This document shows positions 1-55,070 of a stretch of DNA of 55,070 nucleotides, piece after piece; the first letter of the stretch is position 1, and the number at the start of each line of letters is the position of its first letter. The translations under genes and the position numbers were made by a program. Location: contig CAIXGS010000050.1 of NCBI GenBank assembly GCA_903919125.1, forward strand, positions 1 through 55,070, given 5' to 3'. The DNA is from an uncultured Spartobacteria bacterium. GTDB taxonomy: Bacteria; Verrucomicrobiota; Verrucomicrobiia; Chthoniobacterales; Chthoniobacteraceae. The notes beneath the pieces are model-generated. The model was given only the letters and a program-made list of their open reading frames with translations, had not been told where the DNA came from and did no database searches.

Positions 1-629
1 AAATGATGCAGCTCGAACCCCGACTCTTTTTCACCAGTGGCCTCCCGATAAAGAAGAGCGTAGGCGGTGAGTTGGAGTTGGTTGCGATGCTCGGCCTGAG
101 ACTCATTGGGCGTAGTGGCCGTAGTTTTGAAATCCACGATTTTTCCACCAGGCCTGATGAGATCAATCACACCGCGCAACACGGGCAGCCCATGTGAAGC
201 GAGATCAGTATCCACGGCAACTTCGACTGCCAACGGCTTTTCAGCAGATGGAATCGGAGTGTCACGCAGGTACATTTCCACAAGGCCCCAAGCTTTGGAT
301 TGCTCCACGCTTTCTTCACCGGGCTCAAAGTCGACTGGATCTTCCGCTTGCAGGGAAATCCAATGATTGTTGAACCCTTCGCGAATATCCTCGCTGCCAG
401 ATGGCTTAGCGTGCCAGCGCCGCTTGCTCCATTCCTGAAGAGCGGCGTGGACACTTTTGCCAACGTGCAAAGCCGCTCCCACGGGCTTTCGCAGCTTGAG
501 GATGTAGCGGAAGTAGAACTTCAGCCTGCAACCGTGAAACGCGTTGAGCCTGCTCGCACTCACTGGTTCAAGGAGCACGTTGTGAACGCGATTGATTGCT
601 GCGGGGATCTCGCCGTTGATCGCTATCAT
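1..629 (-). CDS. RecB/Cas4-type PD-(D/E)XK nuclease, partial (C-terminus beyond left edge)
   Basis: About 209 residues are visible; the gene runs off position 1 with no stop. Seen: an SASRLNAFHGCRLKFYFRY segment (Cys34) like the N-terminal part of Cas4/AddB nucleases, His61 in GKSVHAAL, Asp156 in GVIDLI, the DFK core at 166-168 and a Q-x5-Y pair (Gln184, Tyr190). These are the ordered motifs of RecB-family exonucleases (PDDEXK_1), which process DNA ends in recombination or phage replication. The ATG at 629 overlaps the upstream stop as ATGA, suggesting translational coupling; an in-frame ATG at 647 is the alternative. Only one Cys of a possible Fe-S cluster can be seen, because the C-terminal Cys residues would lie outside. 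The family call is firm; the role in the mobile element is inferred from its neighbours. Confidence 0.8.
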   Translation of the reverse strand, partial: MIAINGEIPAAINRVHNVLLEPVSASRLNAFHGCRLKFYFRYILKLRKPVGAALHVGKSVHAALQEWSKRRWHAKPSGSEDIREGFNNHWISLQAEDPVDFEPGEESVEQSKAWGLVEMYLRDTPIPSAEKPLAVEVAVDTDLASHGLPVLRGVIDLIRPGGKIVDFKTTATTPNESQAEHRNQLQLTAYALLYREATGEKESGFELHH

Positions 630-1126
630 CTTGTTCTCGCTTTCCATGCTGGAGTTGGAGCTGTCTCGCGCCGGTTCTTTTTACCGTAGCGAGTGAGCAG
701 TTCGTCGATAAGACCACTGGCTTGTATTTTGTTGAGGCTGGGAAGGTCCCCAGTATCGAACATTTCCAAGGCGAGTTCCTCGACAGTTGCCATGTCGACC
801 GCGCTGTCATGCACGAGCTTTAGGATCAGCTCCCGCTGCTTGTCACTTGCTCGCCATGTTCGCTCCGGTTCATCACGCCTTGCAACGACATGCTTTGGTG
901 CCGTAGATGCGATTGGGTTGATTCCGTAAGCCTCATCAGGAACGAACCCAGTCGCCTGGATTTCCTTGTCCACCGCCATCTGAAGCGTTTTATAAAGCCG
1001 AGCGGCTTCGATGCTCACATTGTCGGTGTTGTGGAGTTCACATTCCAAGGTGACGCTGAATTGATGACTGCTATAGCCGGGAAGTCCCAGCCGTTTGCTG
1101 TAGTTTGCTACTAATTTTACGGCCAT
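626..1126 (-). CDS. Mobile-element protein of unknown function, next to the nuclease
   Basis: A 166-residue protein with no recognised enzyme motif. The N-terminal half (about 1-60) is an alternating polar/hydrophobic region with many predicted strands. The C-terminal half (about 90-150) begins with ASDKQRELI and continues to a helix containing ASGLIDELL. This Lys-Gln start plus LIDEL end resembles the small helical module found at the end of many phage recombination proteins; that resemblance is my judgement from memory, not a search. It is directly upstream of the PD-(D/E)XK nuclease and overlaps its start, so the two are probably co-translated and may act together on DNA. No clear Shine-Dalgarno precedes the ATG. 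It is separated by a terminator from the small peptide gene upstream. Confidence 0.7.
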   Translation of the reverse strand: MAVKLVANYSKRLGLPGYSSHQFSVTLECELHNTDNVSIEAARLYKTLQMAVDKEIQATGFVPDEAYGINPIASTAPKHVVARRDEPERTWRASDKQRELILKLVHDSAVDMATVEELALEMFDTGDLPSLNKIQASGLIDELLTRYGKKNRRETAPTPAWKARTR

Positions 1127-1156
1127 ATGTTTTGGTTTCTGTGGTGTCTAGGCAGC

Positions 1157-1184
1157 AAAAAGGCCCGTCGGATCAGGACGGGCC
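1157..1184 (-). terminator. Rho-independent terminator after the 31-residue peptide gene
   Basis: On the minus strand an 8-bp perfect GC-rich stem (GGCCCGTC / GACGGGCC, 1162-1169 with 1177-1184) with a 7-nt loop is followed by five T residues. It sits 84 nt downstream of the small peptide stop codon and 30 nt upstream of the next leftward gene, so it would largely separate the two transcripts. Confidence 0.85.
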
Positions 1185-1267
1185 AGTTGCTCTTGGACGG
1201 TTTGGCTTAGGGTGGTGAACCCGATCGCACTTATGAAATGGGAGACCGGTCTCCTTTTCTGAACTGG

Positions 1268-1363
1268 CTAGCGTCTGCGTGTTGTCTCCTTGAGCGCTTC
1301 TTCAGCGATCGTGGCGGCAACAGCAAGCAAGGCGCTAACAAGCGCTTTCACGGGTAGTGACAT
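1268..1363 (-). CDS. 31-residue hydrophobic/cationic small protein with perfect Shine-Dalgarno
   Basis: A short ORF of 31 codons starting at ATG 1363 and ending with TAG. It is preceded, 7 nt upstream, by AGAAGGAGGTG (1371-1381), the best ribosome binding site in the window, although most genes here have weak ones. The peptide has a helix-forming core rich in Ala, Leu and Val (residues 3-19), then an acidic stretch (EEALKE) and ends in three Arg. A TATAAT box lies upstream and a rho-independent terminator downstream, so it looks like a complete independent transcription unit. Function is unknown. Possibilities are a membrane-active peptide such as a small toxin, or a small DNA-associated or regulatory peptide of the mobile element. 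Its reality is supported by signals, not by homology. Confidence 0.65.
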   Translation of the reverse strand: MSLPVKALVSALLAVAATIAEEALKETTRRR

Positions 1364-1425
1364 GGTTTTTCACCTCCTTCTGAGGAAAATTGCAGGGTTC
1401 AAATGCGAAACCTGCGCCTCAGATG

Positions 1426-1431
1426 ATTATA
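1426..1431 (-). promoter_or_regulatory. TATAAT -10 box for the small peptide gene
   Basis: A perfect minus-strand TATAAT lies about 63 nt upstream of the small peptide start. No good -35 is seen at 16-18 bp, so an activator or another sigma-binding feature may be needed. The presumed leader (about 1419 down to 1364) holds an imperfect stem, GCAGGTT with AACCCTGC, enclosed by GAGG/CCTC, just before the Shine-Dalgarno. Confidence 0.5.
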
Positions 1432-1572
1432 CCGGCTTTTGAGCAAAAATATGGGAGGGGGGTAGGTCCTGAGGCGGCTGCGGTGCTACATATCGCCCCG
1501 AGGAGATCGTGACAACGTGCTATGCCGATGTTGTATCCGGCTTATTAAAACAACTCTGACCATCGACCCTTG

Positions 1573-1601
1573 TTGCCATGATCTGGCGTTGAGTTTATGC
1601 T
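1573..1601 (+). promoter_or_regulatory. Sigma70-type promoter for the toxin-antitoxin pair, probably leaderless
   Basis: TTGCCA (1573-1578) and TATGCT (1596-1601) are separated by exactly 17 bp. A start site 7 nt after the -10 would be A1608, the first base of the DUF433 start codon, giving a leaderless mRNA. No Shine-Dalgarno precedes that ATG, which agrees with this reading. Confidence 0.55.
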
Positions 1602-1607
1602 ACTCTG

Positions 1608-1838
1608 ATGCTGGCACTCACTCGTATTTCTCATGATCCCAACGTAATGGGCGGGAAACCCTGCATTCGGGGAATGCGCGTCACCGTCGGGACGATTGTC
1701 GGGCTTGTTGCTTCCGGTAAATCTCGCGAGGAGATCCTAGGGCTCTATCCGTATTTGGAAGCCGATGACATCGCAGAGGCACTGTCCTATGCAGCGTGGA
1801 GGGTTGAGGAAATTGAGCTGCCCTTTGCCGTAGCGTGA
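1608..1838 (+). CDS. DUF433 antitoxin
   Basis: A 76-residue protein of the DUF433 family: it opens with RISHDPNVMGGKPCIRGMRV, the family signature, then a helix-turn-helix-like part (VGTIVGLVASGKSREEIL) and YPYLEADDIAEALSYA. DUF433 proteins are the antitoxins of VapBC-like modules in which the partner is a DUF5615 PIN-fold nuclease, which is what follows here. The antitoxin would bind and silence the toxin and, through the helix-turn-helix, repress its own promoter. The next gene starts at GTG inside the last codons (GTGA overlap), the usual arrangement. The length is normal and no defect is seen. It lies inside the mobile element and probably stabilises it. Confidence 0.9.
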   Translation: MLALTRISHDPNVMGGKPCIRGMRVTVGTIVGLVASGKSREEILGLYPYLEADDIAEALSYAAWRVEEIELPFAVA

Positions 1839-2197
1839 GGCTGTTGGTTGACATGAACCTCTCACCAGAGTGGGTTCCCGTTTTATTGGAACACGGCTTC
1901 GATGCAGTGCATTGGTCATCGCTCGGCGCAGCCAACGCACCCGACTCCGAAATTATCGGATATGCGTTTCAGAATCAGTGTGTGGTGTTCACTCACGACT
2001 TGGACTTCGGAATTATTCTGGCCCACTCAAAAGCTGGCGGGCCCAGTGTGCTCCAAGTAAGGACAAACGACGTTTCTCCCAAACACCTGAGTGCCGCAGT
2101 AGTGACAACACTCAACAAGTATCGGGAGGTAATAGAGGCAGGCGCTCTGGTGACCGTTGACGAGTTCAAGTCGCGGATACGGATTTTGCCGATTTGA
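1835..2197 (+). CDS. DUF5615 PIN-like toxin (RNase)
   Basis: A 120-residue protein starting at GTG, overlapping the antitoxin stop by 4 bp. It has the DUF5615 layout: RLLVDMNLSPEW with acidic Asp6, then GFDAVHWSSLG, then the FTHDLDFG segment with Asp55 and Asp57. In this family these acidic residues form the metal site of a PIN-like RNase fold. The expected activity is RNA cleavage when the DUF433 partner is degraded. It reads through without a frameshift and keeps the key residues, so the module appears intact. It is transcribed against the surrounding element genes. Confidence 0.88.
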   Translation: MRLLVDMNLSPEWVPVLLEHGFDAVHWSSLGAANAPDSEIIGYAFQNQCVVFTHDLDFGIILAHSKAGGPSVLQVRTNDVSPKHLSAAVVTTLNKYREVIEAGALVTVDEFKSRIRILPI

Positions 2198-2273
2198 CTC
2201 CAGTCGATGTGGAGCCAGTCACTTTTCATGGACGCTTGCTGGATTACGGGCGCGGAGCATCTTGAAGAGTAAT

Positions 2274-2400
2274 CTCGGACGTTTCGGACGTCATTTTATA
2301 AGTCTATTGGGATAAATTGCATTGCTACTAACCTTCGGTAGCCGATCGCATCACACCCAGCCCACCAAGGAGTTTCAAAATTGCGTCCGAGACGTCCGAG
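2274..2400 (+). repeat. Two inverted pairs of TCGGACG iterons around an AT-rich stretch; candidate origin
   Basis: TCGGACG occurs at 2275-2281 and 2284-2290, and its reverse complement at 2384-2390 and 2393-2399, in each case exactly 9 bp apart. The two pairs form a 17-bp inverted repeat with one mismatch, 93 bp apart. The first half of the interval (2291-2335) is AT-rich. The site lies in the 284-bp gap between the toxin and the 3' end of the primase-helicase operon. Iterons beside a P4-type primase-helicase suggest a replication origin; that is inference. An operator or a recombination site would be alternatives. Nothing else is seen in this gap. Confidence 0.5.
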
Positions 2401-2481
2401 GTTCCCATCGAGTAGCGCCAAAAATCTGGGGCGGTGAACCAAGCGATCCACCACCCCGTGATTTTTTAAGCCAACCGAGTA

Positions 2482-2958
2482 TTAACGCCCCTGCATGGGG
2501 TTCGGTGGCAGTATTGGTCTTGGCGGGATGTGGGCGAAGTTACTCAGTGTAAGCCCTCCACGTCGAACTTCTGGAGCAGGCTCCTCGGGTTCGTAGTCTT
2601 CGCGCTTTAGCACCGGTTCGTGCAGCTCGGTATTCCATGAGCGCGTTACCTCGCTCGAAAATCGCTCAAAGCACCCAAGATCCAAAATGATCTTGGGCTT
2701 CGGTGCAATGAAGGGATTTACTGTAATCCGCCCACGTTGCTGGGGACCATCGGCTTGCTGCCCCGCGAGTTTGGCGATTTCTTTGCGGTGTTCCGAATCA
2801 CCCATGTACTTCACACAGCCGAATCCGCCATCATCAAACACGACCAAGTGGTCTCCCTTGCTGTCGTGCCCTTCCTTTTTACATGCAGGACACCGTGCCG
2901 TGATTTTCCCGTCTTTGCCCCGGGATACATTTTCAAGTTTATTAACGTCGAGGCTCAT
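2482..2958 (-). CDS. Zinc-ribbon protein downstream of the primase-helicase
   Basis: A 158-residue protein. The first 50 residues hold a primase-type zinc site: CPAC (Cys23, Cys26), His37 and Cys48 in GGFGC. This resembles the CHC2-like zinc finger at the N-terminus of phage and plasmid primases, which helps recognise the DNA template. The remainder (about 70-158) is Pro-rich and lacks a recognisable fold. It begins 1 nt after the stop of the primase-helicase, so it is the last gene of that operon. It may supply in trans the zinc finger that the long primase lacks; that is inference. An alternative is a general single-strand DNA-binding accessory. Confidence 0.7.
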   Translation of the reverse strand: MSLDVNKLENVSRGKDGKITARCPACKKEGHDSKGDHLVVFDDGGFGCVKYMGDSEHRKEIAKLAGQQADGPQQRGRITVNPFIAPKPKIILDLGCFERFSSEVTRSWNTELHEPVLKREDYEPEEPAPEVRRGGLTLSNFAHIPPRPILPPNPMQGR

Positions 2959-2959
2959 A

Positions 2960-5365
2960 TTACAGCGCCCCTCCTTCTATCAACCGCACGCCCTTAAACC
3001 CTCGGACGGCTTTCGCTCCGCATGAAATATCGTGGCGTAGGCTAACTTTGTGAATCTGCGTCATCAGGTCGTTTGCTGTGCCGCGCAGATTGCTGCCTGT
3101 AAAACTTTTCCAGCCCATCTCTTCGCAGAAGTCCCGATAGGCTTCTTGTAACTCCGAAACGGTAATGATACCCAACGGTGCTCTCTCAATACGGGATCCG
3201 ACGAATTCGCGAAGGCTGTCGCTTTCCTGCAATAGCCGTTGAACACGATGGGACTGTTTGGGTGTAAGGCGAATGTCACCGAACTCCGCGATTTCCCGCA
3301 GGTACTTCATCGCGCCTTCCACGATCCAGTTCAGGATCCCAGCACCTTCCTCACGGATAAGTTTGTCTGCAAAGTCGGGTATTCGTTCGCCGGGACGCTC
3401 ACGGTCATACTCCACAATGATAAGCCTTCGTTCCCATGCCTCGACATCGCCCTGCAGCCGCACGGTAAGCCTGCCGTTACACGTGATGGCCACATTGAAA
3501 CTGCCTCGCAACTGGAAGTGTTCATTGCCGTTCTTCTTCTCGGCATCCAGCAGGTCGTTCCCCACCAGCGCCTTGATGGTCGACGCATCCTTTTGATTCA
3601 AGAAATCTGGGTCCACGTCCTTGCCGGTCAACAATGTTTTGCCGAGGAATTTGTACATCTCAAACTGCTTGCCCAAGTGCTGAGTGCGGATCTGTGCCAC
3701 GTTTTGCTCGCCGATGACTTTCTCGATCACCTCGATCACGGTCGATTTCCCGCCCCCGGCAGTGCCCACGAGCAGCAATACGCGCTGCGCTGGATTTCGA
3801 CCGAGCAACACGCCTCCTGCCCAGATTTGAAGAAGTTCCACATCTTCCTCGGGCAAGGCCGAACGCAGCAACCCTTCGAGAAATTGCGGACACACCGCCT
3901 TAGGGTCCAGGCTGATGGGACAGATGTTTCGGGAGTGATAATCCGGATGGAAGGTTTTGAGTTGCGGGGGCGTGACACTCAAATCGAGCATGCCGTTGGC
4001 ACAATGGATGACCTGCGGGCGGTTTTTGAACACGTCGCGTTTTTCGGTCATGCCTTTGAGCGTGTTGATCCACGAGGCCATCTTGCCGTCGGTCCGACAA
4101 AAGACGAATGCCTCAATGCCGGTTTCGTCGCTAATCGCCTTGAGGCTGATCCCCATCTCATGGCGAAGCTTCTCCTGCGAATTGATGCGCCACACGCCGT
4201 TGCATGGATTGTACCCGTAGAACTCTGACTCTTGCGGTTCCCAGATCAGGGGATGCTCCAGCATAAACTTCGCGGCGAAGAAATAGTCGTTTAGCTCCAA
4301 TTTCCCCTTATTTCGGTATGGCGGGCCGTGTTGTTTTACAAGCTGGTCGTAGTGATCCACAACCCATGGCAATTTCAAGCGGGGAGGCCAGTTGATAGTT
4401 TTGAATTCCACCTCAACGGGCGGAGCGTTGTTTAAGCGCTGGTAGTGAACCCCCGTTGGATGCACTCCGAAAATGACGGACTGACCGCCATCAGATCGCC
4501 ATTCACCCCAATCCTTGCCGCCGCAATCCTTGAGCTTTGTAAGTTCTGGGTATTCGCCTGCAATCCTGCACCAGACCTGTGCGCCCCTAGCTCCTTTGGT
4601 GATGAGGCTTTCGCGCAGGATGGGATTCAATTCAAGGAACGCCGTGAGTTCGTCGTCTCCGTCTACGTCGATTGCGCACAGGCCAGCGGATTTACTGCCG
4701 AGCAGTACGCCGATATTGCCAGTGGCCAACCGTGCAAGGTAACCGGCGTTATCCATGTCCTCCAATTTTGTGTTCTGCCAACCGGTAATGATTGGCCCTT
4801 TCCGTCCGGAGGGAATGGGGAGCAGAACCGTTTCTCGCCCGAGCAAAGCTCGGAGTTCGTCGACCTGCTTCCCAGTACCTGCTGTTGCAATTCCGTCGTG
4901 ATCAATCGGCGTAAGCGTGGCGTTTGCCTGTGGTGGGCTTGAGCAGTCGAGAACAGCGTAGTCGCCGGCCCGTTGCGCAAAATAGTTGCCGGGCTGAAAA
5001 CTACGGATTATTGTCTCCATAGCGATTGAGGTTTCATCTCCTCCACTTGCTTTCGAGCGCGAAGTCATTGCCGTGGCTTCGCGTTCACTTTTTACTGAAC
5101 CCGTCGGTTCCGTGCCGTTGTAACTTTGGCGGCTGTCTGTATGCCCTGGGTGTTTGAAGCCGGGTGCGGTCAGGGTGCCTGCATCGGGCTGTTTTTCATT
5201 GTTTTGCATTGTTTCGATGGTTGCTCGCTGTGGTTGGAACGACGCTGCTGGGAGCCCGCAGGAATCGTTGTTTTGGGGGGATGACTTTGGGGAGCCTGGG
5301 ACGCTGGCCCCTGAGATTACCGCCTGAATATCGACAGAAGCGGATGTGGTGATGGCCGGGATCAA
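2960..5365 (-). CDS. PrimPol - SF3 helicase fusion (P4-type primase-helicase)
   Basis: An 801-residue replication protein. Residues 1-165 are low-complexity and of doubtful coding start. Residues about 168-325 form a bifunctional primase-polymerase domain, with the acidic motif AIDVDGD (231-237) and TKGARGAQVW after it. Residues about 360-510 match the D5_N region. Residues about 520-690 are a superfamily 3 helicase, with Walker A GTAGGGKS (534-541), a Walker B-like segment near 576-584 and the sensor segment FNVAITCN (623-630). Such proteins prime and unwind the DNA of satellites, phages and plasmids. The start is TTG 5365, overlapping the preceding stop (TTGA); an internal ATG at residue 53 or 100 is possible. 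The C-terminal tail (about 735-795) looks like a winged-helix DNA-binding part. Confidence 0.9.
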   Translation of the reverse strand: MIPAITTSASVDIQAVISGASVPGSPKSSPQNNDSCGLPAASFQPQRATIETMQNNEKQPDAGTLTAPGFKHPGHTDSRQSYNGTEPTGSVKSEREATAMTSRSKASGGDETSIAMETIIRSFQPGNYFAQRAGDYAVLDCSSPPQANATLTPIDHDGIATAGTGKQVDELRALLGRETVLLPIPSGRKGPIITGWQNTKLEDMDNAGYLARLATGNIGVLLGSKSAGLCAIDVDGDDELTAFLELNPILRESLITKGARGAQVWCRIAGEYPELTKLKDCGGKDWGEWRSDGGQSVIFGVHPTGVHYQRLNNAPPVEVEFKTINWPPRLKLPWVVDHYDQLVKQHGPPYRNKGKLELNDYFFAAKFMLEHPLIWEPQESEFYGYNPCNGVWRINSQEKLRHEMGISLKAISDETGIEAFVFCRTDGKMASWINTLKGMTEKRDVFKNRPQVIHCANGMLDLSVTPPQLKTFHPDYHSRNICPISLDPKAVCPQFLEGLLRSALPEEDVELLQIWAGGVLLGRNPAQRVLLLVGTAGGGKSTVIEVIEKVIGEQNVAQIRTQHLGKQFEMYKFLGKTLLTGKDVDPDFLNQKDASTIKALVGNDLLDAEKKNGNEHFQLRGSFNVAITCNGRLTVRLQGDVEAWERRLIIVEYDRERPGERIPDFADKLIREEGAGILNWIVEGAMKYLREIAEFGDIRLTPKQSHRVQRLLQESDSLREFVGSRIERAPLGIITVSELQEAYRDFCEEMGWKSFTGSNLRGTANDLMTQIHKVSLRHDISCGAKAVRGFKGVRLIEGGAL

Positions 5366-5646
5366 TTGGCCACCTCCATATCCAGATTGGCGATTAGGAG
5401 TGCCCTTACGGACTCGACGTCGTACAGGCGTCTGCCACGGAGCTTGCCCCGCTCACGAAGGCACACGGAACGGATCTTACCGGCGGTAGACAACCGGTGA
5501 AGGTGAGTCCGTGACAGGTCGAAGAGTTCGCGGATTTTGGCGTGGCCTGCGAACTCGGGGTTTAGATTGCCGTCTGCGATTACGGGTTGCGTCGTTGTGG
5601 TTCCAACCTTTGCCGGGCTGGAGAGGTTTATTTTGGGTTTGTGCAT
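5362..5646 (-). CDS. Excisionase/MerR-like helix-turn-helix protein
   Basis: A 94-residue protein. Residues about 36-88 form a MerR/excisionase-type winged helix: AKIRELFDLSRTHLHRLS (recognition helix), a KIRSVCLRERGKLRGRRLY wing, then DVESVRALL. A disordered Thr/Ser-rich N-terminus of about 30 residues precedes it. Such proteins at the head of a replication operon act as a directionality factor (Xis) or as the regulator of the operon. It begins with ATG after GGAG 9 nt upstream, and its stop overlaps the TTG of the primase-helicase, so the two are coupled. The fold is fairly sure; the choice between Xis and repressor is not. Confidence 0.75.
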   Translation of the reverse strand: MHKPKINLSSPAKVGTTTTQPVIADGNLNPEFAGHAKIRELFDLSRTHLHRLSTAGKIRSVCLRERGKLRGRRLYDVESVRALLIANLDMEVAN

Positions 5647-5752
5647 TGGTTTCTACTCCGGCGCCGCTCAATTCAGAGACGCCTTCGTGAGGGAAAAGCA
5701 TTGAACTTCCCTTTTCACAGTACGGGCAAACCGCAGCCCGGTTTGAACCCAA

Positions 5753-6769
5753 CTATGAAATCACACAAAAATCATGTAATATACTCAAAGCGTGTGTTTT
5801 ACTTTTAGACCAATCGGCCTTGTTGGCGTAGAGTGAAAATTTTCCTGCTGCGGATGCAGCCTCATGGGATCCGTAGTGTTCAAGCAATCGCAATGCAGCA
5901 AGCGCTTTGAGATCCCTTCTCAGCTTTTTGTGCGAGCTCTTACCACGCCCAAGCCCTCGAAATACTGTAGCCGATCTGTCCCCTCGATTCTGTACGAGCC
6001 AAACCCGGAACGCTTCTTCGATAAAGTGGTTCGCGTAGTCCCAGTCGATTGCGAAAGAAGCAACCGAGCTACATTCTGGCAACGGATGAGCCGGACCATG
6101 CTCAGATGGGGATTCCTCTGAAATCTTTGTGGGTGGCGAAATTTCCTGAAGAGGCGTTGTCCCACTCGGTGAATTCCTCGGTTTAACGCTAGCACCGCAT
6201 ATTTTCCGCAAGTCGGGATCCAGTGACAAAAAGGAACGCTTTGGGAAGTAGACCGGGCTAATGTTGGCGAGGCCGTCCATTTCGGATGCGAGCGGATTCA
6301 CCATGGACCACAGATAAAGGTAAAACTTCCCGTAAACCGCCAGCATGCGTGAATATTCCACAGCCTTTGGCGTAGCCCCATGTTCGCTCGGCAACTCGTT
6401 AATTTTCTGCGCGATTACTCGGTAGAGGAGCAGCTCCTGCTGGTCGTGGCGTTGAATCTCGGTGTCGTTGGCCTGAACTTCCTGTTGGGCATTCGCCAAC
6501 GCCGCACGCACTTCAGGATCTCGCCTACACGCCTCACGCCAGTACTCCCAGAGCCAACAAGCCGGAACATCATCATCTCCGAGCGATTCAAAGTGCCACT
6601 CCTCCGAAGGCAGCAATTTGGGTTCTTTGCGCTTGCTTTGAGGCAGCGAGGAAGATCTTGCGGCTTTCGCTTTGGATCCGAGTTTTCGCATGGGAACAGT
6701 GAAACTAGCCCTTAGATTTGGCGGTTCTGACGCCACGGTCAAGACAACGGTTTGAAGCGTCGAGGGCAT
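5753..6769 (-). CDS. Unrecognised 338-residue protein, first gene of the element at the tRNA side
   Basis: No family is recognised. Seen: a basic N-terminus (about 27-50, rich in Lys and Ser), a helical middle with WHFESLGDDDVPACWLWEYW and a long amphipathic segment (about 85-150), a Pro/Ser-rich stretch (about 200-235), and a C-terminal part whose basic KKLRRDLKALAALRLLEHYG could bind DNA. There are no tyrosine or serine recombinase motifs, so it is not the integrase despite its position beside the tRNA. It ends 106 nt before the helix-turn-helix gene and may be co-transcribed. The start could instead be the ATG at residue 27 (6691). Role unknown; a replication or regulatory protein of the element is the best guess. 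Confidence 0.55.
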   Translation of the reverse strand: MPSTLQTVVLTVASEPPNLRASFTVPMRKLGSKAKAARSSSLPQSKRKEPKLLPSEEWHFESLGDDDVPACWLWEYWREACRRDPEVRAALANAQQEVQANDTEIQRHDQQELLLYRVIAQKINELPSEHGATPKAVEYSRMLAVYGKFYLYLWSMVNPLASEMDGLANISPVYFPKRSFLSLDPDLRKICGASVKPRNSPSGTTPLQEISPPTKISEESPSEHGPAHPLPECSSVASFAIDWDYANHFIEEAFRVWLVQNRGDRSATVFRGLGRGKSSHKKLRRDLKALAALRLLEHYGSHEAASAAGKFSLYANKADWSKSKTHALSILHDFCVIS

Positions 6770-6797
6770 CCTGAAACACGCTGCACCTCGGGGGATG

Positions 6798-6821
6798 TGT
6801 TAGGAATTCTGTTAGGAATTC
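6798..6821 (+). repeat. Two tandem 12-bp repeats TGTTAGGAATTC beside the tRNA
   Basis: TGTTAGGAATTC occurs at 6798-6809 and directly again at 6810-6821, about 50 bp from the 3' end of tRNA-Phe. Short direct repeats next to an attachment site often bind the integrase arm domain or the excisionase. That role is inferred from position only. Confidence 0.5.
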
Positions 6822-6872
6822 GCACTTTTCAGCCTCCCCAACACTCACAACCCACTCTACATCAAAGAGAAG

Positions 6873-6945
<73 letters not shown>

Positions 6946-7478
6946 TTTCGCTGCGCCAAACTTACGTAAGTCTAACTCTATCTGAATTTGACCAAACCTC
7001 GCCCGCTGCTACGCGGGCCGTACACTGGCTTGATCCCCTGTTCCGTAACAGGCCGAGTACGCTAAGGTATCCAGACGCGGCAGGCAAGCGCCGGATGCTT
7101 TTTTTTTGAAATTCTCAGTTCCAAATTGCTTTTCCCAGAGAAACCCCACTACGCTCCCTCTCCCGAAATGTGAAAGGTTGCAGTTGTTCTGCCGCCCGTT
7201 TCGGGAAGACAGAAAATAAGGGAAACCGTGGTTGGGCAGTATCGTAAGGTCTGGAAGTCTCGGGATCAAACGGTCGCGAGTGCATTTCAGAATAGAAATG
7301 GGCGGTGCGGCAGTGATTTTGAGGGGTAAAGAACCTACGGATAGGAACCGTAAGTAGTTAAAATCTCCGCCTCAATCAAAGTGTTTACACCGGCTATAAG
7401 TCAGTGTCAGCAAGATGTTTTTGCAGGAAATTAAAACAACCAAGGTTCCTAGTGTGTTAGTTAGAAAGGTCATCATCA
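6946..7478 (+). other. 533-bp intergenic region, rpsA leader
   Basis: No convincing gene. It holds a GC-rich hairpin without a T-run (GCCCGC 7001-7006 with GCGGGC 7013-7018) and a run of nine T at about 7099-7107 after a weak stem. It presumably contains the promoter of tRNA-Phe (leftward) and of rpsA (rightward). GAAAGGT about 8-10 nt before the rpsA ATG is the likely ribosome binding site. Confidence 0.5.
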
Positions 7479-9242
7479 ATGACTCCGTTTACACAGTTAG
7501 GTCAGTCAGCAAGTGCGGCGCATGCCGCGCAAGTAGCAGAGATGCAAGCGTTGCTCGCAACGCATCAGCTTCGTGACTTTCGGGAAGGCTCGATAGTCAA
7601 GGGGCACGTTCTTGAAGTTCGTGCACGCGAAGTGCTTATCGATATTGGATACAAGAGCGAGGGCGTCATTCCATTGTCGGAATTCGAAGACATGGAAGAC
7701 CTCGAAGTGGGCGACGAGGTGGAAGTCTTGTTGTGCCGTTTAGAAAATGACGAAGGGATGGTCATCCTTTCCAAAGAACGCGCAGCTTACCGCCAGAACT
7801 GGGAGAAGATCGTCAAAGTGTTCCACGACGGCGGGATCATCAAGGGCAAGGTGCGCTCCGTGGTGAAGGGTGGCCTGACGGTGAATATCGGAGTGGAGGC
7901 ATTCTTGCCCGGCTCACAGATCGACATCGTGCCACCGAAGGATCTTCATCAGTTTGTTGGCAATACCTACGAATTTAAGATCGTCAAAATCAACGACGAC
8001 CGCAAAAACGTCGTCCTCTCACGCCGCGAACTCATCGAGCAAGAACGTGCTGACAAGCGCAGCCGCTTCATGGACTCCACCAAGGTCGGCGACATCGTGC
8101 GCGGTGCCATCAAGAATCTCACGGACTTCGGTGCGTTTGTGGACCTCGACGGGATGGACGGTTTGCTGCACATCACCGACATGAGCTGGGGCCGTTTGGG
8201 CCATCCAAGCGAACTGCTCAAGGTGGGTCAGGAAATGGAAGTCGTGGTGTTGGACATCAACCGCGACAAGGAACGTGTCTCATTGGGCCTCAAGCAGATC
8301 CAGAAGAATCCTTGGGAAGAAACCGAAGCCCGGTTCCCTGTGGGAACGAAGGTGAAGGGCAAGATCATGAACTTGGTGCCGTACGGCGCGTTTGTGGAGA
8401 TCGAAGACGGCGTCGAAGGCCTAATTCATGTCTCTGAACTGTCATGGACCAAGCGGATTACACGTCCAAGCGACGTTCTGACGCTCGGACAGGAAATCGA
8501 AGCAGTGGTGCTAGGCATCAACCGCGACGAGCAGAAAATCAGCTTAGGCGTGAGACAGTTGGAAGCCAACCCTTGGGAAGAAATCGAGCACCGCTATCCG
8601 ATCGGCAAGCAGGTGAAGGGCACAGTCCGCAACATGACGGCCTACGGGGCGTTCGTGGAGTTGGAAGAAGGCATCGACGGGATGGTGCACGTGTCGGACA
8701 TGAGTTGGACGAGAAAGGTCAACCATCCTTCGGAAGTGCTCAAAAAGGGCGACGAGGTCGAGGCGGTGGTCATCGATATCGACAAGAACAGCCAGCGTAT
8801 CAGCCTTGGCGTCAAGCAGCTTGAGGAAGATCCTTGGAAGACTATCGAGAACCGCCACAAGATCGGCGACTTGGTGAAGGGCAAGATCAGCAAGATCGCC
8901 AGCTTTGGCGCGTTTGTGGAGCTGGAAGGCGACATCGACGGGTTGGTGCACATTTCACAGATCAGCGAAGATCGCGTGGACAAGGTGAAAGACCATCTGA
9001 AGATCGGGCAGGAAATCGAAGCGCGCGTCATCAAGGTGGACAAAGCGGAGCGCCGCATCGGTTTGTCTATCAAGGCGGCAGGTTACGACGAGGAAGATAT
9101 CAAGCGGGAAGCTGCTGCTTTCGATTCGCTACGTCCCGGCGAGGACATGGTGGGTCTGGAGCAGGCGTTCGCGGCAGCTGCCGAAGAATACCGTCCGGGC
9201 GAAGGCGGCGGACCCTCCAGCACTCCTGGAAAGAAACGCTAA
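7479..9242 (+). CDS. rpsA: 30S ribosomal protein S1
   Basis: A 587-residue protein with six S1 (OB-fold) RNA-binding domains starting near residues 37, 117, 202, 287, 374 and 461. The last four are the most alike, each with the GAFVE/GAFVD and GLxHxS-type signatures. S1 binds the leader of mRNAs and carries them to the 30S subunit. It matters more where Shine-Dalgarno sequences are weak, as in most genes of this window. The length is slightly above that of E. coli S1 (557), due to an N-terminal extension of about 30 residues. The C-terminus is disordered and Gly/Pro-rich. It is a single-gene unit, followed by a terminator. Confidence 0.97.
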   Translation: MTPFTQLGQSASAAHAAQVAEMQALLATHQLRDFREGSIVKGHVLEVRAREVLIDIGYKSEGVIPLSEFEDMEDLEVGDEVEVLLCRLENDEGMVILSKERAAYRQNWEKIVKVFHDGGIIKGKVRSVVKGGLTVNIGVEAFLPGSQIDIVPPKDLHQFVGNTYEFKIVKINDDRKNVVLSRRELIEQERADKRSRFMDSTKVGDIVRGAIKNLTDFGAFVDLDGMDGLLHITDMSWGRLGHPSELLKVGQEMEVVVLDINRDKERVSLGLKQIQKNPWEETEARFPVGTKVKGKIMNLVPYGAFVEIEDGVEGLIHVSELSWTKRITRPSDVLTLGQEIEAVVLGINRDEQKISLGVRQLEANPWEEIEHRYPIGKQVKGTVRNMTAYGAFVELEEGIDGMVHVSDMSWTRKVNHPSEVLKKGDEVEAVVIDIDKNSQRISLGVKQLEEDPWKTIENRHKIGDLVKGKISKIASFGAFVELEGDIDGLVHISQISEDRVDKVKDHLKIGQEIEARVIKVDKAERRIGLSIKAAGYDEEDIKREAAAFDSLRPGEDMVGLEQAFAAAAEEYRPGEGGGPSSTPGKKR

Positions 9243-9328
9243 TCGCTATAGTCTAGGGCTTTGCACCGAGCTGAGTCTCCGTTGATAGGCGGAGGACTTG
9301 GGAGGGCAAACTCTTTACTACCAGACGA

Positions 9329-9361
9329 GGCCAGTGTGGAATAAACTCCACGCTGGCCTTT
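9329..9361 (+). terminator. Terminator after rpsA
   Basis: A long stem of GGCCAGTGTGGA with TCCACGCTGGCC (9329-9340 with 9347-9358, one G-T pair) is followed by a short TTTG. The stem is strong but the T-run is weak. Confidence 0.65.
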
Positions 9362-9439
9362 GTCGCGTAGAGGCACCTCATCAGTTTGAAGAAAGCATTC
9401 TACGCTTCAGCGAGAACTCAGAATCAGTTAAGAACTTTT

Positions 9440-9790
9440 ATGGAAAAACCCCAAATCACAGCCTACCTCAAAACAGTTTGCGGATGGAGCAACGGCGTAC
9501 GCGCCGTACTTGCCAAATACGAACTGCCATACACCGAAAAAGACATCATCCAAAACCCCGCATTTCGCTGGGAGATGGAGCAGCGTAGCGGGCAACAATT
9601 GAGCCCCTGTGTGGAAATCAACGGAGTGATGCTACCCGACATTTCCGGAGAGGAAGTGGAGCGTTATATGCTGGAGCACAACATAGTGGGACACAACACT
9701 ACGGACCCTGGCGTACCACTCAACGCCCCCTGTTCCGACGCCCAGCACGCTGCGATGGCGCGCGGAGAAGTCGTCCACGTGAAGGCTTAG
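9440..9790 (+). CDS. Glutaredoxin with CGWS active site
   Basis: A 116-residue glutaredoxin. The active-site motif is CGWS (TVCGWSNGV, about residues 13-16), where dithiol glutaredoxins have CPYC and monothiol ones CGFS. The cis-Pro segment (QLSPCVEING) and the GEEVERYM helix follow. The protein reduces disulfides with glutathione or takes part in iron-sulfur transfer; the missing second Cys points to the monothiol mode. A tail of about 30 residues after the fold carries one more Cys. I chose ATG 9440, since the upstream in-frame extension to a TTG at 9386 is not glutaredoxin-like. A strong terminator follows. Confidence 0.88.
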   Translation: MEKPQITAYLKTVCGWSNGVRAVLAKYELPYTEKDIIQNPAFRWEMEQRSGQQLSPCVEINGVMLPDISGEEVERYMLEHNIVGHNTTDPGVPLNAPCSDAQHAAMARGEVVHVKA

Positions 9791-9817
9791 TCGCTAACCA
9801 AATTCAACGCGTATGGA

Positions 9818-9852
9818 GGGCCGGACAGCGATGTTCGGCCCTTCTCTTTTTC
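9818..9852 (+). terminator. Rho-independent terminator after the glutaredoxin gene
   Basis: A 10-bp stem GGGCCGGACA with TGTTCGGCCC (9818-9827 with 9832-9841, one G-T pair) and a 4-nt GCGA loop, followed by TTCTCTTTTT. Confidence 0.9.
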
Positions 9853-9898
9853 CTCATAAAAGCGTTCCAGTTGGGTATTATTCATAACAATTTTTGTC

Positions 9899-12800
9899 AT
9901 GCACTCCACTCTGCGGAACCTCTTATTTCATATCACCATCCTGGCGTGGGGCGCCTGTATTTCCGCCGCCCAACAAACCGCCGATGGTAACGACGCGTTC
10001 AACGATATCTCGTCGCTCCCCGCTCCACAGCTCAAACTCAAAGAGCCTGCGGTTAAAGCTGTTCCGACAATTCGAATGGATCAACTTCGCCCCAGTCAAG
10101 TCCGCGTCGATCTTTGTGAAAACGGATTGCCCGACAAAAATGTCTGGCCTGAGACATCCCCAATCTCTACGGAACACTATTACGCAGAGGCATTTGGCTT
10201 TTTTGAGATACCCCATTTTTACACGGATACGGGAGTGCGGGGCGACCGAGCGAATCCCTTGTTTTTCCGTGCAAGCGCCCGCATCAGCCTTCCAGCGGGC
10301 AAACACCGTTTACTGCTAAGGGCGCGGGGGGCCTCCTGCCTATTCATTGGGGGGCAACCTATCCTCTCTACGCCCTTCCCGCCTGATGGCCGAGATGACA
10401 CCCCATTTTCCCATCAGAACCGCTTTCTCGACCTTGGACCAAACTGCCGGTTCGTCCAGCCTGGCAACCGCGAGAGTTGGTGTTTTTATGCAGCAAATGG
10501 CTCTGAGGAAATTGCGGTACTCGAGACTGTGGTAGGGAGTTATACTGGGAAAAACAAACGCCGCCCCGAGCTTGGAGAAACGGTTATTGCGGTGTGCTTG
10601 GAGGGCCAAACCAAATGGACGCTGCTCACTCCAGGAGACGGCGATTTGGGGGCAATACCACAGTTCACCTACACGGACTCGGGTTGGGCAGCGTACCGGA
10701 AGCGCACCGAAGAGATACTTGCGAGCGCAAACGCACAAGCGCGGGAACGGGCTAGGGAAGGGCATTACGAGTACTGGCAACGGCGCCGAGACATTGCGCA
10801 GGACTGGCTGGCTTCTACGCGCGAGGAAGCGGTGCCTACGCTGCCGGAGGGAATGCCAACTCAAAACGCTATTGACCAATTTATCGGCGCAAAACTGGAA
10901 GCGTTCCGCGGACAAAGCGTCGAGGCGACGCAAGGCTCCGTGGACTTTTTCAACGACGTCTGGCCGATTTTAGAAGGCCGTTGTCTGGATTGCCACCGCG
11001 GCACGAAGTCGAAGGGCGGCTTGAGGTTGGATCAGCGTGAATACGCGCTCACGGGAGGCAAAACCGGCAATGCCGCCATCATCCCCGGGCATTTGGATTC
11101 GGGTGAATTGTTACAGCGCGTCCAGTCCATCGATACCGAAGAGACGATGCCGCCTAAGGGAGAGCGGCTTTCGGCGCGCGAGGTAACCACGCTCAAAAAA
11201 TGGATTACGGAGGGCGCGCACTGGCCAGAATTTCGACCGGTGCCGACCACGCTTACGCCGCTTGCGGAGGATCTCGCTTTTCTGCGACGAGTGACACTGG
11301 ACACCGTTGGAGTCATTCCAACGCTTGCAGAAATTACTGCTTTTCAATTTGATACATCTCCAGAGCGCCGTTCACGTGCGATAGAACGTTTGCTCGCAGA
11401 TCCACGGTGCGCGGATCACGGCGTCGGCTACTGGCAAGATGTACTGGCGGAAAATCCCAACATTTTAAATCCCACGCTCAACAACACGGGCCCGTTCAGA
11501 TGGTGGATTCACGAATCTTTGCTCGATCGAAAACCGTTGGATTTGATGGTGACTGAGCTCGTCCTCATGCGCGGAAGTGAGCGCTTCGGAGGGCCTGCAG
11601 GGTTTCGGGTCGCGTCGCAAAACGACGTTCCAATGGCGGCCAAAGGAACCATTCTGGGTGCCGCCTTTCTCGGAGTGGAAATGAAATGCGCCCGCTGCCA
11701 TGACGCTCCCGCACACCATTTCAAGCAGGAACAACTTTTCCAACTCGGCGCGATGTTGGGCGAGAAACCCCTCAAGGTGCCCGCAACTAGCAGCGTGCCA
11801 ATGGACAAACTGCACGCGGGCGGACGCAAGGCGCTTATAGAAGTCACATTACAGCCGAACGCCATAGTAAATCCAGCGTGGCCATTCCCCGAATTCGTCG
11901 CCCCAGAACTCGCCGGTGCCCTAGCGGAAAACCCCGCTAACCCGGCCGACGCCTTAGCCGCGCTATTAACCGCACCCCAAAACGAGCGCTTCGCCCAAGT
12001 GATGGCGAACCGTATATGGGCGCGACTGATGGGCAGAGGGATTGTGGAACCCGTTGCAGATTGGGAGAATGCGAAGCCGACGCACCCAGAGCTGCTACGC
12101 TGGCTCGGGCGCGAATTGGTTCGCAGCGGTTACAGCGCCACCCATTTGACACGACTGATTTTAAACTCGCACGCCTACCAGCGGCAGACATTAACCACCC
12201 AACGTGAGCCCAATCCAACATACGCCGCCCCTTCCCCTCGCCGTTTGCAGGCGGAGCAAATCGTTGACTCTCTATTTGTTGCGACTGGAAAACCATTTCA
12301 CACCGAGGAAGCCAGTCTAGATATCGACTCCAACCGCGAATTGGGCAACTCCCTTTCCCTTGGTCAACCCACTCGCGCCTGGATGCTAACCTCCACCTCC
12401 AACGAGCGTGACAGACCCAGTCTCTCACTGCCGCGGATACAGGCGGTGTGCGACGTGCTTACTGCATTTGGATGGCGGGCCACCCGACCGGATCCCGCCT
12501 CCGTCCGCGAGGCTGCGCCCAATATTTTACAACCCGCAATTTTAAGCAACGGGATCATGGGAACTTGGCTGACGGTATTGAGCGACGATCACGCAGTCAC
12601 CCAACTGGCCTGCGATGCAGCATCACCGCGCGCCTTGGTGGAGACCTTGTTCCTTCGCACTCTCACGAGGCTCCCCTCGCCCGCTGAGCGCGCCAGATAC
12701 GAAGCTTTGCTGGAACCGGGCTTTACGCAGCGCCTTCAAGTTCCGACGCCTAGTGCGATTGAATCCCAGCCCAACCGTCCACCCTATTACGTCTCTTGGT

Positions 12801-12964
12801 CGAATCATCTCGACCCGAACGCCACCCGCATCCGCCTGCAACAGGAAGCCGAGGCGCGCAAAGGAGACGCACCGACACAGCGCCTGCAGGCTGATTGGCG
12901 CCAACGCCTTGAGGATGTCCTTTGGTCACTGCTCAACGCGCCTGAGTTTCTGTTTTCCTCCTAA
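9899..12964 (+). CDS. PSCyt / DUF1549 / DUF1553 secreted cytochrome-type protein
   Basis: A 1021-residue exported protein. A signal peptide (about 1-24, ending ISAA) precedes a beta-rich N-terminal region (about 60-250) that looks like a carbohydrate- or ligand-binding domain. A planctomycete-type cytochrome c domain follows with haem motif CLDCH (362-366) and MPPKGERLS, where the Met may be the axial ligand. Then come DUF1549 (about 450-620, containing CARCH at 597-601) and DUF1553 (about 680-1020, with [20 protein letters not shown] near its start). These families abound in Planctomycetota and Verrucomicrobiota and almost always pair with DUF1501, which follows 5 nt later. The biochemical role is unproven; polysaccharide or sulfated-glycan use is often suspected. 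Confidence 0.9.
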
Positions 12965-12969
12965 TCACT

Positions 12970-14244
12970 ATGAACCGCCGCTCCTTTATCGCCACCTCGC
13001 TGCTCGCGCCTTTCGCCTTTCCCCTGGGGCGGACTCTTGGCGAGTCACCACTCCCAAACAAACGCTTGGGAAAGGCGGATCATTGTATTTTTCTTTGGTT
13101 GGGCGGAGGAATGTCGCAGGTTGACACTTTCGACCCCAAGAAGTTAGGACAAAACCAGGGTGACAAAAAATTGCCCGGCTCTCTCTACCCGTCCATCGAG
13201 ACAGCCGTTCCCGGAGTACGCCTATGCGAGCATTTTTCACGGACTGCTCCACTCATGGACCGCATTACCGCAGTGCGCTCCGTACAGCATAAAGTGATCG
13301 ACGAGCACGCCTTCGCTACCAACCTTGTGCACACGGGCCGCATGATTAGCGGAAATGCGGTCTATCCCTCGCTCGGCTCGATTATCGCAAACCAACGTGG
13401 CGCAGCTTCACCTGAGGTTCCTGCGTACATTCTGGTAGGCTATCCCAATGTCAGCCGAGGGCCGGGATTTTTAGGGACTAAAAGTGGGTATCTTTATTTG
13501 ACGGAGACGTCCGCTGGCCCAGCTGGATTTCGCCGCCCAGACCATCTAGACGAGGATCGGATTGCGCGCCGCAAAGGGCTCCTGGAGCCGTTTTTAAACA
13601 ACGCGAATGCTGGTGCAGCCGCAGACTACCGAGAAGCCCAACAGGAAGCTCTGCGGCTCGCCGGCCCCGGCTTTATCCGACACTTCCGACTTGAGGATGA
13701 ATCTACGTCGGTGCGCGAATCTTACGGAGGTGAATTCGGCCAACGTTGTTTACTTGCGCGAAAACTAATTCAGGCCGGAGTTCGTTTTGTCGAAGTCTCG
13801 CATAACCTAAACTTTCTTAACGGTGCTGGCTGGGACGTGCACAACGATGGGATAAAGTCGCAGCATCTTCTAATCCAAGAATTAGACAATGCACTGGCCG
13901 GGTTGGTCAACGATTTGGAGCGATTGCATTTGCTCGATCGCACGTTGATTGTGGTGGCGACAGAGTTTGGGAGGCCGCCGGAGTTTGACGCACGTGGAGG
14001 CCGTGGCCACCAAGGAACTGCGTTCTCTATGGTCCTTGCGGGCGGCGGGTTAAAGCATTGCGGAGCCTACGGTCTGACTGACGATTTGGGTAAAAAGGTG
14101 CTTGAAAATCCTGTGAGTGTTCCAGATTTTCACGCCACAATCTTGGCCGCGCTCGGAGTGGATCCGCACAAAGAGCTCATGGATGGTTCTCGCCCAGTGC
14201 CAGTCACCGACGGAGGGAGCCCCATCGCCGCGCTACTCGCATAG
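12970..14244 (+). CDS. DUF1501 protein, Tat-exported, sulfatase-like fold
   Basis: A 424-residue protein with an N-terminal twin-arginine signal ([17 protein letters not shown]). The body matches DUF1501: [38 protein letters not shown], and [20 protein letters not shown]. The Asp/His residues of the last two segments resemble the metal ligands of the alkaline phosphatase/sulfatase superfamily. It starts 5 nt after the DUF1549/DUF1553 gene and so forms a two-gene operon with it. Activity is not established for the family; hydrolysis of a periplasmic phosphate or sulfate ester is an inference from the fold. Confidence 0.9.
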
Positions 14245-14353
14245 TAGCCACTGCATTCGCGTTGCAGGATCCCAAACGCGCAGAAAAGATTATCGCATCA
14301 ATACGAAACGCATTGACCAATCGAGAGCCTTCAGGCAAATCCAGCACGTCTTT

Positions 14354-14443
14354 ATGTTGAGTTTAAGCGCGCTATTTCTTGTTCTAACTTTGCTTTTCGC
14401 TTCGATCTGGTGGGCATCCCGGAACGAAGGCAGCGGGGCCTAG
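14354..14443 (+). CDS. Possible 29-residue single-span membrane peptide
   Basis: A short ORF starting at ATG 14354 whose product is one hydrophobic helix (LSALFLVLTLLFASIWW) with a short polar tail (ASRNEGSGA). This is the shape of small membrane subunits such as CydX, KdpF or CcoS, but no partner enzyme is nearby. No Shine-Dalgarno or clear promoter is visible. It sits in the 263-bp gap between two convergent genes, in which I see nothing else. Confidence 0.25.
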   Translation: MLSLSALFLVLTLLFASIWWASRNEGSGA

Positions 14444-14507
14444 TCGAACTCGCCGACAATGTGCGTGGTCTCGTTCAATGCAAATGAGCCTCGACAAAAC
14501 AGGCCGT

Positions 14508-15008
14508 CTACTTTTCTGATGAGCCGGCAGGAGGCCCCTTAGTTTCTGTCGGAGAGGATTTTAGACGATCCAATATGGCACTGCCTGTGTTCATCAAGTG
14601 ATGCAATACCTGTCGGGGAGCACTGCGTCCGCGCTCTTCTTCTTCTAGCTCCAAGGTGGCCTCATTTTTTGCGGTCTGCCAAGCGGGAGCGAAGCCAGGA
14701 GCAGTCACGGTCAAACGCTGTTCGGCGCGATTGAGAACTTCCAAATGGCGCAAACGCTGGCGTTCTGGTGTTTGTAGAAGGTTTTGAATCTTCACACGCA
14801 AATTTTCCTTTTCCGCATTTGCTCCCTGCAACTCGTCTTGAAGATTACGAAATGCATCTGTAAGCGTTTTTACCTGTGCCAATTGTGAGCGCTCAAACTT
14901 GGCCAAGTCGCGACGCGCAATAAAAAGTTGGACGCGAAATATCACAGCGGGAACCAACCCGGCATAAACGCCAAGCGCGATGGGATGTGTGAGCCAGTCA
15001 GGTGTCAT
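14508..15008 (-). CDS. Membrane-anchored coiled-coil protein, unknown function
   Basis: A 166-residue protein. An N-terminal hydrophobic segment (about 7-31, HPIALGVYAGLVPAVIF) should anchor it in the inner membrane. Residues about 32-90 form a heptad-like coiled coil rich in Glu, Gln and Leu. The rest is charged and disordered, with an EEEERGRSAP stretch and a Ser/Pro-rich C-terminus. No enzyme motif is seen. It lies alone, leftward, downstream of the caspase-like gene with a 91-bp gap. A structural or scaffold role is a guess only. Confidence 0.65.
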   Translation of the reverse strand: MTPDWLTHPIALGVYAGLVPAVIFRVQLFIARRDLAKFERSQLAQVKTLTDAFRNLQDELQGANAEKENLRVKIQNLLQTPERQRLRHLEVLNRAEQRLTVTAPGFAPAWQTAKNEATLELEEEERGRSAPRQVLHHLMNTGSAILDRLKSSPTETKGPPAGSSEK

Positions 15009-15099
15009 TCTCTTTTCATCGCATAAAAAGTCCCGAGGTTAAACCGCCAATCTTCACCAAGAAAACCGCCCCACCTCGCCCTACTCTACCAAGCGCAGC

Positions 15100-15822
15100 T
15101 TACCTCTTCCAACTGCCACTCTTCTCCGCAAGCATGGGTAACTCATCTGTGCGGTATTGAGTCTTTCCCACAGCGCCCCACATACGGACACCAGTGGCTT
15201 GGAGAAAATGCCGGCTCATACTTTCCCCTGTATGGCAGCCCCAACTTTTCGCGAAGGCATCGCGCGCTAGAATTCCCGGCCGTAGTTTCGGCAGATCATC
15301 CTCGTGCAGCCATACTTTCGAGGCGCTATCGATGAAGTTGGAGTAGTCGAACATCCAGCAGGCTTTGTTGGAATGACCGAAGTATTCCAGGTTGCTTATC
15401 TTCACCTTCTCCCGATCGCGCCCCGTGTTTAGGTAGGCGAGAAGCTCGTCTGCGGTTGAAAAGTATATACGCTTTACGTGATAAACATCTCGTACCGAAT
15501 CAATTAACTTCACAAGATCCTTCTTCTCCTCCTTCGCCCTGCGCAAGTAGGCCGGACGAAAAACAAGCCACGTGATCTGCGCTTGAGGATCCGCCTCCCG
15601 AACTTGTTGGATGCGAATCCGCCCCGCCCTGATAAAATTCATCCACCAATTATCATGCGGCTTCGGCTTGTAATGCTCCCATTTGGAAAGAGCTACACCA
15701 CCCGATATAATCACAACCTCCCGCTCTGGATCCGCATGGAGCACCGCACCGCCCAACGCAAAATAAGCGGCGGACACTCGCCCTAAGCGAATTAAGGAAG
15801 ACTTGAAGTCGGCTCTTCGCAC
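15100..15822 (-). CDS. Secreted protein with caspase-fold-like His/Cys dyad
   Basis: A 240-residue protein with an N-terminal signal-like segment (about 10-30, AYFALGGAVLHA). An alpha/beta core then starts with the strand EVVIISGG. NLEYFGHSN (His150) and KSWGCHTGES (Cys196) follow at the spacing and in the strand-end context of the His and Cys dyad of clan CD peptidases (caspases, CHAT and the DUF4347 type). The C-terminal MSRHFLQATGVRMWGAVGKT also matches the DUF4347 pattern of a residue block after the Cys. The predicted role is a peptidase outside the cytoplasm; this is inference from motifs. It ends 9 nt downstream of the SDR gene direction (the SDR stop is at 15832), so the SDR gene is transcribed just ahead of it, possibly without coupling. 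Confidence 0.6.
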   Translation of the reverse strand: MRRADFKSSLIRLGRVSAAYFALGGAVLHADPEREVVIISGGVALSKWEHYKPKPHDNWWMNFIRAGRIRIQQVREADPQAQITWLVFRPAYLRRAKEEKKDLVKLIDSVRDVYHVKRIYFSTADELLAYLNTGRDREKVKISNLEYFGHSNKACWMFDYSNFIDSASKVWLHEDDLPKLRPGILARDAFAKSWGCHTGESMSRHFLQATGVRMWGAVGKTQYRTDELPMLAEKSGSWKR

Positions 15823-15831
15823 GTTGATTCC

Positions 15832-16641
15832 CTAAATGGTCTGACTTAGAAATCCGCCGTCCACGCGGACGTCCGTGCCTGTGACAAAGCTCGAGGCGGC
15901 GTGGCTCGCGAGAAAAATACAGGCACCGACCAACTCAGCGGATTCCCCGAAGCGAGCCATCGGCGTATGCCCCCAAATGGCCTGTGTACGGGCCGTCGGC
16001 GAACCGTCGGGTTGAAACAAAAGCGTGCGGTTCTGTTCAGCGGGGAAAAAACCTGGAGTGATCGAGTTCACTCGAACCCCGCGTTTCGCCCATTCCCGGG
16101 AAAGGAATTGCGTGAAATTGAGAACGGCTGCCTTGGCTGATGAATAAGCAACCACACGCGAAAGAGGAAGATGCGCAGATACACTGGCAATATTAATGAT
16201 ACTGCCGCGCCCGCGCTCGCACATCCCAGGTCCAAACACCTGCGAGGGAAGCAGCGCACCGCCCATCAGGTTGAGATCAAAAGCAGCCGCCCAATCCGAG
16301 GCGCTTATGGACTCGATCGAATGAGTGTCTGTGACGGTGACTTTCGGATCGTTACCTCCTGCGGCATTCACCAAAATGGACGGAGCTCCTAGGGACGAAG
16401 TGACGACCTCAAGAGCGGCCGCGAGCGAGTCCCGATCCGAGGCGTCCGCTGCCACGAACACAGCCTTTCCTCCGGACGCTTCGATGGTTGCCGCGCGCGC
16501 AAGTCCGCGCTCCGTGTTCCGGCCCAAAACGGCGACACTCGCACCTGCTGCGGCAAGCCCCTCAGCAAGGGCGCCACCCAGAACGCCTGTTCCGCCAACG
16601 ACAACTGCCACATCACCAGTAAGATCAAAAAGCGCACTCAT
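15832..16641 (-). CDS. SDR-family oxidoreductase (fructuronate/gluconate type)
   Basis: A 269-residue short-chain dehydrogenase. GGTGVLGG (16-23) is the nucleotide-binding glycine motif, NAAGG (92-96) the structural strand-4 motif, and the catalytic set is Ser153, Tyr166 and Lys170 in AYSSAK. PGFFPAEQNR and the VDGGF C-terminus fit the SDR group containing D-mannonate (fructuronate) oxidoreductases and gluconate 5-dehydrogenases. The expected reaction is reversible oxidation of a sugar-acid hydroxyl with NAD(P). Substrate cannot be read from sequence. It lies leftward, downstream of the GMC dehydrogenase pair with a 127-bp gap, and may belong to the same sugar-acid metabolism. Confidence 0.88.
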   Translation of the reverse strand: MSALFDLTGDVAVVVGGTGVLGGALAEGLAAAGASVAVLGRNTERGLARAATIEASGGKAVFVAADASDRDSLAAALEVVTSSLGAPSILVNAAGGNDPKVTVTDTHSIESISASDWAAAFDLNLMGGALLPSQVFGPGMCERGRGSIINIASVSAHLPLSRVVAYSSAKAAVLNFTQFLSREWAKRGVRVNSITPGFFPAEQNRTLLFQPDGSPTARTQAIWGHTPMARFGESAELVGACIFLASHAASSFVTGTDVRVDGGFLSQTI

Positions 16642-16768
16642 TTGTAATAACGCCTAGTAAAACAGAGCATGACGCACTTCGTCTACAGACAAGCGCGATC
16701 TGCGGACGACATCACCTCCGTCTTAAACCGGAAACCGCGCGCTCATGTTTGAGAATGTGGGTGCCTTT

Positions 16769-18484
16769 TTACAACTCGCCCTTCTTAAGCGCTTCCACCG
16801 CGAAGTCAGCAGCGCGTGCGGTAAGCGCCATGTAGGTGAGAGAAGGGTTCACACACGAGGCGGAAGTCATGCAGGAGCCATCCGTCACGAAGACGTTTTT
16901 GACGGCATGAACTTGGTTGTGTGCGTTGAGCACGGAAGTTTTGGGATCGCGCCCCATGCGGGCGGTGCCCATCTCGTGGATGGCCATGCCGGGGAAAGAG
17001 CCATTGTCGTAGATTTTGACGTTCTGCAAACCGGAAGCCTCAAGCATCTCCTTGGCATCGTTAGCCATATCGACGCGCATTTTCCTCTCGTTGTCTTTAA
17101 GCTCTGCGTCGAACACCACCACAGGCAGGCCCCATTTATCTTTGGTCTCCCGATCCAAAGTGAGCTTGTTCTGGAAATAAGGTAACATTTCACCGAAGCC
17201 CGTCAGCCCCATCGTCCAATCCCCGGGATGCGTTAGCGCCTCTTTGAATTCGGCGCCAAAAGCCATTTCAGCGATGTTGCGCTGCCACCCTTGGCGACTC
17301 GCTCCACCCTGAAAACCAAAGCCCCGCTGGTAATCCCGTTTTTCCGAGGAGAGATTGCGATAGCGCGGTATGTAGATACCGTTCGCACGACGCCCGTAAT
17401 AATACTTGTCCAAGTCGCCGGGCCAAGTGCCGTTGGCGCCGATGCGGAAATGGTGATCCATCAGGTTATGTCCGAGCTGGCCGGAATCGTTACCCAAGCC
17501 ATCAGGGAAACGGTTGGATACCGAGTTCAGAAGCAGCGAAGTGGAGCTCACTGTGCTCGCGCAAACAAAGACGAGCTTCGCGAGATACTCACGATCTTCC
17601 ATGGTCACGGAATCCCGCACCCGCACGCCAGTGGCCCTTTGCGAGGATTCGTCCAACAAGATTTGCATGGCGATGGAATCCGGGCGGAGCGTAAGTCTTC
17701 CGGTTTTAGCGGCCGCGGGGAGGGTCGAAGACTGCGTGCTGAAGTAGGCGCCAAACGGGCACCCAAGATTGCATTTGTTGCGGTACTGACAACGCGAACG
17801 GCCCACGCCGAGCTGCTCCTTGGCAGCCTCGGAAAGATTAGCGACGCGCCCTATAGTAAGAACGCGGTCGGGAAAATGTTTTTCCAAACGCCGTTTGACC
17901 TCCTTCTCGACGTGAAACATGTCCATCGGTGGAAGAAACTCCCCATCAGGAAGTTGTGGCAGCCCGAGTTTTTCACCCGAGATGCCGGCGAAGCGCTCCA
18001 CGTACGAATACCACTCGGCAATATCGGAATACCGTATGGGCCAGTCCACGGCTATCCCCTCGCGAAGGTTGGCTTCAAAATCGATGTCACTCAGGCGATA
18101 GCATTGCCGCCCCCACATGATGGATTTGCCCCCCACAATGTTCGGGCGAAACCAGTCGAAACGCTTCTCCTCTTTGTAGAGAGAATCGACATCTTTCATC
18201 CAATACTTTTCCGTCATCTCGTTGTACGGATAGTCGCGGGAAAGCTTGGGATGGGTGGCGATTTGCTCGTTGGTGAGGCGGCCCGCGTACTGCATTTCCC
18301 AAGGGGCCTTCATTGCATTTTCGTAACCCGAAACGTGCTCAAGAGGCTTGCCCCTTTCTAACATCAGAACGCGCAACCCTTTTTCAGTGAGCTCCTTGGC
18401 CGCCCATCCTCCAGACACTCCAGAGCCAATGACGATTGCGTCGTACGTGCGCTCCGCAACCGACTGAATGTTTAAATTTGCCAT
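16769..18484 (-). CDS. GMC oxidoreductase, gluconate 2-dehydrogenase flavoprotein-like
   Basis: A 571-residue flavoprotein. The FAD-binding GSGVSG motif is at 20-25 and LERG follows near 43. A Cys cluster (Cys232, Cys238, Cys242 in RCQYRNKCNLGCPFG) is present, as in membrane-associated GMC sugar dehydrogenases where it holds an iron-sulfur cluster. The C-terminal PSLTYMALTARAADF and the earlier HEMGTARMG segment are GMC_oxred_C features. It should oxidise a sugar or polyol and pass electrons to the cluster. There is no signal peptide; these enzymes are exported by riding with their Tat-tagged small subunit, which is encoded immediately upstream (18556-19062). A cytochrome c subunit is not found here. 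Confidence 0.92.
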   Translation of the reverse strand: MANLNIQSVAERTYDAIVIGSGVSGGWAAKELTEKGLRVLMLERGKPLEHVSGYENAMKAPWEMQYAGRLTNEQIATHPKLSRDYPYNEMTEKYWMKDVDSLYKEEKRFDWFRPNIVGGKSIMWGRQCYRLSDIDFEANLREGIAVDWPIRYSDIAEWYSYVERFAGISGEKLGLPQLPDGEFLPPMDMFHVEKEVKRRLEKHFPDRVLTIGRVANLSEAAKEQLGVGRSRCQYRNKCNLGCPFGAYFSTQSSTLPAAAKTGRLTLRPDSIAMQILLDESSQRATGVRVRDSVTMEDREYLAKLVFVCASTVSSTSLLLNSVSNRFPDGLGNDSGQLGHNLMDHHFRIGANGTWPGDLDKYYYGRRANGIYIPRYRNLSSEKRDYQRGFGFQGGASRQGWQRNIAEMAFGAEFKEALTHPGDWTMGLTGFGEMLPYFQNKLTLDRETKDKWGLPVVVFDAELKDNERKMRVDMANDAKEMLEASGLQNVKIYDNGSFPGMAIHEMGTARMGRDPKTSVLNAHNQVHAVKNVFVTDGSCMTSASCVNPSLTYMALTARAADFAVEALKKGEL

Positions 18485-18555
18485 AATTTTGAGCCGCTAG
18501 TGGGATGATAAAAATTTTCCGCCGAACTCGCCCAGTTCCAGATGAAGGCGATTCT

Positions 18556-19062
18556 TTAGAGCGCCCACGCCTTCTGACTCGGCGATAGAGGCACCGAACC
18601 CTCAAAGCGTCCTGGAATTGGGAGATAAGCAAGCGCTTGGGTCGCTCCGATTTCCGAATTAAAATAACCGGTCACCGTGAGCTGCTTTAGCTTCAGGAAA
18701 AACGGCTTATTGACCGAAGCGAATGCCTTCATGAAATCCACCTTTTGCTCCGGTGAAAGTTGGGCGAAGGGTTTGCCAAACTTTGCGTTACATTCGCCTT
18801 CCAGCTTGGACAGTCCGGCATAAAAACTGTCGTGATCCTGCTTGGAATGGCAGTCGCGCAGCATGCGAATAATAAATTTTTCCACCCCAGCAGCCTTTGC
18901 TCCGGGAGTCGTTGTCGTGGGAATAATCACGTCTGCGAGTTCCGCCAGAAGAGCATCCGGCGCTACGACTGTCTGACCCACTGCCTCATGAGCGAGACCG
19001 GTCGTGAAAAACGCCCCAACAGCAAGCGTAACGAGTTGAACAGCTTCTCTACGTTTCATCAT
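18556..19062 (-). CDS. Gluconate 2-dehydrogenase subunit 3-like, Tat signal
   Basis: A 168-residue protein beginning MMKRREAVQLVTLAVGAFF, a twin-arginine signal, followed by DALLAELADVIIPTTTTPGAKAAG, the start of the subunit 3 family. The family partner is a GMC flavoprotein, encoded 71 nt downstream. The small subunit carries the Tat signal for both and helps fold the complex. Length is normal. The first gene of the leftward unit, it faces a divergent gene across a 266-bp gap. Confidence 0.9.
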   Translation of the reverse strand: MMKRREAVQLVTLAVGAFFTTGLAHEAVGQTVVAPDALLAELADVIIPTTTTPGAKAAGVEKFIIRMLRDCHSKQDHDSFYAGLSKLEGECNAKFGKPFAQLSPEQKVDFMKAFASVNKPFFLKLKQLTVTGYFNSEIGATQALAYLPIPGRFEGSVPLSPSQKAWAL

Positions 19063-19328
19063 AAGCGTACCGGAACGTGAAATGAGTTCCTATACTCTGT
19101 TACAAGGGGCTTAATTCAAATGCAACTCAGATGGCTCACTGCGGGCGCCCAGCTTGTCGCCTGCTGTTTTGCTGAAGTCCGAGCAATTACTCTGAAACAC
19201 TTCTCAAGGCTCACTGATAAGCCTCTAAGAAAAAGGCGAGATTTAGGTGATCTTCCGTTGCCTCAAATTTGCCGATTACTTAGCGTTTGAGCCCCAAAAT
19301 TTTCCACTCCTCCCTAACCCTTTTTCTT

Positions 19329-20675
19329 ATGCTAAACATTGCCGGCCCGTCTTATGGAAAGTTTTGCGACGGCTTGTCCCGACGAGATTTCATCTCCATC
19401 GGCGGCCTTTTGATGGGAGGACTGAGTCTGCCACAGATTTTGCGGGCAGAAGCTCAATCCGGAGTAGGCCGCTCACCGAAGTCGATCATCATGATTTACA
19501 TGGCGGGAGCGCCGCCGCATCAGGATTTGTTCGATCTGAAAATGGACGCGCCACTGGAGTATCGAGGCCCGTTCAAGCCGATCAAAACGAATGTCCCAGG
19601 CATTGAGGTTTCAGAGCACATGCCGCTTATGGCTAAGATTATGGACAAGCTTGTCCCGATCCGCTCCATGGTCGGCTCGCAGACTGGGGATCATGATTCT
19701 CACATTTGCTACACGGGCAGATCCCCGAAGGGCGTTGTAATTCCGCCCGGGGGATGGCCTTCATTGGGGTCGGTGATGGCAAAGCTTTGCGCGGAAAAAG
19801 ACGCCCCCATCCCTTCTTTCATTGGCATGGCGCCAAGTGCGGGGCATCCGCCGTACGGTTCACCCGGCCACCCCGGTTTCCTCGGCCCAGCCTACTCCGC
19901 ATTCCGCCCCAACGGCGCAGGCGTCGCTGATTTGACGCTCAACGGGATTACCAGCGACCGCCTCGAAGACCGTCGATCACTGCTCTCCAGCTTTGACACT
20001 TTTCGCCGGGACGCCGACAACAGCGGCCTGATGCAGGGGCTCGACGCCTTCAATCAGCAGGCATTTAATGTACTGACCTCGAGCAGGTTGCTTGAAGCGC
20101 TCGACGTCTCCAAAGAAGATCCCAAAGTCCGCGAGCGTTACGGGAAAGGCTTCACCCAAAATTATGGAGACGGTGCTCCCCGCAACTTGGAACATTTTCT
20201 TGTAGCGCGCCGCCTCGTTCAGGCAGGAGCCCGTTGCGTGACGATCAACTTTGGCCGCTGGGATTTTCATGACAGAAACCATTCGGAACTGCTCACGCAC
20301 CTTCCTCTGTTTGACCAAGGACTCAGCGCATTGGTGGAAGACTTGCACCGACTCGGGTTGGACAAAGATGTCGCGGTAGTTGCATGGGGCGAGTTCGGGC
20401 GCACCCCGCAGATTAACGCCACCGGTGGACGCGACCATTGGCCACGCGTGGGCTGCGGCGTACTCGCAGGGGGCGGCTTCAAGACGGGGCAAGTCATCGG
20501 TGCCACCGACCGACTCGGAGGCGAACCCACGGAGCGACCTGTTCACTTCGGAGAAGTTTTTGCGACGCTCTACCACTGGCTGGGCATCGACACGACCACC
20601 CTCACTTTGCCGGATCTCTCGGGACGCCCTCAGTACCTCGTCGACGGTTGGTCGCCGATGAAGGAACTGGTCTAG
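19329..20675 (+). CDS. DUF1501 protein, Tat-exported (second copy)
   Basis: A 448-residue DUF1501 protein. The twin-arginine signal LSRRDFISIGGLLMGG lies about 20 residues from the ATG. The body has IIMIYMAGAPPHQDLFDLKMD, SEHMPLMAKIMDKL, NFGRWDFHDRN and VAWGEFGRTPQINATGGRDHW, with the metal-ligand-like Asp/His residues of the phosphatase/sulfatase-like fold. I chose ATG 19329 because an in-frame TTG 42 nt upstream adds only a hydrophobic stretch that would not improve the Tat signal. It leads a four-gene cluster transcribed rightward. It differs from the first copy at 12970, so the two sets probably act on different substrates; that is inference. Confidence 0.9.
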   Translation: MLNIAGPSYGKFCDGLSRRDFISIGGLLMGGLSLPQILRAEAQSGVGRSPKSIIMIYMAGAPPHQDLFDLKMDAPLEYRGPFKPIKTNVPGIEVSEHMPLMAKIMDKLVPIRSMVGSQTGDHDSHICYTGRSPKGVVIPPGGWPSLGSVMAKLCAEKDAPIPSFIGMAPSAGHPPYGSPGHPGFLGPAYSAFRPNGAGVADLTLNGITSDRLEDRRSLLSSFDTFRRDADNSGLMQGLDAFNQQAFNVLTSSRLLEALDVSKEDPKVRERYGKGFTQNYGDGAPRNLEHFLVARRLVQAGARCVTINFGRWDFHDRNHSELLTHLPLFDQGLSALVEDLHRLGLDKDVAVVAWGEFGRTPQINATGGRDHWPRVGCGVLAGGGFKTGQVIGATDRLGGEPTERPVHFGEVFATLYHWLGIDTTTLTLPDLSGRPQYLVDGWSPMKELV

Positions 20676-20767
20676 CTCCCGAGCGCCGCTTGGTTGCCGT
20701 CGCACCGATCCCTCCTAGAATGTTGACCACCCCCGAAGCTCCCAACTTTTCCAACCACAGGAAATCC

Positions 20768-23275
20768 ATGAAAGCGGCGCTTCCGGCACTCATCTTCGTG
20801 TTCTTAACCACATGGGCCGCATCGCTTTCAAACGCTGATGATGGAGCTAAGAACCCTGCTTCTACTCCAAAGGCCCTCCAATTCGAGACGCCTGCAGCAA
20901 AAGCAGCTGGCGCTGGAGTGTGGGAAATCAGCGGATGGGGAACGCATTGTCAGTTGCTGGTGACCGGAACAATGCCAGACGGTGGCCAGCAGGATTTCAC
21001 GACGAGAGGCGCGTATTCCGTTGAGCCAGCAGGCGTGCTAGAAGTCGCACCCAACGGCATACTGACGACGCTCCAGGACGGTTCGGCAAAGGTTACTGCG
21101 ACAGTCGGCGGCATCTCCACCACACTGTCAATCGTCGTACGCGGTTCCGGAGAAGAAAAGCCCGTCCATTTTGGAAATCAGATTGTCCCCATTTTTACGA
21201 AGGCCTCGTGCAATTCCGGTGGGTGTCACGGCAAGGCCTCTGGTCAAAATGGATTCCGCCTTTCGCTGCTGGGATTTGAACCGGACGAAGATTACGAACA
21301 CCTCGTTTATGAGGCCCGCGGACGACGCCTTTTTCCCGCCGCCCCCGCAAACAGTTTGCTCCTGACCAAGGCAATCGCAGCGGTACCGCATGGCGGTGGA
21401 AAGCGGATGAGCGCTGATTCGGATGACTACCAACTGGTGCTGCGTTGGATAGCGCAAGGAATGCCACAAGGAAAAGCCGAGGACCCCGTAGTGGCTCGAT
21501 TAGAGGTGATTCCGTCCAAACGACGGGTTGCGCTAAACGGCACACAGCAACTGGCGGTTCATGCGGTATACACCGACGGCTCAGTGCTGGATGTAACCCG
21601 CAGCGCTCTCTACGAGCCCAACGAGAAGTCGCTCGCCGAAGTGGGAGACGAGGGTTTGGTGAACATGCTGGGACAGCCCGGCAACGTTGCCGTGATGGTG
21701 CGCTATCAGGGCAAAGTCGCGGTGTTCAACGCGACGGTTCCCCTCGGCGCGCCCGTGGGTCCCCTGCCCGAACCCGCGAATGCATTGGACTCCCTCGTCT
21801 TCGCCAAATGGCGCGAGATGGGGATGCCGCCGTCCGAAATTTGCGACGACGCCACGTTCGTGCGCCGCGTATCTTTGGACATCGCCGGTCGCCTCCCCGC
21901 TGTCGCCGAGGTCACCAGTTTTCTCGCCGATCCCGCCCCTGACAAACGTGCTCGCCTCGTCGATGCTTTGCTGGAGACGTCCGAATACGCAGAGTATTTT
22001 GCGGGTAAGTGGAACGCACTCCTGCGCAATAAGCGCACGAGACCGCAGGATATCCCGATGAACTTCGCCTTCCACGCGTGGCTCACTGACTCCTTCCGTT
22101 CCAACAAACCCTTCGATCAACTCGCACGCGATGTCCTCGCAGCCAGCGGCAACTTAGACGAAGTCCCGCCGGTTGCGTGGTTCAAGCAGGTCAAAGACGC
22201 CCAGCAACAAACCGAAGACACCGCCCAACTTTTTCTCGGCACCCGCCTCCAATGCGCGCAGTGCCACCACCATCCTTTTGAGAAATGGAGCCAGAACGAT
22301 TACTACAGCTTCTCGGCTTTCTTCACCCAAGTTCGTTTCAAAGGGACAGACACTTTGCTTCACCGCCGTGGATTGGCGACGGCGATTAACAAAAAAACAA
22401 AGGCATCCGTCAAACCTGCCGCTCTAGGCTCCGGCCCTTTAACCATAGCGCCTGAGGAAGATCCACGGGAACGCCTCGCCGACTGGATGCGTTCCAAGGA
22501 AAACCCGTTCTTTGCGCGAACTCTCGTGAACCGGTATTGGAAGCACTTCTTCAACCGCGGCCTCGTGGAACCCGAAGACGATTTGCGTGACACCAACCCC
22601 GCTTCCAATCCTGAACTGCTCGATCTGTTGGCAAAGCATTTCGTTGAAAGCGGCTTCGACCTCAAGGCGCTCATCCGCGAACTGACGACCTCAAAGACGT
22701 ACCAACTGAGCGCAATCCCCAACGCGCACAATCAGTCCGACCGGCAGAATTTTTCGCGCTATTACCCCAAACGCCTACCAGCCGAGGTGCTGTTTGACGG
22801 CCTCAATGCACTTCTCCAATCCAAAAGTAATTTCGCTGGGATGCCCTCCGGCACGCGCGCAATCGACCTTCCCGATAATAGCTTCAACAAAGACTCCTAT
22901 TTCTTAAACGTGTTCGGTCGCCCGGAATCCTCCAGCGCATGCGAATGCGAACGCACCCAAGACGCCAGTATGGCTCAGGCGCTCCATCTGCTAAACGCCA
23001 AGGACATCCAACAAAAACTTACCGCCGATCAAGCTGCTCCAGCCCTCTGGGCCGCCGATTCCCGCCCAAATGCCGAGATCCTGCGCGAACTTTATCTGGC
23101 CGCGTACGCCCGCCAACCTGAACCCGCCGAAATGGATGTCGCTCTCGCCCACCTCGCAAAGCCCCGCTACGGCGTCGATGGCATGCCCATCGCCCCGCTC
23201 CAGGCCCGTCGGCAGGCGTTCGAAGACATCCTCTGGGTAATTCTCAATACCAAGGAATTCCTTTTCAACCACTAA
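20768..23275 (+). CDS. BIG2 - PSCyt - DUF1549 - DUF1553 secreted protein
   Basis: An 835-residue exported protein. A signal peptide (about 1-25) is followed by a bacterial Ig-like BIG2 domain (about 40-135), then the haem-type motif CNSGGCH (148-154), which is a CX4CH variant. DUF1549 follows (about 340-560), with CAQCHHHPFEKW (CAQCH at 496-500), and DUF1553 (about 570-835), with NRYWKHFFNRGLVEPEDD near its start. The ATG at 20768 was chosen because the upstream open frame overlaps the DUF1501 gene and does not look like protein, and because a signal peptide begins there. It belongs to the cluster with the DUF1501 gene (93-bp gap). The function is unknown. Confidence 0.9.
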   Translation: MKAALPALIFVFLTTWAASLSNADDGAKNPASTPKALQFETPAAKAAGAGVWEISGWGTHCQLLVTGTMPDGGQQDFTTRGAYSVEPAGVLEVAPNGILTTLQDGSAKVTATVGGISTTLSIVVRGSGEEKPVHFGNQIVPIFTKASCNSGGCHGKASGQNGFRLSLLGFEPDEDYEHLVYEARGRRLFPAAPANSLLLTKAIAAVPHGGGKRMSADSDDYQLVLRWIAQGMPQGKAEDPVVARLEVIPSKRRVALNGTQQLAVHAVYTDGSVLDVTRSALYEPNEKSLAEVGDEGLVNMLGQPGNVAVMVRYQGKVAVFNATVPLGAPVGPLPEPANALDSLVFAKWREMGMPPSEICDDATFVRRVSLDIAGRLPAVAEVTSFLADPAPDKRARLVDALLETSEYAEYFAGKWNALLRNKRTRPQDIPMNFAFHAWLTDSFRSNKPFDQLARDVLAASGNLDEVPPVAWFKQVKDAQQQTEDTAQLFLGTRLQCAQCHHHPFEKWSQNDYYSFSAFFTQVRFKGTDTLLHRRGLATAINKKTKASVKPAALGSGPLTIAPEEDPRERLADWMRSKENPFFARTLVNRYWKHFFNRGLVEPEDDLRDTNPASNPELLDLLAKHFVESGFDLKALIRELTTSKTYQLSAIPNAHNQSDRQNFSRYYPKRLPAEVLFDGLNALLQSKSNFAGMPSGTRAIDLPDNSFNKDSYFLNVFGRPESSSACECERTQDASMAQALHLLNAKDIQQKLTADQAAPALWAADSRPNAEILRELYLAAYARQPEPAEMDVALAHLAKPRYGVDGMPIAPLQARRQAFEDILWVILNTKEFLFNH

Positions 23276-23281
23276 CAGCTT

Positions 23282-25426
23282 TTGAAAACCGTCCGCCCTC
23301 TGCTAGTCGCGCTGTTTCTGACGTCCCGCTTTCTCTCACTCAACGCTCTGGCAGAAATGCCCGTGGTGCGCACGGATTCCGTATTCCCGCCCGGCGCACA
23401 ATCTGGCAAGGAAACCGAGCTCGTAATCAGCGTCGCAGACGGAGCGCCGATCGATGCGCTGCGATTTTCCAATCCCGGAATCACAGCCGTCTTAAAGGAA
23501 AAAAACCGATTCACCGTAAACATCGCCGCGGATGTAAAGCCGGGCCTTTACGAAGCCGTCGCCTCGGGCTCGCAGGGAATCTCTAATCCGCGAGCCTTCC
23601 TCGTGGATCCACTCCCGCAAAGTGTCCTGACAAAATCAGGCGCCTCGGCGAAGGACGCCATTCCACTGCAAATCGGCGCTGCATTCTGGGGGAAAATAAC
23701 AGCGGCCACAGCTGACTATTTCAAAGTGCCAATGCGCAAGGACCAGCGTCTCGTGCTGCGCTGTGACGTAGAGTCCATAGACTCGCGGCTACGTCCCGTT
23801 TGGGAAGTCATCAACGCAAGCGGCCGTAGCCTGCAAACTGCTACGCGCGACGGACTACTGGACGTCACAGCCCCAGCGGATGGCGAATGCCTCTTGCGCC
23901 TCCACGATCTCACCTACTCCGGAGGCCCCGAGCACCTGTACCGACTCTCCATCACGGAAGGTCCCTACGTCGATTTCGCACTGCCGCCAGTACTTCAGGC
24001 GGGCGGGCGTCGCAAGGTGACTCTCTACGGCAGGATTCTCCCCGGCGCGAAGTTGTCCGCGATGCGCGGCTCTGACGGGCGCCCCTTGGAGGCGTTGGAA
24101 ACCGAAGTGGACGCTCCTCAACACGCTCCATCCGGAAGCGACGGCTTGCGCGCCATCAGTGCGGCGGGGACAGAGGTCTTCGCTCACCGTCTTACAACGC
24201 CATCAGGAATCTCCAACCCCGTATTTTTCGCACTCTCGCCCAACGAAGCCATTCAGGAAACCGAGCCAAACAACGACGCTGCGCATGCAAGGACCTTCAC
24301 CACACCGGCCGTTTTGAGTGGTCAATTTTATCCCAAAAACGATGTGGATACATGGAGTTTTGAAGCAAAGAAAGGCGATGTCTGGCGGGTGGATGTCACC
24401 TCGCAGCGCCTCGGTCTGCGCACCAATCCGCATCTTCTCATTCAAAAAGATGGCAAAGATATCACCGAAGCATGGGGTCCTGAAACTGATCCCGCGACCC
24501 GCCTTTTCCCCGCGCCGCTCAATGATCCAAGCGTCCGGCTGGAAGTGAAGGAGGACGGCGTTTACACCATTTTTGTACGGGACCTCTCCGGTGGTATTCG
24601 CGTGGATCCAAGAGCGGTTTACACCTTGTCTGTCCGCAAAGATGCACCCGACTTTTCCCTCCTGGCATTCCTCCAACCTCCTCTAGAAACACCTACTAGC
24701 ACGACACTTACTCCGACCGCTCCAATCTTACGAGCGGGCGGGACGTTAGCCATTCGAGTGCGTGTGTTGCGCAAAGATTCCTTCACCGGCGCGATTGAAT
24801 TAGAGGCGCTCAACTTGCCCGATGGCGTGACCTGCGTTCCGACGACGATCCTCGCTGGGAAGTCTGAGGGCCACGTGATTTTGTCGGCGAAAGAGGGCGT
24901 CGCACCTTTTACCGGCGCAATCAAAATCGTAGGAAGAGCCACGCTCGCAACAGGAACATTGGAACGCACCGCCCAACCCGCCGGTACCCAATGGATGGTA
25001 CCCACTATCAACAACGGCGACGTCACCCCCTACCTCATTAAAGAGTGTGTTCTCGGCGTGCTAGCATCGGAGTCTGCGCCGCTCGCTATTGCACCGATGA
25101 GCGAAGTCCCTGCAGAAGTTGTAGTCGGAGGAAAGTTAGAATTCACGATGCAGGTGACTCGTCGCGGAGAATTCCGTGAGGCTCTCAAGCTGAAAGCGGC
25201 GGGCGCTTTGGGAGTGGAAACGCTCAAGGACGTGGACGCGGAGGCCAAAGCCCAGGAAGTGAAAGTCACCTTGGACACTGCCGCACTCAAACTTCCCGCC
25301 GGACATCACTCGGTCTATTTCACTGCACTAACTAAAGGGAAATTCCGAGGGAAAGATGTCACGACGACTGTGTATTCCACACCTTTCTCTTTCACGGTGA
25401 AAGCGCCCGAACCGGCACCCCGCTAA
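23282..25426 (+). CDS. Pre-peptidase C-terminal (PPC) domain secreted protein
   Basis: A 714-residue protein starting at TTG 23282, only 6 nt after the previous stop. A signal peptide (about 1-24, LLVALFLTSRFLSLNALA) is followed by beta-rich domains. The segments QETEPNNDAAHARTFTTPAVLSG and DVDTWSFEAKKGDVWRVDV (about residues 320-370) are the signature of PPC domains, and another beta domain (about 130-220) looks like a divergent copy. This class is a regular member of the Planctomycetota/Verrucomicrobiota DUF1501-DUF1549 clusters. It has no catalytic motif and probably binds polysaccharide or protein outside the cytoplasm; that is inference. The last 200 residues resemble Ig-like domains. 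Confidence 0.85.
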   Translation: MKTVRPLLVALFLTSRFLSLNALAEMPVVRTDSVFPPGAQSGKETELVISVADGAPIDALRFSNPGITAVLKEKNRFTVNIAADVKPGLYEAVASGSQGISNPRAFLVDPLPQSVLTKSGASAKDAIPLQIGAAFWGKITAATADYFKVPMRKDQRLVLRCDVESIDSRLRPVWEVINASGRSLQTATRDGLLDVTAPADGECLLRLHDLTYSGGPEHLYRLSITEGPYVDFALPPVLQAGGRRKVTLYGRILPGAKLSAMRGSDGRPLEALETEVDAPQHAPSGSDGLRAISAAGTEVFAHRLTTPSGISNPVFFALSPNEAIQETEPNNDAAHARTFTTPAVLSGQFYPKNDVDTWSFEAKKGDVWRVDVTSQRLGLRTNPHLLIQKDGKDITEAWGPETDPATRLFPAPLNDPSVRLEVKEDGVYTIFVRDLSGGIRVDPRAVYTLSVRKDAPDFSLLAFLQPPLETPTSTTLTPTAPILRAGGTLAIRVRVLRKDSFTGAIELEALNLPDGVTCVPTTILAGKSEGHVILSAKEGVAPFTGAIKIVGRATLATGTLERTAQPAGTQWMVPTINNGDVTPYLIKECVLGVLASESAPLAIAPMSEVPAEVVVGGKLEFTMQVTRRGEFREALKLKAAGALGVETLKDVDAEAKAQEVKVTLDTAALKLPAGHHSVYFTALTKGKFRGKDVTTTVYSTPFSFTVKAPEPAPR

Positions 25427-25432
25427 ACCGCC

Positions 25433-27745
25433 ATGCGAGGCTCTTTCCTACTCACCTCAACTTTTATTCTGCTCGGTTTCCTCAGTGGAGTTGTTGGCAC
25501 TCACGCCGCTTCCAAAGGGTCCCTGCCGGTGGCTGCGTTGACCCGATCTGATGAGATTGACTTCGCGAAAGAAATTCACCCGTTCCTCAACGAAAACTGC
25601 CTCGCCTGCCATTGTCAAACCACCTCGAAGGGCGGCCTGAATCTCGAAACCCGCGAACTCATGCTTAAAGGCGGCGATTCCGGTCCCGCTCTTGTTCCCG
25701 GGCAATCCGCAAAAAGCCTTCTCTTTTCCGCAGCCCTCCACGCCGACCCGGACACCGCCATGCCGCCGCGCGACAACAAGGCGAAGGCGAAAAATCTAAC
25801 ACCCCAACAACTCGCTCTTCTCAAACTTTGGATCGAGCAGGGCGCTAAGGTTCGCGAAACTGCAGAACGCAAAATCGCATTTCAAGCCTTCCCTCCACAT
25901 CTGCAAAGCATTCTTGCTGTGGCGGTAACTCCCGATGGACAGTTCGCCGCGTGTTCCCGCGCAAATCGGCTTTTCATCTATCACCTGCCCACCGGCGCGT
26001 GCGTCCTGAACGAACTGGCTCACGCCGACCAAATTGGGGCACTCGCATTCAGCCCCGACGGCAAGACTCTCGCCACCGGAGCATTCCGCGAAGTCAAACT
26101 GTGGACATGGCCCGGCGAGGCACCCCTGCCCTCCGCCACTCCGCCACCAAACCTATCGACACTAATTCTCGGCGCCGGTTCGGCAACCGTGAGCGAGTCC
26201 GGCACAGTCACATTTGCCAATCCCACCAACCCGCAAGCGCCTGTCCTTTGTAAACATGGCGGCAAGGTCACCGCGTTTGCCATGCGCTCGGATGGCGCCC
26301 GTTTCGCGACCGCCGCCGAGGACGGCTCACTCAAAATTTGGGATGCACAAGGGAAGCCGCTTGCAGAGCGCAAGGGCAATCGACTTTTGGACCAGGCGGT
26401 CAACCAAGCGGACGTTAAAGCGCAGGTGGAACTCTCTCAAGAGACGATATTTAAAACAGCTCTAACTGAGGCGGACAAATTCGTTAAGACCTCCCAAGAG
26501 CGCGCCAAAAAAGCGCCGCCAGAAGTCGAACCCAAACGCAAAGATTTCGAGGCCAAACAAAAAGCGACTCAAACCTTGCGCGACGCCAAAGCCGCCGGGG
26601 GCGAAAAGCCTCCCACCGATGAAGCGATTGCAGCGGCTGAATTGGCGCAAAAAAATGCGGCCACTCTGCTCTCCCTTGCAGAAGCCGAGGTGACGCTCTC
26701 CGCTGCCGAGCAGGACAAGGCTCTAGCAGACGCCAAGCTCGCCACAGACGCCGTTACCAAACAGGAGGCGCTGCGCAAAGCGGCAGAGGCGGAGCTCCAA
26801 CGCATCCGCAAGGAGGCCACCGACGGCGCGCACCCTTGGAGGCGACTGACATTTTCCCAGAATGGTCTGTGGCTCGCGAGTTCGGATGATGCCGGAACGT
26901 TGGCCACGTGGTCCGGAAACGACGCCGCAGCCGCCGCCGTTTTTCACACCGGTCGCGCTCTGGATTCCGCCAGCAGCGTCCTCGCCTTCGACGAAGCGGG
27001 CCAGCTATGGAGCGGCGACGCCTCCATGGTATCCGCGTGGCAAGTCTCTGCGCCATGGACTTTCCTCCACAACCTCGGCACCGCCACGGATCAAGCGCCC
27101 TTCATCGACCGCATTAACGCGCTCGCATTTTCTCCCGACGGCCAGACCCTCGCAGTCGGTGGCGGGGAGCCTTCTCGAGGTGGCGAAATTCAGCTCTGGA
27201 ATCTCGACACCAACCGCAAAATCGGCGACGTCCCCAAAGCCCACGTCGACGCGGTGCTCGCTCTGGAGTTTTCGCCCGATGGCACGACCCTCGCCTCCTC
27301 GGGGGCCGACCGCCTCGTAAGACTCATCGATTGCGCCACTCATAAAGTCCTGCGCGGACTCGAAGGCCACACCGGACAAGTGCTCTCATTAAACTGGCGC
27401 GCAGACGGCCGTCAAATCGCGACCGCAGGCGCGGATAACACGGTGAAAGTGTGGGACATCAAAACAGGACTCCGAGTCCGCGGCGTAGACGGCTTCGATA
27501 AGGAAATCACGGCAGTGCGCTTTACCGATATCAAAGGCTCGCTCGTGACCAGTTCTGGGGACCAGAAAGTCCGACTAGCCGGCCCAGATGGAAAAGAAGT
27601 GCGAGTCTACCCTGAAATAGCCACTTTCGTGCAAGCTCTTGCGCTCCCGCGTGATGGCAAAGTGCTGGTCGCAGGGGGCACCAACGGCGTGCTCATGGTG
27701 TGGGACTTCGATAAAGGCGAGGTAAAGGCCCGCTTCGCCCCCTGA
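25433..27745 (+). CDS. Cytochrome c (PSCyt) - WD40 repeat protein with helical insert
   Basis: A 770-residue exported protein. A signal peptide (about 1-26) is followed by a planctomycete-type cytochrome domain with CLACHC (CLACH at 56-60) and AMPPRDNKAKAKNLT (the Met may be the axial ligand). WD40 repeats occupy about 160-310 and again about 475-770, with the typical ALAFSPDGKTLATG-like and FDKGEV segments. Between them is a highly charged helical insert (about 320-460), rich in Ala, Lys and Glu, that looks like a coiled coil protruding from the propeller. It starts 6 nt after the PPC gene. Electron transfer plus a protein-binding propeller is implied, but the partners are unknown. Confidence 0.88.
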   Translation: MRGSFLLTSTFILLGFLSGVVGTHAASKGSLPVAALTRSDEIDFAKEIHPFLNENCLACHCQTTSKGGLNLETRELMLKGGDSGPALVPGQSAKSLLFSAALHADPDTAMPPRDNKAKAKNLTPQQLALLKLWIEQGAKVRETAERKIAFQAFPPHLQSILAVAVTPDGQFAACSRANRLFIYHLPTGACVLNELAHADQIGALAFSPDGKTLATGAFREVKLWTWPGEAPLPSATPPPNLSTLILGAGSATVSESGTVTFANPTNPQAPVLCKHGGKVTAFAMRSDGARFATAAEDGSLKIWDAQGKPLAERKGNRLLDQAVNQADVKAQVELSQETIFKTALTEADKFVKTSQERAKKAPPEVEPKRKDFEAKQKATQTLRDAKAAGGEKPPTDEAIAAAELAQKNAATLLSLAEAEVTLSAAEQDKALADAKLATDAVTKQEALRKAAEAELQRIRKEATDGAHPWRRLTFSQNGLWLASSDDAGTLATWSGNDAAAAAVFHTGRALDSASSVLAFDEAGQLWSGDASMVSAWQVSAPWTFLHNLGTATDQAPFIDRINALAFSPDGQTLAVGGGEPSRGGEIQLWNLDTNRKIGDVPKAHVDAVLALEFSPDGTTLASSGADRLVRLIDCATHKVLRGLEGHTGQVLSLNWRADGRQIATAGADNTVKVWDIKTGLRVRGVDGFDKEITAVRFTDIKGSLVTSSGDQKVRLAGPDGKEVRVYPEIATFVQALALPRDGKVLVAGGTNGVLMVWDFDKGEVKARFAP

Positions 27746-27802
27746 ATTCGCTCATTCATTGTTTAGCCATTAAACGTCCTCAACGGCGCCCTAGCGTCAG
27801 CC

Positions 27803-28252
27803 TTAAGCATCGTCAGTAAGCGATGGAAAGTAATTGAACTTCATCCAGTTACCGAGAGCTTCTATCGTACTCACCAACTCTGAGAGCGAGCTTGGCTTGA
27901 GCAAGAATGAGTTTGCTCCGCTATCAAACGCCTTTGTCACATCCTCCACACGCATCGAAGCGCTTAAAATGACCACAGGCAGTCGCCTGAGACCTTTTTG
28001 AGCGCGTAACCACAGTAGCACTTCGCAGCCATTTTTCCTCGGCATGTTCAAATCCATTAACAGGATTGTCGGCAACGGAAATCGGGCGCGATCGTTATAC
28101 GGCGGTTCACCCTTAAGATAAGCGATTGCCTCCTCGCCGTTGTGAACTTCTTGCAGAGGATTTTTCATCCCAGCTTTTTCAAACGCGATTCGAGTCAGCA
28201 GAATGTCGTCCTCGCTATCGTCCGCCAAAAGAATGGTTCCGTCCCTGTTCAT
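27803..28252 (-). CDS. Receiver-only response regulator (Rcp1-like)
   Basis: A 149-residue single receiver domain. The acidic pair ADDSEDD (Asp11, Asp12) opens it, the phospho-acceptor is Asp67 in LLMDLNMP, and Lys119 in LLKPSS closes the active site. There is no output domain. The insertion GEPPYNDRARFPLP before the phospho-site strand is the feature of the Rcp1 group that pairs with phytochrome-like and PAS kinases. Its ATG overlaps the kinase stop by 4 nt, so the kinase is the expected phosphodonor. The output must be passed on by protein contact, possibly to the KaiC-like ATPase of the same operon; that is inference. Confidence 0.93.
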   Translation of the reverse strand: MNRDGTILLADDSEDDILLTRIAFEKAGMKNPLQEVHNGEEAIAYLKGEPPYNDRARFPLPTILLMDLNMPRKNGCEVLLWLRAQKGLRRLPVVILSASMRVEDVTKAFDSGANSFLLKPSSLSELVSTIEALGNWMKFNYFPSLTDDA

Positions 28253-29544
28253 GTCGACAAGGGCTTTCTGAGTTCAAACCAAAATTGGCTTCCTTTCCCT
28301 AGCGTGGATTCCACACCAACACTTCCTCCCATGCGCTCCACCCCTTTCTTCACAATCGAAAGGCCGATTCCCGTGCCTTCGTAATGCACTCCGTTAAGAC
28401 GAGTAAAGGGATGAAAAATTTCGGTTTGATACTCCGCAGGGATTCCAATCCCGTTGTCTTCCACCCAGACACGTATAAATCCCGCCTGCTCTTCCGTCCT
28501 TATCACCAGCCGCGGGGGGCGATCCGGCGCGCTAAACTTTAGCGCGTTACTCACTAAGTTGAACAAAACTTGTCTCAGGATCGGCTTGTGTCCGAGTACA
28601 AATGGCCATTGTTTGGGGAGCGTGATCTGAGCCTTGGTTTCCTCCAAAATCTTTTGGAGTTGTGAGATCACGCCCTGCACGACCTCTTCCAAACTGACTG
28701 GGAACAACTCGATCTGCTGCTGGCTGATCCGACTAAACGCAAGCAAATCACAGAGCAGGTCGTCCATGAACTGCGAGGCCTTAACAATTCTTTTAGCATA
28801 ATCCTTCGCGGCATCGCTCAATGCAATTCCAGCGTCCTCAATCAGCAGCGTCGAAAACCCCTGCATTGCCCTCAACGGCGCCCTTAGATCATGTGCAACC
28901 ATGAAAACGAAGGCTTCCAACTGATTACTCGTTTCGTTCAGTTTCGCCGTGCGCTCTATCACCTCGCTTTCAAGCTTGGCCGATAAATCTCTCAACTGTG
29001 ATTGAGATTCGAGCAGCGCCTTTTCCGTTCGTTTTCGCTCCCGTATTTCGAGTCTGAGCCGCTCGTTTAACGCAGTAGATTCCTCCACAAGCAAATGCTG
29101 CCTCACGCTGCCCATCAATAGCGCCTCACTCAGCTCAAGCGCCTTTTGAGGATATTCGTCAACAAGGGTGATTTCTAACATAACATAGTCTACGCGCTCT
29201 TTCGAACCCACAGGCCATAGCGTGCAGGACCAATAGATCGGATGAGCCCCGCTAACTTTCACCTCCACGTGGCGCTCAGGCCTTCCGGTGCTGTGGACAC
29301 GATCAAAGGCGTGTGCGCAGCTGTGATTCTCAGCAAACAGCTCTTCAAACCTCTTTCCCACAAGTTCCTCAACAGGCAGTTGAAGCAGTCGACTGAAAGC
29401 GGAATTAACATACAATACGATGAAGGACTCTCCATCGACCAAGGCGAACCCTTGCGGAGCAAATTGCGCAAACGCAAGGCAATGCCTTGGGAAATCCATG
29501 ACGCTAGATGCCGGAACGAGATTCGTATTCGCCTTCATTGCCAT
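28249..29544 (-). CDS. PAS-domain histidine kinase, soluble
   Basis: A 431-residue kinase with no membrane span. A PAS domain (about 25-130, FALVDGESFIVLYVNSAFSRL) is joined by a coiled coil (about 135-205) to the HisKA domain with His218 in VAHDLRAPLRAMQGF. The ATP-binding domain has the N-box (NLVSNALKF, Asn333), DNGIGIP (363-369) and GTGIGLSIV (390-398). The DLRAP form and the PAS-coiled-coil layout match the phytochrome-like kinases that use Rcp1-type regulators. It lies 4 nt after the KaiC-like gene and overlaps the response regulator. The PAS ligand is not predictable from sequence. Confidence 0.93.
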   Translation of the reverse strand: MAMKANTNLVPASSVMDFPRHCLAFAQFAPQGFALVDGESFIVLYVNSAFSRLLQLPVEELVGKRFEELFAENHSCAHAFDRVHSTGRPERHVEVKVSGAHPIYWSCTLWPVGSKERVDYVMLEITLVDEYPQKALELSEALLMGSVRQHLLVEESTALNERLRLEIRERKRTEKALLESQSQLRDLSAKLESEVIERTAKLNETSNQLEAFVFMVAHDLRAPLRAMQGFSTLLIEDAGIALSDAAKDYAKRIVKASQFMDDLLCDLLAFSRISQQQIELFPVSLEEVVQGVISQLQKILEETKAQITLPKQWPFVLGHKPILRQVLFNLVSNALKFSAPDRPPRLVIRTEEQAGFIRVWVEDNGIGIPAEYQTEIFHPFTRLNGVHYEGTGIGLSIVKKGVERMGGSVGVESTLGKGSQFWFELRKPLST

Positions 29545-29548
29545 TCCT

Positions 29549-31072
29549 CTATGGCTTGGCCTTGCTTTCCGGCGATGTTTCTTCCCGCTGTAAGGACTGT
29601 TGCGGCAACCCGCTGCTCATTTTGTCGTAGCCCGTTTCTCGAGGATGCAAGATCACTACCCCAGTATCGTTTATCACATACTCGCGAATGTCCTTACTGT
29701 GGTTTCCTCCGCGCATCTTAATCACCATGATTACTTTCCTGAGCTGGCCGTTAATTTCTACATAACGCATTCTAATGATGTCGTCGGTGAGAAATGAAAT
29801 TGCGTAGTGGCTAAACGAAAGTGCATTAAAAGTGTCCTCCACCTCCACGGTGCTGAGAATCGTGACCCCAGCTCCGGTCAATGCGCCGATCATTCGATAA
29901 AGCGATTCCCGAAAATCTGCGCGGAAGCCCGGAGCTAACGCCATTTCAAAACCCACTAGGGAATCGATCACCAATCGCTTCGCCCCAAGCCTGTCGATTG
30001 CATCGAGAATCGCCTGCATCGTTTCATCTACAGAAAGGTCAAGTGGCCGCAGGTAAAGGATTTCAAGCGAGCCCTTTTCTTTTGCTTCCCTGAGCGTGAG
30101 TCCAAAGGATCCTGCCCGATTTAGATAGCCTTCCGGACGCTCCTCGAAAATCGCCATGATTCCAGGATCCCCCTGACGCAGTCCCTCTGCGATAAACTGC
30201 GTAGCCAAGGCTGATTTTCCCGTCCCCGAGGGGCCTGTGATTAGAATGCTATCCCCTTCGAAGACCCCTCCTCCCAACATCGCATCTAATTCTGATAAAC
30301 CGAGGGATATACGTTTTCGATCCGTATAATCCTCTCGGCCGCGCAACAATCCCAAGGTGCGGGAGAAGGCCTGCACCCCGTTTTCGTTAATTCGAAACGT
30401 GTGCAAACCTGGCACAGAGCCTTGGCCTCGTATTTTCAAAACTTGTAATTTCCGAACCACAGAATTTCTCTCGGCCACCTGCCATAGCCAAACGAGGCCG
30501 TCAGCGAGGGAAAACACCGGATTGAGGCGGACATCCTCCTCGAAGTATTCTCCCACCAAAAAAGTGGTGGCTTCCCAAGTCGCGAGAAACTGAGAGAGAC
30601 GCTGAAGTCCGGAGGTCATCTCCATTTTCGGAATCACTCCAGCGTGAATCGACTCCAAAGAGCGAAAGGAATCGACCACCACAATCCCTGGTTTTATAGC
30701 AGTGACCTGCTTGATGATCTCTTGAAGAACCGCTTCAAGACTCTGCGTGAGGGCCATATCTGCAAGACTGATGAAACGCACGGCCGTTCCGATCTTCGAC
30801 ACATCGAAAAAACTGTATTGCTGCTGGTAACGCAGCATTTTAAGAGACGATTCTCCAAGGACACTAAAGTAGAGTGCGGGCTTTTCGAGGGTCGCGTTTG
30901 CGAAGACGATTTGATGTGCGAGGGTGGTTTTCCCGCATCCCGGCAGGCCTGCGATGACGGTGAACGAAAACTCAGGGATCCCTCCGCCAAGTATCTCGTT
31001 CAAACCGCGTACCCCAGTGGGCAATTTTCGAATCGCAAGAGGTTCCTTACGCTTTTCTTCAATAGGTCTCAT
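29549..31072 (-). CDS. KaiC-like double RecA-type ATPase
   Basis: A 507-residue KaiC-family protein with two RecA-like domains. CI: Walker A GLPGCGKTT (42-50) and Walker B IVVVDS (130-135). CII: Walker A GPSGTGKS (280-287) and Walker B RLVIDS (366-371). KaiC uses a Glu pair in each domain. Here CII keeps both (Glu310-Glu311), but CI has Gly73-Glu74. KaiC phosphorylates Ser431 and Thr432 in an ISTITD segment; the aligned segment here is ISFLTD (425-430), so Ser426 is kept and the Thr position is Phe. It is the second gene of a four-gene operon, starting with ATG overlapping the previous stop. A clock role is unlikely without KaiA or KaiB. Confidence 0.92.
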   Translation of the reverse strand: MRPIEEKRKEPLAIRKLPTGVRGLNEILGGGIPEFSFTVIAGLPGCGKTTLAHQIVFANATLEKPALYFSVLGESSLKMLRYQQQYSFFDVSKIGTAVRFISLADMALTQSLEAVLQEIIKQVTAIKPGIVVVDSFRSLESIHAGVIPKMEMTSGLQRLSQFLATWEATTFLVGEYFEEDVRLNPVFSLADGLVWLWQVAERNSVVRKLQVLKIRGQGSVPGLHTFRINENGVQAFSRTLGLLRGREDYTDRKRISLGLSELDAMLGGGVFEGDSILITGPSGTGKSALATQFIAEGLRQGDPGIMAIFEERPEGYLNRAGSFGLTLREAKEKGSLEILYLRPLDLSVDETMQAILDAIDRLGAKRLVIDSLVGFEMALAPGFRADFRESLYRMIGALTGAGVTILSTVEVEDTFNALSFSHYAISFLTDDIIRMRYVEINGQLRKVIMVIKMRGGNHSKDIREYVINDTGVVILHPRETGYDKMSSGLPQQSLQREETSPESKAKP

Positions 31073-31509
31073 TTCGCTCCCTCCTTTTGGCCGGCATCAT
31101 GTTTCATCTCGGCAAGATCCACCTCGGGCCAAACCGTTCCGACAATTTGTACCGCAAGAGTCTCCCCAATTAACGTGACCAACAGATCCAGTAATTGAGC
31201 TGGTAAAATAACGGATTCCCGTTCGGACGCCTCTTTATCGCTGGGGCCCCTGACAACCTCCGCCCTTTCAAAAGATCCATCCAACCGTATTTTTATAATT
31301 CCAAGCCGGATGACGTCCTCTTTATCAAGAAGTTGCAGCGTTCGATTCAAAAGAGCGCAAACGCCTGAGACACCTGAAAGCGTGACAAGCTCCTGTCGCA
31401 GTTTCTCGCAAACAGTGAAGCCCGCCTCAATTTCACTTTGGTAGGAACTGGCGTCCTTCGTCTCGCTCAAGACAAGGCGTTTCGCTAGTTTCAGCATGTT
31501 AGGATTCAT
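31069..31509 (-). CDS. Unknown 146-residue protein, first gene of the KaiC operon
   Basis: No family is recognised. The N-terminal half is helical, with one Cys (residue 33), and the middle has LLNRTLQLLDKEDVIRLGIIKIRLDGSFERAEVVRG, which reads as helix-strand-strand. The C-terminal part (about 95-130) is a hydrophobic helix pair (LPAQLLDLLVTLIGETLAVQIVG). It overlaps the KaiC-like gene by 4 nt, so it is translationally coupled and may be a partner of it. It is shorter than and unlike KaiB (thioredoxin-like, about 100 residues) and unlike KaiA; I see no thioredoxin or response-regulator motif. Confidence 0.7.
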   Translation of the reverse strand: MNPNMLKLAKRLVLSETKDASSYQSEIEAGFTVCEKLRQELVTLSGVSGVCALLNRTLQLLDKEDVIRLGIIKIRLDGSFERAEVVRGPSDKEASERESVILPAQLLDLLVTLIGETLAVQIVGTVWPEVDLAEMKHDAGQKEGAK

Positions 31510-32034
31510 CGAGCTGATTTGCGCCGTTTTTCATACTTCACCAGCCGGGAGAAGATGCGGCCCGCTACTACCCCAAGGGGAACCGTGCCCTTTAATTTCT
31601 CGAATCTCCCTGTGCTCCCCAAGCAAACAAGCGCCTTGAGGCTTCAGCTCAAACGTTTTTGAGAAAATTTGCAGCCGTCTGGAATTCGCTAAAGCACACA
31701 CCTTAAGAATCGCCCGCGCCCCTGAGCGATGCCGTACCTCACAGGTATTTTAGTCCACGTCGAGCGTCAGCGATCACCGCCGCTGGCACCCAGTGTTCAC
31801 GCTACTTTCGGAAATGAAGGCGCACAGACCAGAGCAGCAAAAAAACGACCGAGGAATACGGTTTCGCGGCGCAGATTTTATTGAGAGGAGGGCAAGTGTC
31901 TGTCCCGAATGGCCCTGAGTTAAGGGTGTCTTTCGTTGGATTTTTACGCCAACCAAAAGGAGTGCCATACCGCGATCACTCGAAAAGGCTCTCTCACCAA
32001 GTGCCATTCATGTCTGTCCCCATCGCTCACGGTT
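31510..32034 (+). repeat. 525-bp intergenic region with TGTCTGTCCC repeats and a hairpin
   Basis: No gene is supported. TGTCTGTCCC occurs at 31897-31906 and 32011-32020 in the same direction, 114 bp apart. Between them is a small stem (GTTGG 31935-31939 with CCAAC 31949-31953). GTGTCTGTCCCC-like ends are known to me from REP-type and Y1-transposase-associated repeats, so this could be a remnant of such an element. The match is from memory and low-confidence. The upstream part (31510-31890) should also hold the promoter of the KaiC operon, but no clear box is seen. Confidence 0.35.
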
Positions 32035-33213
32035 TCAATTTTGGAGCCGTTCCACCGTCCAATAAACGCCGACCAGCCCGATTGCGAGCGAACCGGGGAT
32101 CGCCACCCACCGGCGGTAATTGCGCTGATCCCGAATCCAACCCGTCAGGAGTAATGCGCCTGCGATTACGGCCAATTGGCCACCTTCCACGCCCAGATTA
32201 AACCCAACCAAAGCGGCTACGAGAGCGTCTTTGGGAATCGTGAGATCCTGCAAGGCGCTCGCGAAACCCACGCCGTGGATTAACCCAAAAACAAAGACCA
32301 CCAGCAGACGGCCGTGAGTGTATCTGGCTTTCCAGAGGTTCTCCAACGCCACAAGGGCGATCGTAGCGGCGATGAGGGGTTGGACCACTTTTGCGGGAAG
32401 ATTCACGTGCCCCAAAGTCGAGAGGGCGAGGGTCACCGAATGAGCCAAGGTGAACATGCTCACTTGATAAAGCATCGGCTTCCAAGTGCGTCCCAACAAA
32501 AACAGCCCGAGCACAAAGAGAATGTGATCCAACCCATCGGGCACCACGTGGGCGAACCCCTGTTTGCAAAAGCTCCAGATCGTACTAGGAAGATCGCCGA
32601 AACCCCGACTGGAAGGAATCGCCCCGTGGGTCGCCCTCTCGGGAACCGCGCCAGTCAGTTCGGTGAGATCCAAGGTGAAACTGCGTTCGCCGGGGAAAAG
32701 CACGGCGACTCTAGAATGAGGAGTGTGATTGACAACGTTTTGAAATACGACGGCGACCTTGGTTTCGGGCGTGGCGCGGATGCTCCAACCCGTGACGCCT
32801 TTAGGAATTTGAGTGGGCCAAAGGCCGCTAATCACCACGACATCCTCATCGGCGACGAGGGGTTTGCGGGCTTCCCCCGTGAACTCAAACTGGAATTCGG
32901 GGAGCATGCGTCCGATTGGGTCCAAGAAGAATTCAATATCAAGCTTCACAAGGGCGGCAGCCTTCGCGAGTAACTCGGCTTTGCGCTCTTCGGTGAGGGA
33001 GGAAAACTGGATTTTAGTGAGGGTTGTCGCCGTGACGGGATCGGGGTCAAAGCAGCGGGGGTTAACCTCCACAGAGAATGTTGCGCTACCGCCGTTTACG
33101 AAGGAGCCGCAGACAGGGATGTCCGGAATGGGATGAGCCAGTACAGTGCTTGTGCCTAAGGAGAGCCAAAACAGGGCGATGAACAGACGGCGAAGGATCA
33201 GGGGGATTTGCAC
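32035..33213 (-). CDS. HupE/UreJ-type membrane protein
   Basis: A 392-residue protein. A signal peptide (about 1-27, ending VLA) and an extracytoplasmic domain (about 28-225) precede about six or seven transmembrane helices (about 232-392) with HVVPDGLDHILFVLGLF, LAHSVTLALST and FGLIHGVGFASAL. The conserved His/Asp pattern GLDHILF and HSVTL is the HupE/UreJ_2 signature, where it is thought to bind and move nickel or other metals. The soluble part has three Cys at about residues 36, 54 and 215. A metal-transport role is inferred from family only. Confidence 0.88.
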   Translation of the reverse strand: MQIPLILRRLFIALFWLSLGTSTVLAHPIPDIPVCGSFVNGGSATFSVEVNPRCFDPDPVTATTLTKIQFSSLTEERKAELLAKAAALVKLDIEFFLDPIGRMLPEFQFEFTGEARKPLVADEDVVVISGLWPTQIPKGVTGWSIRATPETKVAVVFQNVVNHTPHSRVAVLFPGERSFTLDLTELTGAVPERATHGAIPSSRGFGDLPSTIWSFCKQGFAHVVPDGLDHILFVLGLFLLGRTWKPMLYQVSMFTLAHSVTLALSTLGHVNLPAKVVQPLIAATIALVALENLWKARYTHGRLLVVFVFGLIHGVGFASALQDLTIPKDALVAALVGFNLGVEGGQLAVIAGALLLTGWIRDQRNYRRWVAIPGSLAIGLVGVYWTVERLQN

Positions 33214-33314
33214 AAAATCAGCTAGACTGCAATTTAGCCTTGATTCAATCCCGATCTACTCTGAAATACAGGAGCGGATTCTCCGCAAACCAAACCCCAA
33301 AACAAGCCGAACTC

Positions 33315-33584
33315 ATGAAGAAGCTCCTATCCCTCGTACTCGCACTGTCCCTCGGTACTATCGCTGCCCAAGCAGGTTGCGGTAAGGTCGAAACCACAGA
33401 AGGCACCCTCAAGTCCTTCGACAAGGAAACCAAGACCCTCGTGGTCGAAGGCAAAGACGCCAAAGCAGTCAAAATCACCCTCACCCCGACCACCAAGGGT
33501 GCTGAAAACATCGCGGCCCTCGTTGGCAAAGGTGTCAAAGTTGACGCTGAGCACAGCAAAGCCACTTTGGTTGCCTCCAAGTAA
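33315..33584 (+). CDS. Small secreted protein with beta-rich mature part
   Basis: An 89-residue protein. A clear signal peptide (MKKLLSLVLALSLGTIAAQA) is followed by a mature part of about 69 residues with GTLKSFDKETKTLVVEG and VKITLTPTTKG, which reads as five or six beta strands, similar to small OB-like or DUF5666-like domains. Cys22 lies right after the signal; the AQAGC site is close to, but not, a canonical lipobox, because Gln is at -3. The ATG at 33315 is used instead of the in-frame ATT/ATG 75 nt upstream because the signal peptide begins there. It is a single-gene unit ending in a strong terminator. Function unknown. Confidence 0.75.
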   Translation: MKKLLSLVLALSLGTIAAQAGCGKVETTEGTLKSFDKETKTLVVEGKDAKAVKITLTPTTKGAENIAALVGKGVKVDAEHSKATLVASK

Positions 33585-33625
33585 TTACACAGAACTTTGC
33601 GCCTAGTTCGCGCAAATCTGTAAAA

Positions 33626-33652
33626 GCCCGGCATCACTGCCGGGCTTTTTTT
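33626..33652 (+). terminator. Rho-independent terminator after the small secreted protein
   Basis: An 8-bp stem GCCCGGCA with TGCCGGGC (33626-33633 with 33638-33645), a TCAC loop and seven T residues. It is flanked by AAAA upstream, so it can also act leftward. Confidence 0.93.
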
Positions 33653-33721
33653 ATACCATCGCTCGGGAGGAAAATGAGAACCGCCATCGCCCTCCAGACT
33701 GTGCTCTGAGTAAAAATCCAA

Positions 33722-34507
33722 ATGGCCACCGTTGACCTTGCTCACTTGCTGGGAGCCTTTGTCGCCGCATTTTTTGCGGGAGCCATCAACTCCGTGGCCG
33801 GTGGCGGAACGATGCTGACTTTCCCCGTGCTACTCGCACTGGGACTACCTCCCGTGGTGGCCAATGCGACGAATACCGTGGGCATATGGCCGGGTTCCAT
33901 CGGCAGTCTGCTCGGTTTCCGCAAGGAACTCGCCGCATTACCCAAACGGGTGCTTTGGCTCTCAATTCCGGCGTTTGTCGGCGGCTTACTTGGCGCACTA
34001 ACGCTCCGCTACACGCCAGAGAGCGTGTTTGAGCGGGCCGTACCCGGACTCATTTTGTTCGCGACGCTGCTCTTTGTCGTTCAAGCGAAGCTGCGACGCG
34101 GGCCGCAAGCCCCGCAGGAGACGCTTTTATTAGGTGGAGGCACGCTGGCGAGCGCCATGCTGCTGCAACTTGGCGTGGCAATCTATGGCGGCTATTTTGG
34201 AGCGGGCATGAGTATTATGGCGCTGGCGGTGCTCGGGTTTATTGGGATGACGGATATGTTGGCGATGAGCGCGACCACCAGTTTGTTAGGCTTCGCAATT
34301 AACGGAGCGGCAGGCGCTGTTTTTATCGCGGCGGGATTAATCGCGTGGCCCTACGCCTTCGCCATGACGCTCGGCTCTCTGTTGGGCGGCTACGGGGCGG
34401 CAGGGATTGCGCGCCGAATTGGCAAAACGCTATTACGCCGTTTTGTCATCGTCGTGGGATTCAGCATCAGTGCGGCGCTTTTTGTGCGCATATTTTCTGC
34501 CCACTGA
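33722..34507 (+). CDS. TSUP-family transporter (TauE/SafE)
   Basis: A 261-residue membrane protein with about eight transmembrane helices in two repeats, the first opening with LLGAFVAAFFAGAINSVAGGGTMLTFPVL and the second with LLLGGGTLASAMLLQLGVAIYGGYFGAG. The AGGG...FP and YGGYFGAG loops are the signatures of the TauE/SafE (DUF81) family, which exports or imports sulfite, sulfoacetate and similar anions. The substrate cannot be told from sequence. It lies alone, rightward; the next gene, transcribed towards it, ends 12 bp after its stop. Confidence 0.92.
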   Translation: MATVDLAHLLGAFVAAFFAGAINSVAGGGTMLTFPVLLALGLPPVVANATNTVGIWPGSIGSLLGFRKELAALPKRVLWLSIPAFVGGLLGALTLRYTPESVFERAVPGLILFATLLFVVQAKLRRGPQAPQETLLLGGGTLASAMLLQLGVAIYGGYFGAGMSIMALAVLGFIGMTDMLAMSATTSLLGFAINGAAGAVFIAAGLIAWPYAFAMTLGSLLGGYGAAGIARRIGKTLLRRFVIVVGFSISAALFVRIFSAH

Positions 34508-34519
34508 CCTGGAGGCCGC

Positions 34520-35875
34520 TCACTCGGACTTCTTCGCAGGCGCTTGGCTCACCAGCAACTGCGCGGCGGCCAAGTACTCCACGATAATCCCCTGCTGCGC
34601 ATCGTTGATCTTCGCACGACGCGCCATGCTGGACACCTCGCTTTTCCAACTGCTGGCACTGCGAGAATCAAGCATTTCCAGATCGTGGCATTGGGTACAC
34701 CGCGTCGTGTAAAGCTGGCGCCCTTCCTCCAACCTAGCCGGTTCCACGGTGCTCTTCGTTGCCGATAGAAAAGCCGGAGTCACAGGAGGAGCGGTTTTCT
34801 CTTCCAAAGCGCCGCTCAGTTCGTCGCGCAGTTTAAGGAGTTGAGGAAGGTCGGCACAGGTTTTGAGGCCCCGCTCCAATGCGAGCAACGCTTGGGGAAG
34901 ATTGCGTTTTTGGTTGCTCAAAGCAGCGTTGTAACGGTCTTCAGCATCGCGGATTTCCGCTTCGGCCTTCGTTTGCATTGCCTTAAGCTCGGGACGAGAC
35001 GGCTCCGCCCGCAATCCCTCCTCGGTGTAACTTTTCGCCTCCACCATGCGCCGCACGGCCATCGCCTGGCGACAACGGACAATGGAAAAGGCCGCCAGTC
35101 TCGCTTTATCAGCAAGTTCATCCTTTGAAAGCTGCGAAGACGGAAGCTCTGGTCGCCCAGCAGGCGCGGCCTCGATTTTAGGCAGAACCCGCGTCCCGAG
35201 CCTGTCCAAGCCTTCCTCAAAGGAATAAGCGAGACTGGTATATCCACGATTGGCAAGTTCCACCGTGGTGTTGCGTCCCAGCGCCACCGCGTCGACAAAC
35301 GCCTTTTGAGCCTGAGCCAACCGTTGTTGCCGAGCCTCGGGAAGCGCCTTCAAGGCAGTGTCAGCTTCAACCTGCAACACCTGTCCCGCCGACTTGAGAA
35401 CCGGTTCAAGGCGAGCTTGGACGCTGGAAGCCATCGCCTTATACTGTGCGTCCTGAGTCGCTTGGGCGAGAAGCCTGCGCGCATCCTCGAAGCGTTGATC
35501 TCGAAACGCCTGTACCCCACGGAGCAGAAGAGCCCAACCATCGGGAGGAACCAGTTCCAGAGAGTCCTCCGGCAGAGTCACCTCCACAACGCCTCCCTCT
35601 TTTTGAAGGAAAGCCAACACCACAGGTCCTTTGCCCTTTTCGTGCCGGAGCACCGTAAACTCCTGCCCCTTTGGCGCGCCCAAAAAAGGCTCCCCCTTGA
35701 GTTGAAGCGTCTCTTTGCGTGCCACACGCACCAAGTCGCCTGGAGAATAAAAAACCTGAGCCTGAGTAGGTTGCGGCGCAGCCTCCGCGTGAACCAAAAA
35801 CAAACCAATGCCGCACAATAACGCAGGCATTCTCGAGGGCCTGCAAATTCGTGGGGCGATGTTCTGAGCGCGCAT
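34520..35875 (-). CDS. Secreted SH3-like / helical / cytochrome c protein
   Basis: A 451-residue protein. A signal peptide lies near residues 16-33 (MPALLCGIGLFLVHAEA), so the start may be the ATG at residue 16 (35830). Residues about 40-105 look like an SH3-type beta barrel (FYSPGDLVRVARKETLQLKG). Residues about 110-360 are TPR-like helices with many Ala, Glu and Arg. At about 383-395 is the single haem motif CTQCH in LYTTRCTQCHDLEML, followed by MARRAKINDAQQGII (Met as likely axial ligand). A monohaem cytochrome with protein-protein interaction modules is implied. Partners are unknown. Confidence 0.8.
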   Translation of the reverse strand: MRAQNIAPRICRPSRMPALLCGIGLFLVHAEAAPQPTQAQVFYSPGDLVRVARKETLQLKGEPFLGAPKGQEFTVLRHEKGKGPVVLAFLQKEGGVVEVTLPEDSLELVPPDGWALLLRGVQAFRDQRFEDARRLLAQATQDAQYKAMASSVQARLEPVLKSAGQVLQVEADTALKALPEARQQRLAQAQKAFVDAVALGRNTTVELANRGYTSLAYSFEEGLDRLGTRVLPKIEAAPAGRPELPSSQLSKDELADKARLAAFSIVRCRQAMAVRRMVEAKSYTEEGLRAEPSRPELKAMQTKAEAEIRDAEDRYNAALSNQKRNLPQALLALERGLKTCADLPQLLKLRDELSGALEEKTAPPVTPAFLSATKSTVEPARLEEGRQLYTTRCTQCHDLEMLDSRSASSWKSEVSSMARRAKINDAQQGIIVEYLAAAQLLVSQAPAKKSE

Positions 35876-35921
35876 AAAGTAACAGGAAGGAAACGACCCG
35901 CGCGCAGTCCCAGCCCGCGAA

Positions 35922-36662
35922 TTAACGTCGATCCGCTAACTTCGCGAGCAGTTTGAGAATTTCCATATACAGCCAGATCAAGCTCACCATCAAACCGAAG
36001 GCCGCGTACCACTCCATGTAACGGGGGGAACCCGCCGCAGCAGCCTGCTCCATGAAGTCAAAGTCTAGGACCAAGTTCATCGCCGCTAACACCACCACGG
36101 CCACGCTGAACAAGATCCCAATGGTACCGCTGCTGTGAATGAAGGGCACCTGCGCACCGAAGAGATTCACCACCATCGAGACGAGGTACACGAGTGCCAC
36201 GGCCATGGTTCCGACCATCACCACCGCCTTAAACTGTTCGGTGGCCCGCACCCAACCGAGTCGATACGCCCCGAGCAACCCGAACAACGTGCCAAAAGTT
36301 AACATGCAAGCCTGCAACGCAATCCCCGGAAAGCGCATATCTAAAGTCGCGGAAATCCCCCCAAGAAGCAGGCCTTCCGCTGCGGCGTAGATCGGAGCAC
36401 TCACAGGAGACCATTCCTTTTTAAAGATCGTCACAAGCGCCGCAATGAGCCCAATAACGACTCCCGCGAGAATCCAAACGGACGCATCAGCGTGGAGGCC
36501 CTTGGAGCGATCCCAGGCGAAACCCGCCGTCAACGAAACGATCCCAAGCAGAATGCCGGTCTTTTGCACCGCACCCTGCACCGTCATCGGAGCGCCCAGA
36601 GCAACGGGCGCGTTGGTGATCACATTTGAACTAAGAAGAGGATTATTGCTGGCCATAAACAA
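35922..36662 (-). CDS. Bax inhibitor-1/YccA family membrane protein
   Basis: A 246-residue membrane protein with about seven helices. It contains FAWDRSKGLHADASVWILAG, EGLLLGGISA and, near the C-terminus, FDFMEQAAAAGSPRYMEWYAAFGLMVSLIWLYMEIL, the BI-1/YccA pattern. In this family Asp residues near the C-terminus form a calcium/proton-sensitive site. The expected role is ion leak or modulation of the FtsH protease. An alternative start is the Met at residue 3. It lies between the Tgt fusion and the cytochrome gene, both leftward, with no obvious link between them. Confidence 0.9.
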   Translation of the reverse strand: MFMASNNPLLSSNVITNAPVALGAPMTVQGAVQKTGILLGIVSLTAGFAWDRSKGLHADASVWILAGVVIGLIAALVTIFKKEWSPVSAPIYAAAEGLLLGGISATLDMRFPGIALQACMLTFGTLFGLLGAYRLGWVRATEQFKAVVMVGTMAVALVYLVSMVVNLFGAQVPFIHSSGTIGILFSVAVVVLAAMNLVLDFDFMEQAAAAGSPRYMEWYAAFGLMVSLIWLYMEILKLLAKLADRR

Positions 36663-36715
36663 AAAAGTAAGTTGAGGAACCGTGGAGAAACTTAAATTGC
36701 GACTCTATTCATATA

Positions 36716-38800
36716 TCACGAGAAGTTTGAAACGGCAACTCCGGGCTGGGCTCCGGTAAACTGCGCGTGGCCAGAGAGCATCCGCGCGAAATCCGCGTGT
36801 GCCTCGCCCGGCAATTCTGCAGGGAAGCGCGCACTAGAGCGCTCCCATTTTGACAGCCATTCCGCTCCGAGAAACTCGTACGAAACTCCCCAACCGGCGA
36901 GGGCCGCTTCGGGAGTAAGCGCCACTGTGGTTTCCTGTTTTTCTCCACTGGCACGCCCCCGCGCGACCCAAAAACCAGCCGCCAACATGGCGACCCGCGC
37001 GGCCGTCGAACAACTGTAGGTGAACAAAGCAGCGGGGCGGCGCTGGCAGGCCGTAAAGAGCCTTGCAAAAGTGTCCAACGACCAATGCGCGGCGCAGGTT
37101 TTACTCGAAAACATATCGTAGAAAATCAGTTCGGGCGGTGCTGGTGCGTTCTCAAAAGTATCCAAAAAATCTCCCTTAATCACCTCCCAGCTCAAGCCCG
37201 GATGCTCCCGAGACTGCCAGCGCCCCTGTTTCAACAACCAAGCCGGTCCACTGTGGCGGAGGTAGGCGAACTTGTCGGAGTGCCGAAACGCGAGTTCCAG
37301 TGAATCCAGATCGTTTTCAAAACTCAATACCCGCAACGGCCGCACCGGAGCGCTCGCTGCGACACTCTCGTAGCACGTAATGGCCGCCATCGCATTCGCC
37401 GCAGCCCCGAGACCGACATCCCAAATCACCAAAGGACTCCCCATCTGCGCCTCCGCCCCAGCGCCCTCCGGAGCCAGAACGCGAGTCGAAAGCTGTGCCT
37501 GCTCGGTGTACAGTCCCCTCGCCTCGTCCATCGGTTCGTTGCGCGAGTGCATGATTTCCCCAGAGGAGACGTGCCGGATACTTGCGAAGCCCTCCATGGC
37601 GATGTGGACCTCGTAATTACCGAGCTTGGTGGACGGCGTCTTTTTGCGCTTCACCTTGGGACGATTCACGGGGTTATCGAGGTCGTCTTCTTGCAGAAGC
37701 AGGCGTTTGGCGTGGTAAAGCTCGAGAAAGCGACCCTCGAAAATGCTCTGGCGGATTTCGCGCATGAGCCGGTGATAAAAATATATGTTATGCTGCCCCA
37801 ACAACTGCCACCCCAAGGTCTCTTTGGACTTTGTCAGGTGATGGAGGTAGGCGCGATTGTACCGTGCGCAAGTCGGACAACTGCATTCTGGATCCAGCGT
37901 TTCATCCGAGGTTTTGTAAACCCCGCGCCGCAATTGCAAAAAGCCGCGAGAAGTGAACGCTCCACCGCGTTGCGCCACCTGGGTGGGAATGATGCAGTCA
38001 AACATGTCCACTCCGCGGTGAACCGCCTCTAAAATATCCAGCGGCGTGCCCACTCCCATGAGATAACGCGGCAGATGTTCGGGCAGTAACGCCGCCGTAA
38101 ACTCACAAGTATCCTCCCGCGCGGACTTATCCTCGCCCACCGCGAGGCCCCCGATCGCGTACCCGTCAAAGGCCATTTCCGCCAAAGCGGCAGCGCTCTC
38201 CCGACGCAATTCAGGAAAAAGTGCGCCTTGCACAATCCCGAATATCGACTGCCGCGACTCACCGCGCGCCGCTAAACTTCGGGCCGCCCAGCGATGGGTA
38301 ATTTCCATAGCAGCCCGCGCAGTCGCCAAATCCGCCGTCGACGGGATGCACTGGTCTAGCACCATCATAATGTCACTCCCAATCGAGCGCTGCGTCATCA
38401 CACTCACCTCCGGACTCAATAAAATAGTGCGTCCGTCCAGATAACTCTGAAACACCGCCCCTTCTTCACTCATCGAGCGGGCGTGCGGTAGGGAAAAAAT
38501 CTGAAAGCCACCTGAATCCGTCAGGACGCCCCGAGGCCAACTCATAAACCGGTGAATGCCTCCGAGTTGTTCAAAAACCTCAGGCCCGGGGCGCAGCAAC
38601 AGGTGGTACGTATTGGCGAGAAGGATTTGCGAACCGGCATCCTCCAGCGACTGGGTCAGCTGCGCCTTCACGGTCGCCTGAGTACCCACCGGCATGAAGA
38701 TCGGGGTTTGCACGACATTGTGCAACGTACGGAAAGTGGCGGCGCGGGCGCGGGAGCCCTCAGCGGTGGCCTCGACGCGGAAATCAAGTCGGCTGGTCAT
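36716..38800 (-). CDS. tgt: Fusion of tRNA-guanine transglycosylase and MnmD-type methyltransferase
   Basis: A 694-residue fusion. Residues 1-375 are bacterial Tgt, exchanging guanine 34 for preQ1: Asp95 in DSGGFQ, the nucleophile Asp268 in MFDCIIPTQ, and zinc ligands Cys306, Cys308, Cys311 and His337. The spacings (Asp to first Cys 38, last Cys to His 26) equal those of Zymomonas Tgt. A basic linker (380-394) leads to an MnmD/MnmC1-like SAM methyltransferase (about 395-694): SSGEIMHSRNEPMDEARGLY, WDVGLGAAANA (SAM motif, 460-470), FYDMFSSK (560-567) and SWGXX-like TYSCSTAARVAMLAAGF. MnmC1/MnmD makes the 5-methylaminomethyl group of U34 in other tRNAs. The MnmC FAD-oxidase half is absent. Confidence 0.9.
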   Translation of the reverse strand: MTSRLDFRVEATAEGSRARAATFRTLHNVVQTPIFMPVGTQATVKAQLTQSLEDAGSQILLANTYHLLLRPGPEVFEQLGGIHRFMSWPRGVLTDSGGFQIFSLPHARSMSEEGAVFQSYLDGRTILLSPEVSVMTQRSIGSDIMMVLDQCIPSTADLATARAAMEITHRWAARSLAARGESRQSIFGIVQGALFPELRRESAAALAEMAFDGYAIGGLAVGEDKSAREDTCEFTAALLPEHLPRYLMGVGTPLDILEAVHRGVDMFDCIIPTQVAQRGGAFTSRGFLQLRRGVYKTSDETLDPECSCPTCARYNRAYLHHLTKSKETLGWQLLGQHNIYFYHRLMREIRQSIFEGRFLELYHAKRLLLQEDDLDNPVNRPKVKRKKTPSTKLGNYEVHIAMEGFASIRHVSSGEIMHSRNEPMDEARGLYTEQAQLSTRVLAPEGAGAEAQMGSPLVIWDVGLGAAANAMAAITCYESVAASAPVRPLRVLSFENDLDSLELAFRHSDKFAYLRHSGPAWLLKQGRWQSREHPGLSWEVIKGDFLDTFENAPAPPELIFYDMFSSKTCAAHWSLDTFARLFTACQRRPAALFTYSCSTAARVAMLAAGFWVARGRASGEKQETTVALTPEAALAGWGVSYEFLGAEWLSKWERSSARFPAELPGEAHADFARMLSGHAQFTGAQPGVAVSNFS

Positions 38801-38885
38801 GAGTCAAAACGTGGCCTGCGGTCTCTTCGAGAGAAGGAACCGTGGTGGGGGCCGAAGGTCAAAGGAGAGGCCAAGCGAGAGGAAT

Positions 38886-39365
38886 CTAGCTCGCCTTAAC
38901 GGGTTGTAGGTCACGGTGAGCGCACGCGCCACTGCGCTTGAGTTCGTCACAGGTGGCTTCGATACGCGTGAGCTTTTGAGCGGGCGAAAAGCCAAGGCGT
39001 TTCGTGATACAATTTTCCAAAGTATCAATGTTTCTGTCTTCAAATTCGACGATACGATTGCAATCCACACAGATGAGATGGCTGTGTCTGGGATGATCAA
39101 TATAGTTGGGATCGTACAGCATTTGATCTTTGCCGAGATCCAACTCTTTAAGAAGGCCGCTCTCGACAAGGAGGGGCAATGTTCTATAAACCGTTGCACG
39201 GGATACAGAAGGCTCAATTTCACGAGCCCTTTGTAGAAGCTCATCTGCCGTGTAGTGATCCGTGTGACTGAAGGCCGCCTCAATGATCGCATCTCGCTGA
39301 GCAGTCCTGCGAAGACCGCTAGCTTGAATGAATTCATAGATGCGCTCACGTACCGCCAGTTCCAT
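38886..39365 (-). CDS. fur: Ferric uptake regulator-family repressor
   Basis: A 159-residue Fur-family protein. The winged-helix N-terminus has RRTAQRDAIIEAAF and SRATVYRTLPLLVESG (recognition helix). The C-terminal metal/dimer domain has HPRHSHLICVDCNRIVEFED (His94, His96, Cys99, Cys102) and the second Cys pair Cys139 and Cys148 in CDELKRSGAC, so the structural zinc site is complete. Whether it senses iron, zinc or peroxide cannot be told; the 2 x CxxC-like pairs and HxH fit Fur or Zur. It lies alone, leftward, between Tgt and PpnP. Confidence 0.93.
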   Translation of the reverse strand: MELAVRERIYEFIQASGLRRTAQRDAIIEAAFSHTDHYTADELLQRAREIEPSVSRATVYRTLPLLVESGLLKELDLGKDQMLYDPNYIDHPRHSHLICVDCNRIVEFEDRNIDTLENCITKRLGFSPAQKLTRIEATCDELKRSGACAHRDLQPVKAS

Positions 39366-39528
39366 TCGGAGAGCTTAACAGTGAAAAAATGCATGGTCAA
39401 ACCAACGCTTGCCTTCTCAATACAGACCACTGCGCCCTTTGCATTCCGAGTCGTTACGAAATGTTTGCTACTGGGGACACCGACTCATGACGCCCCGCCG
39501 ATTCGCACGGGAGTGTTCGGGAACGTTC

Positions 39529-39852
39529 TCAGTTGAGGAACGAGCAGACGTATTCGCAAATCCCCGACGCCACGGTGATCGTGAAGCCGCTCTCGCCCGG
39601 GACGTCGAAGTGGCCTCCCGCCACGACTTCAAGCGCAGTGGTTGTCCCGTCGAGGACCACCTTGCAATCTCCCGCGATAATCTCCATGCGTTCCGGTGCG
39701 CCGGTGCCGAAGTGATACTCGCCGGCGAAAATGAGGCCGAGGGTCTTCTTGGATCCGTCTGAAAAGCGGACGGTATGGGACACGACGCGGCCTTCAAAAT
39801 AAACGTTGGCCTTGGCCTCGACGGTGACATTGGAAAAGGAAGGGGTATTCAT
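39529..39852 (-). CDS. ppnP: Pyrimidine/purine nucleoside phosphorylase
   Basis: A 107-residue cupin-fold protein of the DUF1255 family, close to E. coli PpnP (94 residues). Seen: NVYFEGRVVSHTVRFSDGSKKTLG, MEIIAGDCKVVL and the C-terminal SGICEYVCSF. The family cleaves nucleosides with phosphate to free base and ribose 1-phosphate. It acts as a nucleotide-salvage enzyme. The neighbours are unrelated. Confidence 0.93.
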   Translation of the reverse strand: MNTPSFSNVTVEAKANVYFEGRVVSHTVRFSDGSKKTLGLIFAGEYHFGTGAPERMEIIAGDCKVVLDGTTTALEVVAGGHFDVPGESGFTITVASGICEYVCSFLN

Positions 39853-40228
39853 TGGATTATTGGGTGGGGATGGGCGGCTAATGTCGCTTGGCCGGCGATG
39901 GCTTGCCCAGCCCAGCTCGCCGCGTAGAGGTTTGCGAGAGTCGGGGCGAGGTTAATGACATGGGTTCTGCGTGGCAACTGCGTCGTTTCCGCCCGAAGAC
40001 TCACCTGCGATCGCCCCCCGAAACATGCTCGAGTCCACTCCAGACCCGTTCAACCGTGACTGAAGCTGCAATCATCAATCGCCAGGTTGCTACTTATTTA
40101 ACCAAATCGAAATGAGGGCATTCCGCCACAACCACGCAAAATGTTTGAATTTGTAATTTTTAGGAGTGTCAATTGTTACTCTGAATTGGAATATCACAAC
40201 CAGTTTTGTGAGCACCCCATTTTGGCAA
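39853..40228 (+). other. 376-bp intergenic region
   Basis: No gene is supported. The right third is AT-rich, with TTGTTACTCTGAATTGGAATA near the next gene, and it should hold the promoters of the divergent PpnP and Gfo/Idh/MocA genes. I see no hairpin with a T-run and no repeat in it. Confidence 0.4.
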
Positions 40229-41425
40229 ATGAACCGACGCGCCTTTCTCGCCACCTCCGCCGCTCTTATTCAACCCTTGGTAAACAAGAGTGCTTTTGCT
40301 CAAGCGCCAGAGCTCTCCGCTAAGCGCCATCGAGTCGCCGTTTTAGGGCACACCGGCCATGGTAATTACGGACACGGCTTGGACTCCGTCTGGCGTCTGA
40401 TTCCCCAAACCGAGGTCGTCGCCCTAGCAGATCCCGATACAGCAGGGCGCGCCGCAGCAAAGGCCAAATTGGGAGGAGTCGCCGATTACGCTGACTACAC
40501 CGTTCTTTTGCGCGAAGTGCAGCCCGACATTGTCGCCGTCTGCCCTCGGCACGTGCATGAACACCACGCGATGATCGTGGCTGCGATCGCCGCGGGGGCA
40601 CGGGGAATTTATGTCGAAAAGCCTTTCGTTCGCACTCCGGCTGAAGCGGACGATGTGCGGCGGTTGTGCCGCGAAAAAGGTGTGAAACTGGCCGTGGCCC
40701 ACCGCAATCGCTACCATCCTGCCCTTCCAGTACTTGCCGACTTATTGGCGAGCGGCGCCTTCGGGAGTCCTTTGGAAATTCGTGCACGAGGCAAAGAAGA
40801 TCAGCGCGGCGGCGGTCTGGACTTATGGGTTTTGGGCTCACACGTGTTAAATCTAGGAACGTACTTGGCTGGGGCACCACTCGCCTGCAGCGCTGCTATT
40901 TTTGAACAAGGTCGCCCCGCCACCGACGCGGATATCCATGAAGGCGACGAGGGCCTCGGCCCCCTCCTTGGAGACGAAATCCATGCCCGCTTTGAAATGG
41001 AACGTGGCCTACCGCTGTTTTTCGATTCCAAAAAAAACGCGGGCGCCCGCACCACCGGGTTCGGTTTGCAGCTCCTTTGCACAGGCGGGATCATAGACTT
41101 ACACATCGATACAGAGCCCCTCATCCAGTGGCTTGCTGGAAACCCGTTCAAGCCAACAACCGACTTGCGCCAGTGGACGCCGATCACCAGCGCCGGTCTG
41201 GGCAAACCAGAGCCGCTGAAATCAATTGGAGAGTTTGTCGCTAAACACGTCGGCCCCGTTAAGGACATGCTTCGTACAATGGAACATGGAGGCGAACCCC
41301 TCTGCGGCCCAGAGGCAGCCGGAGACACCGTGGAAATGATCCACGGGGTGTTCACATCCTACAAGCGAGGCGGCGCAAGAGTCGCCCTCCCTTTGGAGAG
41401 CCGTCTCCACGCGCTTAAAGGGTAG
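40229..41425 (+). CDS. Gfo/Idh/MocA-family oxidoreductase, Tat-like signal
   Basis: A 398-residue protein. The N-terminus MNRRAFLATSAALIQPL is a twin-arginine-like signal, as in many Verrucomicrobiota and Planctomycetota members of this family. The NAD-binding fold follows with VAVLGHTGHGNYGHG and then the catalytic-region signature YVEKPFVR (EKP) and AVAHRNRYHPAL. The C-terminal domain is the usual beta sheet. The expected substrate is a sugar or inositol-like polyol. The first in-frame ATG would give 22 more residues without a recognisable signal, so I chose 40229. It lies alone, rightward, between two leftward units. Confidence 0.9.
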   Translation: MNRRAFLATSAALIQPLVNKSAFAQAPELSAKRHRVAVLGHTGHGNYGHGLDSVWRLIPQTEVVALADPDTAGRAAAKAKLGGVADYADYTVLLREVQPDIVAVCPRHVHEHHAMIVAAIAAGARGIYVEKPFVRTPAEADDVRRLCREKGVKLAVAHRNRYHPALPVLADLLASGAFGSPLEIRARGKEDQRGGGLDLWVLGSHVLNLGTYLAGAPLACSAAIFEQGRPATDADIHEGDEGLGPLLGDEIHARFEMERGLPLFFDSKKNAGARTTGFGLQLLCTGGIIDLHIDTEPLIQWLAGNPFKPTTDLRQWTPITSAGLGKPEPLKSIGEFVAKHVGPVKDMLRTMEHGGEPLCGPEAAGDTVEMIHGVFTSYKRGGARVALPLESRLHALKG

Positions 41426-41463
41426 AACGCGGTATAAGCCGAGTGCCGAGAACGTCGGCCTCG

Positions 41464-41862
41464 TTATTGCGGAGTCCTTTGGTGCGCTAAAAGCATTCGT
41501 TCATGCTCTGCCTCCTCCATTCCCTCGTTAACCAACTCCTCACCCACGGTGGGATCCTCCTCGCGAGAAATACGCCCGAGCACAGTCCTCAACTCAGGGA
41601 ACGAATCCTGTAACTCCTCGAAACTCACACCCGCCGCACCACTGGAGCCAGATTCCACCTCCAAGGCGGAATCCTGCCCGTCGCTCAAGCCGTGAAGCTC
41701 CCTGCGCGCCTCGGCCCAATCCGCGGCATTGGGAAAGGGGCGCTCCTGTATTTCGGCGACTTCCCGCGCCCGCTTTTCCACTAGGTCCATGTCCGGGGTA
41801 CCCAAGCCATGAGACCCCACGATAATTTTTGCTGAGATAGGTTTGTAAACGACCATACGCAC
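41464..41862 (-). CDS. Conserved-looking small protein of unknown function
   Basis: A 132-residue protein with no recognised domain. The N-terminal part (about 4-60) has KPISAKIIVGSHGLGTP and EKRAREVAEIQERPFP, which reads as a strand plus helices. The C-terminal part is acidic and helical (SFEELQDSFPELRTVL, then EELVNEGMEEAEHERML). The start may be the Met at residue 3. It could bind another protein through its acidic tail. Convergent with the Gfo/Idh/MocA gene, 38 bp away. Confidence 0.6.
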   Translation of the reverse strand: MRMVVYKPISAKIIVGSHGLGTPDMDLVEKRAREVAEIQERPFPNAADWAEARRELHGLSDGQDSALEVESGSSGAAGVSFEELQDSFPELRTVLGRISREEDPTVGEELVNEGMEEAEHERMLLAHQRTPQ

Positions 41863-42077
41863 TCATACGGAGAAACTAGCGGCCCGCAAGGGAGACTTGC
41901 GAGGAGCAGTGCGCAGGTTTTGCCAGAGATTCCGGCAATTTTACAGAGTTGGGCGCCCATCCCCATCCCACCTTTTACGGGTTGGAGCTTACCCGTCCAA
42001 CTCGGGAATGTGCCTACCCAAAGTACTCGGGGCGCAGCGTAGCGAGGCAGCCGCCCCAGCCTGTCGAGACCGACAAC

Positions 42078-42108
42078 AAAAACCCGCCATCCCTTTCGAG
42101 ACGGCGGG
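42078..42108 (-). terminator. Rho-independent terminator after typA
   Basis: On the minus strand an 11-bp stem (two G-T pairs) with a GAAA tetraloop, CCCGCCGTCTC with GGGATGGCGGG (42098-42108 with 42083-42093), is followed by five T residues (42078-42082). The other side has only a TTTT run, so leftward action is stronger. Confidence 0.93.
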
Positions 42109-42195
42109 CATTTTAAGTGCCGTTTTTAACGCTTGCGATGTCTTTAGCTTTTGTGTTCCAACACCTAAGGCAAGCGTTTCAAAACCCTACATTAC

Positions 42196-44016
42196 TTACG
42201 CCTCAATCTTCGCACCCGTGCGCTTGCGCAACCCCGCGTCGAGGATCTTTTTACGCAAGCGAAGGCTCTTGGGCGTAGCTTCAACGTATTCGTCAGAGCC
42301 GATGTACTCGATGCAGCGCTCCAAAGTCATCGTCAAAGGAGGAGCTAGAGAGATGCCCTTGCCGTCCCCTTGGGAACGCATGTTCGTGAGCTTCTTAGCT
42401 TTGCAAGGATTCACAGGCATGTCGTCGGCACGGGCGTTTTCGCCAATAATCATGCCTTCATAGATTTCTTCCTGTGGCCCAATGAACAAGCGGCCGCGCT
42501 CCTGAATAGTTTCTAGGGAGTAAGCAGTGCTCACGCCGCCTTCCATCGCCACAAGCACGCCGTTGCTGCGCGAAGGGATTTCACCTTTGTGCGGAGCGTA
42601 TTCCTTAAAGATATGCGACATGATGCCGTGACCCTTGGTGCAGTTCACCAAGTCGGTTTCAAATCCAATGAGGCCGCGGGTGGGGCCAACAGCTTCCACC
42701 GTTACCGTCACGGGAAGATGTTCCATGGAAATGATTTCTGCCTTACGCCCGGCCAGAGATTGAAGAATGTCTCCTAGGTTTTCCGTGGGCACTTCCACAT
42801 AAATGGACTCCATCGGCTCCAAAATTGATCCATCTTCGGCACGTTTAAAGATCACTTCCGGACGCGACACGAGGATTTCGAAACCTTCCCGGCGCATTTG
42901 CTCCACGAGAATGGCGATCTGCATTTCGCCTCGGGCTTTCACGTCAAAATGACCAGCCCGGTCCGTTTCGGCGACCTGAATGGAAACGTTGGTGCGAGAC
43001 TCTTTAATCAGCCGTTCGCCGACTTGGCGAGCGGTAAGCTGAGTGCCTTCACGACCAGCCAGGGGGCCGTCATTAATGCAGATTCCCATTGCGATGGTGG
43101 GAGGATCGATGTCCACGAAGGGAAGCGGATCACGCGCTTCGGAATCCGTGATGGTTTCACCGATGAACACGTCCTCAAAGCCGCAGACGCCGATGATGTC
43201 GCCCGCGCTGGCTTCTGGAAGATCCACTTTCGCAAGCCCTTGATGACCGAAAATCGCAGTAACTTTGCCCTTCTCCTTGCGGCCGTCGATATGAATACAC
43301 CAAACGACGTCGCCCTGTTTAATTTTCCCGGACACCATACGACCGTAAGCGATACGGCCCAGATGGTTAGAGTAGTCCAAGTTGGAAACAAGGAACTGCA
43401 AATAATCTACGCCGGAAGCTTGGGGCGGAGGGATGTGCTTAATGATGGATTCAAAAAGCGGCTCCATAGTAGAGCTCTCCTGATCGATTTCGAGCTTTGC
43501 GAAACCATCACGGGCAGAGGAGTAAACAACGGGGAAATCAAGCTGCTCGTCGGTGGCATTGAGCTCCAAGAAAAGCTGAAATACCATATCCAACACCTTG
43601 TGAGGACGGGCGTTATCGCGATCGATCTTGTTAATGACAACGATGGGTTTGGCTCCGGCTGCGAGGGCCTTTTTCAGCACGAACTTCGTCTGCGCCTGAG
43701 GGCCGTCGTGGGCGTCCACCACCAGCAACACCCCGTCGATCATCTTCATGATGCGCTCCACTTCGCCGCCGAAATCGGCGTGACCGGGAGTATCCACGAT
43801 GTTGACGTGATGATCCTTGTACCGGAAAGCGGCGTTCTTAGCGCGGATGGTAATCCCCTTCTCTCGTTCGAGATCCATCGAATCCATGATACGGATTTCG
43901 GAGGAAATGGCTTGGTTAGCCCGGAAAGTTCCAGATTGTTTAAGGAGCTGATCCACGAGCGTAGTTTTGCCGTGGTCAACGTGAGCGATGATAGCGATAT
44001 TGCGGATGTGGTCCAT
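42196..44016 (-). CDS. typA: Ribosome-binding GTPase TypA/BipA
   Basis: A 606-residue translational GTPase. The G1 motif AHVDHGKTT opens it, the switch-1 region [12 protein letters not shown] follows, G3 is DTPGHADF, and G4 is NKIDR. Two EF-G-like domains and the BipA-specific C-terminal domain follow. BipA binds the 70S ribosome and helps assembly and stress-related translation. The ATG 44016 was used because the 35 residues upstream in the open frame have no conserved sequence. A strong terminator lies downstream. Confidence 0.96.
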
Positions 44017-44363
44017 GATGCAGCGATTGAGCGGCGAAGCACGGGGCAACGCCTCCCTTACGAGAGAACTAGGACGATCTGTCGTCCACGCTCCTCCGAA
44101 ACGGGCCGCGTAACATGCCACTCTAAACAGGAGGACGCAAGGCAGGAGGTGCTTTTAGCGAACTTGTCACTTTCGGCGACTTCGTGACGTCAGCGGAGGT
44201 GAGGGCCGAGCTGTCCTGTGTCAGCAGAATTGCGACGGGCACGACTCGAATACAAACCACTCATTTCCATTTACTTCGCCCAAAAATAGAGACCGAACGC
44301 CTACCTCGAAACGCGCCGAGGAGCGCGAGATGACACAGGGCCTCGTTCCCAGCCACACAATTC
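44017..44363 (-). other. 347-bp intergenic region upstream of typA
   Basis: No gene is supported. It separates the ABC-F gene from typA, both leftward, and should hold the typA promoter and leader. The plus strand has two purine-rich AGGAGG-like stretches near 44127-44146 without a start codon close by. Nothing further is seen. Confidence 0.4.
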
Positions 44364-45974
44364 CTATTTAGCCGTCAGCGCAGCACGCTCATTCCCGAAG
44401 CCGCCTGTTTTTTCCAGGAAATAGTCATACCCGCCGGGGTACGGAGTCACCGTGCCATCGTTAACATGGAGCACCTTGGTGGCGAGTTTACGAATAAAGT
44501 GCACATCGTGGGAGATGAACACCAACGTTCCTTCGTAATGCTGTAACGCAAGGATCAGAGATTCCACAGTGTGAATGTCCAAATGCGTGGTGGGTTCGTC
44601 CATCAAAAGCAAATTGGGCGGGTCCACCAGAAACTTGATAAGGTTCAACCGCGTTTTTTCGCCCCCGCTGAGCACTCCGGTTTTCTTGTAAATGTCGTCC
44701 TTGCGAAACAGGAAGCTGCCGAGGATGCCGCGCGCCTCGTTCTCGGCGAGGGTGGGAGCGGCGTCCATGACTTCTTGGAGGACGTTTTTATTTGCGTCCA
44801 AAGTCGCAGCGCGGTGCTGGCTGAAGTAACCGATTTTGACATTCAAACCGAATTTGCGCTCGCCCTTCTGGAAGTCCAAAACGTTCGCAAGCATCTTAAG
44901 CAGCGTACTTTTGCCTGATCCGTTGGGGCCCACAAGCACGGTACGTTCGTCACGCTCCACATCCAAACTCATCCCCTGATAAACGGGACGATCTCCGTAA
45001 GCCATGTGGATGTCGCTTAAAGACACGACTTTGGAGCCGCTGCGCAGAGGTTGAGGAATGATGAAACGAAAAGGTTTTTTGGGCGGAACGGGCTTTTCCA
45101 CCAACTCCATGCGTTCGATCTGCTTGAGCTTGCTCATGGCTTGGGACGCCTTGGAGGCGACCTGCCGGAAGCGATCATAAAACTCCCGTAACGCGCTGAT
45201 TTCCTTTTGTTGGTTTTTGTAGGCGGTGTTCTGGCGCTCGTAAGCCTCCTCGCGCTGTTCGAGGAAGGCGGCGTAGTTCCCCTTCCATTCGAGCAATTTG
45301 CGCTCTGAAATTTCGAATACGTTTTCGACGACCTCGTCCATGAACTGACGATCGTGCGAGATCAAAAGCACTGCGCCGGAGTAAGATTCGAGATAAATCT
45401 GCAACCAAATTAGGGAAACCAGATCAAGATGGTTCGTGGGCTCATCGAGCATCAGCAGGTCGGGTTCCATCACCAAAAGTCGGGCGAGATGAGCGCGCAT
45501 GACCCAACCGCCGCTCATGGTGCGAGCTGGGCGATCATAATCGGCGTCGCGATAGCCGAGGCCGGCGAGCATCTTTTTCGCCTTGGCGTCCACCTTGGGA
45601 TTCGTGAGCGCCTCGTATTTGGCGTGCGCCTCCAGGTAAGCGGGGCCGTCGACGTCCCCAGTCGCCTCTAATTCACGCAGCTTCTTTTCCAGCACGGGAA
45701 CCTCCGTGGCGCGCCCGGTGGCAATATCCAGAACCGACTCATCACCAATGGCCTCCGCTTCTTGAGGAAGAAAACCCACCATCGTCCAGGGATCCCGCTC
45801 CACGGTGCCTGCGTCGGCATCGTCCTTGCCGAGAATAATGGAAAATAAGGTGGTTTTACCGGCGCCATTAGGACCAACCAAGGCGACACGTTCGCCGTAG
45901 TTGATTTGCATTGAAGCATTTTCAAACAGCGTATTGCCCCCGTGGGACTTCTTCAAATTGCGGATCGTTAGCAT
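44364..45974 (-). CDS. ABC-F ATPase (YheS/Uup-like)
   Basis: A 536-residue protein with two ABC ATPase domains and no membrane part. Domain 1: Walker A GPNGAGKTT (34-42), signature MSGGWVMR, Walker B LLMLDEPTNHLD. Domain 2: Walker A GPNGSGKST, signature LSGGEKTRLN, Walker B LLLMDEPTTHLD. A charged linker (about 240-310) joins them, as in the ABC-F group. The layout is closest, from memory, to YheS-like proteins. ABC-F factors work at the ribosomal E site and resolve stalled translation or give antibiotic protection. It precedes typA in the same direction, another ribosome factor. Confidence 0.94.
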   Translation of the reverse strand: MLTIRNLKKSHGGNTLFENASMQINYGERVALVGPNGAGKTTLFSIILGKDDADAGTVERDPWTMVGFLPQEAEAIGDESVLDIATGRATEVPVLEKKLRELEATGDVDGPAYLEAHAKYEALTNPKVDAKAKKMLAGLGYRDADYDRPARTMSGGWVMRAHLARLLVMEPDLLMLDEPTNHLDLVSLIWLQIYLESYSGAVLLISHDRQFMDEVVENVFEISERKLLEWKGNYAAFLEQREEAYERQNTAYKNQQKEISALREFYDRFRQVASKASQAMSKLKQIERMELVEKPVPPKKPFRFIIPQPLRSGSKVVSLSDIHMAYGDRPVYQGMSLDVERDERTVLVGPNGSGKSTLLKMLANVLDFQKGERKFGLNVKIGYFSQHRAATLDANKNVLQEVMDAAPTLAENEARGILGSFLFRKDDIYKKTGVLSGGEKTRLNLIKFLVDPPNLLLMDEPTTHLDIHTVESLILALQHYEGTLVFISHDVHFIRKLATKVLHVNDGTVTPYPGGYDYFLEKTGGFGNERAALTAK

Positions 45975-46128
45975 GAGCGAGGCGAGAATATCGGTGGAAC
46001 CCGCCCGATTTTCAACCGCAACCGCTCGCCCTCACCAATTCCGAGCGCGCAATTCCAGAACACCAACCTCACACAAAAGACGTTTTGCGCTTTCGACCAC
46101 GGCGCAAATCCCATCACACTAAAGCCCC

Positions 46129-47367
46129 ATGAGCGCTCCCGTCATCATTGTAGGCGCTGGCATCGCCGGTCTCGCTTGCGCCCGCACACTCCACCGCGCG
46201 GGGCGCTCTTTCCAGCTCTTCGAAGCCGACTCCCAACCCGGTGGGAGGGTGCGTACTGACCTCACTGAGGATGGATTCCGACTGGATCGCGGCTTTCAAG
46301 TGCTGCTAACAGCTTACCCCGAAGTCCGGCGCCAAATTGACACGAAACGCCTCCAACTGCGCGCGTTTCGTTCCGGAGCAGTCATCCGGCTGCCAGACGG
46401 CAAAGAGACGATGTTACGCGATCCGTTGCGAGATCCACTTGGAGTGCTTGCAGCGTTGCGCGCACCCATAGGAACGCTGCAGGACAAACTGCGTTTGGGC
46501 GCTTTGGTCGCTGGGGTCCTCGGTCGCGAGCCAGACGCGCTTTTGAGAGAGGAACCAATTAGCACGCTGAATTTTCTGCGGCGGCACGGTTGGAGTGAGG
46601 AAATTATCGCGCGTTTTTTTGTGCCTTTTTTTGGGGGAGTTTTTTTGGATCGAACACTTAGCGGCCCAGCAGGCTTTTTCAAATTTGTGTTCCAGCAATT
46701 TGTGTTGGGCCGTGCGGTTTTGCCGGCACTCGGAATGCAACGGTTACCGGAGCAGTTGGCGGCGGCTTTACCAAAAGAAAGCGTGCACCTGGGAGTGCCG
46801 GTTTCGTCGGTGAGTTCTGGCGGCGTTCGCTTTGGCAATGGGCAGTTCACGGAAGGCTCCCATGTCGTATTGGCTGTCGATGGGAAAAACGCGAATCGGT
46901 TACTCCCATCCCATCCCGCACCGGACGGGTGGCGCAAAACGACCTGTCTTTATTTTGCCGCCGCGCAATCCCCGGGCAAGGGCGACGGCTATTTGCGCCT
47001 CAACGCCAGAGCGGATTCGGTGGTTCACAACGTCTGCTTTCCCTCCGACATCGCGCCGGAATACGCACCGAGAGGCAGCGCGCTGGTCTCCGCCAGCGTC
47101 CACGGCGAACACGGACTGGATGAGGAGACTCTTCTCGAAAAAGTGCGTTTGGATTTAGCCGAGTGGTTTGGAGAAGCGGCAACGGAATGGAGACACTTGC
47201 GCAATTACGAGATTCCTTTTGCGTTGCCCACCGGCCCGCAGACACCGCCTGCTGTACGCCTATACGAGGGCGTTTATGTGTGCGGCGACCACACCGCTTA
47301 CCCTTCTCTGAACGCGGCACTCGCCACGGGGCGACTCACAGCCGAAGCCATTTTGCTCAAAAACTAA
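46129..47367 (+). CDS. FAD-dependent amine-oxidase-like protein
   Basis: A 412-residue flavoprotein. The FAD motif VGAGIAGLACARTLHRAG (8-25) and FEADSQPGGRV follow the Amino_oxidase/protoporphyrinogen oxidase pattern, and the C-terminal VYVCGDHTAYPSLNAALATGR is the second FAD motif. It resembles phytoene-desaturase-like and spermine-oxidase-like enzymes. The substrate cannot be read. No signal peptide is seen, so the enzyme is cytoplasmic. Confidence 0.9.
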   Translation: MSAPVIIVGAGIAGLACARTLHRAGRSFQLFEADSQPGGRVRTDLTEDGFRLDRGFQVLLTAYPEVRRQIDTKRLQLRAFRSGAVIRLPDGKETMLRDPLRDPLGVLAALRAPIGTLQDKLRLGALVAGVLGREPDALLREEPISTLNFLRRHGWSEEIIARFFVPFFGGVFLDRTLSGPAGFFKFVFQQFVLGRAVLPALGMQRLPEQLAAALPKESVHLGVPVSSVSSGGVRFGNGQFTEGSHVVLAVDGKNANRLLPSHPAPDGWRKTTCLYFAAAQSPGKGDGYLRLNARADSVVHNVCFPSDIAPEYAPRGSALVSASVHGEHGLDEETLLEKVRLDLAEWFGEAATEWRHLRNYEIPFALPTGPQTPPAVRLYEGVYVCGDHTAYPSLNAALATGRLTAEAILLKN

Positions 47368-47433
47368 CTAAACAACGCCACCCTTCCTTGCTTGAATCTG
47401 GACAGTCGCCTTTTTGTACAGAACGCTCTTTTT

Positions 47434-48717
47434 ATGAAACTCCCCCCGAATCTTTCAAAACCATTTCGCAAATTTTGCGCAGCGTTTCTCGCCCTTTCTC
47501 CCGCTCTTACTGTCGGAGCCGCGCCCTCTGGAGGCCCCGATTGGACAGAGTTTCGCGGCTCGCATTGCAACGGCATTTCTGAGGCGAAAAACGTCCCCTT
47601 GAACTGGAGCCTCGAAAAAGGTGTGGCGTGGAACGTCGAAATTCCGGGTAAGGGATGGTCTTCGCCGGTACTGAGCGAGGGACGAATTTATCTCACCAGC
47701 GCCGTGCCCGATGCTGCGGGCGACATCACATTGAACGCGCTGTGCATCGATCAGGCAACGGGCAACCTTGTTTGGAACAAGGAAGTGCTCCGGCCAGAAG
47801 CGGGTGAGGCGGCGAAAATGCACCGCAAAAACACCGCTGCCAGCCCTACGGCCTTGGTGAAGGACGGCCGCATTTACGTGCATTTCGGCCACATGGGCAC
47901 CGCCGCGTTGGATCTCGCTGGGAACATTCTTTGGACGCAGACCGAGCTCAAATACACTCCTGTACACGGCACAGGTGGCTCCCCCGCAATTATTAACGAC
48001 ATGCTAGTCTTTAGCGCGGATGGCAAAGCCGATCCGTTCGTCGCCGCGCTCGACCTTAAAACCGGTGTTTTGCGTTGGAAAACCGACCGCCAATCGCCTG
48101 CTAAAAAGCAGTTTGCATTCTCCACCCCTCAAGAGATTTGGGTGGATGGAGTGCAACAGATCATCAGCGCGGGTCCCGGTTTCGTAGGGGCTTACGCTCC
48201 GAAGGACGGGCAAGAGCTTTGGAAAGTCGCTTATGGAGAAGGCTATTCCGTGGTGCCACGGCCGGTGTTCGCCCACGGTCTTCTTTATTTAAGTTCAGGA
48301 TTCGACGCCGCCACTCTCTATGCGATTCGCCCAGCGGGAGCCAAAGGTGATGCCACGGAAAGCAACGTCGCGTGGACGCTCAAGAAGGGCGCGCCACACA
48401 CGCCCTCGGTGGTCGTCGTGGAGAACTTACTTTTCTGCGTGTCCGACGCTGGCATCGCCTCCTGTGTGGATGCGCTCACCGGTGAAGTGGCTTGGAGCGA
48501 GCGTTTAGCGGGCAACTTTTCCGCGTCCCCCATTGTCTCCGAGGGTAAGATTTATTTTCAAAACGAAACGGGAAGTACGTTTGTCGTGCGGGCGGCCAAC
48601 ACGTTTGAATTGCTCGCCACCAATGAGCTCAACGAACGCACACTTGCCTCGCCAGCTCCGGCGGACGGCGCGTTGTTTGTGCGCACAGAAACGCATCTTC
48701 TAAAGCTAACGCAGTAA
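47434..48717 (+). CDS. PQQ-type beta-propeller secreted protein (BamB-like)
   Basis: A 427-residue protein. A signal peptide (about 8-30, FRKFCAAFLALSPALTVGA) precedes a beta-propeller of PQQ-like blades with repeated Trp motifs (PDWTEFRG, NLVWNKEV, GVLRWKTD, ELWKVAYG, EVAWSERL). The start is ATG 47434; the upstream TTG adds residues without a signal character. BamB and related planctomycete/verrucomicrobial propellers share this fold. No catalytic PQQ-binding residues are clear, so a scaffold or assembly role is more likely than a dehydrogenase. Confidence 0.88.
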   Translation: MKLPPNLSKPFRKFCAAFLALSPALTVGAAPSGGPDWTEFRGSHCNGISEAKNVPLNWSLEKGVAWNVEIPGKGWSSPVLSEGRIYLTSAVPDAAGDITLNALCIDQATGNLVWNKEVLRPEAGEAAKMHRKNTAASPTALVKDGRIYVHFGHMGTAALDLAGNILWTQTELKYTPVHGTGGSPAIINDMLVFSADGKADPFVAALDLKTGVLRWKTDRQSPAKKQFAFSTPQEIWVDGVQQIISAGPGFVGAYAPKDGQELWKVAYGEGYSVVPRPVFAHGLLYLSSGFDAATLYAIRPAGAKGDATESNVAWTLKKGAPHTPSVVVVENLLFCVSDAGIASCVDALTGEVAWSERLAGNFSASPIVSEGKIYFQNETGSTFVVRAANTFELLATNELNERTLASPAPADGALFVRTETHLLKLTQ

Positions 48718-48737
48718 GCGGAAGCCTCGCTTCACCG

Positions 48738-50942
48738 ATGGACCCGCTTTTTTCAGAATTCGAGTCACTCCTTTTAAAGCTGGCGCACAGTCAGGCTTCG
48801 GATCTGTTTCTGGGCGAGGGCCGTGTTCCCTCCTGCAGACTCGACGGCGAGATCCAAACACTGACCGGACCGGCTTCGAGTCGAGAGTTTATCGAGGTGG
48901 CCCTGCGTACAGTGTTGCGGCCCGAGCAGTATGATCTCTTTACCAAAGAGGGAGATATCGACGCGGGATTTACCCACCCAGTCGCGGGACGCTTCCGATT
49001 AAATGCGCATTTGCACCGCAGACGCCCGGCCATGGTGCTGCGGAAAGTGCCTTCGGGCGCGTTGAGCTTTGAAGAGCTTTCACTGCCGGAAAGTCTCAAA
49101 CACTTTGCACAACTCCGGCATGGCTTAATTTTGGTGACGGGTGCCACGGGCTCTGGAAAATCGACGACCCTGGCGGCGATGGTTCACTACATTAACGCCA
49201 ATTTTGCCCGACACATCGTCACCATCGAAGATCCCGTGGAATTCGTGCACGAGGACCTCCGCTCCTTAGTGACCCAACGCGAAGTTGGCAGAGATACGCG
49301 AGATTTCCCAACCGCCTTGCGCCATGTGCTGCGAGAAAGTCCAGATGTCATCGTGCTGGGTGAAATGCGGGACGAAGAAAGCGTTACGGTTGCGATAGCG
49401 GCGGCCCTGACCGGCCATCTCGTAATTTCCACGTTGCACACCGTGGATGCCGCGCAGACGTTGCAGTGTATTCTGGGCTTTTTTCCAGAACACACCCGCG
49501 CACAGGCGCAACAGGATTTGTCGCTTTGTCTGGAGGCCGTGGTTTCCCAACGTCTACTGCCGCTGGCCTCTGGCACGGGCCGGATCGCCGCAGTAGAAGT
49601 GCTCACGATCACTCCGGCGGTGCGGCGTTTGGTGCATGAAGGACGGACCGAAGAGATTCCCGAACTGCTCGGTGCCGGTCTCTATTCCTTCAACCAAGCG
49701 CTGGTGGAGCTCTTCAAAACAGGACGCATCTCTTTGGAAACTGGGCTGCAATACGCTCCGGATGCGGAAGATTTTCTACTTAAAGCGCAAGGGATGGAGC
49801 GGGGTTCCATCGCATTTCTCCCAAAACAGGACGAGCTGTCCGTGGCCGGAAAGTTAGACATGCGTAGTCTCCTGCATTCGGCCAAACGCCATGGCGCAAG
49901 CGACCTTCATCTGGCAGCAGGAACCTGTCCGATGCTCCGAATACAAGGTAGGCTCTGTCCGCTGGACACCCAACAGCTCACAGCCACAGACGTGCGTCAC
50001 CTTTTATTGAGCCTTCTAAACCACGCCCAGAAAGAGCGTTTTGAACTCGAAAAGGAACTGGATTTCGCTATCTCCCTTCCCGACGGCGTTCGGTTACGGA
50101 TCAACGCGCATTACCAACGCCAAACCGTGGCCGTTTCCATCCGCCTGATCCCCAATAAGCTGCCGCCCATCGAAAGCCTCGGGCTCCCCGCTGCCGTGCG
50201 CAATCTGGCTCAAGCCTCCCAAGGACTGGTTCTGATCACGGGCCCCACAGGCAGCGGCAAAAGCACGACGCTGGCGACGTTGATAGATTGCGTCAATTCC
50301 ACGCGCAACTGCCGCATCATCACGGTCGAGGACCCCATCGAGTTCATTCATACCAATCGCTTGGCGACTGTTGAACAACGGGAGGTTGGCGCGGATACCA
50401 AGAGTTTTGCTGACGCTCTAAAATACGTCCTGCGCCAGGATCCAGACATCATCCTTGTCGGGGAAATGCGCGACACCGAGACCATTCAGGCCGCACTAAC
50501 TGCTGCAGAAACGGGCCATCTCGTTTTGGCCACACTCCACACCAACGACGCCCCCCAAGCGGTGGAACGCATCATCGACGTGTTCCCATCGTACCAACAA
50601 AATCAGGTCCGCGCCCAGCTAGCCTCCGCCTTACTCGCTGTGGTTTCCCAGCGCTTGATCCCCACAAAAGAGGAAGGCTCGCGTGCGGCAGCTTTCGAAA
50701 TACTTTTGGCCAGCAGCGCGGTGCGCACTCTGATTCGAGAAAGCAAGACGCACCAGATGGTTGCCGCCATCGAGATGGGATTGCGTGAGGGCATGCAAAC
50801 CTTGGACCGTTCGCTTGAGACCCTTGTGCGGGAGGGCAGAATTACAATGGAAGAGGCTAGCCGCCACATGCGCAATGCGGACTGGAGCCGACAATACCAC
50901 GCAGAAAGTCTAGCACAGGAGGAACACTCCACTCTAGGCTGA
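48738..50942 (+). CDS. pilT: Tandem PilT/PilU-type pilus retraction ATPase in one chain
   Basis: A 734-residue protein made of two PilT-like ATPases. The first (about 1-365): ASDLF segment, Walker A GATGSGKSTT (135-144), TIEDPVEFVHED (Asp box), IVLGEMRDEES (Walker B) and GHLVISTLHTVD (His box). The second (about 370-734): ASDLHLAAG, Walker A GPTGSGKSTT (502-511), TVEDPIEFIHTN, ILVGEMRDTET and GHLVLATLHTND. The second half matches PilT closely, keeping SAVRTLIRE; the first has PAVRRLVHE at that site and resembles PilU. PilT and PilU pull in type IV pili. In most bacteria they are separate genes; here one chain holds both. Confidence 0.92.
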   Translation: MDPLFSEFESLLLKLAHSQASDLFLGEGRVPSCRLDGEIQTLTGPASSREFIEVALRTVLRPEQYDLFTKEGDIDAGFTHPVAGRFRLNAHLHRRRPAMVLRKVPSGALSFEELSLPESLKHFAQLRHGLILVTGATGSGKSTTLAAMVHYINANFARHIVTIEDPVEFVHEDLRSLVTQREVGRDTRDFPTALRHVLRESPDVIVLGEMRDEESVTVAIAAALTGHLVISTLHTVDAAQTLQCILGFFPEHTRAQAQQDLSLCLEAVVSQRLLPLASGTGRIAAVEVLTITPAVRRLVHEGRTEEIPELLGAGLYSFNQALVELFKTGRISLETGLQYAPDAEDFLLKAQGMERGSIAFLPKQDELSVAGKLDMRSLLHSAKRHGASDLHLAAGTCPMLRIQGRLCPLDTQQLTATDVRHLLLSLLNHAQKERFELEKELDFAISLPDGVRLRINAHYQRQTVAVSIRLIPNKLPPIESLGLPAAVRNLAQASQGLVLITGPTGSGKSTTLATLIDCVNSTRNCRIITVEDPIEFIHTNRLATVEQREVGADTKSFADALKYVLRQDPDIILVGEMRDTETIQAALTAAETGHLVLATLHTNDAPQAVERIIDVFPSYQQNQVRAQLASALLAVVSQRLIPTKEEGSRAAAFEILLASSAVRTLIRESKTHQMVAAIEMGLREGMQTLDRSLETLVREGRITMEEASRHMRNADWSRQYHAESLAQEEHSTLG

Positions 50943-50981
50943 CCCAGCATCCCAACTTAGGAACGCGTTTGGGGGCAAAGA

Positions 50982-52895
50982 CTAATCGTAGCGTTCGGGG
51001 TTCAACGTAGTGAGCAAAGCTTGTGCTACCTCGGAAGCGTGCACGCCTTTCATGCAGGCGAAATCCAAGTGGCATTCGCGCTGAAAACACGGCCCACAAG
51101 GGACGCGATGTTGCAACACCGTGTGACCGACGCCCAGTGGCCCGGTCAGGCGCGGTTCGGTGGAACCAAAAATTGCAACCACTGGCACGCCGAGCATGGC
51201 AGCGAGATGCATGGTGCCTGTGTCGTTGGTGAGCAAAGTATCGCAGCCGCGCAAACACTCGAGCAATTCCTCCAAGGTCGTGCGGCCGATCTGATTATCA
51301 ACCACAATCCCCTTCCCCGCAGGCAACGCCGCCTCAATCGCCGCTCCAGCCGCAGCATCCTTGGCCACCCCAACAAGCACCCACTCCACCGCTTGCGCTT
51401 CCGAAACGCGCTCTATCACCTCAGCGAACCGCTCCGGAAGCCAGCGTTTTGCCCCGCCAAACTCCGCTCCGGGACAAACCGCCACGCGGCGCACCTGCGA
51501 AACGCTTCGGCCCACGCGAGGCGCCACCCATTCCTCCGGTTCCAAACGCGGCGCCCCCATACTCTCCGCCAAATCCAAATAAGAATGCACCTGGTGACGC
51601 AAGGCAACCGGCGCACTCGAAACCGAAGGCTTTTCCAACACCTGGTTTAATAGCGCGGCCCGAAAGTGCCCTCGATAGCCGACTCGCCGCGGAATACCGG
51701 CTAGCCACGCCTCGAGTCCTGTGCGCAGAGAGTTAGGCAATACCACAGCAGCATCAAAATTTTCAGCACGCAACAACGCTGCAGCCGCGAGGATGCCGCA
51801 CTTTGGAGGCAGCGACAGCACTCGGTCGACCTCCGGAACCGCCCTCCAAAATCCAGCGAGTTTAGATTGGCAAACCACCGTGATTTGCAAATCCGGTCGC
51901 GTCCGTTTCATGGCGCGAATCGCCGGAAGCGTCATCACAGCGTCGCCCAACCAGTTTACGGAACGCACCATCAGCCGGAACGGCGTAAGCCCCTGGTCGG
52001 ACAAGATGCCGCGTTTACCGCCGATGCTCAAGAAGCGAGGATACGGCGTTTTCCAGCGATTATGAGACCAGAGCCAGTCGGAAGGCTGCTGGCGGATCAT
52101 GGCTTCGAGTTCAAGGTTGAGCTTCGCCGTGGCTGCGGCCGTTTCCTTGGGCAAGGCGATGGCTGGGCGAAACACCAGACGCCAGCGGCCCTTTGGCGAG
52201 GTGTAAAGCGCGATCCCCACTACTGCGGCACCAGTACGAAGCGCCATCGTGGCCACAAGCGGGGAGGTTGAGGCCAGACGATTGAATAGCGGACACCACA
52301 AGCCGGAGTCACCAGCGTGTTGATCCGCCAACACTCCTACCACACCGCCCTTTCGCAACAGTTCCATCGCGCTATGAAAGCCTTCTTTGCGCTGAAAAAG
52401 ATGCAAACCCTCGGTGGCCCGCGTGCGCCGAATCCACGCGTCTATATGCTCGTTGCTAAGCGACTGGTACACCGAACCGCATTCGCACGGAAACATTTGA
52501 GGCGTCAGGCGCGCCAACAATTCCCAGTTCCCCAAGTGCCCCAGCAACGCGACCACGCCCTTCCCTGAACTCAGCGCATTAATCAAGTGCTCGAAACCTT
52601 CCACGTCCACTAACTTCTGAAGCTCTCCGGCGGGCACTTGTGACAGACAGGCGCCGGCAGCGATGTTACCCGCCATTCCCGCAAAATGCTCCCGCCCGAT
52701 GCGCTCCTTTTGTTCGGGCGAATATTCTGCGCCAAACGCAGTGTCCAAGTTACGCCGAACCAACCGCCGATAATGCGCTGCGAAATACCAGCCCACGCCG
52801 CCTGCCAGACGAGCCGTCGCAATCACAACACGCAAGGGAAGCCTGCCCAATACAGCCCATACGGCGCGGGCAAACAAATAAGTGAGGCGGTTCAT
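50982..52895 (-). CDS. Fusion of LpxL-type acyltransferase and GT9 heptosyltransferase
   Basis: A 637-residue fusion. Residues 1-285 match late acyltransferases of lipid A biosynthesis: His120-x4-Glu125 in GHLGNWELL (HX4E catalytic motif), then GVLADQHAGDSGLWCPLFN and WLWSHNRWK. A short linker (286-305) joins the ADP-heptose:LPS heptosyltransferase (GT9) domain (306-637), with SVNWLGDAVMTLPAIRAM and NDTGTMHLAAMLGVPVVAIFGSTEP. The first half acylates lipid A precursors in the inner membrane and the second transfers heptose to the core. It ends about 40 bp from the PilT gene, in the opposite direction, and is 6 bp downstream of the oligopeptide-binding gene. Confidence 0.92.
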   Translation of the reverse strand: MNRLTYLFARAVWAVLGRLPLRVVIATARLAGGVGWYFAAHYRRLVRRNLDTAFGAEYSPEQKERIGREHFAGMAGNIAAGACLSQVPAGELQKLVDVEGFEHLINALSSGKGVVALLGHLGNWELLARLTPQMFPCECGSVYQSLSNEHIDAWIRRTRATEGLHLFQRKEGFHSAMELLRKGGVVGVLADQHAGDSGLWCPLFNRLASTSPLVATMALRTGAAVVGIALYTSPKGRWRLVFRPAIALPKETAAATAKLNLELEAMIRQQPSDWLWSHNRWKTPYPRFLSIGGKRGILSDQGLTPFRLMVRSVNWLGDAVMTLPAIRAMKRTRPDLQITVVCQSKLAGFWRAVPEVDRVLSLPPKCGILAAAALLRAENFDAAVVLPNSLRTGLEAWLAGIPRRVGYRGHFRAALLNQVLEKPSVSSAPVALRHQVHSYLDLAESMGAPRLEPEEWVAPRVGRSVSQVRRVAVCPGAEFGGAKRWLPERFAEVIERVSEAQAVEWVLVGVAKDAAAGAAIEAALPAGKGIVVDNQIGRTTLEELLECLRGCDTLLTNDTGTMHLAAMLGVPVVAIFGSTEPRLTGPLGVGHTVLQHRVPCGPCFQRECHLDFACMKGVHASEVAQALLTTLNPERYD

Positions 52896-52901
52896 CAGAG
52901 A

Positions 52902-54539
52902 TCAACGCTTCTTCCAGCGCAGGTAACGCAGGGGATGTTCGTCGAGCAGATTGGGAACAATGCCCTCCAATTTGTCCGCATTATAAAACTGCATTCCGAC
53001 GTAAAAATACAGGGGACAGATCGGCATATCTACCTCCACGAGCTGCCTTTCAGCTTCTTGGAAATACTGAAAGCGCAAAGCGGAATCCGGCTCGGCTGCC
53101 GCCTTGGCAATCAGGGCGTCATACTGGCCGTTACTCCAGCCGGTGCGGTTATTGCCGTCGCCCGTCACGAACATATTCAAAAAGGTGTTCGGATCATTGT
53201 AATCCGCCACCCAGCTCGAGCGACAAAGGTCGTAATCCAAGGCGCTTTGCTCAGAAAGATAAACAGTCCACTCCCTCGGCTTGAGCAGCATCTGCACTCC
53301 AAGTTCGCGGCTAAAAATCCCCTGCATTTCCACTGCCAAATCGCGGTCCAAATCCGAGTCGCCCTTGTACAAATAGTGAACCACTGGGAAACCTTTACCG
53401 CCCGGAAAACCAGCCTCCGCCAGTAACCGGCGCGCCTCCTCGGGATTGCGCTTTAGTCCCGTCGGCGGCGTGTAACCGTGCCCTGTCCCCGGCGGCACAA
53501 AACAGTGCGCCGGAACCTCCCCTGAGCGCGTGATCTTCTCCACCAACTCAGAGCGGTCCACAACCAAGCTGAAGGCGCGGCGCACGCGAGCATCGCCAAA
53601 AGGAGGCCGCGTGGCGTTGAACCGAATAAAGTAAGTTCCCAAAAAGGGCGCGGAATGAAAGTCAGCGCGCTTACGAAGCTCTGCCATGAGCGGAGTGGGA
53701 GCGAGCCCTTTGTCCATCATGAGGTCAGCTGCTCCAGTGGCGTAAAGATTGAAAGCCGTAATCGGGCGGGCGGCTGGCAGTACATCGATGCTCTCCATCC
53801 CCACCGATTTTAAGTCCCAGTACAACGGGTTGCGCACGAGGCGGACGCGATCGAACAGACGCCATTCCTTGAGTAAAAACGGGCCGTTCCCCAGAAAGTG
53901 CTCAGGCTTCGACGCCCAGTCGGAATGCGCTTCCACAGTCGCCGCGTGCACCGGCAAATAAGTTGCGAAGGCGCATAAATCGGGGAAATACGGAGTTGGA
54001 TTGGAAAGACGCACTTGAAGCGTATGAACGTCCTGCGCGGTTATACCGACCTGAGCGAAGTCGGTAAGCTTTTCTGTGTTAAAGGCCTCCGCGTTGACAA
54101 TGGGATAAAACTGGGAGGCATACTCGGATCCTGTGGACGGCAGAAGCGCCCGCTTCCAGGCATAAACGAAATCCGCGCTGGTCAGTGGCTCGCCATTGGA
54201 CCAAACGGCTTCCGGACGCAAATGGAACGTGTAGACGCGCCCGTCTGGCGAAATGTCCCAATGGGTGGCGACGCCGGGTTGCGCAGAGGCGTCAGGACCG
54301 AAGATGGTGAGCCCCTCCAAAAGTGCGTAGGCCACACGACTCGTGGCCTGGGCCGTGATGAGGGCGGGATCCAACAGTTCCGGCTCTGCGCCGTTAATGA
54401 ACACAAGATCCGCGCGATCCAAAGCGCGGTTGCACGAACTCAAGGCGAGCAAAGCGGAAAGCACACAAACCCGTAAAGTTCTGGATTTCAAGCGATCCAG
54501 AAATTGAGTGTAGGGATTTGATTTTCGCAAAGAAAACAT
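52902..54539 (-). CDS. Oligopeptide-binding lipoprotein (OppA-type)
   Basis: A 545-residue solute-binding protein of the family 5 peptide type. The lipobox LALSSC ends at Cys36, so it is an anchored lipoprotein. The body has LVFINGAEPELLDPALI, EGLTIF, HFHLRPEAVWSNGEPLTSADFVYAWKRAL and YFIRFNATRPPFGDARVRRAFSLVVD, the usual pattern. It would bind peptides outside the inner membrane; permease and ATPase genes are not in view. It precedes the acyltransferase-GT9 gene by 6 bp and may be co-transcribed with it. Confidence 0.92.
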   Translation of the reverse strand: MFSLRKSNPYTQFLDRLKSRTLRVCVLSALLALSSCNRALDRADLVFINGAEPELLDPALITAQATSRVAYALLEGLTIFGPDASAQPGVATHWDISPDGRVYTFHLRPEAVWSNGEPLTSADFVYAWKRALLPSTGSEYASQFYPIVNAEAFNTEKLTDFAQVGITAQDVHTLQVRLSNPTPYFPDLCAFATYLPVHAATVEAHSDWASKPEHFLGNGPFLLKEWRLFDRVRLVRNPLYWDLKSVGMESIDVLPAARPITAFNLYATGAADLMMDKGLAPTPLMAELRKRADFHSAPFLGTYFIRFNATRPPFGDARVRRAFSLVVDRSELVEKITRSGEVPAHCFVPPGTGHGYTPPTGLKRNPEEARRLLAEAGFPGGKGFPVVHYLYKGDSDLDRDLAVEMQGIFSRELGVQMLLKPREWTVYLSEQSALDYDLCRSSWVADYNDPNTFLNMFVTGDGNNRTGWSNGQYDALIAKAAAEPDSALRFQYFQEAERQLVEVDMPICPLYFYVGMQFYNADKLEGIVPNLLDEHPLRYLRWKKR

Positions 54540-54666
54540 GGACCCCTAGAAGAATCCACTAATCCACGGCGGCGGGCCACCACGAAAGTAGAGGGCTACA
54601 GACGCGACAGATTCCTCTCGCGCGCACCGGTTCGATTCGGCAGTGCGCATTTGCGGCAGGAAACCC

Positions 54667-55070
54667 TTACTGTTGAGGAGCGCCGTCAGGTTTTGGAGCT
54701 GGGGCTGGGCTGGCTGGAGGCGCGTCAGCCTTGGGAGCGTCAGCCTTGGGAGCGTCAACCTTGGGAGCGTCAGCCTTGGGAGCGTCGGCCTTGGGAGCGT
54801 CAGCCTTGGGAGCGTCGGCCTTGGGGGCGTCAACCTTGGGGGCGTCAGCCTTGGGAGCGTCAACCTTGGGAGCGTCAGCCTTGGGAGCGTCAGCCTTGGG
54901 GGCGTCGGCCTTGGGGGCGTCGGCCTTGGGGGCGTCGGCCTTGGGGGCGTCGGCCTTGGGGGCGTCGGCCTTGGGGGCGTCGGCCTTGGGAGCGTCGGCC
55001 TTGGGAGCGTCGGCCTTGGGGGCGTCGGCCTTGGGGGCGTCGGCCTTGGGAGCGTCGGCCTTGGGGGCGT
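54667..55070 (-). CDS. Pro/Lys/Asp/Ala repeat protein, partial (N-terminus beyond right edge)
   Basis: The C-terminal about 134 residues are visible. From position 55070 leftward the protein consists of pentapeptides PKADA with some PKVDA, encoded by 15-bp tandem units, then PPASPAPAPKPDGAPQQ and a TAA at 54667-54669. The three minus-strand frames are all open across the repeats. I chose this one because its product is a soluble, charge-balanced Pro-rich chain with a sensible end and a stop beyond the repeats, while the others read as RLTLP or Gly/Arg-type strings. It resembles the Lys/Ala/Pro/Asp-rich linkers of periplasmic or surface proteins (a TonB-like spacer would be one case). The rest of the gene is outside. 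Confidence 0.65.
   Translation of the reverse strand, partial: APKADAPKADAPKADAPKADAPKADAPKADAPKADAPKADAPKADAPKADAPKADAPKADAPKADAPKVDAPKADAPKVDAPKADAPKADAPKADAPKADAPKVDAPKADAPKADAPPASPAPAPKPDGAPQQ
54721..55070 (-). repeat. Tandem array of at least 23 units of 15 bp
   Basis: Exact 15-bp periods from 54721 to 55065 (23 full units plus 5 nt), with the plus-strand consensus RGCGTCRGCCTTGGG. Differences lie at two R positions; three units (the third, eighth and tenth) carry AAC, changing Ala to Val. The first 12 units vary more, while the last 11 are almost identical, which suggests recent expansion on the right. The array continues past the edge. Because 15 is a multiple of 3, copy changes do not shift the frame. 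Confidence 0.93.

Follow-up and report, generated by a model that had tools for sequence, protein, structure and literature searches.

A single reading frame encodes two PilT-family ATPases

On the forward strand of the window (the whole 55,070-nucleotide stretch of DNA analysed here), an ATG at position 48738 opens a single run of 734 codons that ends with a stop at 50940-50942 (Table 1). On the opposite strand of the same stretch, the one frame that was read contains many stops. Pfam and NCBIfam profiles of the T2SSE/PilT type matched the 734-aa chain in two stretches, and TIGR01420, the model of the PilT/PilU family, scored 831.4 bits on the whole chain, again in two stretches, with a curated cut-off of 319.1. 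When the halves were scored singly, both the N-half (385.1 bits) and the C-half (451.9 bits) exceeded this cut-off. One frame and a family model matching twice confirm the original prediction of two complete PilT/PilU-family ATPases in one chain, and the predicted distance of 367 residues between the Walker A motifs is exact, these starting at residues 135 and 502. We regard the identity of the gene product as a fused PilT-family motor as almost certain.

Table 1 Features of the fused gene and its upstream neighbours in the window.
Feature	Coordinates	Strand	Details
Flavin amine oxidase-type protein, two genes upstream	46129..47367	+	same place in G001, G003, G004, G007
PQQ beta-propeller (BamB-type) protein, adjoining upstream	47392..48717	+	also in G001, G003, G004, G007
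Fused two-motor ATPase gene	48738..50942	+	734 aa plus stop; ORF and profile matches
N-terminal PilT/PilU-family ATPase	48750..49772	+	about residues 5-345; every catalytic motif; LVHE replaces LIRE
Walker A, N-half (GATGSGKS)	49140..49163	+	residues 135-142
Walker B, N-half (DVIVLGEMRD)	49344..49373	+	residues 203-212
Deviant AIRNLIRE-type stretch, N-half (AVRRLVHEG)	49617..49643	+	residues 294-302
Linker	49773..49856	+	about residues 346-373; conserved G-M-E-x-G motif at 352-356
C-terminal PilT-type ATPase	49857..50897	+	about residues 374-720
Walker A, C-half (GPTGSGKS)	50241..50264	+	residues 502-509
Walker B, C-half (DIILVGEMRD)	50445..50474	+	residues 570-579
AIRNLIRE-type motif, C-half (AVRTLIRES)	50718..50744	+	residues 661-669

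Both halves retain their catalytic motifs

Fusion proteins were aligned in 46 rows (43 distinct sequences; the window is row L008). Walker A, Asp box, Walker B and His box are intact in both halves in all 46 rows, which rules out that one of the halves is dead. Many C-halves from outside the window's genus read GPTGHGKST at the P-loop, in our view a substitution at a variable position and not a loss. The LIRE motif had been described as kept in the C-half and deviant in the N-half; this is correct for the window sequence (AVRTLIRE, 661-668, and AVRRLVHE, 294-301, respectively), with the reservation that in the seven further genomes of the genus that carry the fusion, the N-half has RE at this place. 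Across the alignment, R-[ED] of LIRE is present in the C-half of 46/46 rows and in the N-half of eight, every one of them from the window's genus; none of the 37 rows from outside the genus carries R-E or R-D there in the N-half.

Comparison of the window's genome (G000) with its nearest relative (G009) gave dN/dS ratios of 0.09 for the N-half and 0.07 for the C-half, and codon substitution shows purifying selection on both ATPase halves. The ratio was about 0.60 over the 28 codons of the linker. The linker keeps a steady length, 24-29 residues across the 61 locus entries measured (some of them the same gene again), and within its motif G352 and G356 are conserved in 44/45 rows and M353 in 39/45. 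An internal start that would give the C-half alone was ruled out as a conserved feature: the Met at residue 375 is present in 32/45 rows and replaced by Ile or Val in 13, and a steady ribosome-binding-like sequence is missing upstream of it.

Genomic setting of the fused gene

The beta-propeller gene directly upstream also precedes the fusion in G009, at a contig end, and the neighbours in G005 differ from those in the window, with no beta-propeller there. On the other side of the motor gene, the minus strand (50985-52895) encodes another fusion, a 637-aa protein that joins a lipid A acyltransferase (residues 9-283) to a family 9 heptosyltransferase (374-610). A 15-bp tandem repeat (54722-55070; 23.3 copies, 94% match) reaches the end of the contig.

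Separate pilT and pilU genes in the same genome had been suggested as a check, and a separate pair was indeed found on contig C52. At 41 diagnostic columns, where PilT and PilU differ, its two members show 24 PilT-type versus 5 PilU-type letters and 23 versus 8; judged by these residues, this is a different pair, with both parts PilT-type. As the genome also has this pair, the fused motor may not be its main one. More generally, a stand-alone TIGR01420 member scoring over the cut-off occurs in 30 of the 31 fusion-bearing genomes among 38 searched, the exception being G398, with none among the matches listed. Beside the C52 pair lies a gene for an 888-aa protein with protein kinase and sulfatase-modifying-factor domains (L154, 11543-14206).

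Further components of the type IV kind are spread over three contigs: C74 carries two PilB/GspE-like ATPases together with a PilC/GspF-like protein, C46 has a GspE-like ATPase next to a GspD-like secretin, and C76 encodes PilM, another secretin and a second PilC/GspF-like protein. C76 also encodes a 630-aa protein (L174, 12394-14286) with GreA/GreB domains at 476-625 and about 475 residues ahead of them. Given that the genome holds several type IV-type systems, and that the fusion lies on a different contig with no pil gene among its four searched neighbours, the fused motor might drive some other filament of the type IV family, such as a type II secretion pseudopilus or an adhesive pilus, and not twitching. 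We think this improbable: both halves exceed the cut-off set for type IVa retraction ATPases, and retraction ATPase genes are commonly distant from other pilus genes.

The fusion is common in a related class of Verrucomicrobiota

Among 57 near genomes, an uninterrupted full-length match was found in 8/12 genomes of the window's genus and in none of the 24 other genomes of the family or the 21 other genomes of the order; one of the 57, G049, has both parts separated by one stop. For the phylum, an even draw of 387 genomes was surveyed at a match threshold of E 1e-120 or better. The 91 matches comprised the window's own genome, three genomes of its own class, each with one stop, and 87 genomes of other classes, two of them partial (G253, G431). 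In the class of G202, 100/148 genomes match at 42-53% identity, 98 of them over both halves (G253 and G456 are partial). The joined gene is common in this class of Verrucomicrobiota, which is related to the window's own. In the window's own class, 9/236 genomes match, and the frame is uninterrupted only in three, which all belong to the window's genus. The six strong matches from outside the genus (G049, G266, G268, G318, G523, G572) have one stop in frame, and in all four that were read (G049, G266, G268, G318) this stop sits between two genes.

The best 80 of 581 loci contained nine single-frame fusions, one labelled Opitutus (L038) and the others Lentisphaerae, Victivallaceae or Akkermansiaceae (L039-L044, L047, L048). 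The fusion row of L038 is identical to that of G009, and at the protein level L040 equals L139 (G419) and L041 equals L145 (G328). For L140, L143 and L150-L153, the one reported stop falls after the second half, with both halves in one frame of 724-759 aa. Akkermansiaceae is a family of class Verrucomicrobiia. Two loci with this label, L042 and L043, are fused, and L042 groups in the tree (see below) with fusions from other classes. Either a mistaken label or fusions outside the genus in the window's own class would account for this. Five genomes (G199, G224, G239, G306, G322) hold two copies of the fused motor gene. An apparently longer fusion in G349 (a 1351-aa frame) was ruled out, its first part, which we take to be a dGTPase by look, crossing a run of N that marks an assembly join.

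The original prediction would fall with a stop or an assembly error between residues 365 and 370. Unfused relatives with a single in-frame stop do occur in the same order and class, as might be expected if assembly or sequencing had dropped a stop codon from the window. On checking, though, the frame proved open and fused in seven other genomes of the genus (61-89% identity), and the 98 both-half matches in another class contradict such an error as well. Because the fusion is uninterrupted in two thirds of the genus genomes and recurs in another class, it is not an assembly error; we consider an artefact vanishingly improbable.

A PilT-like C-half and an N-half from a probably distinct partner lineage

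Sequence searches with the C-half favoured PilT4 of Geobacter (353 bits) over PilU (270.5 bits). The best match of the N-half among solved sequences was Thermus PilT2 (PDB 5FL3; 279.8 bits), ahead of PilU (260.7 bits). On the 41 diagnostic columns, the window's N-half carries 18 PilT-type and 11 PilU-type letters and the C-half 17 and 11, no better than the N-half; the means over the fusions are 14.0 and 11.8 for N-halves and 15.8 and 11.1 for C-halves. PilU relatives from outside the Gammaproteobacteria (L050, L079, L104) have 25-27 PilU-type letters of 41. Since the C-half is barely set apart from the N-half, these columns argue against PilU for both halves and not for PilT in one of them.

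A tree was built of 84 domains, picked from 187 plus six from unfused pairs. The 16 N-halves form one clade (support 100/99), as do the 16 C-halves (97/96). The C-halves lie on the PilT side, but at an open fork (94/89), and the N-halves form their own clade outside that of PilU, although an AU test did not reject a joint clade of N-halves and PilU (p = 0.33). The predicted PilT-like character of the C-half is supported by sequence search, LIRE motif and tree, with the caveat that its letters on the diagnostic columns divide 17 to 11. The predicted PilU-like character of the N-half stands in part. It is a divergent, faster-evolving partner; yet it falls outside the PilU clade, matches Thermus PilT2 best and is not PilU by its residues. 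As an orthologue of PilU, the N-half is unsupported by tree and diagnostic residues, compatible as the AU test is with this placement.

The difference in rate resembles that seen between the separate proteins. Among 39 fusions, identity averages 50% for N-halves and 60% for C-halves, with the C-half more conserved in 739/741 pairs; at 33 gammaproteobacterial loci, the values are 69% for PilU and 81% for PilT, with PilT more conserved in 526/528 pairs (in neither set are the pairs independent). On this sequence evidence, we take the N-half to be a distinct, faster-evolving partner lineage of the PilT family, which is PilU by position at most and not by residues.

Probable origin from a tandem gene pair

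Within both the N-half and the C-half clade, the fusions of the window's genus are sister to all remaining fusions. The C-halves, in turn, have as their sister group the second genes from seven unfused adjacent PilT-type pairs of the same order and class (G036, G043, G049, G053, G266, G268, G318; support 97/84). The first genes of these pairs sit on a long branch in the tree. Constraining them to one clade with the N-halves was not rejected; the log-likelihood was in fact 0.14 higher (p = 0.50). The rows printed also show a like tail, GM or RGI, at the end of both N-halves and first genes, unlike PilU.

The single stop between two genes in the unfused relatives points to a tandem pair that lost its stop, and the simplest reading of these sequences would be that an adjacent PilT-family pair did so once. 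The window's genus may have acquired the fusion by horizontal transfer, or an old fusion may have been kept there with losses elsewhere; with the genus fusions sister to the others in both halves, the data decide for neither. Two further loci, L045 (3764-7232) and L049 (3794-7341, labelled Chthonomonas, Armatimonadota), have three separate PilT-family genes in a row.

Predicted fold and arrangement of the fused motor

An AlphaFold2 single-chain model was computed from 39 of the 46 fusion rows, copies and some near relatives being left out. It has a pLDDT of 89.3 and comprises two PilT folds whose relative placement is unsure (pTM 0.54), joined by a linker with pLDDT below 50 at residues 353-370. 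In a fold search, residues 367-722 matched PilT4 (Z 45.8, rmsd 2.4, 356 aligned) and residues 6-353 matched PilU (PDB 9N32; Z 42.6, rmsd 3.0, 348 aligned); as the search gave one row per entry, the latter match does not rank PilU above PilT. No single chain among the matches listed aligned to both halves at low rmsd, which is not proof that none exists.

For unfused PilT and PilU, separate, stacked homohexamers have been argued for (PMC6821130, PMC6762196, PMC12607626, PMC13142100) and mixed hexamers argued against (PMC6821130, PMC6762196, PMC12607626). PMC12607626 mentions modelling of stacked hexamers and states that their orientation and stoichiometry still need experimental validation. PMC13142100 cites a PilU-like cryo-ET density directly beneath PilT and presents a model in which the PilU CTD touches the PilT NTDs; it also describes how, within a single ring, the CTD of each subunit packs onto the NTD of the next. 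The fusion runs from the LIRE-deviant ATPase through its CTD and the linker to the NTD of the PilT-type half. This order fits a stack of the PilU-under-PilT kind, but on its own it is not decisive, because CTD and next NTD also meet in a single ring.

Extended to the fusion, the published homohexamer stacks would imply six chains in two rings. Loss of the stop between adjacent PilT-family genes would have produced a two-headed type IV pilus retraction motor, six copies of which would build two stacked hexameric rings. The ring of C-halves, PilT-type with LIRE, would dock on the platform protein PilC and act as PilT, and the ring of N-halves beneath it, on the cytoplasmic side, would contribute force, the part that PilU plays for PilT. 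Where PilU and PilT are described as touching, through the C-terminal part of the one and the N-terminal domain of the other, the fusion would have a covalent join in its linker, which would set both rings at one to one. PMC12607626 describes the last 30 residues of PilU as disordered and typically missing from PilT, and the linker is close to these in length. Against such a stack, the RE motif persists in seven of the eight N-halves of the window's genus, and the faster evolution of the N-half would also fit an alternating ring with one leading subunit. We see the chances of the stacked double ring as evenly balanced.

The original prediction had envisaged three chains with alternating subunits. 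Three fused chains would then close one hexameric ring, in which N- and C-halves, and with them open and closed interfaces, alternate by subunit type. In our own mapping onto the PilT residues of PMC6858323, the positions that correspond to R81, D161, E164, R195 and H230 never vary in either half, conservation reaches at least 90% at those matching T221 and L269, and PMC6858323 describes these residues on both sides of the ring interface. C3 rings of open and closed interfaces have been observed for PilT and PilU, and since a CTD packs on the NTD of the adjoining subunit, a 26-residue linker could connect neighbours. Yet unfused PilT and PilU are reported unmixed (PMC6821130, PMC6762196, PMC12607626), and PMC6858323 puts forward C2 symmetry for PilT at work, with opposite subunits equivalent, where alternation would set an N-half against a C-half. 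Both halves would moreover meet PilC alike in such a ring, and yet their rates of evolution differ. We do not favour the alternating ring on this analysis and hold it to be unlikely.

Less likely again is a C-half ring working as PilT from which the N-half hangs as a flexible regulator or spare ATPase. The low confidence of the model along the linker and in the placement of the halves would suit a mobile attachment, as would the high dN/dS of the linker. The N-half, though, keeps its catalytic motifs in every row and has a dN/dS of 0.09, and a linker of steady length that starts with a conserved motif exceeds the needs of a loose tether. Returning to the stacked double ring, our fuller and more tentative proposal, which we place somewhat below an even chance, is a covalently locked motor of the PilU-under-PilT kind whose one-to-one ratio is fixed, conserved throughout a class of Verrucomicrobiota and shared by one Opitutus-labelled genus, and derived from a PilT-family lineage that is not PilU and reached the partnership independently.

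Relation to known retraction motors and tandem ATPases

Among the literature matches listed, no title or abstract opening mentions such a fusion, subscription papers and bioRxiv preprints being mostly outside the scope of the search. The fusion is a new architecture within the PilT/PilU family and not a new kind of machine. The arrangement of PilT and its partner and the ratio between them are stated as unsettled in PMC12607626. Natural joining fixes the ratio by construction, and the arrangement could be read from one purification, by whether three chains make a single ring or six make a pair of rings; the fused gene is in this sense a natural tool for studying the layout of paired retraction motors. 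It suggests that two retraction ATPases are coupled in a lineage whose second ATPase is not PilU, and coupling of PilT to a partner may perhaps be more general than the gammaproteobacterial pair.

The C-half is like PilT4 of Geobacter (PDB 6OJX/6OKV/5ZFQ), a type IVa retraction ATPase, in family score, LIRE motif and fold; the difference from PilT is the second complete ATPase fused to its N-terminus. To PilU, the PilT-dependent second retraction ATPase, the N-half is akin as the partner of a PilT-type protein, with intact catalytic motifs, a deviant LIRE, faster evolution and an extra C-terminal segment. It differs from PilU in its place outside the PilU clade, in lacking the diagnostic residues, and in being encoded before the PilT part, not after it, and covalently joined to it. 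The analogy with PilU rests on position, rate and motif, because the N-half is not PilU by residues and its grouping with PilU is no more than possible. Thermus PilT2 is the solved sequence closest to the N-half but a stand-alone protein, separate from Thermus PilT1. Unfused adjacent pairs have the same order of parts as the fusion but encode separate proteins, their two genes being divided by a stop. Stacked double rings of six chains are formed by KaiC and other tandem hexameric ATPases. KaiC likewise has two ATPase domains of one fold per chain, though of a different family, and its rows in the fold search span both halves, but at an rmsd of about 14, so that no common arrangement is shown.
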